In this document: positions 1 to 64,000 of the stretch, one piece after another
Position numbering within the stretch: the stretch's first letter is position 1
How the letters are laid out: each line of letters begins with the position of its first letter
Source of the DNA: an uncultured Pelagibacteraceae bacterium
GTDB taxonomy: Bacteria; Pseudomonadota; Alphaproteobacteria; Pelagibacterales; Pelagibacteraceae
Direction: 5' to 3'
Assembly: GCA_902543295.1 (NCBI GenBank)
Contig: CACBXW010000003.1
Span: 62,001-126,000 of the forward strand
DNA: 64,000 nt
Notes under the pieces: model-generated
The model's input: only the letters and a program-made list of their open reading frames with translations
Database searches by the model: none
What the model was told of the DNA's origin: nothing
Position numbers and translations under genes: made by a program

Positions 1-387
1 AGTGGATTACTTTCTCAAGGAAACGATATGGACAATGGAGACAACCCATACGAATGTGGCTTTGATAAATATATTAATATTGATAGTGATGTTGAATTTT
101 TAGGAAAAGAGCAATTAAAAAAAATAAAGTCTGAAGGAATTAAAAGAAAACTAATGGGCGTTAAAATTGATACTGATAAAATAAGCGTAACTGGTTCAAT
201 GAATTTAACAGATGAAAAAAATAATATAATCGGAGAACTACGATCAGGTTGTTACAATCCAACTTTTAAACAGGTAATTGGTATAGCTATGATAAAAAAA
301 CCATATTTTGAAGCAAAGCAAACATTCAAAATTGATATAAATGGTAATAGTTTTAACGGAACAGTTTGCGATTTACCTTTCATTTAG
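1..387 (+). CDS. dmdA: Dimethylsulfoniopropionate demethylase DmdA, C-terminal part (partial)
   Basis: The frame is open from the first base and ends at a TAG at 385-387, so this is the last 128 residues of a protein whose start lies outside the window. The segment resembles the C-terminal barrel of the GcvT/aminomethyltransferase family, with [13 protein letters not shown] near the left edge and a closing LRSGCYNP...GIAMI stretch. DmdA moves a methyl group from DMSP to tetrahydrofolate. I prefer DmdA to GcvT because of the NPYECG segment and the SAR11-like neighbourhood (asd, sdh). With two thirds of the protein missing, another GcvT-family demethylase remains possible. Confidence 0.72.
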
Positions 388-400
388 TATAAATCTTTAA
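366..400 (+). promoter_or_regulatory. Candidate promoter for asd, with start site next to the ATG
   Basis: TTGCGA at 366-371 and TATAAA at 388-393 are separated by 16 bases. The expected start point, near 400, lies within about 3 bases of the asd ATG at 402. No Shine-Dalgarno-like purine run precedes that ATG. In such AT-rich DNA a TATAAA can occur by chance, so this is tentative. Confidence 0.35.
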
Positions 401-401
401 A

Positions 402-1412
402 ATGACTAATATAGCTATCATCGGTGCAACCGGTAATGTTGGAAGAAAGACACTAGAAGTCATAGAAAAAAAGGATATTAAATTTAATAACCTTTTTTTA
501 GTAGCTTCTTCTAATAGTGCTGGAAAAAAAATAAGTTTTAAGGGCAAAGATTATGAAGTCCATGATCTTGAAAAATACGATTTTTCAAATGCAAATATAA
601 CTTTTTTTGCAGCAGGTGGTAAAATTGCAGAACAATATGCAGAAAGTGCAGCAAAATTAACAACTGTAATTGATAATTCTAGTTTTTTTAGAATGGATCC
701 TGACGTTCCACTTATTGTACCTCAAGTGAATGCAGAAAAAATTAATGAAATGAAAAAAAATATTGTGGCAAATCCTAACTGCTCAACAGCTCAGTTAGTA
801 TTAGCTCTTAAACCATTACATGATTTATATAAAATAAAAAGAGTAATAGTTTCCACCTATCAATCTGTTTCTGGAGGCGGAAAAGCACCAATGGATGAAT
901 TGATTGAACAAACTAAATCTTATCTTGACGGAAATTCTGTTGAATCTAAAAATTTTACTAAACAAATAGCTTTCAATATAATTCCTCACATTGATGTTTT
1001 TTCGGATGATGGATACACAAAAGAAGAATTGAAAATGAGTAATGAAACAAAAAAAATACTGGACAATAATATAGAGCTAACAGCTACGTGCGTTAGAATT
1101 CCTGTTCTTGTATCACATTCAGAATCAGTAAATATAGAGTTTGAAAATCCTTATTCTCTAGAACAAATCAGAGAAGCATTAAATAATGCTGATGGTTGTA
1201 GCGTTATAGATAAAAGAGAAAATGGAGGATATAGTACACCAATAGAAGCAACTGGTTGTGATGAAACATTTATCTCAAGAATTAGAGATGATAAAACAAA
1301 AGAGAATTCAATTAATTTGTGGATCGTTTCAGATAACCTATTAAGAGGCGCCGCATTAAATTCCGTTGAAATTGCAGAAACAATAATGAAAGCAAATCAA
1401 AATGGAAAATAA
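402..1412 (+). CDS. asd: Aspartate-semialdehyde dehydrogenase
   Basis: Reduces aspartyl phosphate to aspartate semialdehyde with NADPH, the branch step to lysine/diaminopimelate, threonine and methionine. The N-terminal dinucleotide loop GATGNVG is at residues 8-14. The catalytic cysteine is C127 in NPNCSTAQ, and the later PHIDVF holds a conserved histidine region. At 336 residues it is the usual bacterial length. It starts 14 bases after the dmdA stop and overlaps sdhC by 11 bases. This cytosolic enzyme is not functionally tied to the TCA genes downstream. Confidence 0.97.
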   Translation: MTNIAIIGATGNVGRKTLEVIEKKDIKFNNLFLVASSNSAGKKISFKGKDYEVHDLEKYDFSNANITFFAAGGKIAEQYAESAAKLTTVIDNSSFFRMDPDVPLIVPQVNAEKINEMKKNIVANPNCSTAQLVLALKPLHDLYKIKRVIVSTYQSVSGGGKAPMDELIEQTKSYLDGNSVESKNFTKQIAFNIIPHIDVFSDDGYTKEELKMSNETKKILDNNIELTATCVRIPVLVSHSESVNIEFENPYSLEQIREALNNADGCSVIDKRENGGYSTPIEATGCDETFISRIRDDKTKENSINLWIVSDNLLRGAALNSVEIAETIMKANQNGK

Positions 1413-1782
1413 TCCTTTATCTCCTCATATTCAAATTTATAGATGGCATGTATCATCTTTAGTTTCAATATCTCATAGAATTACAGGAATAATAAATATA
1501 TTAGCAATAACTTTAATTTGTATCTTTTTTATTTTTTTTTCATTTAGCGAAGGAAGTCATGAATTAATAAAATTATTCCTCCAATCTTTTATTGGGAAAT
1601 TTTTCATCTTGGGTATTACATGGTCTTTTAGTTTTCAAATCTTAAGTGAGATAAGACATTTAATTATGGATTTTGGTTATGGATTTGATTTAAAAACCAC
1701 AAATATTACTGGCTTAATTGTAATATTTGGATCTTTTATATTAACCGTTTCAATTTATTTAATAGGACGAAATTTATTTTAA
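1402..1782 (+). CDS. sdhC: Succinate dehydrogenase cytochrome b556-type subunit SdhC
   Basis: Membrane anchor of complex II, 126 residues with three hydrophobic helices (about 30-48, 62-84 and 103-122). The family signatures are SPHIQIYRWH near the N-terminus, SISHRITG (22-29, quinone-site serine and arginine), and IRHLIMDFGYG (84-94). The usual heme ligand sits seven residues before the histidine of IRH. Here that position is Q79 (SFQILSEIRH), not histidine. It overlaps asd by 11 bases and touches sdhD in an ATG/TAATG junction. The family assignment is secure; loss of the heme ligand is inferred from alignment to remembered E. coli SdhC. Confidence 0.95.
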   Translation: MENNPLSPHIQIYRWHVSSLVSISHRITGIINILAITLICIFFIFFSFSEGSHELIKLFLQSFIGKFFILGITWSFSFQILSEIRHLIMDFGYGFDLKTTNITGLIVIFGSFILTVSIYLIGRNLF

Positions 1783-2111
1783 TGAGAGCAGTAACAAAAA
1801 AATGGGTATTTTTAAAAGTGAGTTCTCTCATATTAGTACCTTTGATGTTATGGTTTGCTTTAAATTTGGTTAGTATTTATGACAAAAGCTACTTAGAGAT
1901 ATTAACTTTTCTAACTTCTCAACCTTCAAAGTTTATATTTAGTCTTTTTCTTATTTTTGCTTACTTTTTCTCGGCATTAAGCATCAGCGAGGTTTTTGAA
2001 GACTATATTAAAGATGAAAAAATCAAAAATGCCGCAAACAAAGCTTTAAATTTTTTTGCTATAACAATTCCTTTAATTACAATATTTACAGTATTTAAAA
2101 TAACTATATGA
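1782..2111 (+). CDS. sdhD: Succinate dehydrogenase hydrophobic anchor subunit SdhD
   Basis: Second membrane anchor of complex II, 109 residues with three hydrophobic segments (about 10-31, 50-70 and 89-106). The EDYI motif (73-76) matches the DY tyrosine of the quinone site in the family. The entire protein contains no histidine. The position of the family heme b ligand, eleven residues before the aspartate of DY, is F63. It overlaps sdhA by 4 bases (ATGA). Identification rests on size, topology, the EDYI motif and its place between sdhC and sdhA. Confidence 0.93.
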
Positions 2112-3883
2112 AATCTTATAATATTATAGATCATGAATACGATGTCGTTGTCCTTGGCGCTGGAGGTTCTGGCCTAAGAGCTGCGGTTGGCTTAAGTGAA
2201 GCTGGATTAAAAACTGCATGCATTTCTAAAGTCTTTCCAACCAGAAGTCATACATCAGCTGCCCAAGGTGGAATTTCAGCAGCCCTTGGAAACATGGGAG
2301 AAGACGATTGGCGTTGGCATATGTACGATACTGTAAAAGGAGCAGATTGGTTAGGCGATCAAGATAGTATTGAATATTTGTGTAAGGAAGCTCCAAAAGC
2401 AGTACTAGAATTAGAAAAGTATGGTGTTCCTTTTAGTAGAACAGAAGATGGAAAAATTTATCAAAGACCATTTGGTGGAATGACAAAAAATTATGGAAAT
2501 GGAATTGTACAAAGAACTTGTGCTGCAGCAGACAGAACTGGTCATGCAATTCTCCATACATTATATGGTCAAGCACTTAAACATAATACAGAATTTTTTA
2601 TTGAATATTTTGCATTAGACTTAATTATGAAAGATGGACAGTGCAAAGGTTTAATTGCTTGGAATTTAAATGATGGAACAATTCATCGTTTTAGATCTCA
2701 CATAACAATTATAGCCACAGGGGGATATGGGAAGGTGTATTACTCAGCAACATCTGCACATACTTGTACTGGTGATGGTAATGCAATGGTATTAAGAGCT
2801 GGATTACCTCTTCAAGATATGGAGTTTGTACAATTTCACCCAACAGGAATATATGGACACGGAACACTTATTTCTGAAGGTGTAAGAGGTGAAGGTGGAT
2901 ATTTGGTAAACTCTAAAGGTGAAAGATTTATGGAGAGATATGCTCCCAACGCTAAAGATCTTGCTTCGAGAGATGTAGTTAGCAGATCAATGTCTATTGA
3001 AATCAATGAGGGAAGAGGTGTTGGTAAAGATCAAGACCATGTTCATTTATATTTAAGTCATTTAGATAAAAAAGTTATTGAAGATAGATTGCCAGGCATT
3101 ACTGAGGCAGCAAGATTATTTGCAAATGTAGATGTAACCAAAGAACCGATACCAGTTGTTCCAACAGTTCATTATAATATGGGTGGTATACCAACAAATT
3201 ATAAAGCTGAAGTTTTAACAGTAAATGGATCTCAAAAAACAGTCCCAGGTTTGATGGCGATTGGTGAGGCTGCGTGCGTATCTGTTCATGGAGCAAATAG
3301 ATTAGGTTCAAATTCACTTATTGACTTGGTTGTTTTTGGAAGAGCAGCAGCAAAGAGAGCAGCGGAATTGGTAAAACCTGGAACGCCTCACGAAGAAGTT
3401 AGTGAAAGCGAAACTGAAAAATGTCTAAATAGATTTGATAAACTAAGGTATGCAGAGGGAGATAATGGAACTGCTGAACTTAGACTGGCGATGCAAAAAA
3501 CAATGCAGTCTAAATGTGCTGTATTTAGAACTGAAAAGAATCTTAAAGAGGGTGTAGATGAGATCAGAAAAACATATGATGGCATGGAATCGATTTCTGT
3601 TAAAGATAAATCGTTGGTATTCAATACTGATTTAGTTGAGACTTTAGAATTTGATAATTTAATTAGACAAGCGATAACAACTGTAGATTCTGCATATCAC
3701 AGAAAAGAAAGCAGAGGAGCTCATGCTCGTGAAGATTATCCGAAAAGAAATGATGAAAAATTTATGAAACATACATTATCTTGGTGTGATGGAAAAAATA
3801 CTAAAATTGAATACAGAGATGTACATACTTCAACATTAACAAATGAAGTCCAATATTTTCCTCCACAAGAAAGAGTGTATTAA
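2108..3883 (+). CDS. sdhA: Succinate dehydrogenase flavoprotein subunit
   Basis: Oxidises succinate to fumarate on covalently bound FAD on the cytoplasmic face of complex II. The dinucleotide fold [13 protein letters not shown] is at residues 14-26 and the FAD-linking histidine is H48 in [10 protein letters not shown]. The catalytic-region motifs HPTGIYGHG and SEGVRGEGG follow, and the C-terminus ends with EYRDVHT...PPQERVY. At 591 residues it is full length. It overlaps sdhD by 4 bases, and its stop TAATG gives the sdhB start. Confidence 0.99.
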
Positions 3884-4656
3884 TGGTTCAATTAAATTTA
3901 CCACAAAACTCAAAAGTTAATAAAGGTAAATATTTTAAAGACAAAACTGGTTCAAAGAATATCAGAAAAGTAAATGTTTACAGATGGGATCCATCAACTG
4001 GAGAGAACCCAAGAATAGACACATATGAAGTAGACATGGATAATTGTCCATCTAAAGTTTTAGACATACTAAATAAAATTAAAAACGAAATTGATCCAAC
4101 ACTTGCATATAGAAGATCTTGTGCGCATGGAGTTTGTGGTTCTTGTGCAATGAATATGGGTGGAAAAAATGGTCTTGCATGTACTAAGCCACATGCAGAA
4201 ATTAAGGGAGATATAGATATATACCCTTTGCCTCACTTAAAAGTAAAAAAAGATTTAATAGGAGACTTAAGTGGATTATATAAACAATACCAATCCATTG
4301 AACCTTGGTTAAAAAATAATTCAAAAAGTGAAACAACAGAAATTCATCAATCTCCAGAAGATAGAGCTAAACTTGACGGAGCTTATGAATGTATAATGTG
4401 TGCTTGTTGTTCTACTTCATGTCCTAGTTATTGGTGGAATGGCGATAAGTATTTAGGTCCTGCAGTTTTATTACAAGCTTATAGATGGATAATGGATAGC
4501 AGAGACGAAGATAGAAAGGAAAGACTTCAAAAGGTTGCAGATGAACTTAAGCTTTATAGATGCCACACGATTTTGAACTGCACTAACGCATGTCCAAAAG
4601 GATTAAATCCAGCAAAAGCTATTGCTGAGATAAAGAAAATGCTTGCAACCACATAA
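3883..4656 (+). CDS. sdhB: Succinate dehydrogenase iron-sulfur subunit
   Basis: Carries electrons from FAD to ubiquinone through three clusters. The [2Fe-2S] ligands are C80, C85, C88 and C100. The [4Fe-4S]/[3Fe-4S] cysteines lie in [12 protein letters not shown] (170-181) and in C227...C233...C237. All expected ligands are present, so the iron-sulfur chain is intact although the heme site in SdhC/SdhD is not. It is 257 residues long and overlaps sdhA by one base. The gap to mmsA is 20 bases. Confidence 0.99.
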
Positions 4657-4676
4657 TTACTTATTTAAATACATCC

Positions 4677-7137
<2,461 letters not shown>

Positions 7138-7140
7138 TTA

Positions 7141-8301
7141 ATGAATATTCACGAACACCAAGCAAAGAATATACTTAGAAAATATGGAGCTAAAGTTCCG
7201 GATGGAGTTTATGCTCTAGATGTAAATGAATTATTGGAAAAAGCTAAAAATCTTAAAACTGATAAATATGTGTTGAAAGCACAAATTCATGCTGGAGGCA
7301 GAGGTAAAGCTGGTGGAGTTAAAATAGTAAATGATTTAAAAAGTCTTGAAACAGAGGCAAAATCCTTGCTTGGAAAAAAATTAATCACTCATCAGACAGG
7401 ACCTAGCGGAAGAATTGTTAAAAGATTATATGTCGAAGTTTCATCTAACATTGATAAAGAATTTTATTTGTCTTGTGTTGTAGATCGTGCGAGCTCAAAG
7501 ATAGCTTTTATCTCAAGTGATCAAGGGGGTATGGATATAGAAGAAGTCGCAATCAAATCTCCTGAGAAAATTTTAACAACAAAAGTAGATTTAGATAACG
7601 AAATATCTGATGAAAATTGTAATAAAATAATAAGTATTTTTAATTTAGATGAAGAAACAAAAGAACAAGGAATTAGTCTAATCAAGTCCATATACAAATT
7701 ATTTATAGAAACCGATGCTAATTTAATCGAAATTAATCCTTTAATTTTAACAAAAGAAAAAGAGTTGATTTGTTTAGATGCAAAAATGAATTTTGATGGA
7801 AATGCTTTATTCAGACATCCAGAGCTAATTGAGTTGAGAGACCTCAATGAAGAAGAAGAAACAGAGATAGAAGCTAGCAAGCATGATTTAGCATATATTA
7901 AACTTGATGGAACAATTGGATGCATGGTTAATGGAGCTGGGCTTGCAATGGCAACTATGGACATAATTAAATTATATGGAAAGGAACCAGCAAATTTTTT
8001 AGATGTTGGTGGTGGGGCTTCTAAAGAAAAAGTGGCAGCTGCTTTTAAAATAATTTTATCAGATAAAAATGTTAAAGGAATATTAATTAATATTTTTGGT
8101 GGAATAATGAGATGTGATGTTCTTGCCCAAGGTGTTGTGGATGCAGCAAAAGAAATAAAAATGAATGTTCCTTTAGTTGTAAGATTGGCCGGAACAAATT
8201 TTGAAGAGGGAAAAAAAATACTTGATAATTCAGGTCTTGAGTTAATTTCTGCTTCTGATTTATCAGATGCTGCTAAAAAAATTGTAGAGGCTATTAAATA
8301 A
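7141..8301 (+). CDS. sucC: Succinyl-CoA synthetase beta subunit
   Basis: ADP-forming beta chain of succinyl-CoA ligase, 386 residues. It begins with the family N-terminus [16 protein letters not shown] and has the ATP-grasp region with [26 protein letters not shown] and [12 protein letters not shown] lie in the C-terminal ligase domain. It carries out substrate-level phosphorylation in the TCA cycle as partner of the SucD encoded directly downstream, whose ATG immediately follows its stop codon. A 268-codon antisense open frame over its 3' half is a composition artefact. Confidence 0.99.
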
Positions 8302-9177
8302 ATGTCAGTTTTAGTTAATAAAAACACAAAGTTAATTTGCCAGGGTTTTACGGGTAGTCACGGAACTTTTCATTCAGAGCAAGCAATTAAATATGGAACA
8401 AATTTAGTCGGAGGAGTTACACCAAAAAAAGGTGGTCAAACTCATCTAGATAGACCAGTATTTAATACAGTAAAGGAAGCAGTCGATGAAACTGGTGCCA
8501 ACGCAACTATGATTTATGTTCCTGCGAAATTTGCATCTGCAGCAATCATAGAGGCCATTGAAGCTAACTTAGAATTAATCGTTTGTATCACTGAGGGTAT
8601 ACCAGTTCTTGATATGATTAAGGTCAAAAAAAAGTTACTTAATTCAAAATCAAGATTAATCGGTCCCAATTGTCCAGGGATAATTACGCCTGATGAATGC
8701 AAGATCGGAATAATGCCAGGAAATATACATAAAAAGGGTTCTGTTGGTATTGTATCAAGATCTGGAACTTTGACCTATGAGGCTGTCGCACAAACTACTG
8801 AGAATAATTTGGGACAATCAACATGTATAGGTATAGGTGGTGATCCAATAAATGGTACGAACTTCATTGATTGTTTAGATTTATTTTTAAAGGATGAGGA
8901 AACTAAATCAATTTTAATGATTGGTGAAATAGGAGGATCAGCTGAAGAAGAAGCAGCTGAATTTGTAAAAAATCATGAAATAAAAAAACCCATGGTTGGT
9001 TTTATTGCAGGTGTTACAGCACCACCGGGTAGAAGAATGGGACATGCAGGCGCCATAATATCAGGTGGCAAAGGCGGGGCCAAAGATAAGATCAAAAAAA
9101 TGGAAGATTGTGGTATAGAAGTTGCCACATCCCCTTCAGAAATTGGAAAAACATTGTTAAATAAATTGTCCAATTGA
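8302..9177 (+). CDS. sucD: Succinyl-CoA synthetase alpha subunit
   Basis: Alpha chain of succinyl-CoA ligase, 291 residues, with a CoA-binding Rossmann domain ([15 protein letters not shown] near 15-30; [11 protein letters not shown] near 94-105). The phosphohistidine segment [12 protein letters not shown] is near the C-terminus. It binds CoA and carries the phosphohistidine intermediate that the SucC partner uses to make ATP or GTP. It is immediately adjacent to sucC, and the 30-base gap to sucA is the largest within this TCA block. Confidence 0.99.
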
Positions 9178-9207
9178 AAACAAAATTTAGTATTATATTA
9201 AAATAAA

Positions 9208-12105
9208 ATGAGCTCTCCTAAAAATCTGGAATATAAAAAAACATCATTTCTAAATAAAGCTAATAGTGCATTTATTGAGGAAATGTATGTAAAATTTATA
9301 AATAAAGATCCATCTCTATCTGAAAGTTGGATTGAATATTTCTCAGGTGTAGATGAGGATATGAAGATATTAGTCGATGAGATAAATGGACCGTCGTGGA
9401 AACCTTTCTCAAAAAAAATTAATATAGAAGATGTTGAGAAAACAGCTAAAGAAAATGAAAAAAACAAAGATAATTCTAGCAAGTTTAATTTTCAAGTAAT
9501 TGCAAATTCAAATAAAAATTCAATAAGTGCCGTAGCCTTGATAAGAGCTTATCGCTTAAGGGGACATCTATTATCAAAACTAGATCCTTTAGAATTGATG
9601 AAGTCAGAATATTTAGACGAATTACATCCTGAGTACTATGGTTTTAAAAAAGAAGATTATGACAAAGAAATTTTTCTAAACGGAATAATAAATAAAAAAA
9701 GTGCAAATATTAGAGAAATACTGAAGTTTTTAAAAAAAACTTATTGTGGTCCCATAGGTTATGAATACATGCATATTTCAAATCCAACTGAGAGAATGTG
9801 GTTTAGAGATAGAGTTGAAAAAGACGAGAATGCACTCAAGTTTACAAAAAATGGAAAGCAAGCAATTTTAAATAAATTAATACAAGCAGAGGGATTTGAA
9901 AAATTTTTAAACACAAAATATGTTGGTACTAAAAGATTTGGTTTAGATGGTGGAGAAAGTTTAATACCTGCTCTTGAGCAAATTATAAAAATCGGAGGAC
10001 AATCCAAAATAAAAGAAGTTAAAATAGGAATGTCACATAGAGGAAGACTAAATGTCTTAGCAAACGTTTTACAAAAGTCTTATAAAAGAATTTTTAATGA
10101 ATTTGCTGGTGAAATGGATGGTTCAGAAGATGGTGCTGGAGATGTCAAATACCATTTAGGAGCCTCATCTGATAGAGAATTTGATGGAAATCCTGTACAC
10201 GTTAGTTTAACAGATAATCCTTCACATTTAGAGGCAGTTAATCCTGTTGTTCTTGGCCAAACTAGAGCTAAACAATTTTTTCACCAAGACAAACAAAGAA
10301 ATAAAGTTATACCAATATTAATTCACGGCGATGCTGCATTTGCAGGGCAAGGAATAGTAGCAGAGTGTTTTGCGATGTCCGGACTTCCTGGTCATAACAC
10401 TGGAGGGACAATCCATATTATTGTTAACAACCAAATTGGTTTTACAACAAGTCCTAGATTTGCGCGATCTTCCCCTTATCCTTCTGATGTAGGTAAAATG
10501 GTTGATGCACCAATCATCCATGTTAATGGAGATGATCCTGAGGCAGTTGTTTACGCAACTAGAATAGCAACTGAGTTTAGATTAAAATTTAATAGAGATG
10601 TTGTAATTGATTTAATATGTTACAGAAGATTTGGACATAATGAGGGAGATGAGCCATCTTTCACCCAACCACTTATGTACAAAAAAATTAGATCTCATCC
10701 ATCTACAATTAAAATTTATGGTGAAAAGCTCGTAAATGAAGGACTTTTTACGAAACAAGATTTAGATCAACAAATTATTGATTTTAAAAATTTATTAGAT
10801 GATCAATTTAAAAATGCGAAAGATTATAAACCTAAAATTAGGTGGTTTGAGGGAACTTGGTCGAGATATAAACCTGAAAGAGGTAAAGATAAAAGAGGTG
10901 TAACTGGATCAGATTTGAAAATTTTAAATAATATTTCTGACAAAATACATGTTTTTCCGACTGATAAAAATATTCACAAAACCATAACAAAAATTATGGA
11001 AAATAGAAAAAAAACTATTAATGAAGGCTCAGGAATTGATTGGGCAACAGCTGAATCTTTAGCATTTGGTTCATTATTAGTTGAAGGTTATCCAGTAAGG
11101 TTAGTAGGTCAGGACTCAGGTAGAGGTACCTTTAGTCAAAGACACTCAGTTTTAAGAAATCAAATTGATAATTCAAGGTACATACCTTTAAACAATATAT
11201 CTAGTAACCAAAAAAATTTTGAAATTGTAGATAGTTTTTTATCTGAACTTGCAGTTTTAGGATTTGAATATGGATACAGTTTAGTAGAACCAAATACATT
11301 GACAATTTGGGAAGCTCAATTTGGAGATTTTGCAAATGGTGCACAAGTAATTATTGATCAATTTATATCATCTGGTGAAAGAAAGTGGAAAAGAGCATCA
11401 GGACTGGTTATGTTATTACCCCATGGTTATGAAGGACAAGGTCCAGAACACTCTTCTGCGAGATTAGAGAGATTTTTACAATTATGTGCAAATGATAATT
11501 TACAAGTTATGAATTGTACTACACCTGCAAATTATTTTCATGCTTTAAGAAGACAGATGCACCGTGATTTTAGAAAACCTTTAATTATAATGACACCTAA
11601 GTCACTTTTAAGAAATAAATATTGTGTATCAAATTTAGAAGATTTTAGTAAAAAAAATTCTTTTCATAGAGTGCTATGGGATCATGCTAGAGATACTAAG
11701 CAAAAAGGTTTTATTAAGTTAAAAGAAGATAAAAAAATTAGAAAAGTAATATTATGCTCTGGAAAAATTTATTTTGATCTTCTCGCGGCAAGAGAGAAAC
11801 TAAAAATCAATGATGTGATTTTGTATAGAATTGAACAACTATATCCTTTCCCTGCAAAAAGTTTGGTTAAAGAGCTAAAACCATTTGCAAAAAATTCAAA
11901 ATTTTATTGGTGCCAAGAGGAGCCCAAAAATATGGGTGCTTGGTTTGCTGTTAGAGATTATATACAATGGACATTAGAGACTATTAAGGCTAAAAATAAT
12001 GCAATTTCTTACATTGGAAGAAGTCCAGATGCTACACCTGCTACAGGTTATGCAAGAAGACATAATTCTGAACAACAAGAAATTATAAATAAAGTATTTG
12101 GATAA
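9208..12105 (+). CDS. sucA: 2-Oxoglutarate dehydrogenase E1 component
   Basis: Thiamine-diphosphate-dependent E1 enzyme of the 2-oxoglutarate dehydrogenase complex, 965 residues. Family landmarks are FINKDPSLSESW and EYFSG in the N-terminal segment, IGMSHRGRLNVLANV, HGDAAFAGQGIVAE, and the C-terminal LLPHGYEGQGPEHSSARLE and WCQEEPKNMGAW. It decarboxylates 2-oxoglutarate and loads the succinyl group on the SucB lipoyl arm. Its ATG is 30 bases after sucD and its stop abuts the sucB ATG. Confidence 0.99.
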   Translation: MSSPKNLEYKKTSFLNKANSAFIEEMYVKFINKDPSLSESWIEYFSGVDEDMKILVDEINGPSWKPFSKKINIEDVEKTAKENEKNKDNSSKFNFQVIANSNKNSISAVALIRAYRLRGHLLSKLDPLELMKSEYLDELHPEYYGFKKEDYDKEIFLNGIINKKSANIREILKFLKKTYCGPIGYEYMHISNPTERMWFRDRVEKDENALKFTKNGKQAILNKLIQAEGFEKFLNTKYVGTKRFGLDGGESLIPALEQIIKIGGQSKIKEVKIGMSHRGRLNVLANVLQKSYKRIFNEFAGEMDGSEDGAGDVKYHLGASSDREFDGNPVHVSLTDNPSHLEAVNPVVLGQTRAKQFFHQDKQRNKVIPILIHGDAAFAGQGIVAECFAMSGLPGHNTGGTIHIIVNNQIGFTTSPRFARSSPYPSDVGKMVDAPIIHVNGDDPEAVVYATRIATEFRLKFNRDVVIDLICYRRFGHNEGDEPSFTQPLMYKKIRSHPSTIKIYGEKLVNEGLFTKQDLDQQIIDFKNLLDDQFKNAKDYKPKIRWFEGTWSRYKPERGKDKRGVTGSDLKILNNISDKIHVFPTDKNIHKTITKIMENRKKTINEGSGIDWATAESLAFGSLLVEGYPVRLVGQDSGRGTFSQRHSVLRNQIDNSRYIPLNNISSNQKNFEIVDSFLSELAVLGFEYGYSLVEPNTLTIWEAQFGDFANGAQVIIDQFISSGERKWKRASGLVMLLPHGYEGQGPEHSSARLERFLQLCANDNLQVMNCTTPANYFHALRRQMHRDFRKPLIIMTPKSLLRNKYCVSNLEDFSKKNSFHRVLWDHARDTKQKGFIKLKEDKKIRKVILCSGKIYFDLLAAREKLKINDVILYRIEQLYPFPAKSLVKELKPFAKNSKFYWCQEEPKNMGAWFAVRDYIQWTLETIKAKNNAISYIGRSPDATPATGYARRHNSEQQEIINKVFG

Positions 12106-13380
12106 ATGAGTGAAAAAATATTAGTTCCAGTTTTGGGAGAAAGTATTACAGAGGCTACGGTCACGAAATGGTTAAAGAAAAAGGGTGATAACGTAGTTGC
12201 TGATGAAGCTGTAGTAGAATTAGAAACTGACAAAGTAAACTTAGAAGTTCCTGCACCTGCGAGTGGTGTTATATCAGAGATCAACTCAAAAGATGGTGAT
12301 ACAGTCGAAGTTGGAACTGTATTAGGAATGATTTCAGAAGGTGGTGCTCTTAAAGAAGAAAAGGAAGCTGAGCCGGTTAAAGGAAACGTTGAAAAAAATA
12401 ATGTAATAAATTTAGAAATCGAAAAGAAAAAAGATACAAAAAAAACTCAAGAACCTTTATTGCTTGACGAAGAACCATTGGTATTAACTGATGAAGTTAA
12501 AGAAACCAAGCCTATTAAACAAAATAAAACACTTTCTCCTGCTGTAAGAAAAATGGTTGTTGAAAATAAAATTAATTTAGATGAAGTAAAAGGGACAGGT
12601 AAAGATGGTAGAATTTTAAAAGGTGATTTAATAAGTTTAATGGGAGCTAACCCTCAACCTAACGAAAGAAAAATTCAATACGGCGAAGAAGAACGAATTA
12701 AAATGTCAAGACTAAGACAAACGATTGCTAAACGTTTAAAAGAGGCTCAAAATAATGCAGCTATGCTTACAACGTTTAATGAGGTTGATATGTCAAATAT
12801 AATTTCAATGAGAAAAGATAACCAGGAAGATTTCCAAAATAGTTATGGAATTAAACTTGGCTTCATGTCCTTTTTTGTGAAAGCTTGTATAGTAGGATTA
12901 AAATTATTTCCTGCAATAAATGCTGAAGTTGAAAATGATGAAATGGTTTACAAAAATTATTATAATGTGAGCTTTGCAGTAGGAACTGAAAAAGGATTAG
13001 TAGTTCCAGTATTAAAAAATGCTGATGAAATGTCTTTTGCTGACATTGAAAAAAACATAAAAGATCTGTCAGACAAAGCAAAAAATGGCAGTCTTACCAT
13101 AGAGGATCTTCAAGGGGGAACGTTTACAATTAGCAACGGAGGTGTTTATGGATCAATGTTATCTACTCCTATTTTAAACCCTCCACAATCTGCAGTTCTT
13201 GGAATGCATAATATTGTTGAAAGACCTATTGTTGTTGATGGTGAGATAAAAGCTAGACCTGTAATGTTTTTAGCATTGTCTTATGATCATAGAATAATTG
13301 ATGGAAAAGAATCTGTGAGTTTTTTAAAAACTGTTAAAGAAAACTTAGAAGATCCAAGAAGGTTATTTTTAAATTTATAA
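12106..13380 (+). CDS. sucB: Dihydrolipoamide succinyltransferase E2 component
   Basis: Core E2 of the 2-oxoglutarate dehydrogenase complex, 424 residues. It has one N-terminal lipoyl domain with lipoyl-lysine K43 in [14 protein letters not shown], a charged linker, a peripheral-subunit-binding domain ([11 protein letters not shown]...[13 protein letters not shown], about 145-185) and a C-terminal acyltransferase domain with the SYDHRIIDG catalytic motif. It abuts sucA and is one base from lpd, so all three complex components are translated from one message. Confidence 0.98.
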
Positions 13381-13381
13381 T

Positions 13382-14779
13382 ATGTCAGAAAAATTTGATG
13401 TTACAGTAATTGGTGGTGGTCCTGGTGGTTATGTTTGTGCAATTAGATTGTCTCAACTTGGACTTAAAACAGCATGCATAGAGTCTAGAGGATCTCTAGG
13501 AGGGACATGTTTAAATATTGGATGCATCCCATCAAAAAGTTTACTTAATTTATCTGAAAAGTTTCACAGTGCTAAAAATTTTGAAAAAATTGGAATCGAG
13601 ACTGGAGAAATAAAACTCAATTTAGATAAAATGATGAAAAATAAAGACAAAGCTGTAACAGTTTTGACTAAAGGAGTTGAATTTTTATTCAAAAAAAACA
13701 AGGTCACTTATTTTAAAGGCAAAGGTTCATTTGAGAACGAGAATTCAATAAAAATTGAAGGTTTGGAAGGCACTAAAATAATTCAAACTGATAAAACAAT
13801 AATCAGCACAGGATCAGAGCCAGTTTCATTGCCTGGAGTAGATTTTGATGAAGAGAGAATTCTTTCTTCAACTGGAGCCCTATCTATTCCCAAACTCCCA
13901 AATAAAATGATTGTTGTTGGTGGAGGATATATAGGGTTGGAAATGGGATCAGTTTGGTCAAGACTTGGCACTGAAGTCACAGTCGTTGAATTTTTAGATC
14001 ATATTACTCCTGGAATGGATCGAGATATTTCAAATGAATTTATGAAAATATTAAAGAAACAAGGTATAAAATTCAACCTTAATACTAAAGTTGATAAAAT
14101 AACTAAAAACTCTAACGGTGTGACGGTTGAGACTTCACAAAATGATGGCCAAAAAGTTAAACATGATGTTGATGTTGTTTTAATTTCTGTAGGAAGAAGA
14201 CCTTATACTAAAAACTTAAATTTAGATAAAGTTGGTGTAAAGTTAGATGAAAAAGGAAGAGTTAAAGTAAATAAAAATTTTGAAACGAATGTTAAAAATA
14301 TTTATGCAATAGGTGATGTTATTGATGGCCCAATGTTAGCCCATAAAGCTGAAGAGGAAGGAATTGCTGTTGCAGAATTAATAGCAGGTCAATCAGGTCA
14401 TGTTAATTATGATATTATTCCTGGAGTTGTTTATACATCTCCCGAAGTCGCTTATGTTGGCAAAAGCGAAGAGCAATTAAAAAAAGAAAACATAGGGTAC
14501 AAAATTGGTAAATTTCCTTTTATGGCAAATTCAAGAGCCAAAGCAATTGATGAGCCAGAGGGTTTTGTAAAAATTTTGGCTGACCAATCAACTGATAAAG
14601 TGCTTGGTGTACATATTATTGGTCCTCATGCAGGAGAAATGATAGCTGAGATGGCTGTCGCAATGGAATTTGGAGCTAGTTCCGAAGATATTGCAAGAAC
14701 ATGTCACGCACACCCAACATTTTCTGAAGCTATAAAAGAAGCAGCATTATCAGTAGATAAAAGACAAATTCACTCTTAA
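13382..14779 (+). CDS. lpdA: Dihydrolipoamide dehydrogenase E3 component
   Basis: Flavoprotein that reoxidises the lipoyl arm of the complex, 465 residues. The FAD loop GGGPGGYVCA is at 11-20. The redox disulfide is C43/C48 in GGTCLNIGCIPSKSLL. The NAD-binding loop is VVGGGYIGLEMGSVW, and the catalytic His-Glu pair is in HAHPTFSEA near the C-terminus. It ends the TCA block, 3 bases from the convergent methyltransferase gene. The enzyme may also serve the pyruvate dehydrogenase or glycine cleavage complexes. Confidence 0.98.
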   Translation: MSEKFDVTVIGGGPGGYVCAIRLSQLGLKTACIESRGSLGGTCLNIGCIPSKSLLNLSEKFHSAKNFEKIGIETGEIKLNLDKMMKNKDKAVTVLTKGVEFLFKKNKVTYFKGKGSFENENSIKIEGLEGTKIIQTDKTIISTGSEPVSLPGVDFDEERILSSTGALSIPKLPNKMIVVGGGYIGLEMGSVWSRLGTEVTVVEFLDHITPGMDRDISNEFMKILKKQGIKFNLNTKVDKITKNSNGVTVETSQNDGQKVKHDVDVVLISVGRRPYTKNLNLDKVGVKLDEKGRVKVNKNFETNVKNIYAIGDVIDGPMLAHKAEEEGIAVAELIAGQSGHVNYDIIPGVVYTSPEVAYVGKSEEQLKKENIGYKIGKFPFMANSRAKAIDEPEGFVKILADQSTDKVLGVHIIGPHAGEMIAEMAVAMEFGASSEDIARTCHAHPTFSEAIKEAALSVDKRQIHS

Positions 14780-14782
14780 TAA

Positions 14783-15427
14783 TTATTTTTCTACATTCAA
14801 TAAAGCAAATCTTTTAAATTTTTCTTCAAGTTTTATTTTATTATTATTTGCAAAGTCTTTTATTGCTTTTTCAACACTTTCAATTTTTGTAATACCTGCA
14901 AAATCATCACAAACAATTCTAGAATTATTTTTCATGTTGTCATAAAGTTTCTGTAAATCACTTAAAACTGTATCGTAACTATGGCCTCCATCTAAAAATA
15001 CGAAATCAATTTCATTTAAAGGAACTTTTTCTAAAGTCACCCTTGTGTCTCCTTCTATTAGCTCAATATTTTGCGAAAATTTCTTTAAAAAATTTTGAAC
15101 AGATATCTTTGAATTTAAATTTTCTTTTTTTATGAAATTATAATAGATAGTTTTAAGTGGATTCGAAAACTTTTGATTTTCAAGAAATTTAGGTTCGATC
15201 TCATCTACACTTGATGTTTTAGTAGATCCAAATAAATCTAATCCGTAATATCTAAAATCACTACCAAAATTTGTCTTTAATAATTCACATATATTTCTTG
15301 ATGTAACACCACAAAAAACACCGATTTCTAATACATTTTTTGGCTTGTATTCCTCAACTAAACTCAAAAAATTATCCCCATAAGGTTTTTTTAAACCTGA
15401 TTTTCTCCAGTAATAATTATATTTCAT
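14783..15427 (-). CDS. Class I SAM-dependent methyltransferase (Methyltransf_24-like)
   Basis: A 214-residue protein with a SAM-binding motif I, KNVLEIGVFCGVTSRNI (about 34-50), and a second acidic motif, DFVFLDGGHSYDTVLSDL. This pattern is typical of the Methyltransf_24/CmcI-like group, which methylates small molecules or sugars. The substrate cannot be told from sequence. It is a lone minus-strand gene between lpd and priA, with only 51 bp separating its start from the divergent priA start. Confidence 0.75.
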   Translation of the reverse strand: MKYNYYWRKSGLKKPYGDNFLSLVEEYKPKNVLEIGVFCGVTSRNICELLKTNFGSDFRYYGLDLFGSTKTSSVDEIEPKFLENQKFSNPLKTIYYNFIKKENLNSKISVQNFLKKFSQNIELIEGDTRVTLEKVPLNEIDFVFLDGGHSYDTVLSDLQKLYDNMKNNSRIVCDDFAGITKIESVEKAIKDFANNNKIKLEEKFKRFALLNVEK

Positions 15428-15478
15428 TTGATCTATTTATATATTTTTAAGATATAAAAAAACTAAAATTAAATATTT

Positions 15479-17434
15479 ATGAAATATCCAGTTTTGTTGC
15501 CAAATATATTTGATTATCCTTTTACCTATGAAAGTAATATTAAATTAAAAGCAGGAGATTATGTAAAAGTTCCATTTGGTAAAAAAAATATTATTGGTGT
15601 AATTTGGGATTTTTTTGAAGAAAAGAATAATAAGGAATTTAAATTAAAATCTATAATTGAAAAAATTCAAATTGAACCACTAAGTAAAAAGACAATGAAT
15701 TTTCTAAAGTGGTTTTCTAATTACAATCTTGTACCCCTAGGAATGTGTTTAAAACTACATTTGATTAATGACGAAAATTTAAAAATAAAAAATGACAGCG
15801 ATCTATTAAAATATGATCTATCAAGCAAAAAAGAAAGATATCAACTTTCTGAAGAGCAAGATAAGGCTTATAAAGAGTTATCTAAAAATGATAGCAGTTT
15901 TAGAGTTCATTTACTGCAAGGTACAACCGGTTCAGGAAAAACAATAGTTTATTTTAAAGCTATTGAAAAAATTATAAATATAGGATTTCAAGCTCTAATT
16001 TTATTACCAGAAATAGGACTAACAAATGAATTTGAAAAAAAATTTAAATCTTATTTTGGATTTGAAGCTGCAGTTTGGCATTCAAAAGTCAGCCCAAAAA
16101 AAAGAAAAATTATATGGAATGGATTATCAGCAGGAAAAATTAAAGTAGTACTAGGAGCAAGATCATCCTTATTTCTGCCATTCAAAAAATTAGGTTTGAT
16201 AACTGTAGATGAAGAGCACGATCAATCTTATAAACAAGATGAAGGAATTATCTATAATGCAAGAGATATGGCAATATCAAGAGCTAAACACGAAAATATT
16301 CCAATAAATTTAGTAACTGCAGTTCCATCAATCGAAACATATGAAAATATTAAAATTAAAAAATATAATTACTCAAGATTGCTTAATCGATATAAGGGTG
16401 CAAATTTACCTAAACACCATGTTATCGATCTTTATCAAAATCAACTAGCGACCAAAAGTTCTATATCTCTCAAAACTCTTGAAAAAGTAAAAGAACATTT
16501 AAATAAAAAAGATCAAGTTCTCTTTTTCATAAATAGAAGAGGTTTTGCACCCTATGTTTTATGTAAAAAATGTTTAAATGTTTTTACATGCCCAAGGTGT
16601 TCTATAAATTTAGTATTTCACAAAAATAAAAAAATTCTTTTGTGTCATTACTGTGGATATAATTCAAAATTAAATAGAGATTGTAAAAAAGGAAATGTTT
16701 GTGAGTTTGTATTTAGTGGACCTGGGGTAGAAAAAATTGCAGAGGAAGTTAAAAACCTTTTTCCTAATAAAAAAACAATAATTTTTTCTAGCGACACAAT
16801 GAATAAAGCATCTGGCAAAGATAAATTGAATAAAATTATATCTGGTGAAATAGATATTCTTGTAGGCACTCAGTTAATATCAAAAGGATTTCACTTTCCA
16901 AAATTGAATTGTATTGTTGTATTAGACATTGATTTAACTTCTCAAGGACATGATCTTAGGAGCACTGAAAAAAATTTACAACTTTACCATCAGTTATCGG
17001 GAAGAGCAGGTAGAACCGGAAAACCAGCTAATATTTATTTCCAAACATACAACTTAAAACCAGAAGTTATAAATCAAATTACAAATGAAGATCCTTTTAA
17101 ATTTTTAGAAAATGAATTAAATTTAAGAAAGAGGAATAATTTACCACCCTACGAAAGATTTATTGCTTTAATTTTATCTTCATCAAATGAAAAAAAACTT
17201 GATATAGATGCTTTAAAACTTAAAAATATTTTATCAAAATCTATAGATGCAAAAATTTTAGGACCAGTAAACGCTCCAATATATAGAATTAATCAAAAAT
17301 TCAGAAATAGACTATTAATAAGGACAAAAAAAACATCTAGTGTTCAGAAAAAATTGAAAGATGTATTGAAAGATTTTCAACTCTCCAAAGGAATGAAACT
17401 TTCAGTTGATGTTGACCCTATCAGCTTCAATTAG
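15479..17434 (+). CDS. priA: Primosomal helicase PriA (N'), shortened
   Basis: Restarts collapsed replication forks. The N-terminal 3'-DNA-binding domain is present (YPVLLPNIFDYPF...VKVPFGKK, 1-95). The helicase core has Walker A GTTGSGKT (148-155) and DEEH (244-247). Zinc-binding cysteines are C362/C365, C371/C374, C389/C392 and C402/C408; the last pair is spaced C-x5-C rather than the usual C-x2-C. Only about 30 residues separate the N-terminal domain from the helicase core, where E. coli PriA has about 90 holding a winged helix. At 651 residues it is correspondingly shorter than the 732 of E. coli. Confidence 0.95.
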   Translation: MKYPVLLPNIFDYPFTYESNIKLKAGDYVKVPFGKKNIIGVIWDFFEEKNNKEFKLKSIIEKIQIEPLSKKTMNFLKWFSNYNLVPLGMCLKLHLINDENLKIKNDSDLLKYDLSSKKERYQLSEEQDKAYKELSKNDSSFRVHLLQGTTGSGKTIVYFKAIEKIINIGFQALILLPEIGLTNEFEKKFKSYFGFEAAVWHSKVSPKKRKIIWNGLSAGKIKVVLGARSSLFLPFKKLGLITVDEEHDQSYKQDEGIIYNARDMAISRAKHENIPINLVTAVPSIETYENIKIKKYNYSRLLNRYKGANLPKHHVIDLYQNQLATKSSISLKTLEKVKEHLNKKDQVLFFINRRGFAPYVLCKKCLNVFTCPRCSINLVFHKNKKILLCHYCGYNSKLNRDCKKGNVCEFVFSGPGVEKIAEEVKNLFPNKKTIIFSSDTMNKASGKDKLNKIISGEIDILVGTQLISKGFHFPKLNCIVVLDIDLTSQGHDLRSTEKNLQLYHQLSGRAGRTGKPANIYFQTYNLKPEVINQITNEDPFKFLENELNLRKRNNLPPYERFIALILSSSNEKKLDIDALKLKNILSKSIDAKILGPVNAPIYRINQKFRNRLLIRTKKTSSVQKKLKDVLKDFQLSKGMKLSVDVDPISFN

Positions 17435-17536
17435 CCCATTAAATCTTACCATTTTTCACAATCTGAGCCTTGAAGACTGATAATTCGTATGTTATCTAAG
17501 CGAAATTTTAAACATCTTCACAATTGAGAGTATAAA

Positions 17537-18091
17537 TTGAGCGAAAATAAAATATCAATAACTTCTAACAACAGTTATGCTCAAGCATTATTTGAGCTGG
17601 CTAACGAAGATAAATCTCTGGTAAAAATAGAGGAACAAGTCGTTGCAATAAGTAAGCTCATAAATGAAAGTGAAGAATTTAGATATTTAATCAAAAACCC
17701 CACGACAAGCATTAAGGATTTAACTAGAGTTATTGAAACAATTTCTGAAAAAAATAATTTTGATAATCTTTTAAAAAGATTTCTAGTTTTTTTAATTCAA
17801 AAAAGAAGATTTTTTTATTTAGAAAAAGTATTAAGTGACTTTATAGAGGTATGTTCGAAAGCTAGAGGTGAAATAAAAGCTGAGCTTTTTTCAGCTAAAG
17901 AACTTAATGAAACAGATATTTCTAAAATTAAAGAAGAGCTATCTCAAAACTTTGGAGCAAAGATACAGTTAAATTATAAATTTGACCCAAGTTTAATTGG
18001 TGGCTTGGTATTAAAAGTGGGAAGTACAATGGTAGATAATTCTATTAAAAATAAACTGCAACAAATTCAAAAACAAATGATAGAGGCATAA
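17537..18091 (+). CDS. atpH: ATP synthase F1 delta subunit
   Basis: Stalk subunit joining F1 to the b subunits, 184 residues. It has the family pattern NSYAQALFELA near the start and SLIGGLVLKVGSTMVDNSIKNKLQQI at the C-terminus. I use the TTG at 17537 because no ATG or GTG lies in frame upstream of the conserved SYAQALFE segment; a GAGAG purine run is about 7 bases before it. It is first in the F1-only operon, with the F0 genes presumably elsewhere as is usual in alphaproteobacteria. It is adjacent to atpA with no gap. Confidence 0.94.
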   Translation: MSENKISITSNNSYAQALFELANEDKSLVKIEEQVVAISKLINESEEFRYLIKNPTTSIKDLTRVIETISEKNNFDNLLKRFLVFLIQKRRFFYLEKVLSDFIEVCSKARGEIKAELFSAKELNETDISKIKEELSQNFGAKIQLNYKFDPSLIGGLVLKVGSTMVDNSIKNKLQQIQKQMIEA

Positions 18092-19612
18092 ATGGAAATA
18101 AATCCTTCAGAAGTAACAAAAATATTAAAAGAACAGATAAAAAAACTTGGCGATAGAGCTGAGGTTTCAGAGGTCGGACAAGTATTATCTGTTGGAGATG
18201 GAATTGCAAGAATTTATGGCTTGGATAATGTTCAAGCAGGAGAAATGGTTGAGTTTTCTGATGGCTCTAAAGGAATGGCATTAAACTTAGAGAGTGACAA
18301 CGTTGGTGTTGTTATATTTGGCGATGATAGAGAAATTAAAGAGGGTGATACTGTAAAAAGAACTGGTGCGATTGTTGATGTACCAGTTGGAAAACAACTT
18401 TTAGGAAGAGTTGTTGATGGATTAGGAAATCCAATTGATGGAAAAGGAGCTTTAGATAAAAGTTTAGAAAGAAAAAGAGTTGAAGTTAAAGCTCCAGGAA
18501 TTATTCCACGACAATCAGTTGGAGAACCAATGCAAACAGGTTTAAAAGCAATTGATAGCTTAATTCCTGTTGGAAGAGGGCAAAGAGAACTTATAATTGG
18601 AGATCGTCAAACTGGTAAAACCGCAGTAGCTATCGATACAATTATCAATCAAAAGAAAATTAATGAGTCAGACGACGAAAGTAAAAAACTTTATTGTATA
18701 TATGTTGCAATTGGACAAAAAAGATCAACTGTTGCTCAGATTGTAAAAACTTTAGAGGACGCTGGCGCAATGGAATATACGACTATAGTTTCCGCAACAG
18801 CCTCAGACTCTGCGCCTCTTCAGTTTTTAGCTCCTTACACAGGATGTACTATGGGAGAATATTTTAGAGATAATGGAATGCATGCTTTAATTATTTACGA
18901 TGATTTATCTAAGCAAGCAGTCGCATATAGACAAATGTCATTATTATTAAGAAGACCACCGGGGCGTGAAGCATACCCAGGAGATGTGTTTTATTTACAT
19001 AGTAGATTATTAGAAAGAGCTGCTAAATTAAGTGATGAAAATGGCGGAGGTTCTTTAACTGCGCTACCAATTATTGAAACACAAGCAGGCGATGTCTCTG
19101 CATACATTCCAACAAATGTAATATCTATTACAGACGGGCAAATATTTTTAGAAACTGAACTATTCAATCAAGGAATTAGACCAGCAGTAAACGTTGGATT
19201 ATCCGTATCTAGAGTTGGATCAGCTGCACAAACTAAAGCTATGAAATCTGTGGCTGGATCAATTAAATTAGAATTAGCTCAATACAGAGAAATGGCAGCT
19301 TTTGCTCAATTTGGATCTGATTTAGATGCATCTACACAAAAACTTTTAAATAGAGGTTCGAAGTTAACTGAACTTTTAAAACAAGGACAGTATTCTCCCA
19401 TGACAGTTGCAGAACAAGTTATATCAATTTTCTGTGGCGTAAAAGGTTATTTGGATGATATTGAACTTAAAGATGTAGCAGACTTTGAAAATAAAGTTCT
19501 ACAAAAGTGTAAATCTGATAAGCCTGAGATTATGGAGTCTATTGCCAAAACTGGGAAGATTGAGGAAGACATTGAAAAACAATTAGTAGAATTAATTAAA
19601 GGAATTAAATAA
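18092..19612 (+). CDS. atpA: ATP synthase F1 alpha subunit
   Basis: Regulatory nucleotide-binding subunit of F1, 506 residues. Walker A GDRQTGKT is at 170-177. The family signature [17 protein letters not shown] follows in the C-terminal half, and the beta-barrel domain ([14 protein letters not shown]) is near 31-44. It pairs with AtpD to form the catalytic hexamer that makes ATP from the proton gradient. Full length and standard, with a 6-base gap to atpG. Confidence 0.99.
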
Positions 19613-19618
19613 TCATAA

Positions 19619-21923
<2,305 letters not shown>

Positions 21924-21924
<1 letters not shown>

Positions 21925-22322
21925 TGAGTAATCTCTTTAATATAGATATTGTAAATCCAGAACAATCTTTTCTTTCTAAAGATAATGTATTTGAAGTTGT
22001 AATTCCCGCTGTAGAAGGAGAGATTGGTATTCTTAAAGACCATATTCCAATTATCTCTTTTTTAAAACCAGGTATAATTAGAGTATTCTCTGAGTCTGAG
22101 GAACAAAATTTCTATGTTGAAGATGGTATTGTCGAATTTAAAGATAATACGTTATCTGTATTAACTAGCTCAATTTTTGATTTAAAAGATGCTGATAAAA
22201 ATTTTGTATCTGAGTCGATAAGCAGCGCTGAAGCAGAATTATCAAAAGATAATATCGATGATCAAAAAAGATTTCTTTTAAATCAGAAAGTCGAAGTTCT
22301 AAAATCTATAAGTATTAATTAA
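21924..22322 (+). CDS. atpC: ATP synthase F1 epsilon subunit
   Basis: Rotor subunit that seats gamma on the c ring and can inhibit ATP hydrolysis, 132 residues. The N-terminal beta-sandwich shows VIPAVEGEIGILKDHIPIIS and VEDGIVEFKDNTLSVL, followed by a short C-terminal helical hairpin. It is last in the atpHAGDC operon. Its final 8 bases overlap the 3' end of the convergent rppH gene, so no terminator hairpin lies between them. Confidence 0.96.
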
Positions 22323-22791
22323 CTACTTTTTCTAGTTCTTTTTGAATTTCTCGGTAAACATGAAGTTTAAAATCTACAACTTTAGTTGTTAAATCTTTAA
22401 TATCTATCCATTTCCAATCTAAAAATTCAGGATGTTTAGTTTTAATGTTAATTTCATTTTCCTCTCCATTAAACTTTACAATAAACCACTTTTGCTTTTG
22501 GCCTTTATATTTTCCCTTCCAAATAATTCCTAAGAGGCGATCAGGAAGATCATAAGTTGTGTATTTGCTTATTTCTTTAACTAGTTCTACTGACTTTATG
22601 CTTGTTTCTTCTTTAAGTTCCCTCAACGCTGCATCAAAATAATTTTCACCTTCATCTATACCGCCTTGAGGCATCTGCCAAAAATCAGCAGGATTATCAA
22701 TTCTTTTTGCTACAAATATCTTATTCTCTTTATTTAAGACTGCGATACCAACACCATTTCTTAATGGAAGTTTTTGAAATTTTTCTTTCAT
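22315..22791 (-). CDS. rppH: RNA pyrophosphohydrolase (Nudix)
   Basis: Removes pyrophosphate from mRNA 5' ends to start decay, 158 residues. It has the family N-terminus LPLRNGVGIAVLN and QMPQGGIDEGE. The Nudix box runs from G43 through RELKEE (57-62); the usual glycine after EE-x is serine (EETSI). The C-terminal EFLDWKW and VYREIQKELE match RppH/IalA proteins. It is the last gene of the long rplU operon. A diadenosine-polyphosphate hydrolase role is the known alternative for this subfamily. Confidence 0.9.
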   Translation of the reverse strand: MKEKFQKLPLRNGVGIAVLNKENKIFVAKRIDNPADFWQMPQGGIDEGENYFDAALRELKEETSIKSVELVKEISKYTTYDLPDRLLGIIWKGKYKGQKQKWFIVKFNGEENEINIKTKHPEFLDWKWIDIKDLTTKVVDFKLHVYREIQKELEKVVN

Positions 22792-22793
22792 TC

Positions 22794-23927
22794 TTAACCA
22801 TTTAATAATTTAAGAGCAAATTCCAACTGGTTATCAGTATCTGTATTAATTCTAAATTCATCTGAACCTTCAGCAATAACTATATCTGGATTTACACCTA
22901 CTCTTGAAATTGATTTACCTGATGGGAGATAATATTTAGAAACAGTAAGTCTTATGGCACCTTCATTTTCTAAAGGAATAATTGACTGAACTGACCCTTT
23001 TCCATATGTACTCTCTCCTACTAATATTGCTCTTTTATGATCTTGTAGTGCTCCTGCAACAATTTCAGATGCTGATGCAGACCCATAATTAATCAAAATA
23101 ACCATTGTTTCTCCATCAATAATATCTCCTTTTTTTGCAAACCATTTCCTATTTTCATACTTTCTTTTACTTTTTGTTGAAACTATTTCTCCATTTTCTA
23201 AAAAATAATCTGAAATCTTTATTGCTTGAGATAACAATCCACCAGGATTATTTCTTAAATCTAATATGTAATTTTTAATATTCTTATTTTTCTTAAATTC
23301 TTTAATTTTATTTTTTATTTGTTTACTACTATTTTCATTGAATGATGTTAATCTTATATAAGCTGTCTGATCATCTTTTATTTCAGACTTTACAGATGCA
23401 ACTTGTATAATTTCTCTTGTAATTGTAAATATAAGTGCTTTTCTTTCTCCCCTTCTTCTAACAGTAATTTCGATATCAGATCCAACTGGGCCTCTCATTA
23501 ATTCTACAGCTTCAGAAAGAGTTTTTCCTTGAACTTGAACATCATCAATTTTAACAATATAATCTCCAGCTTTAACGCCAACCTCCTCAGCTGGTGAGTT
23601 ATCAATTGGAGAAATTACTTTTACGACACCAGCCTCCATACTGACTTCAATGCCCAATCCTCCAAATTCTCCGCTAGTCTCAGTTTGCATATTTTTAAAC
23701 GAGTCCGGAGACATATATGCTGAATAGGGATCCAAAGATTGCAAAACACCGTTTATAGCAGCATCCATTGCTTCACTCTGATTTACTTCATCAACATATT
23801 CTTTATTAATTTTATCTAAGACTTCGCTGAATAAATCGATTTTTTTGTAAATATCGTTTTCATTACTAAAAATTGGGTATGTAAATATGAAAAAAAATAA
23901 AGAAGCTATTAAGTATATTTTTTTCAT
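22794..23927 (-). CDS. ctpA: Carboxy-terminal processing protease (S41 family)
   Basis: Periplasmic serine protease, 377 residues. A hydrophobic signal peptide occupies about 1-21, a PDZ domain lies near 85-165 (SGEFGGLGIEV...SPAEEVGVKAGD), and the S41 core follows. The catalytic serine is probably S285 in NYGSASASEI and the lysine K310 in YGKGSVQ. It trims C-termini of envelope proteins. It lies 2 bases upstream of rppH and overlaps rsfS by 4 bases. Confidence 0.95.
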   Translation of the reverse strand: MKKIYLIASLFFFIFTYPIFSNENDIYKKIDLFSEVLDKINKEYVDEVNQSEAMDAAINGVLQSLDPYSAYMSPDSFKNMQTETSGEFGGLGIEVSMEAGVVKVISPIDNSPAEEVGVKAGDYIVKIDDVQVQGKTLSEAVELMRGPVGSDIEITVRRRGERKALIFTITREIIQVASVKSEIKDDQTAYIRLTSFNENSSKQIKNKIKEFKKNKNIKNYILDLRNNPGGLLSQAIKISDYFLENGEIVSTKSKRKYENRKWFAKKGDIIDGETMVILINYGSASASEIVAGALQDHKRAILVGESTYGKGSVQSIIPLENEGAIRLTVSKYYLPSGKSISRVGVNPDIVIAEGSDEFRINTDTDNQLEFALKLLNG

Positions 23928-24274
23928 ATGATCAGTTTTTCTTTAGGAATTAATTCCGACCACATTTTTTCTAACTCGTAAAATTTTCTTTTTTCAGGAT
24001 TAAAAATATGAACTATTAAGTCTATTCCATCTACAAGCTTCCAATCATTGCTATTTTTTCCTTCAATCTTGCAATTATTCACACCATTAATTTTTAATTT
24101 TTCAAAAACTTGTTCAGATAATGCTTGAATATGTCTTGATGATGTACCACTAGCTATAATCATGAAGTCCGCAACTGATGATTTTCCTTCGAGATCTATT
24201 GAAACTATGTCTAAGGCTTTATTAATATCAAGCGTTTTGATTATTTCATCTTTAAGAGCTGATATTTTTTCCAT
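23924..24274 (-). CDS. rsfS: Ribosome silencing factor RsfS
   Basis: Small protein of 116 residues in the RsfS/Iojap family, which binds ribosomal protein L14 and blocks subunit joining under starvation. Family features seen are KALDIVSIDLEGKSSVADFMIIASGTSSRHIQAL and, later, DWKLVDGIDLIVHIFNPEKRKFYELEKMW. Its place next to nadD is the common bacterial arrangement. It overlaps ctpA by 4 bases. Confidence 0.96.
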   Translation of the reverse strand: MEKISALKDEIIKTLDINKALDIVSIDLEGKSSVADFMIIASGTSSRHIQALSEQVFEKLKINGVNNCKIEGKNSNDWKLVDGIDLIVHIFNPEKRKFYELEKMWSELIPKEKLII

Positions 24275-24291
24275 TAATTAAATAAAGAGTA

Positions 24292-24834
24292 TCAAATTTT
24301 TCTTAATTGAGAAGATGAAATATTGACTTTATTAAACTTTATAAATTCAACTGCTTTTTTATTATATTTCTTAAATGATTTAGATCTAAAAGCCTTTGAT
24401 TTGTATCCATTTCTATCAAATACCAATATTTTGCACATTTTAGTTATTGAATTGTACCCTTTCCATTTATGAAAATTTATTAGGTTATCGGCCCCCATTA
24501 AAAAAAATATTTCTGAATGTTTAAATTTTTTTTTTAAATATTTAATTAAATCTACTGTACGATTAGATTTTATTATTTCTTCAAAACATTTAACTTTTAT
24601 AAATTTATTATTTTTATTAATTTTTTTTGCAAAAGCTGTTCTTTTATATAGATCATTTGGATTATTTTTTTTAAATGGATTTTGTTTTGTTATAGCCCAT
24701 ATAACTTGGCTCAAATTATAATTTTTTTTTGCTAATTTAGAAATTCTTACATGACCAACATGCGCTGGATCAAACGATCCACCGAGTACACCAATCTTTT
24801 TATTTTCTAATTTGCCCTGTACCATAAACTTCAT
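24292..24834 (-). CDS. nadD: Nicotinate-nucleotide adenylyltransferase, C-terminally short
   Basis: Makes nicotinic acid adenine dinucleotide in NAD synthesis, 180 residues. The nucleotidyltransferase loop VLGGSFDPAHVGH is near 16-28, FLMGADNLINFHKW in the middle, and ISSSQLRK at the very end. Most NadD proteins continue about 25-30 residues after that motif; here a TGA follows at once and no frame continues it. The start overlaps proA by 35 bases; an alternative ATG at 24825 would reduce this to 26. Family call is firm, the exact start less so. Confidence 0.92.
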   Translation of the reverse strand: MKFMVQGKLENKKIGVLGGSFDPAHVGHVRISKLAKKNYNLSQVIWAITKQNPFKKNNPNDLYKRTAFAKKINKNNKFIKVKCFEEIIKSNRTVDLIKYLKKKFKHSEIFFLMGADNLINFHKWKGYNSITKMCKILVFDRNGYKSKAFRSKSFKKYNKKAVEFIKFNKVNISSSQLRKI

Positions 24835-26047
24835 ATTTATAACTTACTAACTGATTTAGACCGACAGGACCTCTTGGTGGCAAGGTGTTTGTTGAAATTC
24901 CAACCTCTCCACCAAAACCAAATTCTCCTCCGTCTGCAAATTGTGTTGATGAATTTTGAATAGCAATAGAGCTTTTTACATTCTTAATAAAGAATTTTGC
25001 TGTATTTTTGTTTTTGGTTACTATTGCATCTGTATGCATAGTTCCATATTTGTTGATATGAGCAACTGCTTCTTTGACATTATTCACTAATTTAACTGAA
25101 ATAATCGGTGAAAGATGTTCTTTTGACCAAGTATTATTATTTGCAGGATATGTTTTGCCTTTAAATAATTTACTTATTTTTTTATCAGCTAAAATTTTAC
25201 AACCGCTTTTAGCTAGTGAATTTAAAATTAAATTCACTGATTTCGATTTACTTTTATGTATTAAGAGAGTTTCAGTTGCACCACATATACTAGTATTTCT
25301 CAACTTAGCATTTAATACTATTTTGTTTGCCATATTATCTTCTGCCTCTTTATCAATATATGTATGACAAATTCCTTCCAAATGACCAATAACTGGAACC
25401 TTTGAAAGTTGTTTAACTTTTTTTACTAAATTTTTTCCGCCTCGTGGTATTACAACATCAATGGAGTTTTCCATTTTTGATAATAAATAATCGACGAGTT
25501 TTCTGCTCTTGTTATTTATAAACTGGACATAATTTTCGTTTACTTTATTTTTTTTTAGAGCTTTCCTAAATAAATTTACTATAATTTTATTACTATTGTA
25601 GGCTTCGGAACCACCTCTTAATATAACAGCATTTCCAGATTTAAAACATAGTGCTGATACATCCGAAGTAACATTGGGTCTACTTTCAAATATTACACCT
25701 ATAACTCCTATTGGTATTGTAACTCTTCTAATTTCAAGTCCATTTGGCCTTTTCCATTTGGAAGTTACTTGATCTATAGGATCTTTAAAAGAAGTAATAG
25801 TTTTAACAGAGTCAATTATACTTTTTAATTTATTATTACTAAGAGTGAGTCTTTGAATTAAGTTTTCTTTTAATTTTTTTCCTCTTGCATAAAAAATATC
25901 TTTCTTATTTTCGCCAATAATTTTATTCTTATTAATCTCAATTAATTTTACAAAATCTTTTAAAACTTTATTCTTTTTTTTTGGACTAATACTTGAATTC
26001 AAAGCTTTTCTAGAATTTAATCCAATTTTTTTAAGTAGTTTACTCAT
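24800..26047 (-). CDS. proA: Gamma-glutamyl phosphate reductase
   Basis: Second enzyme of proline synthesis, making glutamate 5-semialdehyde with NADPH, 415 residues. The aldehyde-dehydrogenase-like core has IPIGVIGVIFESRPNV and ILRGGSEA. The catalytic cysteine is in RNTSICGATETLL. The C-terminal segment has GEFGFGGEVGISTNTLPPRGPVGL. It starts one base from the proB stop (shared TAATG-type junction), as expected for a proBA pair. Confidence 0.98.
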   Translation of the reverse strand: MSKLLKKIGLNSRKALNSSISPKKKNKVLKDFVKLIEINKNKIIGENKKDIFYARGKKLKENLIQRLTLSNNKLKSIIDSVKTITSFKDPIDQVTSKWKRPNGLEIRRVTIPIGVIGVIFESRPNVTSDVSALCFKSGNAVILRGGSEAYNSNKIIVNLFRKALKKNKVNENYVQFINNKSRKLVDYLLSKMENSIDVVIPRGGKNLVKKVKQLSKVPVIGHLEGICHTYIDKEAEDNMANKIVLNAKLRNTSICGATETLLIHKSKSKSVNLILNSLAKSGCKILADKKISKLFKGKTYPANNNTWSKEHLSPIISVKLVNNVKEAVAHINKYGTMHTDAIVTKNKNTAKFFIKNVKSSIAIQNSSTQFADGGEFGFGGEVGISTNTLPPRGPVGLNQLVSYKYEVYGTGQIRK

Positions 26048-27153
26048 TAAATCTTAACCATATCATCTTTATGTATAACTTCAGACTTTGTAACATAGCC
26101 TAAAAGATTACTAATTTTGTTAGAATGTTCTCCTTTTATTTTGGATATCTCATCAGATGTAAAACTGCTCAACCCTCTAGCAAATTCTTTGTTATTTTTA
26201 TCTAAAATTCTAACATGATCACCTTTAACAAATTTTCCTGAAACTTTTCTAATACCTGCAGCTAATAAACTTTTTCCATTTTTTAAAGCATTTAAAGCAC
26301 CATCATCTATAATAATTTCTCCTTTTGGAGATATAGAGCTAATTATCCATTTTTTTCTTGCATCTAATTTAGATACTTTTGGCAAAAACCATGTCCCAGA
26401 ATTATGTTCTAGTATATTTTTAATTGGTCTTTTAATTAAACCATTTGCAATTGCCATATAGCAACCCGAGACTTGACATACTTTTGCAGCATCAATTTTT
26501 GTTTTCATTCCACCAGTACCATACTCACTTGTGCTTTTACTTGAAAAATTTTCAATTTTAGAATCAATATTTTTTATTTCTTTAATCAATTTAGCATTTT
26601 TATGAATTTTTGGGTTTTTAGAATACAATCCATCAACATCAGACAATAATATTAAGCAATCTGCGCCTGATATTTGTGCAACTCTTGATGCTAATCTGTC
26701 ATTATCTCCGTATTTAATTTCAGAAGTTGCAATACTATCATTTTCATTAACAACAGGTACAAAATTAAGCTCAAATAAGTTTTCGAAAGTTCTTTTAGCA
26801 TTTATAGCTCTTCTTCTTTGTTCAGTATCTTCTAAAGTAATTAGAATTTGAGAAATATTTATTTTATTTGAGCTAAATGTCTTTTTAAAAAGATTCATTA
26901 ACTCTATTTGTCCAATTGATGCAACAGCTTGACTTTTATCAAGCTTTAAAGTTTTTTTATTTAATTGTAATTTTTTACACCCTAAAGCAATTGCTCCAGA
27001 ACTCACTATAACAATGTTCTTTTTAAGTTTTTGTAACTCTTCAATATCTTTAGCAAATTCCAAAAGCCATTTTTCTCTAATAATTTTATTGTCATTTATT
27101 AATAAAGATGAACCTATTTTTATTACTACAGTTTTGGAGTCCTTAAGATACAT
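26047..27153 (-). CDS. proB: Glutamate 5-kinase
   Basis: First enzyme of proline synthesis, 368 residues. The amino-acid kinase domain starts with VVIKIGSSLL and includes VSSGAIALG, NENDSIA and the GTGGMKTKIDAAK motif. A C-terminal PUA domain follows (GEIIIDDGALNALK...SLLAAGIRKVSGKF). It is translationally linked to proA. It overlaps obg by 11 bases, continuing the rplU-rpmA-obg operon into proline synthesis, an arrangement known in other bacteria. Confidence 0.98.
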   Translation of the reverse strand: MYLKDSKTVVIKIGSSLLINDNKIIREKWLLEFAKDIEELQKLKKNIVIVSSGAIALGCKKLQLNKKTLKLDKSQAVASIGQIELMNLFKKTFSSNKINISQILITLEDTEQRRRAINAKRTFENLFELNFVPVVNENDSIATSEIKYGDNDRLASRVAQISGADCLILLSDVDGLYSKNPKIHKNAKLIKEIKNIDSKIENFSSKSTSEYGTGGMKTKIDAAKVCQVSGCYMAIANGLIKRPIKNILEHNSGTWFLPKVSKLDARKKWIISSISPKGEIIIDDGALNALKNGKSLLAAGIRKVSGKFVKGDHVRILDKNNKEFARGLSSFTSDEISKIKGEHSNKISNLLGYVTKSEVIHKDDMVKI

Positions 27154-28126
27154 AGTTTACCAACTTTGACTTTATATCTGATACTGATTTTTTATCCATT
27201 GTTGACATTAAAAAGATATTTTTTTTTAATTTATTCTTGAGTTTTTTTATCTTCTCTTTTTTTTCCTCTTCATCAATTAAGTCAGTTTTATTTAAAACTA
27301 CTATTTCTTTTTTTTTAACTAAATCTTTACTGTATTTTGATAATTCTTTTCTGACTTGATTGTAAGAAATAAATAAATCATCTTCAGTTATATCTATTAA
27401 ATGCAGCAAAGTTTTGCACCTTTCTATATGTTTTAAAAACTTTATTCCAAGACCAGTTCCGGTATGAGCACCCTCAATTAAGCCTGGTATATCTGCTAAA
27501 GTAACTTCTTTATCATCATAACTAGCAACACCAAGATTTGGATTAATTGTAGTAAATTTATAGTTTGCTATTTTTGGATTTGCACTTGTCATTGATGCAA
27601 GCAAGCTGGATTTCCCAGCATTGGGCAATCCTATGATACCGATATCAGCAATTGTTTTTAGTTGAAGCCAAATCCAAAATTCCTCTCCTTGACCCCCTTT
27701 TGTAAATTTCTTTGGGGCTCTATTGGTTGAGGACTTAAATCTTGTATTTCCAAATCCTCCTTTACCTCCGCTTGCTACTAAAAATTCCTCTTTCTGACTT
27801 TTAAAATCATAAATAAGTGTTTTATTATCTTCTTCAAATACTTGTGTTCCTAAAGGTACTTTTAAATATAAATCTTCACCACCTTTCCCAGTTTTGTTTT
27901 TTCCACTGCCATCCTTTCCTCTTTCAGCTTTGAAGTGTTGTTGATACCTGTAATCAATCAAAGTATTAAGATTTCTTTCACTAATAAGAATTACAGATCC
28001 TCCTTTCCCTCCATCGCCGCCATCAGGGCCACCAAACTCTACAAATTTTTCCCTACGAAAACTTGGAGATCCCGACCCTCCGTTGCCAGCTTTTACATAT
28101 ATCTTAACTTGATCTAGAAATTTCAT
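27143..28126 (-). CDS. obgE: GTPase Obg/CgtA
   Basis: Ribosome-assembly GTPase, 327 residues. The glycine-rich Obg fold fills 1-155 (KAGNGGSGSPSFRREK, GGPDGGDGGKGG). The G domain has G1 GLPNAGKS (166-173), DIPGLIEGAHTGTGLG and NKTDL. It stops after the G domain, so it lacks the optional C-terminal OCT domain. It lies directly downstream of rpmA, the classic L21-L27-Obg order. Confidence 0.98.
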   Translation of the reverse strand: MKFLDQVKIYVKAGNGGSGSPSFRREKFVEFGGPDGGDGGKGGSVILISERNLNTLIDYRYQQHFKAERGKDGSGKNKTGKGGEDLYLKVPLGTQVFEEDNKTLIYDFKSQKEEFLVASGGKGGFGNTRFKSSTNRAPKKFTKGGQGEEFWIWLQLKTIADIGIIGLPNAGKSSLLASMTSANPKIANYKFTTINPNLGVASYDDKEVTLADIPGLIEGAHTGTGLGIKFLKHIERCKTLLHLIDITEDDLFISYNQVRKELSKYSKDLVKKKEIVVLNKTDLIDEEEKKEKIKKLKNKLKKNIFLMSTMDKKSVSDIKSKLVNYVS

Positions 28127-28153
28127 ATAACAACTATGTGAGTGTTGTATCTA

Positions 28154-28408
28154 TTAATTTGGCTTTACAGAAACGTAAGTTCTATCAGATTTTGATTTTT
28201 TAAACTCTACTTTACCTTTAACAACTGAAAATATCGAATGGTCTTTACCCATACCAACATTTTCTCCAGGAAATATTTTAGTTCCCCTTTGTCTTACAAT
28301 AATGTTGCCAGGCACAACCATCTCGCCACCATATTTTTTCACACCAAGTCTACGACCTGCACTATCTCTTCCGTTTCTTGACGATCCACCTGCTTTTTTC
28401 GTTGCCAT
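28154..28408 (-). CDS. rpmA: 50S ribosomal protein L27
   Basis: Peptidyl-transferase-centre protein, 84 residues. The family N-terminus [20 protein letters not shown] is followed by [18 protein letters not shown] and [13 protein letters not shown]. No extra processed N-terminal leader of the Firmicutes type is present. It sits 10 bases after rplU and 27 bases before obg. Confidence 0.99.
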
Positions 28409-28418
28409 AAATTACTTT

Positions 28419-28820
28419 TTATTTAGCTGCTTCCTTAGTTTCAACTGTTTTTTTTGATGGTATTTCTTTTCTTTTTTCTGCTTCAGAAATAACTTTACCA
28501 TCTTTTGAATAGATTTTACTTATTCTTACCATTGTAAATTTTTGTCTATGACCATTTTTCCTTCTCGAATTTTGCCTTCTCCTTTTTTTAAAAATAAGAA
28601 CTGTTCTATTTTTTCCATTTTTTATTAATTCAGCTTCAACTTTAGCTCCACTAATTGTCGGCTCTCCTAACTCTAAATTTTTATCATCTCCGTAAGCTAG
28701 TATTTCATTAAACTCTATATTTGAATTTTCTTTCGAATCTTCGAGCTTTTCAACTTTGAGAATCTCTCCAGCTTTCACTTTATACTGTTTACCACCTGTT
28801 TGAATTACTGCGAATGACAT
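28419..28820 (-). CDS. rplU: 50S ribosomal protein L21
   Basis: Large-subunit protein of 133 residues. The first 103 follow the family (FAVIQTGGKQYKV, GAKVEAELI, FKKRRRQNSRRKNGHRQ, TMVRISKI). They are followed by a K/E-rich tail of about 30 residues that short L21 proteins lack. It is the first gene of the nine-gene minus-strand operon ending in rppH. A good promoter match lies just upstream. Confidence 0.98.
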   Translation of the reverse strand: MSFAVIQTGGKQYKVKAGEILKVEKLEDSKENSNIEFNEILAYGDDKNLELGEPTISGAKVEAELIKNGKNRTVLIFKKRRRQNSRRKNGHRQKFTMVRISKIYSKDGKVISEAEKRKEIPSKKTVETKEAAK

Positions 28821-28846
28821 AGTTAGCCCTAATTTTTATAGTCAGC

Positions 28847-28874
28847 AATATAGTCTGGGTTACATCATAGTCAA
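28847..28874 (-). promoter_or_regulatory. Promoter of the rplU-rpmA-obg-proBA operon
   Basis: On the minus strand TTGACT (28874-28869) and TATATT (28852-28847) are 16 bases apart, each one mismatch from consensus. The expected start near 28840 leaves a leader of about 20 bases containing a GGGCTA purine run before the rplU ATG at 28820. It lies in the 64-bp gap between gloB and rplU. Confidence 0.65.
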
Positions 28875-28884
28875 GGTTAATAAC

Positions 28885-29604
28885 TTAGAAATTATCCTTT
28901 AAATCCCTCAATTTTTTGAAATTTTCTAGATCGTTTGACTTAAGAAAAATGTTACAATTAAGTTCCTCACCAATCGTTGATGGCATACTAGTTTTACCTT
29001 GTTTAATTTTTTCTTTAATTTCTTTAATTTTGTTTAGTAATTCATTGTTATTTGAATCTTGTGCTAAACAAAATTCAGAATTCTTTAAAGTATATTCATG
29101 TCCACAATAAATTTTTGTATCTTTATCTAAATTTTTTAAAACTTGTAGTGAGTTGTACATTTGCTCATAACTCCCTTCAAAAATTCTTCCACATCCCATA
29201 GAGAATAAAGTATCTCCTGTAAAAATTAACTTATTTTTAAAAAAATGAAAACAGATATGACCTATTGTATGGCCAGGGACATGATATATTTTTGCTTCAA
29301 AAATATCCTTCTTCCAAATTTCACCATCACTTAAGCAAATATCAATTTGAGGTATTCTATTTTTATCTCCAATATAACCTATTACTTCTGCATTAAATTT
29401 TTTTTTTAATTCTTCATTCCCGCCAACATGGTCATGATGATGATGAGTATTTAATATATATTTTAAACTTAGTTTATTTTTCTGTAAATAATTTATAATT
29501 GGATCTGCTTCACCAGGATCAACAACACAACAATTTCTATTAGCTTCATTAATTAAAATGTAAGAAAAATTATCTTCCAGACACTTAATAATTTCTACTT
29601 TCAT
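28885..29604 (-). CDS. gloB: Hydroxyacylglutathione hydrolase (glyoxalase II)
   Basis: Metallo-beta-lactamase-fold thioesterase of 239 residues that hydrolyses lactoylglutathione. Metal ligands are visible in THHHHDHVGG, PGHTIGHICF, FTGDTLFSMGCGRIFEG and CGHEYT. The C-terminal segment is typical of the family (MPSTIGEE, FLK). It starts one base after the metW stop on the minus strand, so it is probably co-transcribed with metX-metW. Confidence 0.95.
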   Translation of the reverse strand: MKVEIIKCLEDNFSYILINEANRNCCVVDPGEADPIINYLQKNKLSLKYILNTHHHHDHVGGNEELKKKFNAEVIGYIGDKNRIPQIDICLSDGEIWKKDIFEAKIYHVPGHTIGHICFHFFKNKLIFTGDTLFSMGCGRIFEGSYEQMYNSLQVLKNLDKDTKIYCGHEYTLKNSEFCLAQDSNNNELLNKIKEIKEKIKQGKTSMPSTIGEELNCNIFLKSNDLENFKKLRDLKDNF

Positions 29605-30201
29605 TTAACTTTCTATTAAAAATATACCTAAATGAGAGTCAAGATTTTTATAATTTAAATTTGATTTATTTATTTCTGAAATTCGACTTTTTTTTAAAGC
29701 GATAGACTTAAATATTTTAATATTCTTACTACTGCAAAAATTATAAAAATCTTTAATTGTGCACATATGTAAATTTGGTGTATTGTACCATTCATGAGGT
29801 AAATTCTCTGTTACAGGCATTGTGCCTTTAAACAATAATTGTAGTCTAACTCTCCAGTAACCAAAATTAGGTATAGTAACAATTACTTTTTTTCCTACTT
29901 TTAGTAATTCATTAATTACTAATTCAGGATTAAGAAAAGCTTGTAATGTTTGGCTTAAAATAACGTAATCAAAAGACGATTTAGGAAATTGTTTTAAATC
30001 GCTTTCAGCATTCCCCTCAATTACAGTTAATCCTTTTGATAAACAATTTTGAACTTTTTCTTTAGAGATTTCTAGTCCACGAATATCTTTAGTTTTGTTT
30101 TCTTGTAAAAATTTCATCAAGTCTCCATTGCCACAACCGACATCTAGAACTCTAGTATTTTCCTCAATCAAATTAGATATAATGTTAAATTCTTCTTTCA
30201 T
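29605..30201 (-). CDS. metW: Methionine biosynthesis protein MetW
   Basis: SAM-methyltransferase-like protein of 198 residues, with motif I VLDVGCGNGDLMKFL (about 18-32) and the family-specific NFGYWRVRLQLLFKGTMPVT and PHEWYNTPNLHMCTIKDF. MetW partners MetX in alphaproteobacteria and is reported to support homoserine acetyltransferase activity. It overlaps metX by 17 bases, the usual metX-metW order. Confidence 0.95.
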   Translation of the reverse strand: MKEEFNIISNLIEENTRVLDVGCGNGDLMKFLQENKTKDIRGLEISKEKVQNCLSKGLTVIEGNAESDLKQFPKSSFDYVILSQTLQAFLNPELVINELLKVGKKVIVTIPNFGYWRVRLQLLFKGTMPVTENLPHEWYNTPNLHMCTIKDFYNFCSSKNIKIFKSIALKKSRISEINKSNLNYKNLDSHLGIFLIES

Positions 30202-31318
30202 TTATAACTTTGTAGGTTGAATTAATATAATCGCCAAGTGTCTTTAGGAAACTTGGAACATCGAGCAAAAATGAGTCATGCCCCTTATCAGATTCTATTT
30301 CTACAAATCCGACATCTGCACCAATAGAATTTAGTGCTATAACTATTTCTCTATTCTCCGATGTTGGATACAACCAATCTGATGTAAATGATATTACAAA
30401 AAATTTTGTTTTAGTTTCTTTGAATGCATCAGATAAGTTTCCTTTGTACTGTTTGGATAAGTCAAAATAATCCATTGCACGAGTTATATATAAATAACTA
30501 TTAGCATCAAATCTATCAACAAACACAGATCCTTGGTATCTAAGATAACTCTCAATTTGAAAATCTGCCTCAAATCCATATCTTAGGCTATCCCTATCTT
30601 GCAATTTTCTTCCAAATTTTTCCTGCAATCCTTTTTCAGAAAGATAAGTAATATGTGCTGCCATTCTTGCTACCGCTAATCCTTTGTCAGGATTTAATTT
30701 GTAATTACTATAAAATCCATTTTCCCACTTACTGTCAGCCATAATTGCCTGTCTTCCTAATTCATTAAACGCTATGTTTTGTGCCGAGTGACTAGATGTG
30801 CAAGCAATCGGTATTGCAAGTTTTGCTTTATCTGGAAAATTGGCAACAAATTGAAGTACTTGCATTCCACCCATTGAACCACCTACTACAGCAAAAAGTT
30901 TTTCAATTTCTAAATATTTAATTAGCTCATATTGAGCGTTAACCATGTCGTTAATAGTTATAATTGGAAAATCAGTTCCTATTTGTTTACCAGTGGACTC
31001 ATTTATTGTGCTAGGTCCGTAAGATCCCATGCAGCCTCCAATAACGTTTGCACAAATCACAAAAAATTTATTTGTATCAATTGGCTTATTTTCTCCAACA
31101 ACATAACTCCACCAACCATCTTTATTAGTTATTGGGTTTTTTCCAGAAACATATTGATCTCCAGTCAAAGCATGGAAAACTAATATTGCATTACTTTTTT
31201 CACTGTTTAATTCCCCATATGTCTCATATGCTATTGGAAAGTTATTAATTTCCTTACCACAATCCAATTTAAGGGGATCTGATATAATTATTTTTTTTGT
31301 ATCAATATTCTTATTCAT
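30185..31318 (-). CDS. metX: Homoserine O-acetyltransferase
   Basis: Acylates homoserine at the entry to methionine synthesis; alpha/beta-hydrolase fold, 377 residues. Signatures are AYETYGELNSEKSNAILVFHALTGD (near 29-53), the nucleophile serine in VVGGSMGGMQVL, and the acid/histidine region DWLYPTSE...SDKGHDSFLLD. The start is the ATG at 31318, which overlaps the stop of a 13-codon upstream ORF (ATGA). A SAM-II aptamer occupies the leader, so expression should fall when SAM is plentiful. Confidence 0.97.
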   Translation of the reverse strand: MNKNIDTKKIIISDPLKLDCGKEINNFPIAYETYGELNSEKSNAILVFHALTGDQYVSGKNPITNKDGWWSYVVGENKPIDTNKFFVICANVIGGCMGSYGPSTINESTGKQIGTDFPIITINDMVNAQYELIKYLEIEKLFAVVGGSMGGMQVLQFVANFPDKAKLAIPIACTSSHSAQNIAFNELGRQAIMADSKWENGFYSNYKLNPDKGLAVARMAAHITYLSEKGLQEKFGRKLQDRDSLRYGFEADFQIESYLRYQGSVFVDRFDANSYLYITRAMDYFDLSKQYKGNLSDAFKETKTKFFVISFTSDWLYPTSENREIVIALNSIGADVGFVEIESDKGHDSFLLDVPSFLKTLGDYINSTYKVINERRI

Positions 31319-31356
31319 AATAATTGTACTGATTGAATTGTGAGAAAAAAAAACAT
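31316..31356 (-). CDS. Putative 13-codon upstream ORF in the metX leader
   Basis: On the minus strand an ATG at 31356-31354 lies directly after the conserved GCTAAA of the SAM-II aptamer and opens a frame reading MFFFLTIQSVQLL. It ends in a TGA that overlaps the metX ATG as ATGA. No clear Shine-Dalgarno sequence precedes metX itself. Translation of this ORF is unproven; its position could couple aptamer state to metX translation. Confidence 0.3.
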
Positions 31357-31403
31357 TTTAGCGGTTTTTTTATAGCGCTCGCAATTCAGTATAAATCAGC
31401 GCA
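31350..31403 (-). ncRNA. SAM-II riboswitch aptamer upstream of metX
   Basis: Read on the minus strand, this matches the SAM-II pseudoknot aptamer. P1 is GCGCT (31402-31398) pairing with AGCGC (31379-31375), enclosing the conserved GATTTA (31397-31392) and AATTGC (31386-31381). An A-rich linker then leads to the conserved GCTAAAA (31362-31356). This is the pattern of the known marine metX SAM-II RNA. A predicted promoter places the transcript start at its 5' edge. Here the 3' part lacks the purine-rich ribosome-binding stretch I recall in the reference. Confidence 0.88.
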
Positions 31404-31408
31404 TGCAG

Positions 31409-31437
31409 CTTTTACTTCAAAGGAATTTATATGTCAA
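31409..31437 (-). promoter_or_regulatory. Promoter for the metX-metW-gloB transcript
   Basis: On the minus strand a perfect TTGACA (31437-31432) and TAAAAG (31414-31409, 4 of 6) are separated by 17 bases. The expected start at about 31402 coincides with the first base of the SAM-II P1 stem, which supports both calls. Confidence 0.6.
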
Positions 31438-31499
31438 ATATTGATCAATTAATTATTGTTTTATCTAGTTAAAAGACTATTTATAGTAAAATATTTACT

Positions 31500-32582
31500 A
31501 TGACATTGCCAAGATTTAAAAACATAAAATTACAGAGTTACAAACCAGGAAAATCCTTATTGGCTGGTAATAAAAATATTATTAAGTTATCTGCAAATGA
31601 ATCTGCTTTAGGTGTCAGTAAAAATGTCGAAAAAATTGTTAAGTCTAAATTTGATTTATCAAAATATCCAGACAGTAAATTTACGGAATTAACACAAAAA
31701 ATATCAAAGAAGTATGGTTGTGATAAATCCAAGATAATTTGTGGCTCTGGTTCTGACGAAGTAATTCAAATGCTTTGTCAATTGTTCCTTAGAGAAAATG
31801 ATGAAGTTGTTGTTCCTCAGTACAGTTTCCTCATGTATAGGATATACTCCAAAATCGTTGGGGCAAATGTAAAATTAGCTAAAGAAATTAATTTTAAAGT
31901 TTCAGTTAAAGAAATTCTTAAAAAGACATCAAAAAAAACAAAAATTGTTTTTATTGCAAATCCAAATAATCCAACAGGCACTTACTTAACAAAAAACGAG
32001 CTATTAGACTTAAGGAGAAGATTAAATAAAAATATTTTATTGGTTGTTGATGATGCATATTTTGAATATATGAAGAATAAAGATTACAAATCTGGAATTG
32101 AGTTATTTAAAAACTCTAAAAATGTATTTACTTTAAGAACATTTTCAAAAATCTATGGTCTAGCTTCATTAAGGATAGGCTGGGGATACGGTGATAAATC
32201 TATAATTAAAGAATTATATAAAATTAAACCACCTTTTAACGTAAATAAATTTGCTCAAATTTGTGCCGTTGAATCACTTAAAGATGATAAATTTGTTAAA
32301 AAGTCAGTAATACATAATCTTAAATGGTGCAAAAAAATTAAAAATGAGATGTTAAAATATAATATTGGTACAAACAAAATATCTGGAAATTTCTTTTTGT
32401 TAGATTTCAAAAAAGCAAAATTTACCGCAGACACAACTTTAAAAAAATTACAGAAATATGGAATTATACTAAGAGAAATGAATTCATATGGCATAAAAAA
32501 TTGTCTAAGACTTACAATTGGCAACACAAAAGAAAACCAAATATTCCTTAAAAGAATGAATACTATTTTTAAAAATGTTTAA
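31500..32582 (+). CDS. hisC: Histidinol-phosphate/aromatic aminotransferase
   Basis: PLP-dependent class I/II aminotransferase of 360 residues. SANESALG near the N-terminus, GSGSDEVIQ, ANPNNPTG, DDAYFEY, and the PLP-lysine segment TFSKIYGLASLRIGWG are all family features. It could act on histidinol phosphate, on aromatic keto acids, or both. Its 8-base overlap with a prephenate dehydrogenase gene suggests use in tyrosine/phenylalanine synthesis. Confidence 0.88.
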   Translation: MTLPRFKNIKLQSYKPGKSLLAGNKNIIKLSANESALGVSKNVEKIVKSKFDLSKYPDSKFTELTQKISKKYGCDKSKIICGSGSDEVIQMLCQLFLRENDEVVVPQYSFLMYRIYSKIVGANVKLAKEINFKVSVKEILKKTSKKTKIVFIANPNNPTGTYLTKNELLDLRRRLNKNILLVVDDAYFEYMKNKDYKSGIELFKNSKNVFTLRTFSKIYGLASLRIGWGYGDKSIIKELYKIKPPFNVNKFAQICAVESLKDDKFVKKSVIHNLKWCKKIKNEMLKYNIGTNKISGNFFLLDFKKAKFTADTTLKKLQKYGIILREMNSYGIKNCLRLTIGNTKENQIFLKRMNTIFKNV

Positions 32583-33468
32583 TAATATTCTTATTATTGG
32601 TTGCGGATTAATAGGCTCATCAATATTAAAGGCTTCAATACAAAAAAAAATTTCTAAAAATTTTTTTGTATTTGAAAAGTCTAAAAAATATAGATCTATT
32701 ATTAAAAAATTTAACAAAAAAATTAAATTTTTAACAAGGTTAGATAAAAATTTAAATAAAATTGATCTTGTGATTTTAAGCACTCCTATGAGTGAATATC
32801 CTAAATTTTTTTCGTCATTAAATAAAAATCTCAATCATAATTCAATTATAACTGACGTTGGTTCAACAAAAAAAAATCTAATTTCTTTAAAAAAAAAAAA
32901 ATTATCAAAAAATCTTGATTGGGTGATGAGTCATCCTATCTCAGGATCCGAAGTTAGTGGGCCCAAATATAGTAATGCTACTTTGTTCAAAAACAAGTGG
33001 TGCATAATAATAAAAGATAAAAATGTTCTAAAACAAAAAAAAGTAGAGAGATTTTGGAAATCTTTAGGATCTAAAATAATTATTATGAACCCTGATGATC
33101 ATGATAAAATTTTTTCAGTCACTAGCCATCTTCCTCACTTGATTGCTTACAATTTAATAAAAACCGCTCAGGATTTTCAGAAAAAAAAGAATAAAAATTT
33201 GATTAAATTTAGTGCAGGTGGGTTAAGAGATTTCTCAAGAATTGCTGCTTCCAACGAAATAATGTGGAGAGACATATTTTTCGAGAATAAAACTAATATG
33301 ATTGAAGCAATAAATCTTTTTATGAAAAATTTAAAAGATTTTAAGAAGAATATAAGTAAGGAAGAAAATTCAAAGATAATAAAAAAATTAATCAATTCAA
33401 AAGTAGTAAGAAAGCAGATAATTTCTCAAAAACAAGATATTTCTAAACCTGATTTTGGTCGAGAGTAA
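32575..33468 (+). CDS. tyrA: Prephenate/arogenate dehydrogenase family protein
   Basis: A 297-residue NAD(P)-dependent dehydrogenase for tyrosine synthesis. The dinucleotide motif IIGCGLIGSSIL is at 5-16, then VILSTPMSEY and the substrate region DVGSTKKN, SHPISGSEVSGP, VTSHLPHLIAYNL and FSAGGLRDFSRIAASN. Lysine-rich, AT-driven composition is seen throughout. It is translated with the upstream aminotransferase. Prephenate and arogenate specificity cannot be separated here. Confidence 0.9.
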   Translation: MFNNILIIGCGLIGSSILKASIQKKISKNFFVFEKSKKYRSIIKKFNKKIKFLTRLDKNLNKIDLVILSTPMSEYPKFFSSLNKNLNHNSIITDVGSTKKNLISLKKKKLSKNLDWVMSHPISGSEVSGPKYSNATLFKNKWCIIIKDKNVLKQKKVERFWKSLGSKIIIMNPDDHDKIFSVTSHLPHLIAYNLIKTAQDFQKKKNKNLIKFSAGGLRDFSRIAASNEIMWRDIFFENKTNMIEAINLFMKNLKDFKKNISKEENSKIIKKLINSKVVRKQIISQKQDISKPDFGRE

Positions 33469-33469
33469 T

Positions 33470-34216
33470 TCAGATCCTTGTTACTTTCTTTACATCTAAT
33501 TTTGCCGTTTCTTTAATTAGTTTTATCGTTTTTTTAATTGGCATTATGATCACTCTTTTTTTTGGACCATAAGCGTGGATAAGATCATTTGTATTGATGC
33601 ATATAGCAACATGTCCTTTCCAAAAAATAATATCACCTTTTTTAAATTTTTTTTTGTATCCCACACCTTTTTTTAATTTAACTTGATCAATCGTGTCTCT
33701 TGGAAAAAAATTATTATTAAATTTATAAAATATTTGCAATAGAGCTGAACAATCAATTCCTTCGAATGTTTTTCCACCCCATTTATATTTACAATTTAGA
33801 AAACTTTTAAATATCTTTACAAAATCAGATTTTTTTTTTTGGATTGGAAATATGTCTTTTGATCTTAGCCATTTATCTTTTTTATACATAATGAAATTTT
33901 GATCCTTTTTTAAAATTTGTATTTTGCTCGTAAATGGTAAAAACTTTTTTGATTTCTTTTTTTTATTACCTAAATAAATTCTAGCTTTTAAAATTCCAAC
34001 TTTGTGAGTTGGATTGAATTTTTCGTACCTATCAATTTTTTTTATAAAGCCTGAATATTTGTCATATGAAGTTTTTATTTTAAAATAATTATTTTTTTTA
34101 CTAATTATTTTAAAACTCTCACCGTAGATAAGTTGAGAGCTAACATTAGAGTTCCTTTTTGGTTCCTCTAATATATCGACAAAAGGCTCTTTTAAAAAAA
34201 AACTATTTTGCACCAA
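33470..34216 (-). CDS. NlpC/P60 family cell-wall peptidase with SH3-like N-terminus
   Basis: A 248-residue protein. The first ~120 residues look like bacterial SH3 repeats (FVDILEEPKRNSNVSSQLIYGESFKI). The NlpC/P60 catalytic domain has cysteine in WGGKTFEGIDCSALLQ and histidine in GDIIFWKGHVAICIN. Such enzymes cut peptide stems of peptidoglycan or muropeptides. It overlaps the permease gene upstream by 14 bases, consistent with muropeptide turnover. No signal peptide is evident, so a cytoplasmic recycling role is possible. Confidence 0.88.
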   Translation of the reverse strand: MVQNSFFLKEPFVDILEEPKRNSNVSSQLIYGESFKIISKKNNYFKIKTSYDKYSGFIKKIDRYEKFNPTHKVGILKARIYLGNKKKKSKKFLPFTSKIQILKKDQNFIMYKKDKWLRSKDIFPIQKKKSDFVKIFKSFLNCKYKWGGKTFEGIDCSALLQIFYKFNNNFFPRDTIDQVKLKKGVGYKKKFKKGDIIFWKGHVAICINTNDLIHAYGPKKRVIIMPIKKTIKLIKETAKLDVKKVTRI

Positions 34217-35576
34217 TTTTAATTTTATTCCTTATAAACCATAAACAAATTAACGATGGGATGACCATTAAAGTAGTAATTATAAAAAAGGTTCCCCAGT
34301 CTCCATTTAGCCAATCAACTAAAGCACCTGATGAAGAAGCAAGTGTCGTTCTTCCTGCAGTTCCAATTGAAGCTAGAAGTGCATACTGTGTAGCGGTATA
34401 AGTCCTATCCACTAAAAGAGATATAAAGGCTACGAAAGCAACAGTTGCAAATGCTGCAGATATATCATCAGCGATAACCGCAAAAGCAAACAACCATTCA
34501 GATTTTCCTGACCACGCGAGAGCAGCAAATAATAAATTTGTTGCTGCCATAAATCCACCAGCAACAAACATTGTTTTTATTGTGCCAGCTCTCATAGCAA
34601 ATATTCCACCTAATAATGTAAATACAACTGTCGTTATCCAGCCAAGAGTTTTAGAGTATATCGCTATTTCACCTTTTGAAAATCCAACCTCTTTATAAAA
34701 AACTATGGACATTCTTCCAAGAAAGGCTTCTCCAATTTTAAAAAGAAAGACAAAGCCTAGGATACCAACTGCAATTGAGAAACCATTTTTTTTGAAGAAA
34801 CTAACTATTGGACCTCCTATTGTACCAGTAATATAAGCAACAAATTTTGTTATTACATTATTTGATCCAAGTTTTGATTGTATTATTTCGTCTGTTTCTT
34901 TTTGTTTGTTTTGCCTATCTGTTGTTATAGGCTCGTGTATAAACATTAAACCTACATTCATCAGGATTACTACAACGCCAAGAACTAAAAAAGTAGTTTG
35001 CCAGTAATCTTCAATTCCAATGTTTTGAAAAAATTCGGCAGTAAACAATGCAATAACACCACCTAACTTATATCCGGTCCACCATCCAACTACAGCCATA
35101 GCAGCACCTGCTGCCATAGATTTTCCTTCATCAGCATTAATTTGTTCGATTCTCAACGCATCAACTGTAATATCTTGTGTAGCCGAAGCAATTGCTATAA
35201 CTAATCCAACACTAATTAGTAACGCCAAATTTTCCGTAGGGTTAATAAAACTCCAAACAATTAAACTAAATAAAATTATAATTTGCATAAGGACAATCCA
35301 GCCTCGTCGATGCCCTAATCTTTTTGTTAAATATGGAATTTGTATTCTATCAATTATTGGTGCCCACAAATAATTAAAGGCGTACACCCCAAATATTAAA
35401 CCTGCCCATCCAATAGTTGATCTACTTAAACCTTCTTCTTTTAGCCAAAGGCTTAAACTGCTGGCAATTAAAACCCAAGGAAATCCACTAATTGCACCAA
35501 GAAGTAATATTCTTATCATTCGAATATCTTTGTAAACTAAAATAGATTCCGACCAGGTTTGTTTTTTTTCAAACAC
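34203..35576 (-). CDS. ampG: AmpG-type muropeptide permease (MFS)
   Basis: Inner-membrane transporter of about 457 residues with some 12-14 hydrophobic segments. The N-terminus EKKQTWSESILVY and ILLLGAISGFPWVLIASSLSLWLKEEG resemble AmpG, which imports anhydromuropeptides. I chose the GTG at 35576, which overlaps the trkH TAG by one base; a longer frame exists but runs deep into trkH with no family similarity. The adjacent NlpC/P60 gene and the amgK-murU pair elsewhere in the window fit a cell-wall recycling role. Confidence 0.85.
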   Translation of the reverse strand: MFEKKQTWSESILVYKDIRMIRILLLGAISGFPWVLIASSLSLWLKEEGLSRSTIGWAGLIFGVYAFNYLWAPIIDRIQIPYLTKRLGHRRGWIVLMQIIILFSLIVWSFINPTENLALLISVGLVIAIASATQDITVDALRIEQINADEGKSMAAGAAMAVVGWWTGYKLGGVIALFTAEFFQNIGIEDYWQTTFLVLGVVVILMNVGLMFIHEPITTDRQNKQKETDEIIQSKLGSNNVITKFVAYITGTIGGPIVSFFKKNGFSIAVGILGFVFLFKIGEAFLGRMSIVFYKEVGFSKGEIAIYSKTLGWITTVVFTLLGGIFAMRAGTIKTMFVAGGFMAATNLLFAALAWSGKSEWLFAFAVIADDISAAFATVAFVAFISLLVDRTYTATQYALLASIGTAGRTTLASSSGALVDWLNGDWGTFFIITTLMVIPSLICLWFIRNKIKIGAK

Positions 35577-37024
35577 TAATATTTTCTCCAAAAAGATGGG
35601 ATAAATAATACTAGAATTGCAAATAATTCCAACCTTCCAAGTATCATTGCTGCACTGAGAACCCATTTAGAAAAATCAGACAGGCTTGAAAAACTTCCGT
35701 TTGGACCAATAATATCACCTAAACCTGGACCAACATTTGAAATTGATGTGGCAGCTGCTGAAATTGCTGTAATAAAATTTAATCCATCAAGCGACAAAAG
35801 CGCAGTCACAACAAAAAATACTAATATATAAAGAAATATAAAAGAAATAATTGAGTCCATAAATTTTTCATCCACATTATTATTTTGATATTTAATTTTG
35901 AAAATTCCTCGAGGGTAAATTATTTTTTTCAGCTGGTTTGATATAAATTGATACAAAATTTGAACTCTAAAAATCTTTATTCCGCAAGTTGTAGAGCCTG
36001 CACAGCCTCCAATGAACATTAAAATTATGAAGTATACTAATGGAAATTGACCCCAATTACTAAAATTTTCTGTAGCATACCCTGTTCCAGTTAAAATAGA
36101 AATTATATTAAAGCTAACAGACAAAAAACTAATTTCAGTTAAGCTTTTATTTATGACAGATAAATAAAAAAACATTAAAAGAATTGAAATAATAGTCAAA
36201 ATTATAAAAGTTTTTATTTGCGTGTCTTTGAAAAATATTTTTTTATCTCCAGCTAAGTATTTGATGTAACTAATAAAAGGTATACTTCCAAGAATAATAA
36301 ATATTATTGCATTAATTTCTATTAACGAGCTGTTAAAATAACCTATAGATTCATTATAATTTGCAAAACCCCCAGTCGCTATTGTTGTCATAGCATGCAC
36401 GATGCTATCAAAAAAACTCATCCCAAATATAAAGTAAAAAATAGCACAAGTTAAAGTTAATAAGGAGTATATAGACAATAATCTCAAAGAAACTTCTTTA
36501 GTTTTAGGAAAAATTTTTTCAGAAGTATCATTAGATGAAATATTGAAAAGTTGCATACCCCCTATATTCATTAAAGGCATTAAAGTGATTGCCATTACGA
36601 TAATTCCAATACCACCAAACCACTGTAACATTCCTCTCCAAAGTAATATCGCTTTAGACGTTTCATTTAGATTCGTGATAATTGTAGATCCTGTTGTTGT
36701 AATACCAGACATGCTCTCAAAAAACGCATCTGTAAAACTCAAATCCGTACTAGAAAAAATTAAAGGTAAAGAACCAAATATAGCAATACTTAACCACGAA
36801 AGTGCTGTGAGCAAAAAAGCTTGAGGTAAACTTATCTTTTTATCGTGATCATAATTAGAAATGAAAAATAAAAATCCAAAAACAATCGTAACAATCATTG
36901 ATCCTATAAATCCTGCATCAATTTGATCAAATATTAATTGAACCAAAATAGGTACAATCATTGAAAGACCTAAAATAATTTGCAAAACCCCTAAGGTAAA
37001 AAAGACAGTTTTATAATTGGACAT
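35576..37024 (-). CDS. trkH: Trk-type potassium uptake protein TrkH
   Basis: Potassium-translocating membrane subunit, 482 residues with many hydrophobic helices. Pore-loop signatures are SMSGITTTGSTI, HAMTTIATGGFANY, GGCAGSTTCGIKIFR, and AISAAATSISNVGPGLG, the four P-loops expected for TrkH. TrkA, the regulatory partner, is not in the window. Its stop codon overlaps the start of the AmpG gene. Confidence 0.95.
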   Translation of the reverse strand: MSNYKTVFFTLGVLQIILGLSMIVPILVQLIFDQIDAGFIGSMIVTIVFGFLFFISNYDHDKKISLPQAFLLTALSWLSIAIFGSLPLIFSSTDLSFTDAFFESMSGITTTGSTIITNLNETSKAILLWRGMLQWFGGIGIIVMAITLMPLMNIGGMQLFNISSNDTSEKIFPKTKEVSLRLLSIYSLLTLTCAIFYFIFGMSFFDSIVHAMTTIATGGFANYNESIGYFNSSLIEINAIIFIILGSIPFISYIKYLAGDKKIFFKDTQIKTFIILTIISILLMFFYLSVINKSLTEISFLSVSFNIISILTGTGYATENFSNWGQFPLVYFIILMFIGGCAGSTTCGIKIFRVQILYQFISNQLKKIIYPRGIFKIKYQNNNVDEKFMDSIISFIFLYILVFFVVTALLSLDGLNFITAISAAATSISNVGPGLGDIIGPNGSFSSLSDFSKWVLSAAMILGRLELFAILVLFIPSFWRKY

Positions 37025-37110
37025 TTTGAATGGACATTATTTTATGGTAAATAAATTTCAACTCTATATGAATTATTAAAAAGGCTGATATTAAGGATAT
37101 TTAAGTAGTT

Positions 37111-38679
37111 GTGATAGACAAAACAAATTTTGACAAAACAAACGCCTGGCCATTTGTTGAGGCAAAAAAGCTATTAAGAGAGAGAAAATCAAACATAGAA
37201 AAAAAAAATAAAATAGTTTTACAAACTGGTTATGGCCCTAGTGGCTTACCTCATATAGGTACATTTGGAGAAGTTGCAAGGACGACAATGATTGTCAACG
37301 CTCTTGATCATTTAACAGATATTCCAAAGGAAATTATTACATTTTCTGATGATATGGATGGTCTTAGAAAAGTACCTGAAAATGTTCCAAATCAAGAAAA
37401 GCTCAAAAATAATCTTCACAAGCCTTTAACGGATGTCCCTGATCCATTTGAAAAGTTTAGTAGTTTTGGAGAACATAATAATAATATGTTGAAACAATTT
37501 CTTGATAATTTTAAATTTAAATATTCATTTAAAAGTTCTACAGAACTCTACAAGTCTGGTTATTTTAATGACACCCTAAAATTAGTTCTAGAAAATTATG
37601 AAAAAATTATGGAAATAATTCTTCCAACTTTAGGCAAAGAAAGACAGAAAACCTATTCCCCCTTTTTACCAATATGCCCAGAAACTGGAAAAGTTCTTGA
37701 AATACCTGTTTTAGAAATTGATTCTGAATCTTCTAAAATCATATTTGACAATAATGGATCAAAATTGGAAAAAAGTATTTTAGACGGGAACTGCAAATTA
37801 CAATGGAAAGTTGATTGGGCAATGAGATGGTACGCTTTAGATGTTGATTTTGAAATGTATGGAAAGGATTTAATTGAGAGTGCAATTCTTTCAACTAAGA
37901 TTATTAAAACATTAGGTAAATCTAACCCATCTGGTTTTGCGTATGAACTTTTTTTGGACGAAAAAGGTGAAAAAATATCTAAATCAAAAGGTAATGGAGT
38001 AACTATAGATGAATGGCTGAATTATGCATCTCCTCAAAGTCTATCTCTTTACATGTATCAAAATCCAAAAAGAGCAAAAAAATTGTACAGAGAAGTTGTT
38101 CCAAAAGCTGTTGATGAATATCTAGATTTTATAGAAAAAGGAAAAACTCAAAATGATTTACAGAAGTTAATGAATCCAGTTTGGCATGTACATAATGGAT
38201 CAATGCCAGAGGAAAATACAATTATGACTTTTTCAATGCTTTTAAATTTAGTTGAAACAAGTAATGCAGACAGCAAACAATTACTTTGGAAATTTGTAAA
38301 AAAATACAAGTCAGAAATTAATGAAAATGATCATCCAATTTTTGATAATTTAATTGAATATGCAATAAAATATTTCAATGATGTTATAAAAACAAAAAAA
38401 ATTTACAAAACTCCAAATGAAAAAGAGAAAGTTGCACTGAAAGCATTAATTAAGTCTTTAGATAATTGTAATGATAAAATGGCTCCTGAAGATATTCAGA
38501 CAAATATTTTTACTGTAGGAAAAGAAAATGGTTATAAAGAAAATTTAAGAGAATGGTTTAAGCTTATCTATGAGGTTGTATTTGGTGACGAAAATGGACC
38601 CAGAATGGGCTTCTTCATTAGTTTTTTTGGAGTAAATGAAACCAAAGAATTGATAAGAAAAAAGGTTGAAAATGTTTAA
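37111..38679 (+). CDS. lysK: Class I lysyl-tRNA synthetase
   Basis: Charges tRNA-Lys, 522 residues, of the class I type found in archaea, spirochaetes and alphaproteobacteria rather than class II LysS. The HIGH-like motif PHIG is at 47-50 in GYGPSGLPHIGTFGE and the KMSKS-like motif KISKS at 288-292. The GTG at 37111 is used as start because the family-typical NAWPFVEAKKLLRER follows closely. It overlaps pyrD by 8 bases. Confidence 0.97.
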   Translation: MIDKTNFDKTNAWPFVEAKKLLRERKSNIEKKNKIVLQTGYGPSGLPHIGTFGEVARTTMIVNALDHLTDIPKEIITFSDDMDGLRKVPENVPNQEKLKNNLHKPLTDVPDPFEKFSSFGEHNNNMLKQFLDNFKFKYSFKSSTELYKSGYFNDTLKLVLENYEKIMEIILPTLGKERQKTYSPFLPICPETGKVLEIPVLEIDSESSKIIFDNNGSKLEKSILDGNCKLQWKVDWAMRWYALDVDFEMYGKDLIESAILSTKIIKTLGKSNPSGFAYELFLDEKGEKISKSKGNGVTIDEWLNYASPQSLSLYMYQNPKRAKKLYREVVPKAVDEYLDFIEKGKTQNDLQKLMNPVWHVHNGSMPEENTIMTFSMLLNLVETSNADSKQLLWKFVKKYKSEINENDHPIFDNLIEYAIKYFNDVIKTKKIYKTPNEKEKVALKALIKSLDNCNDKMAPEDIQTNIFTVGKENGYKENLREWFKLIYEVVFGDENGPRMGFFISFFGVNETKELIRKKVENV

Positions 38680-39712
38680 TCTTATAAGACCTTTTATATT
38701 TAAATTTAGCCCTGAAGTTGCACACTCGCTAGCAATAAAGGCTTTAAAGTTAAATCAGATACCAGCTATAGATAAAACAACCAGAGTTACTATCCAAACT
38801 AAATTTTTAAACAAAACCTTAAATTCTCCTCTAGGTGTTGCTGCTGGATTTGATAAAAATGCAGAAGTTTACAATCCTCTATACAAACTAGGATTTGGTT
38901 TTGTTGAGGTAGGTACAATTACACCTAAACCACAAATAGGAAATCCGAAGCCAAGAGTGTTCAGATTGGAGGAAGATGAGGCTTTAATTAATAGACTTGG
39001 ATTTAACAATATTGGATCAGAAGAAAGTAAAAAAAATATTGAAAATAATTCACCTAATGGATTACTTGGTATTAATATAGGACCTAATAAAGATACTGAA
39101 AACAGAGTTGAAGATTATTTAATTTGTTTCAGAAAATTTCATAATATAGCAGACTATATTACAATTAATATCTCTTCTCCTAACACAGAAAATTTAAGAA
39201 ACTTTCACAAAAATGAAGAGTTAGATAATCTTTTAAAATGCATAAATGAAGAAAAGAAAAATTTAAATTCAAATGTGCCAATAGCAGTCAAAGTATCTCC
39301 TGATATTGATGAAAAAAGTATTGATGAAATCTCAGAACTTTTTTTAAAATATAATGTTAAAATAGTTATAGTTTCAAATACGACAGATAGAAATAGAGAA
39401 AATATATCTAATATAAATAAATTAGAGAAAGGTGGTTTGTCTGGAAAACCACTTGAAAATATCTCTAATGAATTGATTAATAAATTTTTTAAATTAGTTG
39501 GAAAAAAAATCTTAATAATTGGAGTTGGAGGCGTTGACTCTGCCGATGGCGTTTTTAATAAAATTGTAAGCGGTGCAACTCTTGTGCAATTGTATACAGG
39601 TATGGTTTATAAAGGACCAACAATTGCTTCAAAGATTAATAAAGATCTCGATGAAATTGTAAAAAGAGAAGGTTTTAAAAATATTTCTGAAGCTATTGGA
39701 ACAAAAAATTAA
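38672..39712 (+). CDS. pyrD: Dihydroorotate dehydrogenase (quinone, class 2)
   Basis: Oxidises dihydroorotate to orotate in pyrimidine synthesis, passing electrons to quinone. About 346 residues from the ATG at 38672; an upstream TTG would add two codons. The N-terminal helices (LIRPFIFKFSPEVAHSLAIKAL) are the class 2 membrane-association region. SPLGVAAGFDKNAEVY, VGTITPKPQIGNPKPR, NISSPNTENLRN and IGVGGVDSADGVF line the FMN and substrate sites. Confidence 0.97.
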   Translation: MFNLIRPFIFKFSPEVAHSLAIKALKLNQIPAIDKTTRVTIQTKFLNKTLNSPLGVAAGFDKNAEVYNPLYKLGFGFVEVGTITPKPQIGNPKPRVFRLEEDEALINRLGFNNIGSEESKKNIENNSPNGLLGINIGPNKDTENRVEDYLICFRKFHNIADYITINISSPNTENLRNFHKNEELDNLLKCINEEKKNLNSNVPIAVKVSPDIDEKSIDEISELFLKYNVKIVIVSNTTDRNRENISNINKLEKGGLSGKPLENISNELINKFFKLVGKKILIIGVGGVDSADGVFNKIVSGATLVQLYTGMVYKGPTIASKINKDLDEIVKREGFKNISEAIGTKN

Positions 39713-39714
39713 TC

Positions 39715-39743
39715 TTGACTGGTATACTTTAAGACCATATACA
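39715..39743 (+). promoter_or_regulatory. Candidate promoter for rpmB with very short leader
   Basis: TTGACT (39715-39720) and TATACA (39738-39743) are 17 bases apart. The expected start near 39750 would leave only about 6 bases before the rpmB ATG at 39756, too short for a Shine-Dalgarno site. Confidence 0.5.
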
Positions 39744-39755
39744 TCTTGAAAATTT

Positions 39756-40037
39756 ATGTCTAAAAAATGCGAACTTACTGGTAAAATCCCTCTAAAAGGC
39801 CATAATGTTAGTCACGCTAACAATAAAACTAAGAGAAGATTTCTTCCAAATTTAAAGAAAGTAAAATTTAAAAGTGAACTTTTAAAAAAATCTATGAGAT
39901 TAACAGTTTCAAATGCAGGTGTTAGATCTGTAGATAAAAAAGGTAGCTTTGATAATTTCTTAAAATCTGCAAAATCAAGAGATTTATCGTTAAGATTAAA
40001 AAAGCTTAAAAAATCAATAATCGCAAAAACAGCATAA
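39756..40037 (+). CDS. rpmB: 50S ribosomal protein L28
   Basis: Large-subunit protein of 93 residues. It starts with [20 protein letters not shown] and continues [17 protein letters not shown] and [16 protein letters not shown], the L28 pattern of alphaproteobacteria. Its stop shares one base with the ATG of the transporter gene that follows. Confidence 0.98.
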
Positions 40038-40585
40038 TGAATAAAGTTTTCCTTACTCTCTCATTTTTAATGGGATTGGTTGTGCTAGCATCTAATTATT
40101 TAGTTCAATTTCCTATAAAATATTACGGTTTAGAGGAAATTTTAACTTACGGTGCTTTTAGTTATCCAATTGCATTTTTAATTACAGATTTAGCCAACAG
40201 ATCCTTTGGAAAATTAGTAGCTAGAAAAATTGTCTATATAGGCTTCACAATTGGAATTTTGTTTACTTTAATATTTTCAACTAATTTTACTGATCTTATT
40301 TCTATAAGAATAACAATTGGTTCAGGAACAGCTTTTATAATTGCTCAACTTTTAGATGTTCAGATATTTGATCAATTAAGACAAAAAAAGTGGTTTATAG
40401 CACCTTTAACATCTTCTTTGATAGGTTCAACTGTTGATACTTTCTTATTTTTCTCAATATCATTCTATGGAACGGGAATTCCTTGGGTAACTTTATCGTT
40501 AGGAGATCTTGCGGTAAAAATATTTGTAGCTCTTGTAATGTTGATACCTTTTAGATTATTACTCGGCACACTAAAAGCAGCATAA
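40037..40585 (+). CDS. yhhQ: Queuosine-precursor transporter (VUT/YhhQ family)
   Basis: A 182-residue integral membrane protein with about six hydrophobic segments. The motif LTYGAFSYPIAFLITDLANRSFGK near 32-55 and the SLIGSTVDTFLFF region are typical of the YhhQ family, which imports queuosine precursors such as preQ0. It is joined to rpmB by a one-base overlap. Its stop codon abuts the stop of the convergent aguA gene. Confidence 0.88.
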   Translation: MNKVFLTLSFLMGLVVLASNYLVQFPIKYYGLEEILTYGAFSYPIAFLITDLANRSFGKLVARKIVYIGFTIGILFTLIFSTNFTDLISIRITIGSGTAFIIAQLLDVQIFDQLRQKKWFIAPLTSSLIGSTVDTFLFFSISFYGTGIPWVTLSLGDLAVKIFVALVMLIPFRLLLGTLKAA

Positions 40586-41638
40586 CTAAATTTTAGGTTC
40601 TTGTTGGGTCATGCAATGTATTGCACCAAATCCCCATATCAATTTGCTACAGTCAACTGTTTCGATTTTTCTATTTCTAAAGTAATTTTTAAAAATTTTA
40701 ATTGCAATATTGTCTTCTTTTACTTTGAATATTGGAAGAATTATTTTTTTATTACAAATATAAAAATTCATATAACTTGCAGGAACTCTTGTATTCTCAA
40801 TATAAATTGGTGAAGGCATAGGAACTTTTATAATTTTGAATTTCTTTCCTTTCTCACATTTACTTTCTTTCAATATATTTAAATTCTTATTTAAGTTTTT
40901 GTAATTTATATCTTTTTTATTATTTTCAACCGCAGTCATAATCGTATTTCTTGAAACAAATCTTGATATGTCATCAACATGTCCATGCGTGTCATCGCCA
41001 GCAATTCCTCTTTTAAGCCATATAAAGTTTTTTATATTTAAGTATTTATTAAACATTTTTTCGTAGTCTTTTTTTTTAAAATTTTTATTTCTTTCTTGAA
41101 TTTTGCTTAACAAACATTCTTCAGTTAATAAAATTGTACCTGAGCCATTTACATCAAATGCCCCTCCTTCCATGATTATTTTTCTAATTCTGCCTTTTTT
41201 TTTGATTATTGGATCAATCTTTTTAAAATTAGCAATTTTACTAATACTATTATTGATTTTATTGTCATTTTTATAATTTTTATACTTTGACCATCCGTTA
41301 AAACCAAAATTTAGTATTACTTTTTTCTTTTCGACCTTGTTTGTTATAAATATGGGTCCAGAATCTCTTAACCATATTCTATCAGTTTTAATATAGTGGA
41401 AGTTGATATTTTTGATTTTATTAAGTTTTATTAATTTTTTTATATTTTTTATATTTTTGCTAACGATCAAGTTAATTTTTTGATTTTTTGAAATTTTTTT
41501 TATAATCTTTAAAATTACTTCAGGAATAAATTGATATAATCCAGGCCAATCATTTTCATTATAAGGCCAAGCAATCCAAACTGAATTTTGAGGCTCCCAT
41601 TCAGCCGGCATTCTAAATCCATTAAAGTTTTCATTCAT
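40586..41638 (-). CDS. aguA: Agmatine deiminase
   Basis: Converts agmatine to N-carbamoylputrescine, 350 residues, a guanidino-group-modifying enzyme. Signatures are MPAEWEPQNSVWIAWPYNENDWPG near the start, DRIWLRDSGPIF, IMEGGAFDVNGSGTIL, GDDTHGHVDDISRFV, and the catalytic cysteine in AIHCMTQQEP at the C-terminus. It overlaps aguB by 8 bases, and the two act in sequence. Confidence 0.95.
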   Translation of the reverse strand: MNENFNGFRMPAEWEPQNSVWIAWPYNENDWPGLYQFIPEVILKIIKKISKNQKINLIVSKNIKNIKKLIKLNKIKNINFHYIKTDRIWLRDSGPIFITNKVEKKKVILNFGFNGWSKYKNYKNDNKINNSISKIANFKKIDPIIKKKGRIRKIIMEGGAFDVNGSGTILLTEECLLSKIQERNKNFKKKDYEKMFNKYLNIKNFIWLKRGIAGDDTHGHVDDISRFVSRNTIMTAVENNKKDINYKNLNKNLNILKESKCEKGKKFKIIKVPMPSPIYIENTRVPASYMNFYICNKKIILPIFKVKEDNIAIKIFKNYFRNRKIETVDCSKLIWGFGAIHCMTQQEPKI

Positions 41639-42512
41639 CTGCAGGATTTTTTAGTATGCCTTTATAAAAATCGATTCTTCTATCTCTTAAAAAAGGCCAA
41701 TGCTCTCTGGCTGAATCAATTTTTTTATAGTTTATTTCACGAATTAAAATTTCTTCTTTTTTATTCCCAAGTTTTCCAATTATTTGTCCACTAGGATCTA
41801 TGATCATTGAGTTTCCCCAGAATTCTATTTTCTTCTTACCTTTTTTTTCTGTTCCAACTCTATTTATAGCAACCACATAAGTACCATTTGCGATTGCGTG
41901 AGACTTTTGCATTGTTATCCAAGAGTCTAGTTGAGATTTTCCAAATTTTTTTTTCTCTTTAGGATGCCATCCAATAGCAGTAGGGTAAAAAATTATTTGT
42001 GCACCTTTAAGTGCAGTCAATCTTGCAGCTTCCGGAAACCATTGATCCCAACAAATTAAAGGTCCAATTTTACCAAATTTTGTTTTAACAGATTTAAAAC
42101 CTAAATCTCCAGGAGTAAAATAAAATTTTTCATAATAACCAGGATCATCTGGTATATGCATTTTTCTATATTTCGATAAAATTTTACCTTTCTCACTAAT
42201 AACGATACTAGTATTATGATAGAAGCCATGTGTTTTTTTTTCAAATAATGAAATCATTAATACTATTTGTAAATCTTTGGCTAATTCACAAAATATTTTT
42301 GTAGTTCTGCCAGGTATTTTTTCCGCTAGCTTAAAGTTGGAATGACTTTCTGTTTGACAAAAATAATTTGATAAAAATAGTTCTGGTACACAAATTATTT
42401 TAGCTTTTTTTGATGCTGCTTTTTTTATATTTTTAATAGCTGAATTTATATTTTTTTGAATATTATCTGAAATTTTACTTTGAATAATTCCAATTTTTAC
42501 TTTTTTGATCAT
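41631..42512 (-). CDS. aguB: N-carbamoylputrescine amidohydrolase
   Basis: Nitrilase-family amidase of 293 residues that hydrolyses N-carbamoylputrescine to putrescine, CO2 and ammonia. The Glu-Lys-Cys triad appears as glutamate in CVPELFLSNYF, lysine in KYRKMHIPDDPGYYEKFYFTPGD and cysteine in GPLICWDQWFPEAARL. The extended FYFTPGD segment is typical of the AguB branch. It overlaps aguA and is 3 bases from the DHS-like gene. Confidence 0.95.
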   Translation of the reverse strand: MIKKVKIGIIQSKISDNIQKNINSAIKNIKKAASKKAKIICVPELFLSNYFCQTESHSNFKLAEKIPGRTTKIFCELAKDLQIVLMISLFEKKTHGFYHNTSIVISEKGKILSKYRKMHIPDDPGYYEKFYFTPGDLGFKSVKTKFGKIGPLICWDQWFPEAARLTALKGAQIIFYPTAIGWHPKEKKKFGKSQLDSWITMQKSHAIANGTYVVAINRVGTEKKGKKKIEFWGNSMIIDPSGQIIGKLGNKKEEILIREINYKKIDSAREHWPFLRDRRIDFYKGILKNPADE

Positions 42513-42515
42513 CTA

Positions 42516-43556
42516 TCAAAATATTTTGGAAAAGTTTTTTCTGTCTCTATTTTTCCATTCTCCATTATGATAGGCGTCACTTGCTATTAATGGTAAAACA
42601 CTGGTAGCTTCAGCAAATACCATTTGTTCTTTGGTAGTATCAACCTTACCCCATGAACTTGCTTCTTTTAATGTTGAACTACTGCAAGCTCCATCTCTTG
42701 AGTCAGCAACAGTAATTTGTATTGCATATTTGTGCATATCTACATTTTTTCCCAAAAGTTCAGCACAAATTACCGTGTCTTGTATAAAGTTTTTAGGAAC
42801 TCCACCACCAATCATAAATAATCCCGACCCTTTAGATTTAATTTTAATCTCTGTTAATTCTCTAAATTCTCTAATTGAGTCTATTGTAATATGACTTTTT
42901 GGATTTCTCTCTTGATGCATGACTAATCCAAAACCTGCACTTGAGTCTGTAAATGCAGGACAGAATATAGGTACATCGTTATCAAAAGCTGTTTCAATTA
43001 AAGAACCTTTCTTTTTAGAATTAGTTTTTAGATATTTGCCAATCTCTTTAATAAATTCTCTTGATGTGTAAGACTTCGGTTCAAGTTTGTCTGCTATTTC
43101 TCCTATTGTTTTATCACAAACCTGGAGCTCCTCTTCATCGATGTAAGTATCATAAATCCTATCTATATAATTGTCCCTAAGTTCATTATCATTTTGATAT
43201 TGTGATCCTTGGTAATGTTTAAATCCAAGCGCTTCAAAAAAATCCATATCTATTATAGATGCTCCAGTTGCTACAATTGCATCTACCATGTTGTATTTAA
43301 CCATATCTCTATAAATATGCATACATCCAGCGGCAGAAGTAGACCCTGCAAGAGTTAGGAATATTGTACAATCTTTATCTTTAAGCATTTCATTATATAT
43401 CTTGGATGCATTAGCAGTTTCTCTTGAAACAAAAGACATTTTTTCCATAGAAGATATAATTTTTCTAGAGTCAAAAGATGTAATATCAATATGCTCAACT
43501 TCTTTACTTAAAAAGTCTTTTTTTCTGTTATGATTAAGATTTTTTGTATCTGACAT
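42516..43556 (-). CDS. Deoxyhypusine synthase-like protein, probable homospermidine synthase
   Basis: A 346-residue deoxyhypusine-synthase-family protein. Motifs seen are LTLAGSTSAAGCM, IVATGASIIDMDFFE, CPAFTDSSAGFG, MIGGGVPKNFIQD, and SSWGKV with the family catalytic lysine at K304. Bacteria lack eIF5A, so a role on free polyamines is expected; family members make homospermidine or transfer aminobutyl groups. It sits between aguB and the decarboxylase and shares a base with the latter, which supports polyamine synthesis. The precise product is unproven. Confidence 0.85.
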   Translation of the reverse strand: MSDTKNLNHNRKKDFLSKEVEHIDITSFDSRKIISSMEKMSFVSRETANASKIYNEMLKDKDCTIFLTLAGSTSAAGCMHIYRDMVKYNMVDAIVATGASIIDMDFFEALGFKHYQGSQYQNDNELRDNYIDRIYDTYIDEEELQVCDKTIGEIADKLEPKSYTSREFIKEIGKYLKTNSKKKGSLIETAFDNDVPIFCPAFTDSSAGFGLVMHQERNPKSHITIDSIREFRELTEIKIKSKGSGLFMIGGGVPKNFIQDTVICAELLGKNVDMHKYAIQITVADSRDGACSSSTLKEASSWGKVDTTKEQMVFAEATSVLPLIASDAYHNGEWKNRDRKNFSKIF

Positions 43557-44734
43557 TATGCAACAAGAAACTCTTTATTTGTTTCTTTGTCATACATCGT
43601 CATTATTGGATCATCACAAACTTCGTAAATACTATCAGAATAATATCCATTAAATTGAGTTCGAAATGTCAATCCGTATGCTCCTAATTGACCTAATTCA
43701 ATGTAATCACCTTCTTTAATATTATTAGGTAGAATAAAAGGTCCCTTCATATAATCCATGCTATCACATGTTGGTCCATAAAAATCAAATGAAGTCAATT
43801 TTTTTGATATAATTCTTCCACTTGTAATTATCCTTGATGGATAAACTATATTAGGCACACCTGCATCAAATAAAGTTCCGTATGTTCCATCATTAATATA
43901 TAGCTTTTGTTTTTTTCTTAAGTTTACTCTCACAATTGTCGAACCACTTTCTGCAACAATTGCTCGACCTGGCTCACATATAATTTCTGGTTTTTTTTCT
44001 AATTTTAATTTATTTAATGAATTTTTTATTTCCTCAAAATAAGAGTCTAATGATTTAGGAACTAAGTCAGGATAGATTGTTGGAAACCCTCCACCTATAT
44101 TTATAACATCTGGAACTATTTTTGTTTTTTTTATTATATATTTAATTTCATTAATCCCTTTTGAATAGGATATTGGATGCATACATTGCGAACCCACATG
44201 AAAACTTAATCCTATTTTTTTTGCATACTGTTTTGTTAATCTATAAAGCCCTATTGCTTCAGAAGTTTGTGCGCCAAATTTTTTAGATAAATCTATTTCT
44301 GCGTGTTCATTAGAAACTGCAACTCTTACAAATAACTCCAAATCCTTAGCTTGATTAGTACTATTAAGAATCTTTATTAATTCATCTTTTGTATCTATTG
44401 AAAAAGTCTTAATATTATATTTGAAATATGCTTCGTTTATACTTTCCTTGCTTTTTACAGTATGCATGTAGGAGCATTTTGCATCTGGGCTAACACTTCT
44501 AATTGCCTCAACTTCTTTAATTGAAGCGATATCAAAATCATTAATTCCGCTTTCCACGATAGTTTTTAACACTAATGGATGTGGGTTTGTTTTAACTGCA
44601 TATAGGATTTTACCAGGAAATTTATTCTGAAAAAATTTAGAAGCTATGTTTATAGAATCTCTTCTAATACAATAAACAGGTTCTGTTGGTTTCAGTTGGT
44701 CAACTAATTTGTCAACTGATTTAAATTTTTGCAT
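43556..44734 (-). CDS. Ornithine/lysine-type basic amino acid decarboxylase (fold III)
   Basis: PLP enzyme of 392 residues in the alanine-racemase fold. The PLP lysine is K48 in YAVKTNPHP, with HVGSQC, NIGGGFP, CEPGRAIVAESG and the active-site GPTCDSMD. The CDS-x-D element is the ornithine/lysine type rather than diaminopimelate decarboxylase. The linked agmatine genes make arginine a possible substrate. It heads the polyamine operon, with a GGAGC purine run 5-6 bases before its ATG. Confidence 0.87.
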   Translation of the reverse strand: MQKFKSVDKLVDQLKPTEPVYCIRRDSINIASKFFQNKFPGKILYAVKTNPHPLVLKTIVESGINDFDIASIKEVEAIRSVSPDAKCSYMHTVKSKESINEAYFKYNIKTFSIDTKDELIKILNSTNQAKDLELFVRVAVSNEHAEIDLSKKFGAQTSEAIGLYRLTKQYAKKIGLSFHVGSQCMHPISYSKGINEIKYIIKKTKIVPDVINIGGGFPTIYPDLVPKSLDSYFEEIKNSLNKLKLEKKPEIICEPGRAIVAESGSTIVRVNLRKKQKLYINDGTYGTLFDAGVPNIVYPSRIITSGRIISKKLTSFDFYGPTCDSMDYMKGPFILPNNIKEGDYIELGQLGAYGLTFRTQFNGYYSDSIYEVCDDPIMTMYDKETNKEFLVA

Positions 44735-44758
44735 TTAAAGCTCCAAAAAAAATTTAAC

Positions 44759-44811
44759 AAAAAAAACCGGCATATCTGCTATGCAAGTTTATATAAAACG
44801 AGCATTTATGC
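44759..44811 (-). promoter_or_regulatory. Candidate leader hairpin/attenuator before the decarboxylase
   Basis: On the minus strand GCATA-GCAGA-TATGC (44784-44770) is a five-pair hairpin, with CGG and then eight T (44766-44759) after it. An upstream GCATAAATGCT (44811-44801) can instead pair with AGCAGATATGC (44780-44770) through GCATA/TATGC and GCT/AGC. The stem is weak, so this is a suggestion only. Confidence 0.25.
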
Positions 44812-44845
44812 TGAAAATGAGCCAATGTAAAGTAAAAATGTACCC

Positions 44846-44875
44846 TTGAAATAATTTAGAATGTTTCCATATAAG
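44846..44875 (+). promoter_or_regulatory. Candidate promoter for the RegA-type regulator, leaderless
   Basis: TTGAAA (44846-44851) and TATAAG (44870-44875), each one mismatch from consensus, are 18 bases apart. The -10 ends only 4 bases before the ATG at 44880, so transcription would begin at or inside the start codon. Confidence 0.45.
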
Positions 44876-44879
44876 GCAC

Positions 44880-45443
44880 ATGCCAGAAATAGAAGTATTA
44901 AAAAAAATAACAGAATTTGAGGATAAATCTCTACTTATTGTAGATGATGATAACCCTTTTAGAGAGAGACTAGCTCGAGCAATGGAAAAAAAGGGCTTTT
45001 CTGTTTCACAAGCAGAGGGTGTAAAAATTGGAATAGAGTCTGTGAAATCAAAAAAACCTGCTTTTGCAGTTGTTGACTTGAGACTAAACGATGGAAACGG
45101 ACTAGAAGTTGTAAAAGAAATCCAGAAAAATAACTCAGAGAGCAGAATAGTGATGCTTACTGGTTATGGAAATATACCAACTGCAGTAGCAGCCATTAAA
45201 GAAGGTGCAATAGATTATTTAGCTAAACCAGCAGATGCAGATGACGTAGAAAAAGCACTTTTAGCTGATCCAAATAAAAAAGCTGCTCCGCCAGAAAATC
45301 CAATGTCCGCTGATAGAGTTAAATGGGAACATATTCACAGAGTTTTTGAATTATGTAACAGAAATGTATCTGAGACTGCAAGAAGACTTAAAATGCATCG
45401 AAGAACACTTCAAAGAATTCTATCAAAAAGATCTCCAAGGTAA
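44880..45443 (+). CDS. regA: RegA/ActR/PrrA-type redox response regulator
   Basis: Response regulator of 187 residues. The receiver domain has the acidic pocket VDDD (21-24), phospho-acceptor D66 in VVDLRLNDGNG, and the AKP lysine in DYLAKPADADD. A proline-rich linker leads to a Fis-type helix-turn-helix at the C-terminus (NVSETARRLKMHRRTLQRIL). This matches ActR/PrrA/RegA, global redox regulators of alphaproteobacteria. The sensor kinase RegB is not nearby. The gene is divergent from the polyamine operon. Confidence 0.93.
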   Translation: MPEIEVLKKITEFEDKSLLIVDDDNPFRERLARAMEKKGFSVSQAEGVKIGIESVKSKKPAFAVVDLRLNDGNGLEVVKEIQKNNSESRIVMLTGYGNIPTAVAAIKEGAIDYLAKPADADDVEKALLADPNKKAAPPENPMSADRVKWEHIHRVFELCNRNVSETARRLKMHRRTLQRILSKRSPR

Positions 45444-45445
45444 TT

Positions 45446-45997
45446 CTAGATATATTTTCTAAGTTTAATAATTTTATTAACTAAAGCTGTTAGTAATAAT
45501 ATCTTAAATAATTCAGCATAAAGAAATGGGTAAACACCAAATTCTAATATTGGTTTATCCCAACCGATTAAATTTCCAAGCCACAAAATACCCAAAATAT
45601 ATATTACTGATGTTGCAATTATAATTTTTAAAAAATTTAATATATGGTTTTTATCGTATGTAAATATGCCTGCTATCAGACATGCAAATATAAAACCTAT
45701 TAAATATCCCATCGTGGGACCAACAAAATAAGCTAATCCTATTCCTTTCTCTGGTGAGTTAGAAAATACTGGTAATCCCATAATTCCTTCTATCAAATAA
45801 AAAACTACCGAAAGTACCCCGACTTTATATCCAAAGGAAATTCCTAAAAACAAAACTATAAATGTTTGCATAGTCATAGGAACTGGATAAAAAGGTATTT
45901 TAATTTTTGCAGATATTGTCAATAAAATAGAACCTATTAATGCAAATATTATGATTTTAATTATTTTATTATTAGAAATTGAATTTACTAATTCCAT
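45446..45997 (-). CDS. bioY: Biotin transporter substrate-binding subunit BioY
   Basis: Integral membrane S component of the ECF biotin uptake system, 183 residues with about six hydrophobic helices. Family motifs are KIKIPFYPVPMTMQTFIVLF (near 30-50), GPTMGYLIGFIFAC, and LWLGNLIGW. No bioM/bioN energising genes are adjacent, so it may work alone or with a shared ECF module. I see no BioR-type operator in the 100-bp divergent gap to polA. Confidence 0.92.
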   Translation of the reverse strand: MELVNSISNNKIIKIIIFALIGSILLTISAKIKIPFYPVPMTMQTFIVLFLGISFGYKVGVLSVVFYLIEGIMGLPVFSNSPEKGIGLAYFVGPTMGYLIGFIFACLIAGIFTYDKNHILNFLKIIIATSVIYILGILWLGNLIGWDKPILEFGVYPFLYAELFKILLLTALVNKIIKLRKYI

Positions 45998-46043
45998 TAG
46001 CTTTAAATTACTATTTTAATAAAGTTTAATCCACTAATATTTA

Positions 46044-46072
46044 TTAACAGGATGTTTTATTCTTACTATAAT
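46044..46072 (+). promoter_or_regulatory. Promoter of polA
   Basis: TTAACA (46044-46049) and a perfect TATAAT (46067-46072) are 17 bases apart. The expected start near 46079 gives a leader of about 19 bases to the polA ATG at 46098. This is the best -10 match in the intergenic DNA I examined. Confidence 0.7.
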
Positions 46073-46097
46073 ACGTCAATTTATTATAAATTAAATT

Positions 46098-48863
46098 ATG
46101 GGTAAAATTAAAAAAACAGATCATTTCTATCTTATTGATGGGTCTGGATACATATTTAGAGCCTATTATGCATTGCCACCATTAACACGAAAAAGTGATG
46201 GTTTGCCAGTAGGAGCAGTAAGTGGATTTTGTAACATGCTGTTTAAATTATTAGAGGACTCTAAATCTAGCGAAAATTTAGAAAAACCAACTCATTTTGC
46301 AGTAATCTTTGACTCTGCAAGAAAGAATTTTCGAAACGAAATATATTCAGATTATAAAGGAAATAGGTCTGATGCTCCCGATGATCTAATTCCACAATTC
46401 GATTATATTAGAAAGTCAGTATTAGCATTCAATTTACCCTCTATAGAAATGTTAAATTACGAGGCTGATGATTTGATAGCCACCTATGTAGAGCAAATAT
46501 TAGACGAAGGTGCAAAGGTAACAATTGTATCATCTGACAAAGATTTAATGCAACTTTTCAAAAAAAAGGTTCGTATATATGATCCAATGAAGAATAAATT
46601 TATATCTAATGAAGATGTAATCAATAAATTTGGTGTTGGTCCAGATAAAGTAATTGATGTTCAATCACTAGCAGGGGATAGTACAGACAATGTACCTGGC
46701 GTTCCAGGAATTGGTGTAAAAACAGCAGCAGAATTAATTAAGGAATATGGAAATTTAGAAAACCTTCTTAAAAACGCAAATAAAATAAAACAGAATAAAA
46801 GAAGAGAAACACTTTTAGAAAACAAAGATAAGGCTCTGGTAAGTAAAAAACTGGTCACATTAAAAAATGATGTTCCGGTGAAAGACAAATTAACTGACTT
46901 TGTTCTAAAAAAAGTAGACGTAGACAAGTTATACAATTTCTTGAGAGAGATGGAATTTAATAGGTTATTGAGTTCGGCAATTTCGACGTATGGTCAATCC
47001 AAATTTAGTGATGAAATAGAAGTCAAAAAAGAAACATCTAAAATATCAAAAGATAAATATGTTTTGATAAAAAATTTAACTGAAATAAAAGATTGGATGC
47101 AAGAAGCCGAAGAAGCTGGTGAATTTTCTATTGATACTGAAACAGATTCTCTTGACCCACATCAGGCAAATTTAGTTGGTATCTCAATTTCTAGCAAAAT
47201 AGGTAAAGCTTGTTACATTCCAACAGGTCATATTGATAAAAATAATCTAAATGAAAAAGATGTTTTGAGAATTTTAAAACCATATTTAGAGGATAAAAGT
47301 TTAAAAAAAATTGGGCAAAATATTAAATTCGATTACATAATATTTCGTAAAAGGGATATAGATATTCAAAGCATGGAAGATACAATGTTGATGTCATACG
47401 TTTTAGATGCTGGGAAAAATAGACATAATATGGATACCCTTTCAGATATTCATCTTGGTCACAAAACAATTAAATATAAAGATCTTGTTGGATCTGGAAA
47501 AAAAGAAATTAAATTCAGTCAAGTAGAGTTAAATATTGCAAAAGATTATGCTGCAGAAGATGCTGATATAACTTACCGTTTATATAAAATATTTTTGAAA
47601 TCGCTTAAATCAGAAAAATTACTAAATATTTATGAAATTTTCGAAAAACCTTTAATTAAAATTTTAGCATCAATGGAAATCAATGGCATAAAATTGGATA
47701 ATAATTTTCTTAAAAAATTATCAGTTAAGTTTGAAAAAAAACTTCAAGATTTAGAAAAACAAATTTTTAAAATTTCAAAAAAAAAATTTAATATTGCATC
47801 GACTAAACAGTTGGGTGAAATAATGTATAATGACCTCAAAATTGCATCGCTAAAAAAGACTAAAAAAGGGAGTTTTGCAACTGGTGCAGCAGTTCTAGAG
47901 GATTTAGCTTACAAAGGGAATGAATTTCCTAAATTGGTTTTAGAATGGAGGCAATCTAGTAAATTGAAAAATACATATTCAGATTCTTTGCCAGAGCATT
48001 TAAATCCCAATACAAAAAGAGTGCATACATCTTTTCTGTTAGCAGCAACTACAACAGGTAGACTTGCATCTAGTGATCCAAATTTACAAAATATTCCTAT
48101 TAAAACTGAGGAGGGCAAAGATATTCGTAAAGCCTTCATATCAGAAAAAAATAAAAAACTTATATCGGCAGACTATAATCAGATCGAAATGAGAATTTTG
48201 GCTGATCTAGCTGATGTAAAAGAACTAAAAAAAGCTTTTAAAAATAATGAGGATATTCACTCATTAACCGCTAGCCAGGTTTTTGGTGCGGACATAAAAA
48301 AAATTGATGCTGATATGAGGAGAAAAGCGAAAGCTATTAATTTTGGAATAATTTATGGAATATCTCAATATGGTTTGGCCAAACAAATTGGTGTATCAAA
48401 TAATGAAGCCGAAGAATTTCTAAATTCATATTTTATTAAATTTCCAGAAATTAAAGAATACATGAATAACACAATTAAATTCTGTAGAAAAAGTGGATAT
48501 GTAAGAAATATTTTTGGTCGAAAAACTCATATTCCAGGAATCAATGACAAAAATTTTAATGTTAGAAATTTTCAAGAAAGGGCAGCTATAAACGCACCCA
48601 TCCAAGGATCTGCATCAGAAATAATGCGACTTGCTATGATTAGAATCAACGATGAGCTTGATACAAAAAAAACAAATGAATTTAATATGTTGCTTCAAAT
48701 TCACGATGAGTTGATTTTTGAGGTAATTGATAATGGTACTAAATCTGCTTCTAAAAAGATTAAAGATATTATGACAAGTGTGAAAGATAGTGATTTGCAT
48801 TCATTTTCAATACCATTATCGGTAGATGTAAACATAGGTGATAACTGGGGAGAGCTTCATTAA
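46098..48863 (+). CDS. polA: DNA polymerase I
   Basis: Gap-filling and repair polymerase, 921 residues. The 5'-3' exonuclease domain starts at YLIDGSGYIFRAYYALPPL and has EADDLIAT, SSDKDL and GDSTDNVPGVPGIG. The proofreading domain keeps its metal ligands (SIDTETDSLDP; NIKFDYIIF; YAAEDADITYRLY). The polymerase domain has SADYNQIEMRILA, RRKAKAINFGIIYG and LLQIHDELIFEV. All three activities therefore look intact, unlike some reduced genomes that lose proofreading. Confidence 0.98.
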   Translation: MGKIKKTDHFYLIDGSGYIFRAYYALPPLTRKSDGLPVGAVSGFCNMLFKLLEDSKSSENLEKPTHFAVIFDSARKNFRNEIYSDYKGNRSDAPDDLIPQFDYIRKSVLAFNLPSIEMLNYEADDLIATYVEQILDEGAKVTIVSSDKDLMQLFKKKVRIYDPMKNKFISNEDVINKFGVGPDKVIDVQSLAGDSTDNVPGVPGIGVKTAAELIKEYGNLENLLKNANKIKQNKRRETLLENKDKALVSKKLVTLKNDVPVKDKLTDFVLKKVDVDKLYNFLREMEFNRLLSSAISTYGQSKFSDEIEVKKETSKISKDKYVLIKNLTEIKDWMQEAEEAGEFSIDTETDSLDPHQANLVGISISSKIGKACYIPTGHIDKNNLNEKDVLRILKPYLEDKSLKKIGQNIKFDYIIFRKRDIDIQSMEDTMLMSYVLDAGKNRHNMDTLSDIHLGHKTIKYKDLVGSGKKEIKFSQVELNIAKDYAAEDADITYRLYKIFLKSLKSEKLLNIYEIFEKPLIKILASMEINGIKLDNNFLKKLSVKFEKKLQDLEKQIFKISKKKFNIASTKQLGEIMYNDLKIASLKKTKKGSFATGAAVLEDLAYKGNEFPKLVLEWRQSSKLKNTYSDSLPEHLNPNTKRVHTSFLLAATTTGRLASSDPNLQNIPIKTEEGKDIRKAFISEKNKKLISADYNQIEMRILADLADVKELKKAFKNNEDIHSLTASQVFGADIKKIDADMRRKAKAINFGIIYGISQYGLAKQIGVSNNEAEEFLNSYFIKFPEIKEYMNNTIKFCRKSGYVRNIFGRKTHIPGINDKNFNVRNFQERAAINAPIQGSASEIMRLAMIRINDELDTKKTNEFNMLLQIHDELIFEVIDNGTKSASKKIKDIMTSVKDSDLHSFSIPLSVDVNIGDNWGELH

Positions 48864-48903
48864 TAAAAATTTAATTGCCCAATTTTAAACATTTTAGTAT
48901 TTT

Positions 48904-48909
48904 TATAGT
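48904..48909 (+). promoter_or_regulatory. Possible -10 element for chvI, leaderless
   Basis: TATAGT lies 5 bases before the chvI ATG, which would place the transcript start at the ATG. No convincing -35 is seen at the usual distance, so the evidence is weak. Confidence 0.25.
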
Positions 48910-48914
48910 TAAAC

Positions 48915-49613
48915 ATGAAACAAACAATTGCCCTTGTTGATGATGATAGAAATATATTAACTAGTTTAAGTATTGCTCTAGAGAAAGAGGGTTTTAACAT
49001 TCAAACTTATTTGGATGGAGAAAGTGCCTTAATAGGTTTGTCAAGAAATCCCCCAGACCTTGCAGTTATAGACATTAAAATGCCAAGAATGGATGGAGAA
49101 GAATTGTTAAAAAAATTGAGAAAAAAAACATCTATGCCCGTTATCTTTTTAACTTCTAAAGATGAAGAGGTGGATGAGCTCTTAGGACTAAAACTAGGGG
49201 CTGATGATTTTGTAAAAAAATCAGGTGGCTTTTCAACTAAAGTTCTTATTGAAAGAATACGTGTCCAACTTAGAAAAAAAGATAATAATTTAGAGGATAA
49301 TAGAAATATAATTTCACATGGAAAATTAAAACTTGACCCTTCACAGCTAGAGTGTGAATGGGATGGCAAGCAATTACCAGATAAATTAACAACAACAGAA
49401 TTCTTAATTGTAAAGGAATTAGCAAAAAGACCTGGAATTATCAAAGAAAGATCTCAATTAATGGATGTTGCTTACAGAGAAGACACAGACATTGAAGATA
49501 GAACAATTGATAGTCACGTAAAAAGGATTAGAAAAAAGTTTAAAAAAGTAGATAATAACTTTTCAGCGATAGAAACCAGATATGGTAGTGGTTATCGTTG
49601 GAATGTTAAATAA
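48915..49613 (+). CDS. chvI: Response regulator ChvI (OmpR family)
   Basis: DNA-binding response regulator of 232 residues. The receiver domain has VDDD (8-11) and phospho-acceptor D53 in VIDIKMPRMDG. A winged-helix output domain runs from LKLDPSQLECEWDG to ETRYGSGYRW. Where most members have K-P-F after the last receiver strand, this has DFVKKSGGFSTK, with proline replaced by SGG (103-105). It is joined to the sensor kinase by a one-base overlap. ChvG/ChvI controls envelope and acid responses in alphaproteobacteria. Confidence 0.92.
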   Translation: MKQTIALVDDDRNILTSLSIALEKEGFNIQTYLDGESALIGLSRNPPDLAVIDIKMPRMDGEELLKKLRKKTSMPVIFLTSKDEEVDELLGLKLGADDFVKKSGGFSTKVLIERIRVQLRKKDNNLEDNRNIISHGKLKLDPSQLECEWDGKQLPDKLTTTEFLIVKELAKRPGIIKERSQLMDVAYREDTDIEDRTIDSHVKRIRKKFKKVDNNFSAIETRYGSGYRWNVK

Positions 49614-51145
49614 TGGCTACTTCAAAATCTAATAATCAATCTATTTTAAAAAAATTCTTAGTTATCAACTTTATTGTTTTTTTAGTGATAGGTGTATTAA
49701 CATTATTTTACCTTAACACAGTAAAACCTACGCTCATTAAAAATAAAACTGCCTCGCACATAAAAATTATTGATAACACAACAGAAAATATTGATCGTTT
49801 AAAAATAAATTTCTCATCTGAAGATATCAGAGAGTTTTTGTTTTCCACTAAATTTTTATTTCAAAGTATAGATAGAGTACAGATATTTGATAGTGAATTT
49901 AATCTATTAGGAGATACCGACACATTAGACTTAGATCCAAATGCTTTCTCAAGAAGTCTAAACATAATTGAAATGAGTGACTTAAATAATCAAAGTATTC
50001 AAAATAAGAATTTGGAAGAGAGTAATAAAAGCTTTGAAAGTAAAGAAATATTTGAAGATTTAAAAAAGTACTCATATTCATCAGATTATGGAAAACCGTT
50101 AACTTACTCTAAAGAAAACTATGATCAATTTTTATTAGTAACTGTTAAAAATGTAGTCAGTGAAAACAAAACAATAGGCTATTTAGCTATTACTGAAAAT
50201 GCCAATGAAATAAAGGTTGCAATAGATGAAAGAAGAAATTTTATAATCAGAACAGCTTTGCTTGTCGCATTAGTAATTTTAATTTTTTCATATGTATTAA
50301 ATAGATACTTCTTAAAACCAATTAAAAATTTGGTTCAATATACAAATATTATAAAAAACAAAAGTAAGGAAAAGACCAATATTGGAAATATAAAAAAAAG
50401 AAATGATGAATTAGGAAAATTATCAAATTCTCTTGATGAAATGACTAATGAATTAAACAAAAGAATTACTACAGCAGAAAATTATTCAACAGATCTTTTG
50501 CATGAAATCAGAAATCCTTTAGCATCTCTAAAAAGCGCCTCTGAGATAATTTCTGAAACAAATGATAAATCTCAAAGAAACAAATTAATTAATATTGTAT
50601 CACATGACGTAGAGAGAATTGAAAGATTAATAACTGATTACTCTCAAATGCTAAGAGATGAGGCTGCAATTTCCTCTGAGAAAATGCAAAAATTAAATTT
50701 AAAAGAGATTGCTCAATCTGTTGTTGACGATTTTAACAGTATCTATGAAACAAAAAAATCGATTGGAATTAAATTGAAATCTAATGGAATTAAAAATTAT
50801 AGTATATTAGGGATTGAAAATAGAATTGAACAAATTATTGCAAACTTATTAGAAAACTCAATTTCTTTTAGCGAAAATAATCAAGAAATTACCGTTGAAA
50901 TATCAAAAGATAAAAATGACAAAATTAAATTAGTTGTCGTTGATCAGGGATCTGGATTTAGTGAAAAGGATACAAATAAGATATTCAACAGATTTTATAG
51001 TAATAGACCTGAAAACTTTGGAGAACATTCGGGTTTGGGATTAAATATTGTCAAAAATTTAGTTGAAATTCATGGTGGTGAAATCAACGCATCTAATAAT
51101 AAAGATAAAGGGGCAAGAATTGAAATTATTTTCCCAGAAGCATAA
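49613..51145 (+). CDS. chvG: Sensor histidine kinase ChvG
   Basis: Membrane sensor kinase of 510 residues. TM1 is at about 14-34, a periplasmic sensor region at 35-210, and TM2 at about 211-230, followed by a HAMP segment. Phospho-acceptor H297 is in LLHEIRNPL. ATPase motifs are NLLENSISFS, VVDQGSGFSEKD and HSGLGLNIVKNLVEIHGG. It is the partner of ChvI encoded directly upstream. Confidence 0.92.
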   Translation: MATSKSNNQSILKKFLVINFIVFLVIGVLTLFYLNTVKPTLIKNKTASHIKIIDNTTENIDRLKINFSSEDIREFLFSTKFLFQSIDRVQIFDSEFNLLGDTDTLDLDPNAFSRSLNIIEMSDLNNQSIQNKNLEESNKSFESKEIFEDLKKYSYSSDYGKPLTYSKENYDQFLLVTVKNVVSENKTIGYLAITENANEIKVAIDERRNFIIRTALLVALVILIFSYVLNRYFLKPIKNLVQYTNIIKNKSKEKTNIGNIKKRNDELGKLSNSLDEMTNELNKRITTAENYSTDLLHEIRNPLASLKSASEIISETNDKSQRNKLINIVSHDVERIERLITDYSQMLRDEAAISSEKMQKLNLKEIAQSVVDDFNSIYETKKSIGIKLKSNGIKNYSILGIENRIEQIIANLLENSISFSENNQEITVEISKDKNDKIKLVVVDQGSGFSEKDTNKIFNRFYSNRPENFGEHSGLGLNIVKNLVEIHGGEINASNNKDKGARIEIIFPEA

Positions 51146-51189
51146 ATCTTTGTTGATATATTAAGTGAAATTGTTAAAAGCCTCTTTCT

Positions 51190-52476
51190 ATGAAAGATTT
51201 TAAAGTAAAAGATATATCCCAAGCGGAATTTGGAAGAAAAGAAATTTCACTGGCTGAAACTGAAATGCCAGGATTAATGGCTCTTAGAGAAGAATATAAG
51301 GGTAAAAAACCTTTAAATGGAGCTCGGATTGTTGGTTGTTTACACATGACAATACAAACAGCTGTCTTAATAGAAACTTTAGTTGACTTAGGAGCCGAAG
51401 TAAGATGGTCCTCATGTAATATTTTTTCGACACAAGACCATGCAGCAGCAGCAATTGCAAAAGCTGGCATTCCTGTATTTGCTTGGAAAGGCGAAACAGA
51501 AGAAGAATATTGGTGGTGTGTAAAGCAAACTATTGAAGGGAAAGATGGCTGGAAACCAAATATGATACTTGATGATGGTGGTGATCTTACAGCATTGATG
51601 CACAAAGATTATAAAGAATTATTAAATGATGTTAAAGGCTTATCAGAAGAGACAACTACAGGAGTTTTAGCATTAAAAAAAATGGAAAGTGAAGGCAATT
51701 TACTTGTTCCAGCAATAAATGTTAATGACTCAGTAACAAAATCTAAGTTCGACAATTTATATGGTTGCAGAGAAAGTCTAGTTGATGGAATTAAAAGAGC
51801 TACTGACGTCATGATGTCAGGTAAGGTAGCTATTGTAGCTGGATTTGGAGATGTTGGAAAGGGAAGCGCCGCTTCTCTTCGTCAAAGCGGTGCAAGAGTT
51901 ATGGTTACAGAAACAGATCCAATTTGTGCTCTCCAAGCTGCAATGGAAGGTTATGAAGTAGTCTTAATGGATGATATGATAAAAGAAGCCGACATTGTTG
52001 TTACTGCAACAGGAAATAAAGATATTGTGACAGCTGACCATATGAGAGAAATGAAAGATAGAGCAATTCTATGCAATATTGGTCACTTTGATAATGAAAT
52101 CCAAGTAGATGCTCTTAAAAATTATAAATGGGATGAAATAAAACCACAAGTTCACGAAATTACTTTGCCAGATGGAAAAAGAATTATTTTATTAGCAGAA
52201 GGTAGATTGGTTAATCTTGGATGTGCAACAGGACACCCAAGTTTTGTAATGAGTGCTTCTTTTACAAATCAAGTAACAGCTCAGATAGAATTATGGAATA
52301 ACTCAGATAAATATGAGAAAAAAGTATATGTTTTACCTAAACATTTAGATGAGAAAGTAGCCAGACTTCATTTAGAAAAAGTTGGAGCTAAATTAACCAA
52401 ATTATCAGATGATCAAGCAAAATATATAAGCGTAACACCAGAAGGACCTTATAAACCAGATGCCTATCGCTACTAA
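51190..52476 (+). CDS. ahcY: S-adenosylhomocysteinase
   Basis: Splits S-adenosylhomocysteine into homocysteine and adenosine to keep methylation running, 428 residues. Motifs are [41 protein letters not shown], the NAD loop [20 protein letters not shown], and the C-terminal KPDAYRY. The 44-bp leader is too short for an SAH riboswitch and shows none. It overlaps tsaE by 17 bases. Confidence 0.99.
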
Positions 52477-52942
52477 AAGTAGCAAAATAGATATTTCAAA
52501 AGAAATTATCACACAAAAAATTGCTGAAAAAATTGCAAGTAAAGTTAGTAAAAATACAACTTTGCTTTTTTATGGAAATATCGGAGTAGGTAAGACTACA
52601 TTTATCAGGTATCTAATCAATTATCTTCAAACAAAAAATGGTTTAGAAAGAACAGAAATACCTAGTCCAACTTTTAATATTATAAATGAATATGAGATTA
52701 ATTCCTTGATTGTTAGACATTTTGATCTTTACAGAATTAAAGATAAAAAAGATTTAAGTAATTTAGGAATTAATGAAAATTTAGAAGATTATGCTAGACT
52801 AATTGAATGGCCTGAAATCTTAGGTAAAAATATTGAAAGTACTTTTACATTAAAGTTTGAATATGATGAAAAGCTTGAAAATAGGTACTTAATTATATCT
52901 AATAATATTGATTTTGATTTTAATGAATTTGAAAAAATTTAA
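52460..52942 (+). CDS. tsaE: tRNA threonylcarbamoyladenosine ATPase TsaE
   Basis: P-loop ATPase of 160 residues needed for t6A37 modification of tRNA. Walker A is [10 protein letters not shown] (about 35-44), followed by [17 protein letters not shown] and LIEWPE, the standard TsaE landmarks. It overlaps the 3' end of ahcY by 17 bases and the kinase gene downstream by 20 bases. The tsaE-amgK-murU order is one I recognise from other alphaproteobacteria. Confidence 0.96.
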
Positions 52943-53855
52943 AAAGTTATCAGGAGATGCATCTTTTAGACAATTTTATAGAACAAATAATTCAGTATTA
53001 GTTTATAGCAAAATTCAAAAGCGATCAAACTTGTTAAATTATGATGCTGTTAACAAAATATTGATTAAAAATAAAATATTAGCACCAGGTTTAATTAGTC
53101 AAAATTATAAAAAAAACTTTATAGAAATTGAGGATTTCGGCAATAAAAACATGTTGGATAAAATTAAATCTTCAAAAACTAAATTAAATGAATACAAAAA
53201 AATACTTAAAATTTTATATCAAATTCAAAAAATTAAAAATTTTAAAACTCAAAATTTTCTTAAGAAAAAATTTAATTTATCAAACTATTCAAAAGCTAAA
53301 ATACTTAAAGAATCGTATCTTTTTTTGGATTGGTACTTACCAGCAAATAAATTAATTATTCAAAAAGGATATATAAAAAAAAATCTCAAAAAAATAATAG
53401 ATAATTTGTATTTAAATTTAAAAGTTAAACAGAAAGTATTTGTACATAGAGATTTTCACGTCTCAAATATGATGTTTTATAAAAATAAAATCGCTTTAAT
53501 AGATAGTCAAGATGCAGTCCTAGGTAATCCAGCATATGATTTAGCCTCACTTATAGATGATGTAAGAATTAAAACTTCAAATAGTTTTAAGTCAAATATT
53601 TTAAAAGTATTTCTTAGTAAATATAAGTATAAAAATGAATCTCAATTTATTAATGATTTTGAAATTTTATCTGTTTTAAGAAATCTAAAAATAATTGGTA
53701 TATTCACAAGACTTGCAAATAGAGATAAAAAAAAGAAATATTTAAAATTAATACCTTATGCATGGAAATTAATTGATAATCGTATGGAAAATAATTCAAA
53801 TTTTAATGATTTGATAAATTTTCTACAAAAAAACCCAAGAATAAAAAAAATATGA
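52923..53855 (+). CDS. amgK: N-acetylmuramate/N-acetylglucosamine kinase AmgK-like phosphotransferase
   Basis: Aminoglycoside-phosphotransferase-fold kinase of about 310 residues. [14 protein letters not shown] near the start is typical of the AmgK/YihE-like group. The catalytic loop is VHRDFHVSNMMF and the metal-binding segment ALIDSQDAVLGNPAYDLASLIDD. I use the ATG at 52923; an upstream ATG at 52908 would add five residues. With the downstream MurU it would recycle cell-wall amino sugars to UDP-MurNAc. Confidence 0.85.
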   Translation: MNLKKFKKLSGDASFRQFYRTNNSVLVYSKIQKRSNLLNYDAVNKILIKNKILAPGLISQNYKKNFIEIEDFGNKNMLDKIKSSKTKLNEYKKILKILYQIQKIKNFKTQNFLKKKFNLSNYSKAKILKESYLFLDWYLPANKLIIQKGYIKKNLKKIIDNLYLNLKVKQKVFVHRDFHVSNMMFYKNKIALIDSQDAVLGNPAYDLASLIDDVRIKTSNSFKSNILKVFLSKYKYKNESQFINDFEILSVLRNLKIIGIFTRLANRDKKKKYLKLIPYAWKLIDNRMENNSNFNDLINFLQKNPRIKKI

Positions 53856-54544
53856 AAATTAAAACAGCAATAATTTTATGTGCAGGCTTTGGAAAAAGAT
53901 TAATGCCACTAACTGGGAAAACCCCAAAACCACTCTTGAAAATCAATAATACTAGCTTATTAGAAAATACTATAAATTTGATAAAAGTATTAGAAATAAA
54001 ATCTTTAAAAATTAATACTTTTTATTTAAGTGAGAAAATTAAAGATTTTATATTTTCAAATAATTTTGGTTTAGAAATTCAAATCATAGAAGATGGTGCT
54101 GAAATATTAGATACAGGGGGCGGTCTTTTAAATATTGTAAATAATTCAGTTGAAGCAGATTTTATAGTTTTTAATCCTGATACAATTTGGAACACTGAAT
54201 ATGCAAATGAAATTAAGCAGATGGAAAATATATATTTTAAAAATAATTTAGAAAATATTTTAATGGTTGTAAAAAAAGATTTAAGTTTTGATAAAAGACT
54301 TAAAGGCAATTTTTCTCTTGCTGGTTATAATTTAAATAAAAATAATGATAAAAATTATATTTATACGGGATGTCAAATTATAAATAAAAATATTTTAAAA
54401 AATTTATCAAAAAAAATATTCTCAATGAATGAGATTTGGGACAACCACATTGAAAAGGGAAATTTGCATGGTTTCGAAAGTAATATTGAATTTCTACATT
54501 TGACAGATAAAGAGATTTACGAAAAACTTTTGCAAAAAGGTTAG
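53852..54544 (+). CDS. murU: N-acetylmuramate-1-phosphate uridylyltransferase MurU-like
   Basis: Sugar-phosphate nucleotidyltransferase of 230 residues. The signature ILCAGFGKRLMPLTGKTPKPLL is near 9-30, with the DTGGGLLN and FNPDTIWN metal-site regions. Paired with an AmgK-like kinase (4-base overlap), it is best read as MurU, joining UTP to MurNAc-1-phosphate. A GlmU-like or mannose-1-phosphate role cannot be excluded by sequence alone. Its 3' end overlaps gpmA by 4 bases in convergent orientation. Confidence 0.83.
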   Translation: MKIKTAIILCAGFGKRLMPLTGKTPKPLLKINNTSLLENTINLIKVLEIKSLKINTFYLSEKIKDFIFSNNFGLEIQIIEDGAEILDTGGGLLNIVNNSVEADFIVFNPDTIWNTEYANEIKQMENIYFKNNLENILMVVKKDLSFDKRLKGNFSLAGYNLNKNNDKNYIYTGCQIINKNILKNLSKKIFSMNEIWDNHIEKGNLHGFESNIEFLHLTDKEIYEKLLQKG

Positions 54545-55251
54545 AATTTAATTAAATCCCTAGATCTACTCTGATCGAGGTATTTAGCTTCTTTTATATT
54601 CTTTTTTTCAAATTTCAAAAGTAGAGGATTTCCGGTTGGTATTTCAAGTTTGGAAATTTCATTGTCATCAATTTTAAATAAATATTTTAAAAGCGATCTT
54701 ATAGAATTTCCATGAGCAGAAATAATTGTGTTATCGTGTAAATTTTTCTCTATGTTTTCAACGAAATAGGGCACAACTCTATCATAAGTATCTTTTAAGG
54801 ACTCTGTATCTGGAATTAAGTTACGAGGTATATCATTATAAATACTTATATTTTTTGGATGATATGGACTATTTGTGTTCAATGGTTTTGGCGGATTATC
54901 CCAAGATCTTCTGAATTTGTAAACTTCTTCTTCTCCTAATTTTTTTCTCATTTCATCTTTGTTTAATCCTGTAAGTGACCCGTAGTGCCTTTCATTTAAT
55001 TGCCAGGCCTTAATTATATTATTTGGTTTTACTCTGATAGTATTTAAAATGAGCTTCAAGGTATCAATCGATCTTAGTTGATATGAAGTATAAAAATGTT
55101 TTATTTCTAAATTTAATTTTTTTATAAACTCTCCAGCTTTACAGGCTTCTAATTTACCTTGTGGTGCGAGCTCAACGTCGACCCATCCTGTAAATTTATT
55201 TTCTAAATTCCATTCGCTTTGACCATGTCTAACAAGTATTAAGTGACTCAT
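54541..55251 (-). CDS. gpmA: 2,3-bisphosphoglycerate-dependent phosphoglycerate mutase
   Basis: Interconverts 3- and 2-phosphoglycerate, 236 residues. The phosphohistidine is in LILVRHGQSEWNLENKFTGW. The second histidine is in IISAHGNSIRSLLKYL, with LNERHYGSLTGLNK between. It lies alone on the minus strand, only 26 bp from the divergent VanZ-like gene, so its promoter must reach into that gene. Confidence 0.96.
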   Translation of the reverse strand: MSHLILVRHGQSEWNLENKFTGWVDVELAPQGKLEACKAGEFIKKLNLEIKHFYTSYQLRSIDTLKLILNTIRVKPNNIIKAWQLNERHYGSLTGLNKDEMRKKLGEEEVYKFRRSWDNPPKPLNTNSPYHPKNISIYNDIPRNLIPDTESLKDTYDRVVPYFVENIEKNLHDNTIISAHGNSIRSLLKYLFKIDDNEISKLEIPTGNPLLLKFEKKNIKEAKYLDQSRSRDLIKF

Positions 55252-55277
55252 TTGTGAAAATTTAATATAGATTAACT

Positions 55278-55649
55278 ATGAATTACTTAAAGCAGTTTTT
55301 TTATCTGTCTAACGTAGTTTTATTTATTTTTTACTTATATCCCGGTAGTATTTTTGGATGTTTTATTTATAGTGATTGTAAAATTCAACCCCAATTAACA
55401 AGAGATTTTTTAGTATCTTCAAATCATGTTTATGTTTTCTTTATTATATCAATTCTAGGATTAATTGTTTTTAAACATAAATTAAAAAATATATTTATTT
55501 ATCTTATTTGTATTTCTATTGTTTTAGAAATTCTGCACTTAATAATTCCAGAAAGAGGATTTGAATTAGGTGATTTGTTTGGTAATATAATAGGTGTATT
55601 TATATCGTTTTTAGTTTTTAAAATAATTTATAAAGGTAGATTGCAATGA
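55278..55649 (+). CDS. VanZ-like family membrane protein
   Basis: A 123-residue membrane protein with about four hydrophobic segments. The C-terminal EILHLIIPERGFELGDLFGNIIGV matches the VanZ-like pattern, in which a conserved acidic/arginine stretch precedes the last helix. Function of VanZ-like proteins outside teicoplanin resistance is unknown. Its last bases overlap the DUF1476 gene (ATGA). Confidence 0.75.
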   Translation: MNYLKQFFYLSNVVLFIFYLYPGSIFGCFIYSDCKIQPQLTRDFLVSSNHVYVFFIISILGLIVFKHKLKNIFIYLICISIVLEILHLIIPERGFELGDLFGNIIGVFISFLVFKIIYKGRLQ

Positions 55650-55954
55650 GTTCATTCGATGAAAGAAAAAAAGGTTTTGAAAAAAAATTTGCTCATGATG
55701 AGGAAAAACAATTTAAAATTAATGCAAGAAAAAATAAATATTTAGGAGAGTGGGCCTCACAAATTCTTGGATATGATGAGGAAAAAAAAAATCAATATAT
55801 TCAAGATGTAATTAAAGCAGATTTTGCTGAGGCAGGTGATGAAGATGTGTATAGAAAGCTTTATGGAGATTTAAAAGATAAAAATATATCCGAAGATCAA
55901 ATTAGAAAAAAAATGCAAGAATGCAATGAAAAAGCAACTACTGAAGTTAGTTAG
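55646..55954 (+). CDS. DUF1476 / ATP synthase zeta-subunit family protein
   Basis: A 102-residue, highly charged helical protein with the family start SSFDERKKGFEKKFAHDEEKQFKINARKNKYLGEWA. The founding member in Paracoccus, the zeta subunit, inhibits F1-ATPase hydrolysis. The window also holds the F1 operon, about 33 kb away, but no direct link is visible. It overlaps its upstream neighbour by 4 bases and the nuclease downstream by 29. Confidence 0.88.
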   Translation: MSSFDERKKGFEKKFAHDEEKQFKINARKNKYLGEWASQILGYDEEKKNQYIQDVIKADFAEAGDEDVYRKLYGDLKDKNISEDQIRKKMQECNEKATTEVS

Positions 55955-56438
55955 TTTTCTATTTTTATTTACATTTGTAGCAACAAATTACTTACTATCA
56001 GAAACAATCCTAATTTCAGATAAGATTAAGATAATTGATGGTGATACAATTTTATTAGATAATAAAAAAATTCGTTTTTCAGGTATAGATGCTCCAGAAA
56101 CTAAATTTAAAGGAAAGCAACAGTTTTGCCTAAAAAATAAAAAAAAAATTAATTGTGGAAAAATTTCAAAAAATTCTCTTACAGAAAAAATTATAAATAA
56201 AAAATTAAAATGTCTAATAGAGCCACAAAAGGACTATTTTGGTAGGTATTTGGGTGAGTGTTTTATCAATAATGAAAGTGTTTCAGCTTACATGGTAAGA
56301 AATGGATTAGCCTTCGACTATCCAAAATATTCGAAAAAAAAATATTCTAAAGATCAAATTTATGCAAAAAACAATAAGTTAGGTTTATGGAGTATGGAAT
56401 TTGATTATCCATGGATATGGAGAAAAAATAATAGATAA
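55926..56438 (+). CDS. Secreted thermonuclease-like (SNase) protein
   Basis: Staphylococcal-nuclease-fold protein of 170 residues with an N-terminal signal peptide (about 1-25). The active-site pattern IIDGDTILLDNKKIRFSGIDAPETKF supplies metal-binding aspartate, arginine and glutamate, and a later arginine lies in DYFGRYLGECF. It probably degrades extracellular or periplasmic DNA/RNA, a source of phosphate and nucleosides. It overlaps the 3' end of the DUF1476 gene by 29 bases. Confidence 0.85.
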   Translation: MKKQLLKLVSFLFLFTFVATNYLLSETILISDKIKIIDGDTILLDNKKIRFSGIDAPETKFKGKQQFCLKNKKKINCGKISKNSLTEKIINKKLKCLIEPQKDYFGRYLGECFINNESVSAYMVRNGLAFDYPKYSKKKYSKDQIYAKNNKLGLWSMEFDYPWIWRKNNR

Positions 56439-56451
56439 TTTATATTAAACT

Positions 56452-57051
56452 GTGATTCTTTTTAGAAAGTATTTTTTATTTTTTGGTCTATTACTTTTAA
56501 CTGCTTGCTCATCGATACCACAAAATACAGCAGATAGCTGTTCAATTTTTTCTGAGAGATATCTTTGGTATAAACACGCGAAAAAAACTGAAAAAAAGTG
56601 GGGAACACCAATCAACTTACAATTAGCAATAATAAAAATGGAATCTGACTTTGATTGGCTTGCTAAGCCTGCGCGTCAAAAATTATTTAAAGTTATACCT
56701 TATAAAAGACCTTCTAGTTCATTTGGATACTCACAAGCTATTAAAGGTACTTGGAAACAATATAAAGATGAGACTGGAAATAAATATGCTTTAAGAACTA
56801 GATTTAAAGATAGTGTTGATTTTATTGGCTGGTATACAAACAAAACGGAAAAAATTTTAAAGGTTTCAAAAAAAGATTCTTTCAGACAATATATTGCTTA
56901 TCATGAAGGCTGGGGAAATTATAAAAATTATAAAAACAATCAGAAAGTTATAGTGTTGGCAAAAAAAGTAGAGGGTTATTCAAATAAATTCAAGAAGCAG
57001 CTTAATAAATGTAGTAAATCTTTAACTACTAGAAAATATATTATTTTTTAA
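56452..57051 (+). CDS. Lytic transglycosylase SLT-domain lipoprotein
   Basis: A 199-residue protein beginning at a GTG. Its signal peptide ends in the lipobox LLLTACSS (cysteine at about 19). The SLT-like domain shows a likely catalytic glutamate in IIKMESDFDW and the SFGYSQAIKGTWKQY segment. It would cleave peptidoglycan glycan strands from the inner face of the outer membrane. Its end overlaps the RND gene by 11 bases in convergent orientation. Confidence 0.82.
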   Translation: MILFRKYFLFFGLLLLTACSSIPQNTADSCSIFSERYLWYKHAKKTEKKWGTPINLQLAIIKMESDFDWLAKPARQKLFKVIPYKRPSSSFGYSQAIKGTWKQYKDETGNKYALRTRFKDSVDFIGWYTNKTEKILKVSKKDSFRQYIAYHEGWGNYKNYKNNQKVIVLAKKVEGYSNKFKKQLNKCSKSLTTRKYIIF

Positions 57052-60000
57052 TCAACTGCTTTTCTAGCTCCAGATCTACCGCATCTATTCTCTTGGTATT
57101 TTTTGCTAGTGTTAAATACATGGTTGGCGTCACATATAATGTAAAGAATGTTGAAATAATCATTCCACCAAAGATTGTTGATCCAACTGCTAATCTAGAC
57201 GCCTCACCTGCGCCAGGACCTATGTTACCTACTATAAGAGGCAACATTGCAATCATGGTGCTTAATGAAGTCATTATGATTGGTCTTATTCTTAATTTGC
57301 AAGCTTCCATCAATGCTTCCTCAATTTTTGCACCTGTTGTTCGAATTTGATTAGTATAGTCGACGATTAAAATACTATTTTTAGTTGATATACCGATTAA
57401 TATAATCAAGGCGATTTGTGAAAATATATTTATCGAACTATTTAGAAATAAAATGAATACAAGACCTCCAAAAACTGCAAGAGGCACAGTCAATATTATA
57501 ATAAAAGGATGGACAAACGAGTTAAAAGTAGCAGCCATTACTAAATATGCAGTTATTAATGCTAAAGCGAAAATAAGAAATATTTCGTTACTAGTCTCTT
57601 TTAGTTCTTCGGACTTACCTTTCCAAGTTATTTGATTTTGAGGAGCAACTCTCAACATTACGTCTTCTAAATATTTTATAGCTTCAGATAATGTGTATTC
57701 TTCAGATAAAGCTGCCGATATAGTTATTGCTCGTTGTCTATTATATCTAGGCAATGATTCAGCAGTTCCTTTCTCTTCAAATTCTACCAAACTTGCAACA
57801 GACACTAATTTTCCTGTAGTTTCAGATCTTACAAAAATCTTTGATAAACCATCTTTATCTCTTCTATCTGCTAAATACTGCTGAAGAATAATGGGATATT
57901 CTCTTCCGTCTTTATTATATGTTGTAACCCTCTTTCCACCGTATAATGTTTCTAGTGTTCTGCCTATATTCTCTATTGAAACTCCTAAATCATTTGCTCG
58001 ATTTTTATTTGTGATTAATTTTACTTCAGGTTTATTTTTTGTGTAATCACTTTCAATTCTAAACATATTTCTATTTCTTCTTAGCTCTCTTAAAACTTGG
58101 CTTTGAATTTGTTCTAACTCTTCATAACTTGTTCCATAAATCACCATTTGAACTGGTTTATTGTAGCTAGAAACTCTTATAGATTGAGGTGATATAGGAA
58201 ACGCAAACGTTTCTGGCACACTAACAACTTGACCAATAGCCTCTCTTAAAACAACTTGTGTACTCTTTTCTCTATTTTTCCATTCATCTAAAAGTGCAAT
58301 TATAATAAAAGTATTATATGAAGTTGCGGACTTACCAAAACCAGGTACCCTCATAATTAATCTTTGGTAAGGGCTGTCTTCTGCTTGTAACAATTTTAAT
58401 ATTCTTCCCTCAATTATTTGGGCTTTTTCTTGGGTGTACTCGAATGAACTTCCTTCATCAGTAGAACCAATTATTAAATAAGCCCCTCTATCTTCTAATG
58501 GTATCAATTCTTTTTTAGTAAAGTTAAATAAATAAACTGAAGCTGCAATCAATAGAATTATAAATATCGAAATTGTTTTCTGTTTATTAATCCAAAATTT
58601 TAAAGTATCGGTATAAAATTCTGTAAAAGATTTAAATCCATTATTGAATTTTTTTACAAAAAAATTAATTTTTTCTTTTTTATTTAAAAACTTACTTCCT
58701 AACATTGGTGAAAGGGTTAGGGCCACAAATGAAGAAACAACTATTGAGAACGATAGTGCTATTGCAGTTTCCTTAAACAAGGTACCAGCTATACCCTCAA
58801 TAAAAATTAAAGGTAAAAAAACTGCAACTAAGATTAAAGTTGTAGCTATTATCGCAAATGTTATTTGTCTTGAGCCTTTATAAGCAGCTACAAGTGGCGT
58901 TTCTCCTTTTTCAATTCTTGTATAAATTGCATCTGTCATTATTACAGAATCATCAGTTATTATTCCAATTGCTAAAATAAAACTTAGGAGAACAAATATA
59001 TTTATAGAAAGATCAAATATATATAAACCTAAAAACGAACCAATTAAACTTACTGGCAAAGCTACAGCTGGTACAATTACAGCTTTTAGGTTTCCTAAAA
59101 ACAAGTAAATTATTACTACAACCAAAATAAAAGCAATAATTAAACTTTTATAAACTTCCTGTATTGCAGTTCCTACGTAAGTTGCTCTATTAAATGCTAT
59201 TTCTAACTTTAAACCATCTGGTAAAGATTGATTTAAAACGTTTATTTTCTCTTTAATTTGATTTGAAAGTTCGACGGTTGATGCTCCACTTTTTGCGTAT
59301 ATTCCAATCCCAACTGTTTTTAAATTAGCTGCATTTTTTCTTTGAGCTTTAAATAAAGTTTTCTCAGAAACTGGACCAAGCTCAACATTTGCAATATCAG
59401 ATAGGGTTGTGACTTTATCTTTGTTTTTCTTAAGAGGAAGCTGCTTGATTGTTTCAATGTTAGAGTAAGACTTATCAATATTAAGAGTTAAATCTTTGTT
59501 ACTAGCTTCTAAAGTTCCAGCAGGGATGTTTATATTTTCATTTCTTAATGCTCTCTCGACTTCCTGAATAGTAAGATTATTGGCTGCTAATTTGATAGGA
59601 TCTACCCAAACTCTAACACTTAGCTCTCTTAATCCACCGACTAAAATTCTACCAACATTTGGTACGCTCGAAAAGGCATCTATAAGATATCTTTCTGCAT
59701 AATCACCCAAATCCAAATCATTCCAAGTTGGTGACGATAGCGCAACCCACATTGTAGTTGTAAAACCTGCTGCTTGTTTCAAAATTTGAGGTGGGTTTGC
59801 TTGATCTGGCAAATTGTCCGCAACTCTTGATACTCTTTCTCTTATGTCATTTGCTGCATCATCTAAATCTATATCTGTATTAAAATAAATATTTATTCTA
59901 CTTCTTCCATTAAGCGAACTAGAATCAATGTTCTTAATTCCTTCTGCTCCTCCTATAACATCTTCTATTTTTTGTGTTATTTCTTCATCAACAATTTCAG

Positions 60001-60169
60001 CTGAAGCAGATTTATAATCGGTTTGTACCTGTACTACTGGAGGCTGAATACCATCTGGTAATTCCCTAACAGGTAATTCCCAAAATACAAAAATTCCGAA
60101 AATAATTAGTATCATTGACATTACCCATGCAACGACAGGTCTTTTAATACTAACTTCAGTTATATACAT
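57041..60169 (-). CDS. RND-family efflux permease (HAE-1 type)
   Basis: Inner-membrane transporter of 1042 residues with two duplicated halves, 12 predicted helices and large periplasmic loops. The proton-relay aspartates lie in GIITDDSVIMTDAI (helix 4) and the relay lysine in LIGISTKNSILIVDY (helix 10). N-terminus ITEVSIKRPVVAWVMSMILIIFG is typical. Substrate is unknown. Its gene is 7 bases from the adaptor gene, and no outer-membrane channel gene is in the window. Confidence 0.92.
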   Translation of the reverse strand: MYITEVSIKRPVVAWVMSMILIIFGIFVFWELPVRELPDGIQPPVVQVQTDYKSASAEIVDEEITQKIEDVIGGAEGIKNIDSSSLNGRSRINIYFNTDIDLDDAANDIRERVSRVADNLPDQANPPQILKQAAGFTTTMWVALSSPTWNDLDLGDYAERYLIDAFSSVPNVGRILVGGLRELSVRVWVDPIKLAANNLTIQEVERALRNENINIPAGTLEASNKDLTLNIDKSYSNIETIKQLPLKKNKDKVTTLSDIANVELGPVSEKTLFKAQRKNAANLKTVGIGIYAKSGASTVELSNQIKEKINVLNQSLPDGLKLEIAFNRATYVGTAIQEVYKSLIIAFILVVVIIYLFLGNLKAVIVPAVALPVSLIGSFLGLYIFDLSINIFVLLSFILAIGIITDDSVIMTDAIYTRIEKGETPLVAAYKGSRQITFAIIATTLILVAVFLPLIFIEGIAGTLFKETAIALSFSIVVSSFVALTLSPMLGSKFLNKKEKINFFVKKFNNGFKSFTEFYTDTLKFWINKQKTISIFIILLIAASVYLFNFTKKELIPLEDRGAYLIIGSTDEGSSFEYTQEKAQIIEGRILKLLQAEDSPYQRLIMRVPGFGKSATSYNTFIIIALLDEWKNREKSTQVVLREAIGQVVSVPETFAFPISPQSIRVSSYNKPVQMVIYGTSYEELEQIQSQVLRELRRNRNMFRIESDYTKNKPEVKLITNKNRANDLGVSIENIGRTLETLYGGKRVTTYNKDGREYPIILQQYLADRRDKDGLSKIFVRSETTGKLVSVASLVEFEEKGTAESLPRYNRQRAITISAALSEEYTLSEAIKYLEDVMLRVAPQNQITWKGKSEELKETSNEIFLIFALALITAYLVMAATFNSFVHPFIIILTVPLAVFGGLVFILFLNSSINIFSQIALIILIGISTKNSILIVDYTNQIRTTGAKIEEALMEACKLRIRPIIMTSLSTMIAMLPLIVGNIGPGAGEASRLAVGSTIFGGMIISTFFTLYVTPTMYLTLAKNTKRIDAVDLELEKQLIKK

Positions 60170-60176
60170 GTATTAA

Positions 60177-61193
60177 TTATTTTTTATTTTCTTGTTTTTC
60201 AGAGTCAGACTTTTTAAATATATTTAATTTTTGTAACCACGCAAACATGCCATTCTTGTTTTCTTTAGTATCTTTTTTCTTTTTTCCACCCCAACTAGAT
60301 TTGTTTTGATTAGCTACTTTAGCACCCTTTTTTATGGGTCTTATTACTAAATTTGGTCTGACTTTTTTTGTACCCTCAGCAACAACTTTGTCACCAACTT
60401 TTAGACCATTTAAAACTTCAACAAAACCCAGGTATCTATCGCCGGTATCAATATTTGTTTTTAATACTTTATTTTTTTCGTCAACTTTATAGATAAATAT
60501 ATTATCACCTTCCACTATTGTGCTGGTATCTGGGATACTTAAGCTTTCTCTTGTATCATATTTTATTGAAATTTCTAAAAATGAGCCAGGCAAAATTTCA
60601 CCAGATGTATTGTCCATTTTTATCCTTGTTGGTAATGATCTAGTATCCTCGCTAATTCGACTAGCTAACGAGTCAACTTGACCTTTATATGTTTTATCTT
60701 TGTATCCAGAAAATTTTATATCAACAGGTAAACCAACCTTAATAAATGGTACAAACATTTCAGGTATATCTACATCACAATAGATAATACTGGTATTTTC
60801 GAGATTAACTAAGATTGAAGATTTTGAAACTTCGATGTCTTCTGAAAATTCTCTTTTTCCAATTGTTCCATCAAACTGAGCAGTAATTTTTCTATTTTTA
60901 AGTTCTGCAATTACATCACCTTTTTTTACCTTTTGATTAAAGTTGATAGGTTTAAGTATTTCATACTTCTCAATTTTATAGGATTGTGTTTTAAATGGTC
61001 TTGCTGTTCCGTATGTGCTTATTAAATTTTCAAAAACTCTATTTTCAGCTGCAGTAACAATTATTCCTGGAGGTGGTCTTTTACTAAATTTCTTCTTAAA
61101 ATGATTTCCAATCATTGTTCTACCAACAATCACTGTAGCTATAATTAAAAAGAAAATTATTATTATGCTTGTAATTTTTGTTGATCTTTTCAT
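60177..61193 (-). CDS. RND periplasmic adaptor without alpha-hairpin
   Basis: Membrane-fusion-type adaptor of 338 residues, anchored by a helix at about 9-25. The two half-motifs of the lipoyl domain are near 77-97 (INFNQKVKKGDVIAEL) and 103-133 (ITAQFDGTIGKREFSEDI). Only about four residues (KNRK) lie between them, where AcrA-type adaptors insert a long coiled-coil hairpin. Beta-barrel and membrane-proximal domains follow, then a lysine-rich tail (about 285-338). It acts with the RND pump encoded downstream. Confidence 0.88.
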   Translation of the reverse strand: MKRSTKITSIIIIFFLIIATVIVGRTMIGNHFKKKFSKRPPPGIIVTAAENRVFENLISTYGTARPFKTQSYKIEKYEILKPINFNQKVKKGDVIAELKNRKITAQFDGTIGKREFSEDIEVSKSSILVNLENTSIIYCDVDIPEMFVPFIKVGLPVDIKFSGYKDKTYKGQVDSLASRISEDTRSLPTRIKMDNTSGEILPGSFLEISIKYDTRESLSIPDTSTIVEGDNIFIYKVDEKNKVLKTNIDTGDRYLGFVEVLNGLKVGDKVVAEGTKKVRPNLVIRPIKKGAKVANQNKSSWGGKKKKDTKENKNGMFAWLQKLNIFKKSDSEKQENKK

Positions 61194-61196
61194 ATT

Positions 61197-62009
61197 TTAT
61201 ATTTTACCATATTCAGCCCATGAACCATCATAAATGACTGGAAGATACTTATTATTTACTTGAGAATATGCAAGTGCCAAAACACATGCTGTGATCCCAG
61301 AACCGCACGAAAACACTACATTTACTGGGTCATTTAAAGATAAATCTTTAAAATAAGAAGAAATTTCAGATTTACTTTTAAAAGTAAAATCGTCATTGAT
61401 AAGGGTTTTAAACGGTAAGCAAATTGAATTAGGTATTGAACCACTTCTTACATTTTTTCTTGGGTCTGGAGTTGTGCCATTAAAACGATCTTTGCTTCTC
61501 GCATCAACTAAATCAAATTTTTTTTTAATTATATTTTGGTCAATCTGATCTTTGCTCTTAACCATTCCATTATTTTCTTTTGCTTTATAGCTAGTTGTTT
61601 GAATAATTATATTATAAGTAGAAGTTATTCTTTTTTCTTTTTTCCATTTATTAAAACCTCCATCTAAAACATGTACTTTCTTTTTATCATGGCCAAAGTA
61701 AATTAAATTAAACCATACTCTACAAGCACTTAAAACATTAGAATTATCATAAATCACAATTTCGTCTTCGTTAGATATGCCCATAGATGATAGTATATTT
61801 TCCCACGAACTAATATCCGTTAACATATGTGGTAAGTCGGTTGATTTTTTACAATTTTTGTCGATATCAAAAAAAATTGCATTTGGTATATGCTCTTTAT
61901 TAAATTCTTCTTTACCACTTCTATTTGTTGCAGGCATATGCCAAGAGCCATCAATTATTCTTACATTTGAGAGATTTTTTTCTAGCCACTCAGTTGATAT
62001 AAGTGACAT
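61197..62009 (-). CDS. sseA: 3-Mercaptopyruvate/thiosulfate sulfurtransferase
   Basis: Two-domain rhodanese of 270 residues. The inactive N-terminal domain runs from EWLEKNLSNVRIIDGSW to DKNCKKSTDLPHML. The C-terminal domain carries the active-site loop CGSGITACVLAL, the CGSG-x-TA form usual for mercaptopyruvate sulfurtransferase rather than thiosulfate rhodanese. It shares one base with msrA, so both sulfur-related genes form an operon with the RND pair. Confidence 0.9.
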   Translation of the reverse strand: MSLISTEWLEKNLSNVRIIDGSWHMPATNRSGKEEFNKEHIPNAIFFDIDKNCKKSTDLPHMLTDISSWENILSSMGISNEDEIVIYDNSNVLSACRVWFNLIYFGHDKKKVHVLDGGFNKWKKEKRITSTYNIIIQTTSYKAKENNGMVKSKDQIDQNIIKKKFDLVDARSKDRFNGTTPDPRKNVRSGSIPNSICLPFKTLINDDFTFKSKSEISSYFKDLSLNDPVNVVFSCGSGITACVLALAYSQVNNKYLPVIYDGSWAEYGKI

Positions 62010-62455
62010 TAGAAACTTTTTTCCAAATATTTTTGATGATAATCTTCGGCTTTGTTATAATTTTTTGATTTTGATATTTTGGTAACGATTTTACCCTTAA
62101 ATTTTTCATTAATTTCTTTCAATACTTTGTTAGCGATTTTATTTTGATTTTCATCATGAACAAATATTTCACTTCTATACTGAGTACCTACATCCGGACC
62201 TTGCCGGTTTAAAGTAGTTGGATCATGAAATTCAAAAAAGTTTCTTATTATTTCCTCATAAGAAATTTTAGTATTGTCAAATTCTACTTTAACTACTTCT
62301 GCGTGATTGGTATCACCATAACATACTTCTTTATAAGATGTCTTTTCAGTATTACCTCCACAATATCCAACCTCTGTATTTATTACTCCATCTAACTTGC
62401 TAAATTTTATTTCGGGTCCCCAAAAACATCCAAGTGCTAAAGTTGCTATTTCCAT
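62009..62455 (-). CDS. msrA: Peptide methionine sulfoxide reductase MsrA, short form
   Basis: Repairs methionine-S-sulfoxide, 148 residues. The catalytic cysteine is C10 in LALGCFWGPE, with EVGYCGGNTEKTSYKEVCYGDTNHAEVV and DVGTQYRSEIF. It ends at KYLEKSF with no C-terminal resolving cysteines, unlike the longer E. coli form, so recycling must use the internal cysteine or an outside thiol. Its start is only 34 bp from the divergent EamA gene. Confidence 0.94.
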   Translation of the reverse strand: MEIATLALGCFWGPEIKFSKLDGVINTEVGYCGGNTEKTSYKEVCYGDTNHAEVVKVEFDNTKISYEEIIRNFFEFHDPTTLNRQGPDVGTQYRSEIFVHDENQNKIANKVLKEINEKFKGKIVTKISKSKNYNKAEDYHQKYLEKSF

Positions 62456-62489
62456 TGCTAAAAATTTTAATTAATCTAAAGTTATTATC

Positions 62490-63371
62490 ATGCTTTCCAA
62501 AAATCAATTAGGCTTTTTTTACATGTTTTTATCAATATGTGCCTTTTCATTTATGGATGTAATAGTCAAGTGGTCATCAGATTATCCAATTGGACAGGTA
62601 ATGTTCTTTAGAGGTCTATTTGGTATTTTGCCAATTATTTTTTTAGTTCCCAAGGCAAGATTTAGAGATTTTTACAAAACAAATAGACCAGGATTACATT
62701 TAATTAGATGTTGTTCAGGACTGATAGCTTTAGCTGCAATATTTTTGGCACTAAGAAACCTACCACTTGCAACAGTGACAAGTATTTCATTTGCTGCACC
62801 TATATTTACAACTTTGCTATCAATATTTTTACTAAGTGAGAAAGTAGGAGTATATAGATGGGCCGCAGTATTTGTTGGTTTTATTGGTGTTTTAGTAATT
62901 ACCCAACCAGGATTTTCTAGCTTAAATATTTATTATTTATTTCCAATAATCTTTTGTATTGGAATGTCTTACGTTGCAATTACAATTAGAAAACTTTCAT
63001 CCACAGAACCAGTCTGGTTAATCTCATTTTTTTTTTCTTTTGCAATTACAATTGTTGGCGTTTTATCAATACCATTTGGTTGGATCATGCCAACTTTCAA
63101 TGATTTCTTACTTTTATGTATAATTGGCTTGTTGGGAGGAACAGCTAATTTATTATTAAGTCAATCATATAAATTATCCGAGGTTTCTCTGGTTACACCT
63201 CTTAAATATTTGGGATTAATATTTGCAATATCTTTTGGATATTTTATTTGGGATGAAATTCCCACAATTAAAACATTGATGGGTGCTTCACTGGTAATAA
63301 TATCATCAATCATTATATTTCGAAGAGAAATATATTTAAATAAACAAGTAACGGTAAGTAGAAATGAGTAA
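62490..63371 (+). CDS. EamA/DMT-family transporter
   Basis: Ten-helix drug/metabolite transporter of 293 residues made of two EamA repeats. Typical segments are MFLSICAFSFMDVIVKWSS, QVMFFRGLFGILP, RNLPLATVTSISFAAPIFTTLLSIFLL and SEVSLVTPLKYLGLIFA. Members export amino acids, metabolites or SAM-like compounds; the substrate cannot be read from sequence. It overlaps the glycosylase gene by 8 bases. Confidence 0.87.
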   Translation: MLSKNQLGFFYMFLSICAFSFMDVIVKWSSDYPIGQVMFFRGLFGILPIIFLVPKARFRDFYKTNRPGLHLIRCCSGLIALAAIFLALRNLPLATVTSISFAAPIFTTLLSIFLLSEKVGVYRWAAVFVGFIGVLVITQPGFSSLNIYYLFPIIFCIGMSYVAITIRKLSSTEPVWLISFFFSFAITIVGVLSIPFGWIMPTFNDFLLLCIIGLLGGTANLLLSQSYKLSEVSLVTPLKYLGLIFAISFGYFIWDEIPTIKTLMGASLVIISSIIIFRREIYLNKQVTVSRNE

Positions 63372-63990
63372 AGCACCACCATATTGGACAAAAGCCAGAA
63401 CACATCTTTCAAAAAAAGATAGTATCATGAGATCATTGATTAAAAAATATAAAGATAATAATTTAACCACTAGAAAAGATGTCTTTTATTCTTTATGCAA
63501 AAGTATAATAGGACAACAAATAAGTGTTGCTGCTGCAGATTCTGTCTTCAAAAAATTTGAGTCGGTATGCAAAAAAAAAATTAATCCAAAAACTGTTTCC
63601 AAGCTTAAAAAATCGCAACTAAAAAAATGTGGTCTTAGTCGTCAAAAAATAAGGGGTATCTTGGAAATGTCTCAAAAATTTAAAGATAAAACTTTTAATC
63701 CAAGATTAATTCCTAAAATGAGTGATGAAGAAGCAATTATATACCTATCAACTTTAAGACAGATTGGAAGATGGTCAGCGGAGATGATTTTGTTATTTAC
63801 TTATAATAGGTCTAATATCTGGCCGGTTCAGGACATTGGATTATTAAGAGCAATATCAAATAACTATAAAAAAAAATATTTTCCACCTGAAACTTTTATA
63901 AAAAAACTGCAAAAAAGATTCTCCCCATATTGCTCTGTTGCCACCTGGTATTTGTGGCGTTCAATTGATGATGATACTATTCAGTATTAG
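63364..63990 (+). CDS. DNA-3-methyladenine glycosylase II-like (AlkA family)
   Basis: Helix-hairpin-helix base-excision enzyme of 208 residues. SIIGQQISVAAADSVFKKF is the family N-terminal segment. The HhH motif is TLRQIGRWSAEMILLF, and the catalytic aspartate lies in WPVQDIGLLRAI. The C-terminal YCSVATWYLWRS is typical. It removes alkylated purines. Shorter than E. coli AlkA (282) because the N-terminal domain is absent, as in many bacterial members. It ends 10 bases before the window edge. Confidence 0.9.
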   Translation: MSKAPPYWTKARTHLSKKDSIMRSLIKKYKDNNLTTRKDVFYSLCKSIIGQQISVAAADSVFKKFESVCKKKINPKTVSKLKKSQLKKCGLSRQKIRGILEMSQKFKDKTFNPRLIPKMSDEEAIIYLSTLRQIGRWSAEMILLFTYNRSNIWPVQDIGLLRAISNNYKKKYFPPETFIKKLQKRFSPYCSVATWYLWRSIDDDTIQY

Positions 63991-64000
63991 CACCCTCCAC

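Follow-up and report, generated by a model that had tools for sequence, protein, structure and literature searches.

Can a complex II of the type in which each membrane anchor supplies one axial ligand to heme b go on working when both ligands have gone? This question is raised by an sdhCDAB operon close to the start of the window, by which we mean the whole 64,000-nucleotide stretch of DNA analysed here (C3:62001-126000). The window comes from a 1.31 Mb genome (94% complete) of the Pelagibacteraceae, which we take to be SAR11; SAR11, or Pelagibacter, is very common and marine. The features on which the argument draws are given below, where i+4 is the place four residues past a ligand position.

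1402..1782, plus strand: sdhC, large cytochrome b anchor subunit, 126 aa (TIGR02970, 108.2 bits, cut-off 52.3; Pfam Sdh_cyt, 90 bits)
1782..2111, plus strand: sdhD, small anchor subunit, 109 aa, zero histidines (TIGR02968, 48 bits, cut-off 41.8; Sdh_cyt, 27.4, cut-off 25.8)
2108..3883, plus strand: sdhA, flavoprotein (FAD_binding_2 and Succ_DH_flav_C)
3883..4656, plus strand: sdhB, iron-sulfur subunit (Fer2_3 and Fer4_17; cluster cysteines, WW at 184-185, His228)
1636..1638, plus strand: SdhC Gln79 (CAA), at the position of the E. coli heme ligand His84
1648..1650, plus strand: SdhC Glu83, at i+4 from the ligand position; glycine in heme-binding homologues
1968..1970, plus strand: SdhD Phe63 (TTC), at the position of the E. 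coli heme ligand His71
1980..1982, plus strand: SdhD Ser67, at i+4 from the ligand position; glycine (E. coli G75) in heme-binding homologues
1657..1659, plus strand: SdhC His86, aligned with E. coli His91 of the distal propionate network (PMC3290573); in 142/142 rows of the selection set defined below
1815..1817, plus strand: SdhD Lys12, aligned with E. coli Arg20, a distal propionate binder (PMC3290573)
1477..1479, plus strand: SdhC Arg26, aligned with E. coli Arg31, at the proximal propionate (PMC3290573)
1465..1467, plus strand: SdhC Ser22, invariant in 24 aligned SdhC sequences
2004..2006, plus strand: SdhD Tyr75, aligned with E. coli Tyr83; invariant in 24 aligned SdhD sequences

Both anchors score above the NCBIfam cut-offs for the type C SdhCDAB families, and they account for the only two Sdh_cyt matches in the search of this 94% complete genome. 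The quinone-site residues of type C are retained (SdhC Ser22 and Arg26, SdhD Tyr75), and the two places from which each anchor would contribute an axial heme b ligand hold Gln79 and Phe63. Ser22 is presumably the quinone-site serine, Tyr75 is likewise assumed to line that site, and Arg26, which is invariant in the alignment of 24 SdhC sequences, is taken to be a quinone-site residue in addition to its propionate position. We also take SdhA His48 to be the FAD-attachment motif and, by comparison with E. coli, the SdhB cysteines to be cluster ligands and its Trp and His residues to belong to the quinone site. Membership of type D finds no counterpart in these searches, SdhC reaching 15 bits against Fumarate_red_D (cut-off 25) and the Frd anchor families being absent among the SdhD matches at E up to 1; an Rfam search of the 64,000-nt window gave zero matches. 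A preliminary description of this DNA had placed Gln79 (CAA) at 1636-1638 and Phe63 (TTC) at 1968-1970 and had found SdhD devoid of histidine, all of which is exact, and our residue readings confirm its claim that both axial ligands are lost while catalytic and quinone-site residues are kept.

The operon is tightly packed, with one-base overlaps between sdhC and sdhD (1782) and between sdhA and sdhB (3883) and a four-base overlap between sdhD and sdhA (2108-2111); an upstream ORF, presumably aspartate-semialdehyde-dehydrogenase-like, overlaps sdhC by 11 bases (1402-1412). Since neighbouring genes overlap in this way, translational coupling is suggested. A further ORF, at 28-387, resembles the C-terminal end of GcvT/DmdA-type proteins. 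The nearest named relatives are Pelagibacteraceae contigs, to which SdhC is up to 98% identical.

Everything that follows depends on the ligand positions, which the preliminary description had taken from E. coli (His84 and His71) and which both profile and structural alignments bear out. Among solved structures there are entries with the titles SdhC His84Met and SdhD His71Met. Because the SdhD sequence alone retrieved nothing among solved structures at E up to 1, a profile of 24 sequences was needed; it aligned without gaps to E. coli SdhD in 1NEK, with the ligand column on residue 71, and the 2WU5 chain, titled His71Met, departs from the 1NEK SdhD at precisely the letter of that column. The predicted SdhD model, although poor (pLDDT 62), aligns at residues 3..106 with 2WDQ_D 11..114 over 104 residues, and the resulting offset of 8 equates F63 with H71, S67 with G75, K12 with R20 and Y75 with Y83. 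For SdhC, the predicted residues 15..123 align with 7JZ2_C 20..129 over 109 residues (Z ~12), the offset to E. coli rising from 5 to 6 along the alignment; as the landmarks R26/R31 and H86/H91 fix it at 5 near helix II, we infer that Q79 corresponds to H84. Membrane anchors are poorly conserved, which would be in favour of an alignment or sequencing artefact; its probability is negligible, since the profile and structural alignments of SdhD are gapless and the same residues recur in more than a hundred genomes, and we regard it as excluded.

How far the substitutions extend was read from 287 distinct HMM-scored loci, with SdhD found in 285 (the exceptions being L095, at a contig end, and L229, whose sequence has diverged too far for the model) and cut in L191. 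Matches were obtained in 49/61 genomes of the window's genus, g1, in the genus search and in 128/147 genomes in the order search, of which g1 forms the larger part; among assemblies at least 90% complete the figures were 10/11 and 99/106, respectively. Giving the SdhC ligand, SdhD ligand, SdhC i+4 and SdhD i+4 residues in that order, the first 62 g1 rows, mostly best-scoring and hence biased to the window, comprise QFES 48, QFET 8, QYES 4, QFEN 1 and QHET 1. Forty further g1 rows, mostly lower-scoring (18 of the 19 unread genus-search rows and 22 from the order search), carry Gln/Phe in 22, Gln/Tyr in 13, Gln/His in 4 and His/Phe in 1, the last being G037 (L349), the genus's exception with SdhC His. 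Twelve matched g1 genomes stand outside this count, G041 (a fragment) and eleven from the order search. Taken together, the 102 g1 rows have SdhC Gln in 101 and His in 1, Glu83 in 102/102, and Phe, Tyr or His at SdhD position 63 in 80, 17 and 5, respectively; no row pairs His with His, and none has glycine at either i+4 place. Given the Tyr and His that appear in the 40 further rows, we rejected Phe63 as a near-universal mark of the genus. The best 80 of 385 rows from named Pelagibacteraceae, which are close to the window and may share organisms with our numbered genomes, have SdhC Gln in 80/80 and SdhD Phe in 79, one being cut off.

Outside the genus the ligand states differ among lineages. 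In the same family, where all 17 matched rows of other genera were read, g2 (2), g3 (2) and g4 (3) are HHGG in 7/7 rows, g5 has His/Phe in 7 and Gln/Phe in 2, and g6 has His/Phe in 1; all ten g5 and g6 rows carry Glu and Thr at the i+4 places. Among the 20 of 40 matched rows read from the order's other family, g8 is HHGG in 4 (one more is cut off), and the ligand pair is Tyr/His in 11 g7 rows and 3 g9 rows and Asn/His in 1 g10 row. These 15 rows (L195-L209) keep His and Gly in SdhD and replace the SdhC glycine by Cys, Ser or Asp; their anchors may still bind heme, and they could represent an independent or unfinished loss, or a heme ligated by His and Tyr. At the level of the class, 142 genomes were searched, 116 matched, 114 of them outside the window's order, and 108 were read (all except G207, G227, G262, G275, G277 and G339): 102/108 rows are HHGG, one is HHDS, one is HHDD, and the remaining four have SdhC Tyr. 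These four (L227, L229, L269 and L288, in genomes G311, G263, G286 and G336) are from small-genome class members and have Glu at SdhD i+4, by alignment in L227, L269 and L288 and by ORF reading in L229, whose SdhD ligand position is Val. Living Pelagibacterales thus preserve the mixed states His-Phe, Gln-His, Gln-Tyr and Gln-Phe.

A second signature, absent from the preliminary description, accompanies ligand loss in the genus, where the glycine four residues past each ligand is also replaced, by Glu83 in SdhC (102/102) and by Ser, Thr or Asn at position 67 of SdhD. In 115 His-His rows this glycine has a frequency of 98% in each column. Scored for both traits, 144 rows divide into 109 with ligands and glycines kept, 33 with both lost, 2 with the glycine alone lost and 0 with the ligand alone lost. 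The two glycine-only rows, L250 and L276, keep both histidines and have both i+4 glycines replaced, with Asp in SdhC, so that the ligands need not go when the glycines do; they are possible representatives of an early stage or of a tolerated heme site. Few independent events underlie this association, and the tree used to count them has weak support: in a FastTree tree of SdhA the ligand state changed at least six times, and in most pairings the independent pairs agreed in direction in 5/5 cases (p 0.0625), which is too few for significance. SdhD Glu70, considered as a second new carboxylate, was dropped as a diagnostic because relatives with both histidines (g2, g8) have it; SdhD Lys12 also occurs in g8 with both histidines (L190).

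The order of these changes was placed on a tree of SdhA and SdhB (52 rows, quick method, trait genes left out), in which g1, g5 and g6 group together with SH-aLRT 100, their long stem measuring 0.21 and g2-g4 being their sister group. All 28 tree rows of the clade have Glu at SdhC i+4 and Thr, Ser or Asn at SdhD i+4, and the ligand residues vary inside it: g1 shows Gln/His, Gln/Tyr and Gln/Phe, and His/Phe is seen in g6 and most g5. What the clade has in common is thus the altered pocket and not the identity of the ligand residues. The pocket change therefore maps to the stem of the Pelagibacter clade. Both i+4 glycines would have been replaced on that stem, with the ligand residues changing further inside the clade, and we infer that the pocket probably changed first, in these qualified terms because Phe could date to the stem with a later return to His. 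The codons fit single steps, from His (CAT/CAC) by way of Tyr (TAT) to Phe (TTT/TTC) in SdhD and from His (CAT/CAC) to Gln (CAA/CAG) in SdhC. Once acquired, the new SdhC residues have been held: in a selection set of 142 Pelagibacter-genus and named Pelagibacteraceae rows (87 distinct SdhC), Gln79 is present in 142/142 (CAA 137, CAG 5), as is Glu83 despite codon variation (GAG 79, GAA 63), 33 of 118 SdhC columns being invariant, and the 40 further genus rows have Gln79 in 39/40 and Glu83 in 40/40. Gln79 and Glu83 are thus maintained by purifying selection and are not drifting freely; SdhD position 63 is less constrained.

What such a pocket might do in place of binding heme is indicated by the enzymes in which the site has been described. 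The E. coli distal propionate is held by SdhC His91, SdhB His207 and SdhD Arg20 and the proximal one by SdhD Gln78 and SdhC Arg31, with Arg20 and Arg31 in equivalent positions (PMC3290573). The E. coli heme lies off the direct electron path, and its complete loss cuts activity by ~50%, the heme-free variant still growing on succinate (PMC3290573). Cryo-EM and spectroscopy showed yeast complex II to be without heme; its ligand histidine has given way to Sdh4 Tyr108 and a glycine to Glu112, at 108+4, which pairs with Sdh3 Arg97 as a propionate of the heme would (PMC13066397). Like the E. coli SdhCDAB (1NEK, 2WDQ), the Pelagibacter enzyme has homologous subunits, fold and quinone-site residues, but Gln and Phe with Glu and Ser stand where E. 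coli has His84, His71 and SdhD Gly75. PDB entries 9QDL and 9QDM are, by their titles, the S. cerevisiae complex II. Pelagibacter shares with S. cerevisiae a type C anchor, a replaced ligand histidine, an i+4 Gly-to-Glu change and the quinone-site Arg and Tyr. However, yeast retains Sdh3 His156 and has its Glu in Sdh4, whereas Pelagibacter has lost both histidines and has its Glu in SdhC, a mirrored form of the combination, a lost axial histidine with Glu for the i+4 glycine, that marks the heme-free type C subgroup proposed for yeast. Nor does the SdhD Tyr with Glu four residues on recur, Phe63 and Ser67 being found here and none of the 17 Tyr63 rows among 102 having Glu67; it is L227, L229, L269 and L288 that have Glu at SdhD i+4, in the same place as yeast. 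Heme absence was measured in S. cerevisiae, whereas in Pelagibacter it is a prediction from sequence.

We consider it very probable that this operon encodes a working type C succinate:quinone reductase without heme, in which side chains take the place of the cofactor. It is the one complex II that the search of this 94% complete genome recovered and, by ancestry, an ordinary SdhCDAB succinate:ubiquinone reductase, whose anchor would now have no heme b. Electrons would pass from succinate through FAD and three Fe-S clusters to ubiquinone; as this direct route bypasses the heme, catalysis should survive its loss. The structural task of heme, that of tying SdhC to SdhD, would pass to side chains, with Phe63 and Gln79 facing each other in the former His-Fe-His place and Glu83 standing in for a heme propionate and pairing with SdhD Lys12, at the E. 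coli Arg20 position. With the Glu at SdhC i+4, pseudo-symmetry makes Lys12 its expected partner, and the proposed Glu83-Lys12 pair would be the mirror image of yeast Glu112-Arg97; such a contact is beyond what single-chain models can display, and the SdhD model is weak. Comparison lends good support to the prediction that the reductase works without heme, because both pocket glycines are lost, the new SdhC residues are selected and yeast has converged on a similar arrangement.

Heme b could instead still be bound, with SdhC His25 or His86 as its ligand or through nothing more than packing. His25 is present in 141/142 rows and His86 in 142/142, SdhD His63 occurs in 5/102 genus rows, E. coli His30 lies ~3.5 Å from the heme ring (PMC3290573), and E. 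coli axial-ligand mutants can keep heme according to the title of a 2001 paper, for which reason sequence alone cannot prove heme absence. We nevertheless consider retained heme quite improbable: H25 and H86 are at least 90% conserved in the 24-sequence SdhC alignment, in which normal ligands are present too, so that no new ligand role need be assigned to them; SdhD has no histidine in 136/141 rows; and the pocket glycines are replaced, one of them by Glu in every genus row read. It is also possible, though unlikely, that the anchor is heme-free and the vacated site is filled by lipid or quinone and not by side chains. The wild-type complex II of Tetrahymena thermophila is a natural succinate dehydrogenase without heme b that has cardiolipin at the heme site, in a divergent anchor which its authors favour as type D (PMC10227065), and in yeast a phospholipid shifts deeper (PMC13066397). 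Against such filling, the Gly-to-Glu and Gly-to-Ser/Thr changes add bulk where heme would pack, favouring protein packing, although lipid filling is compatible with part of the side-chain replacement that we prefer. E. coli FrdABCD, of type D, is another member of the complex II family without heme (PMC3290573), and its anchors belong to other families than the SdhC and SdhD found here.

Why a predicted heme-free enzyme should have arisen is a separate matter. The preliminary description had interpreted the ligand loss as a saving of iron in an iron-poor ocean; its account of ligand loss with conserved catalytic and quinone-site residues stands, but the iron interpretation is not specifically supported, and we regard it as doubtful. 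Loss of both ligands does fall in the Pelagibacter genus group, which is marine by general knowledge. Yet four other class members also lost a ligand, apparently separately on a weakly supported tree, and all four have genomes of at most 2.0 Mb, compared with 29/104 of those keeping both (Fisher p 0.008, with sizes rounded and taxa not independent), so that genome reduction or a relaxed need correlates at least as well as iron. The iron saved would be one, against nine in the SdhB clusters. The cell, moreover, retains ferrochelatase and a Pfam-matched cytochrome b of the bc1 type, in which two histidine pairs, each with a spacing of 14, lie at 98/112 and 199/213 of the ORF; the adjoining ORF contains CASCH and looks like cytochrome c1. 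Heme is therefore made and used elsewhere in the cell.

No description of heme-ligand loss in SAR11 complex II was found in the open-licence literature among the titles and abstracts of the matches listed. The natural heme-free forms described come from one yeast and two protist lineages (PMC13066397), with yeast, Tetrahymena and Perkinsus as the cases (PMC13066397, PMC10227065), alongside an engineered heme-free E. coli complex II (PMC3290573). As the earlier reports found cover yeast and protists and none covers SAR11, the present case, with heme absence predicted, would add a bacterial variant to the known natural heme-free complex II. On balance, and by a modest degree, we favour the view that heme loss follows a repeatable route, taken independently by SAR11, the four class lineages and yeast, in which the i+4 glycine is replaced, mostly by a carboxylate mimicking the propionate, and the histidines then drift. 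The combination of ligand and i+4 position offers a sequence rule for finding heme-free complex II in genomes, and the annotation "cytochrome b556 subunit" can mislead about the cofactor. The function of heme b in complex II has long been an open question, and a bacterial clade with ligand-keeping relatives and mixed states makes it testable by enzyme swaps. If the prediction is true, the surface ocean would contain a heme-free respiratory complex II of very high abundance.
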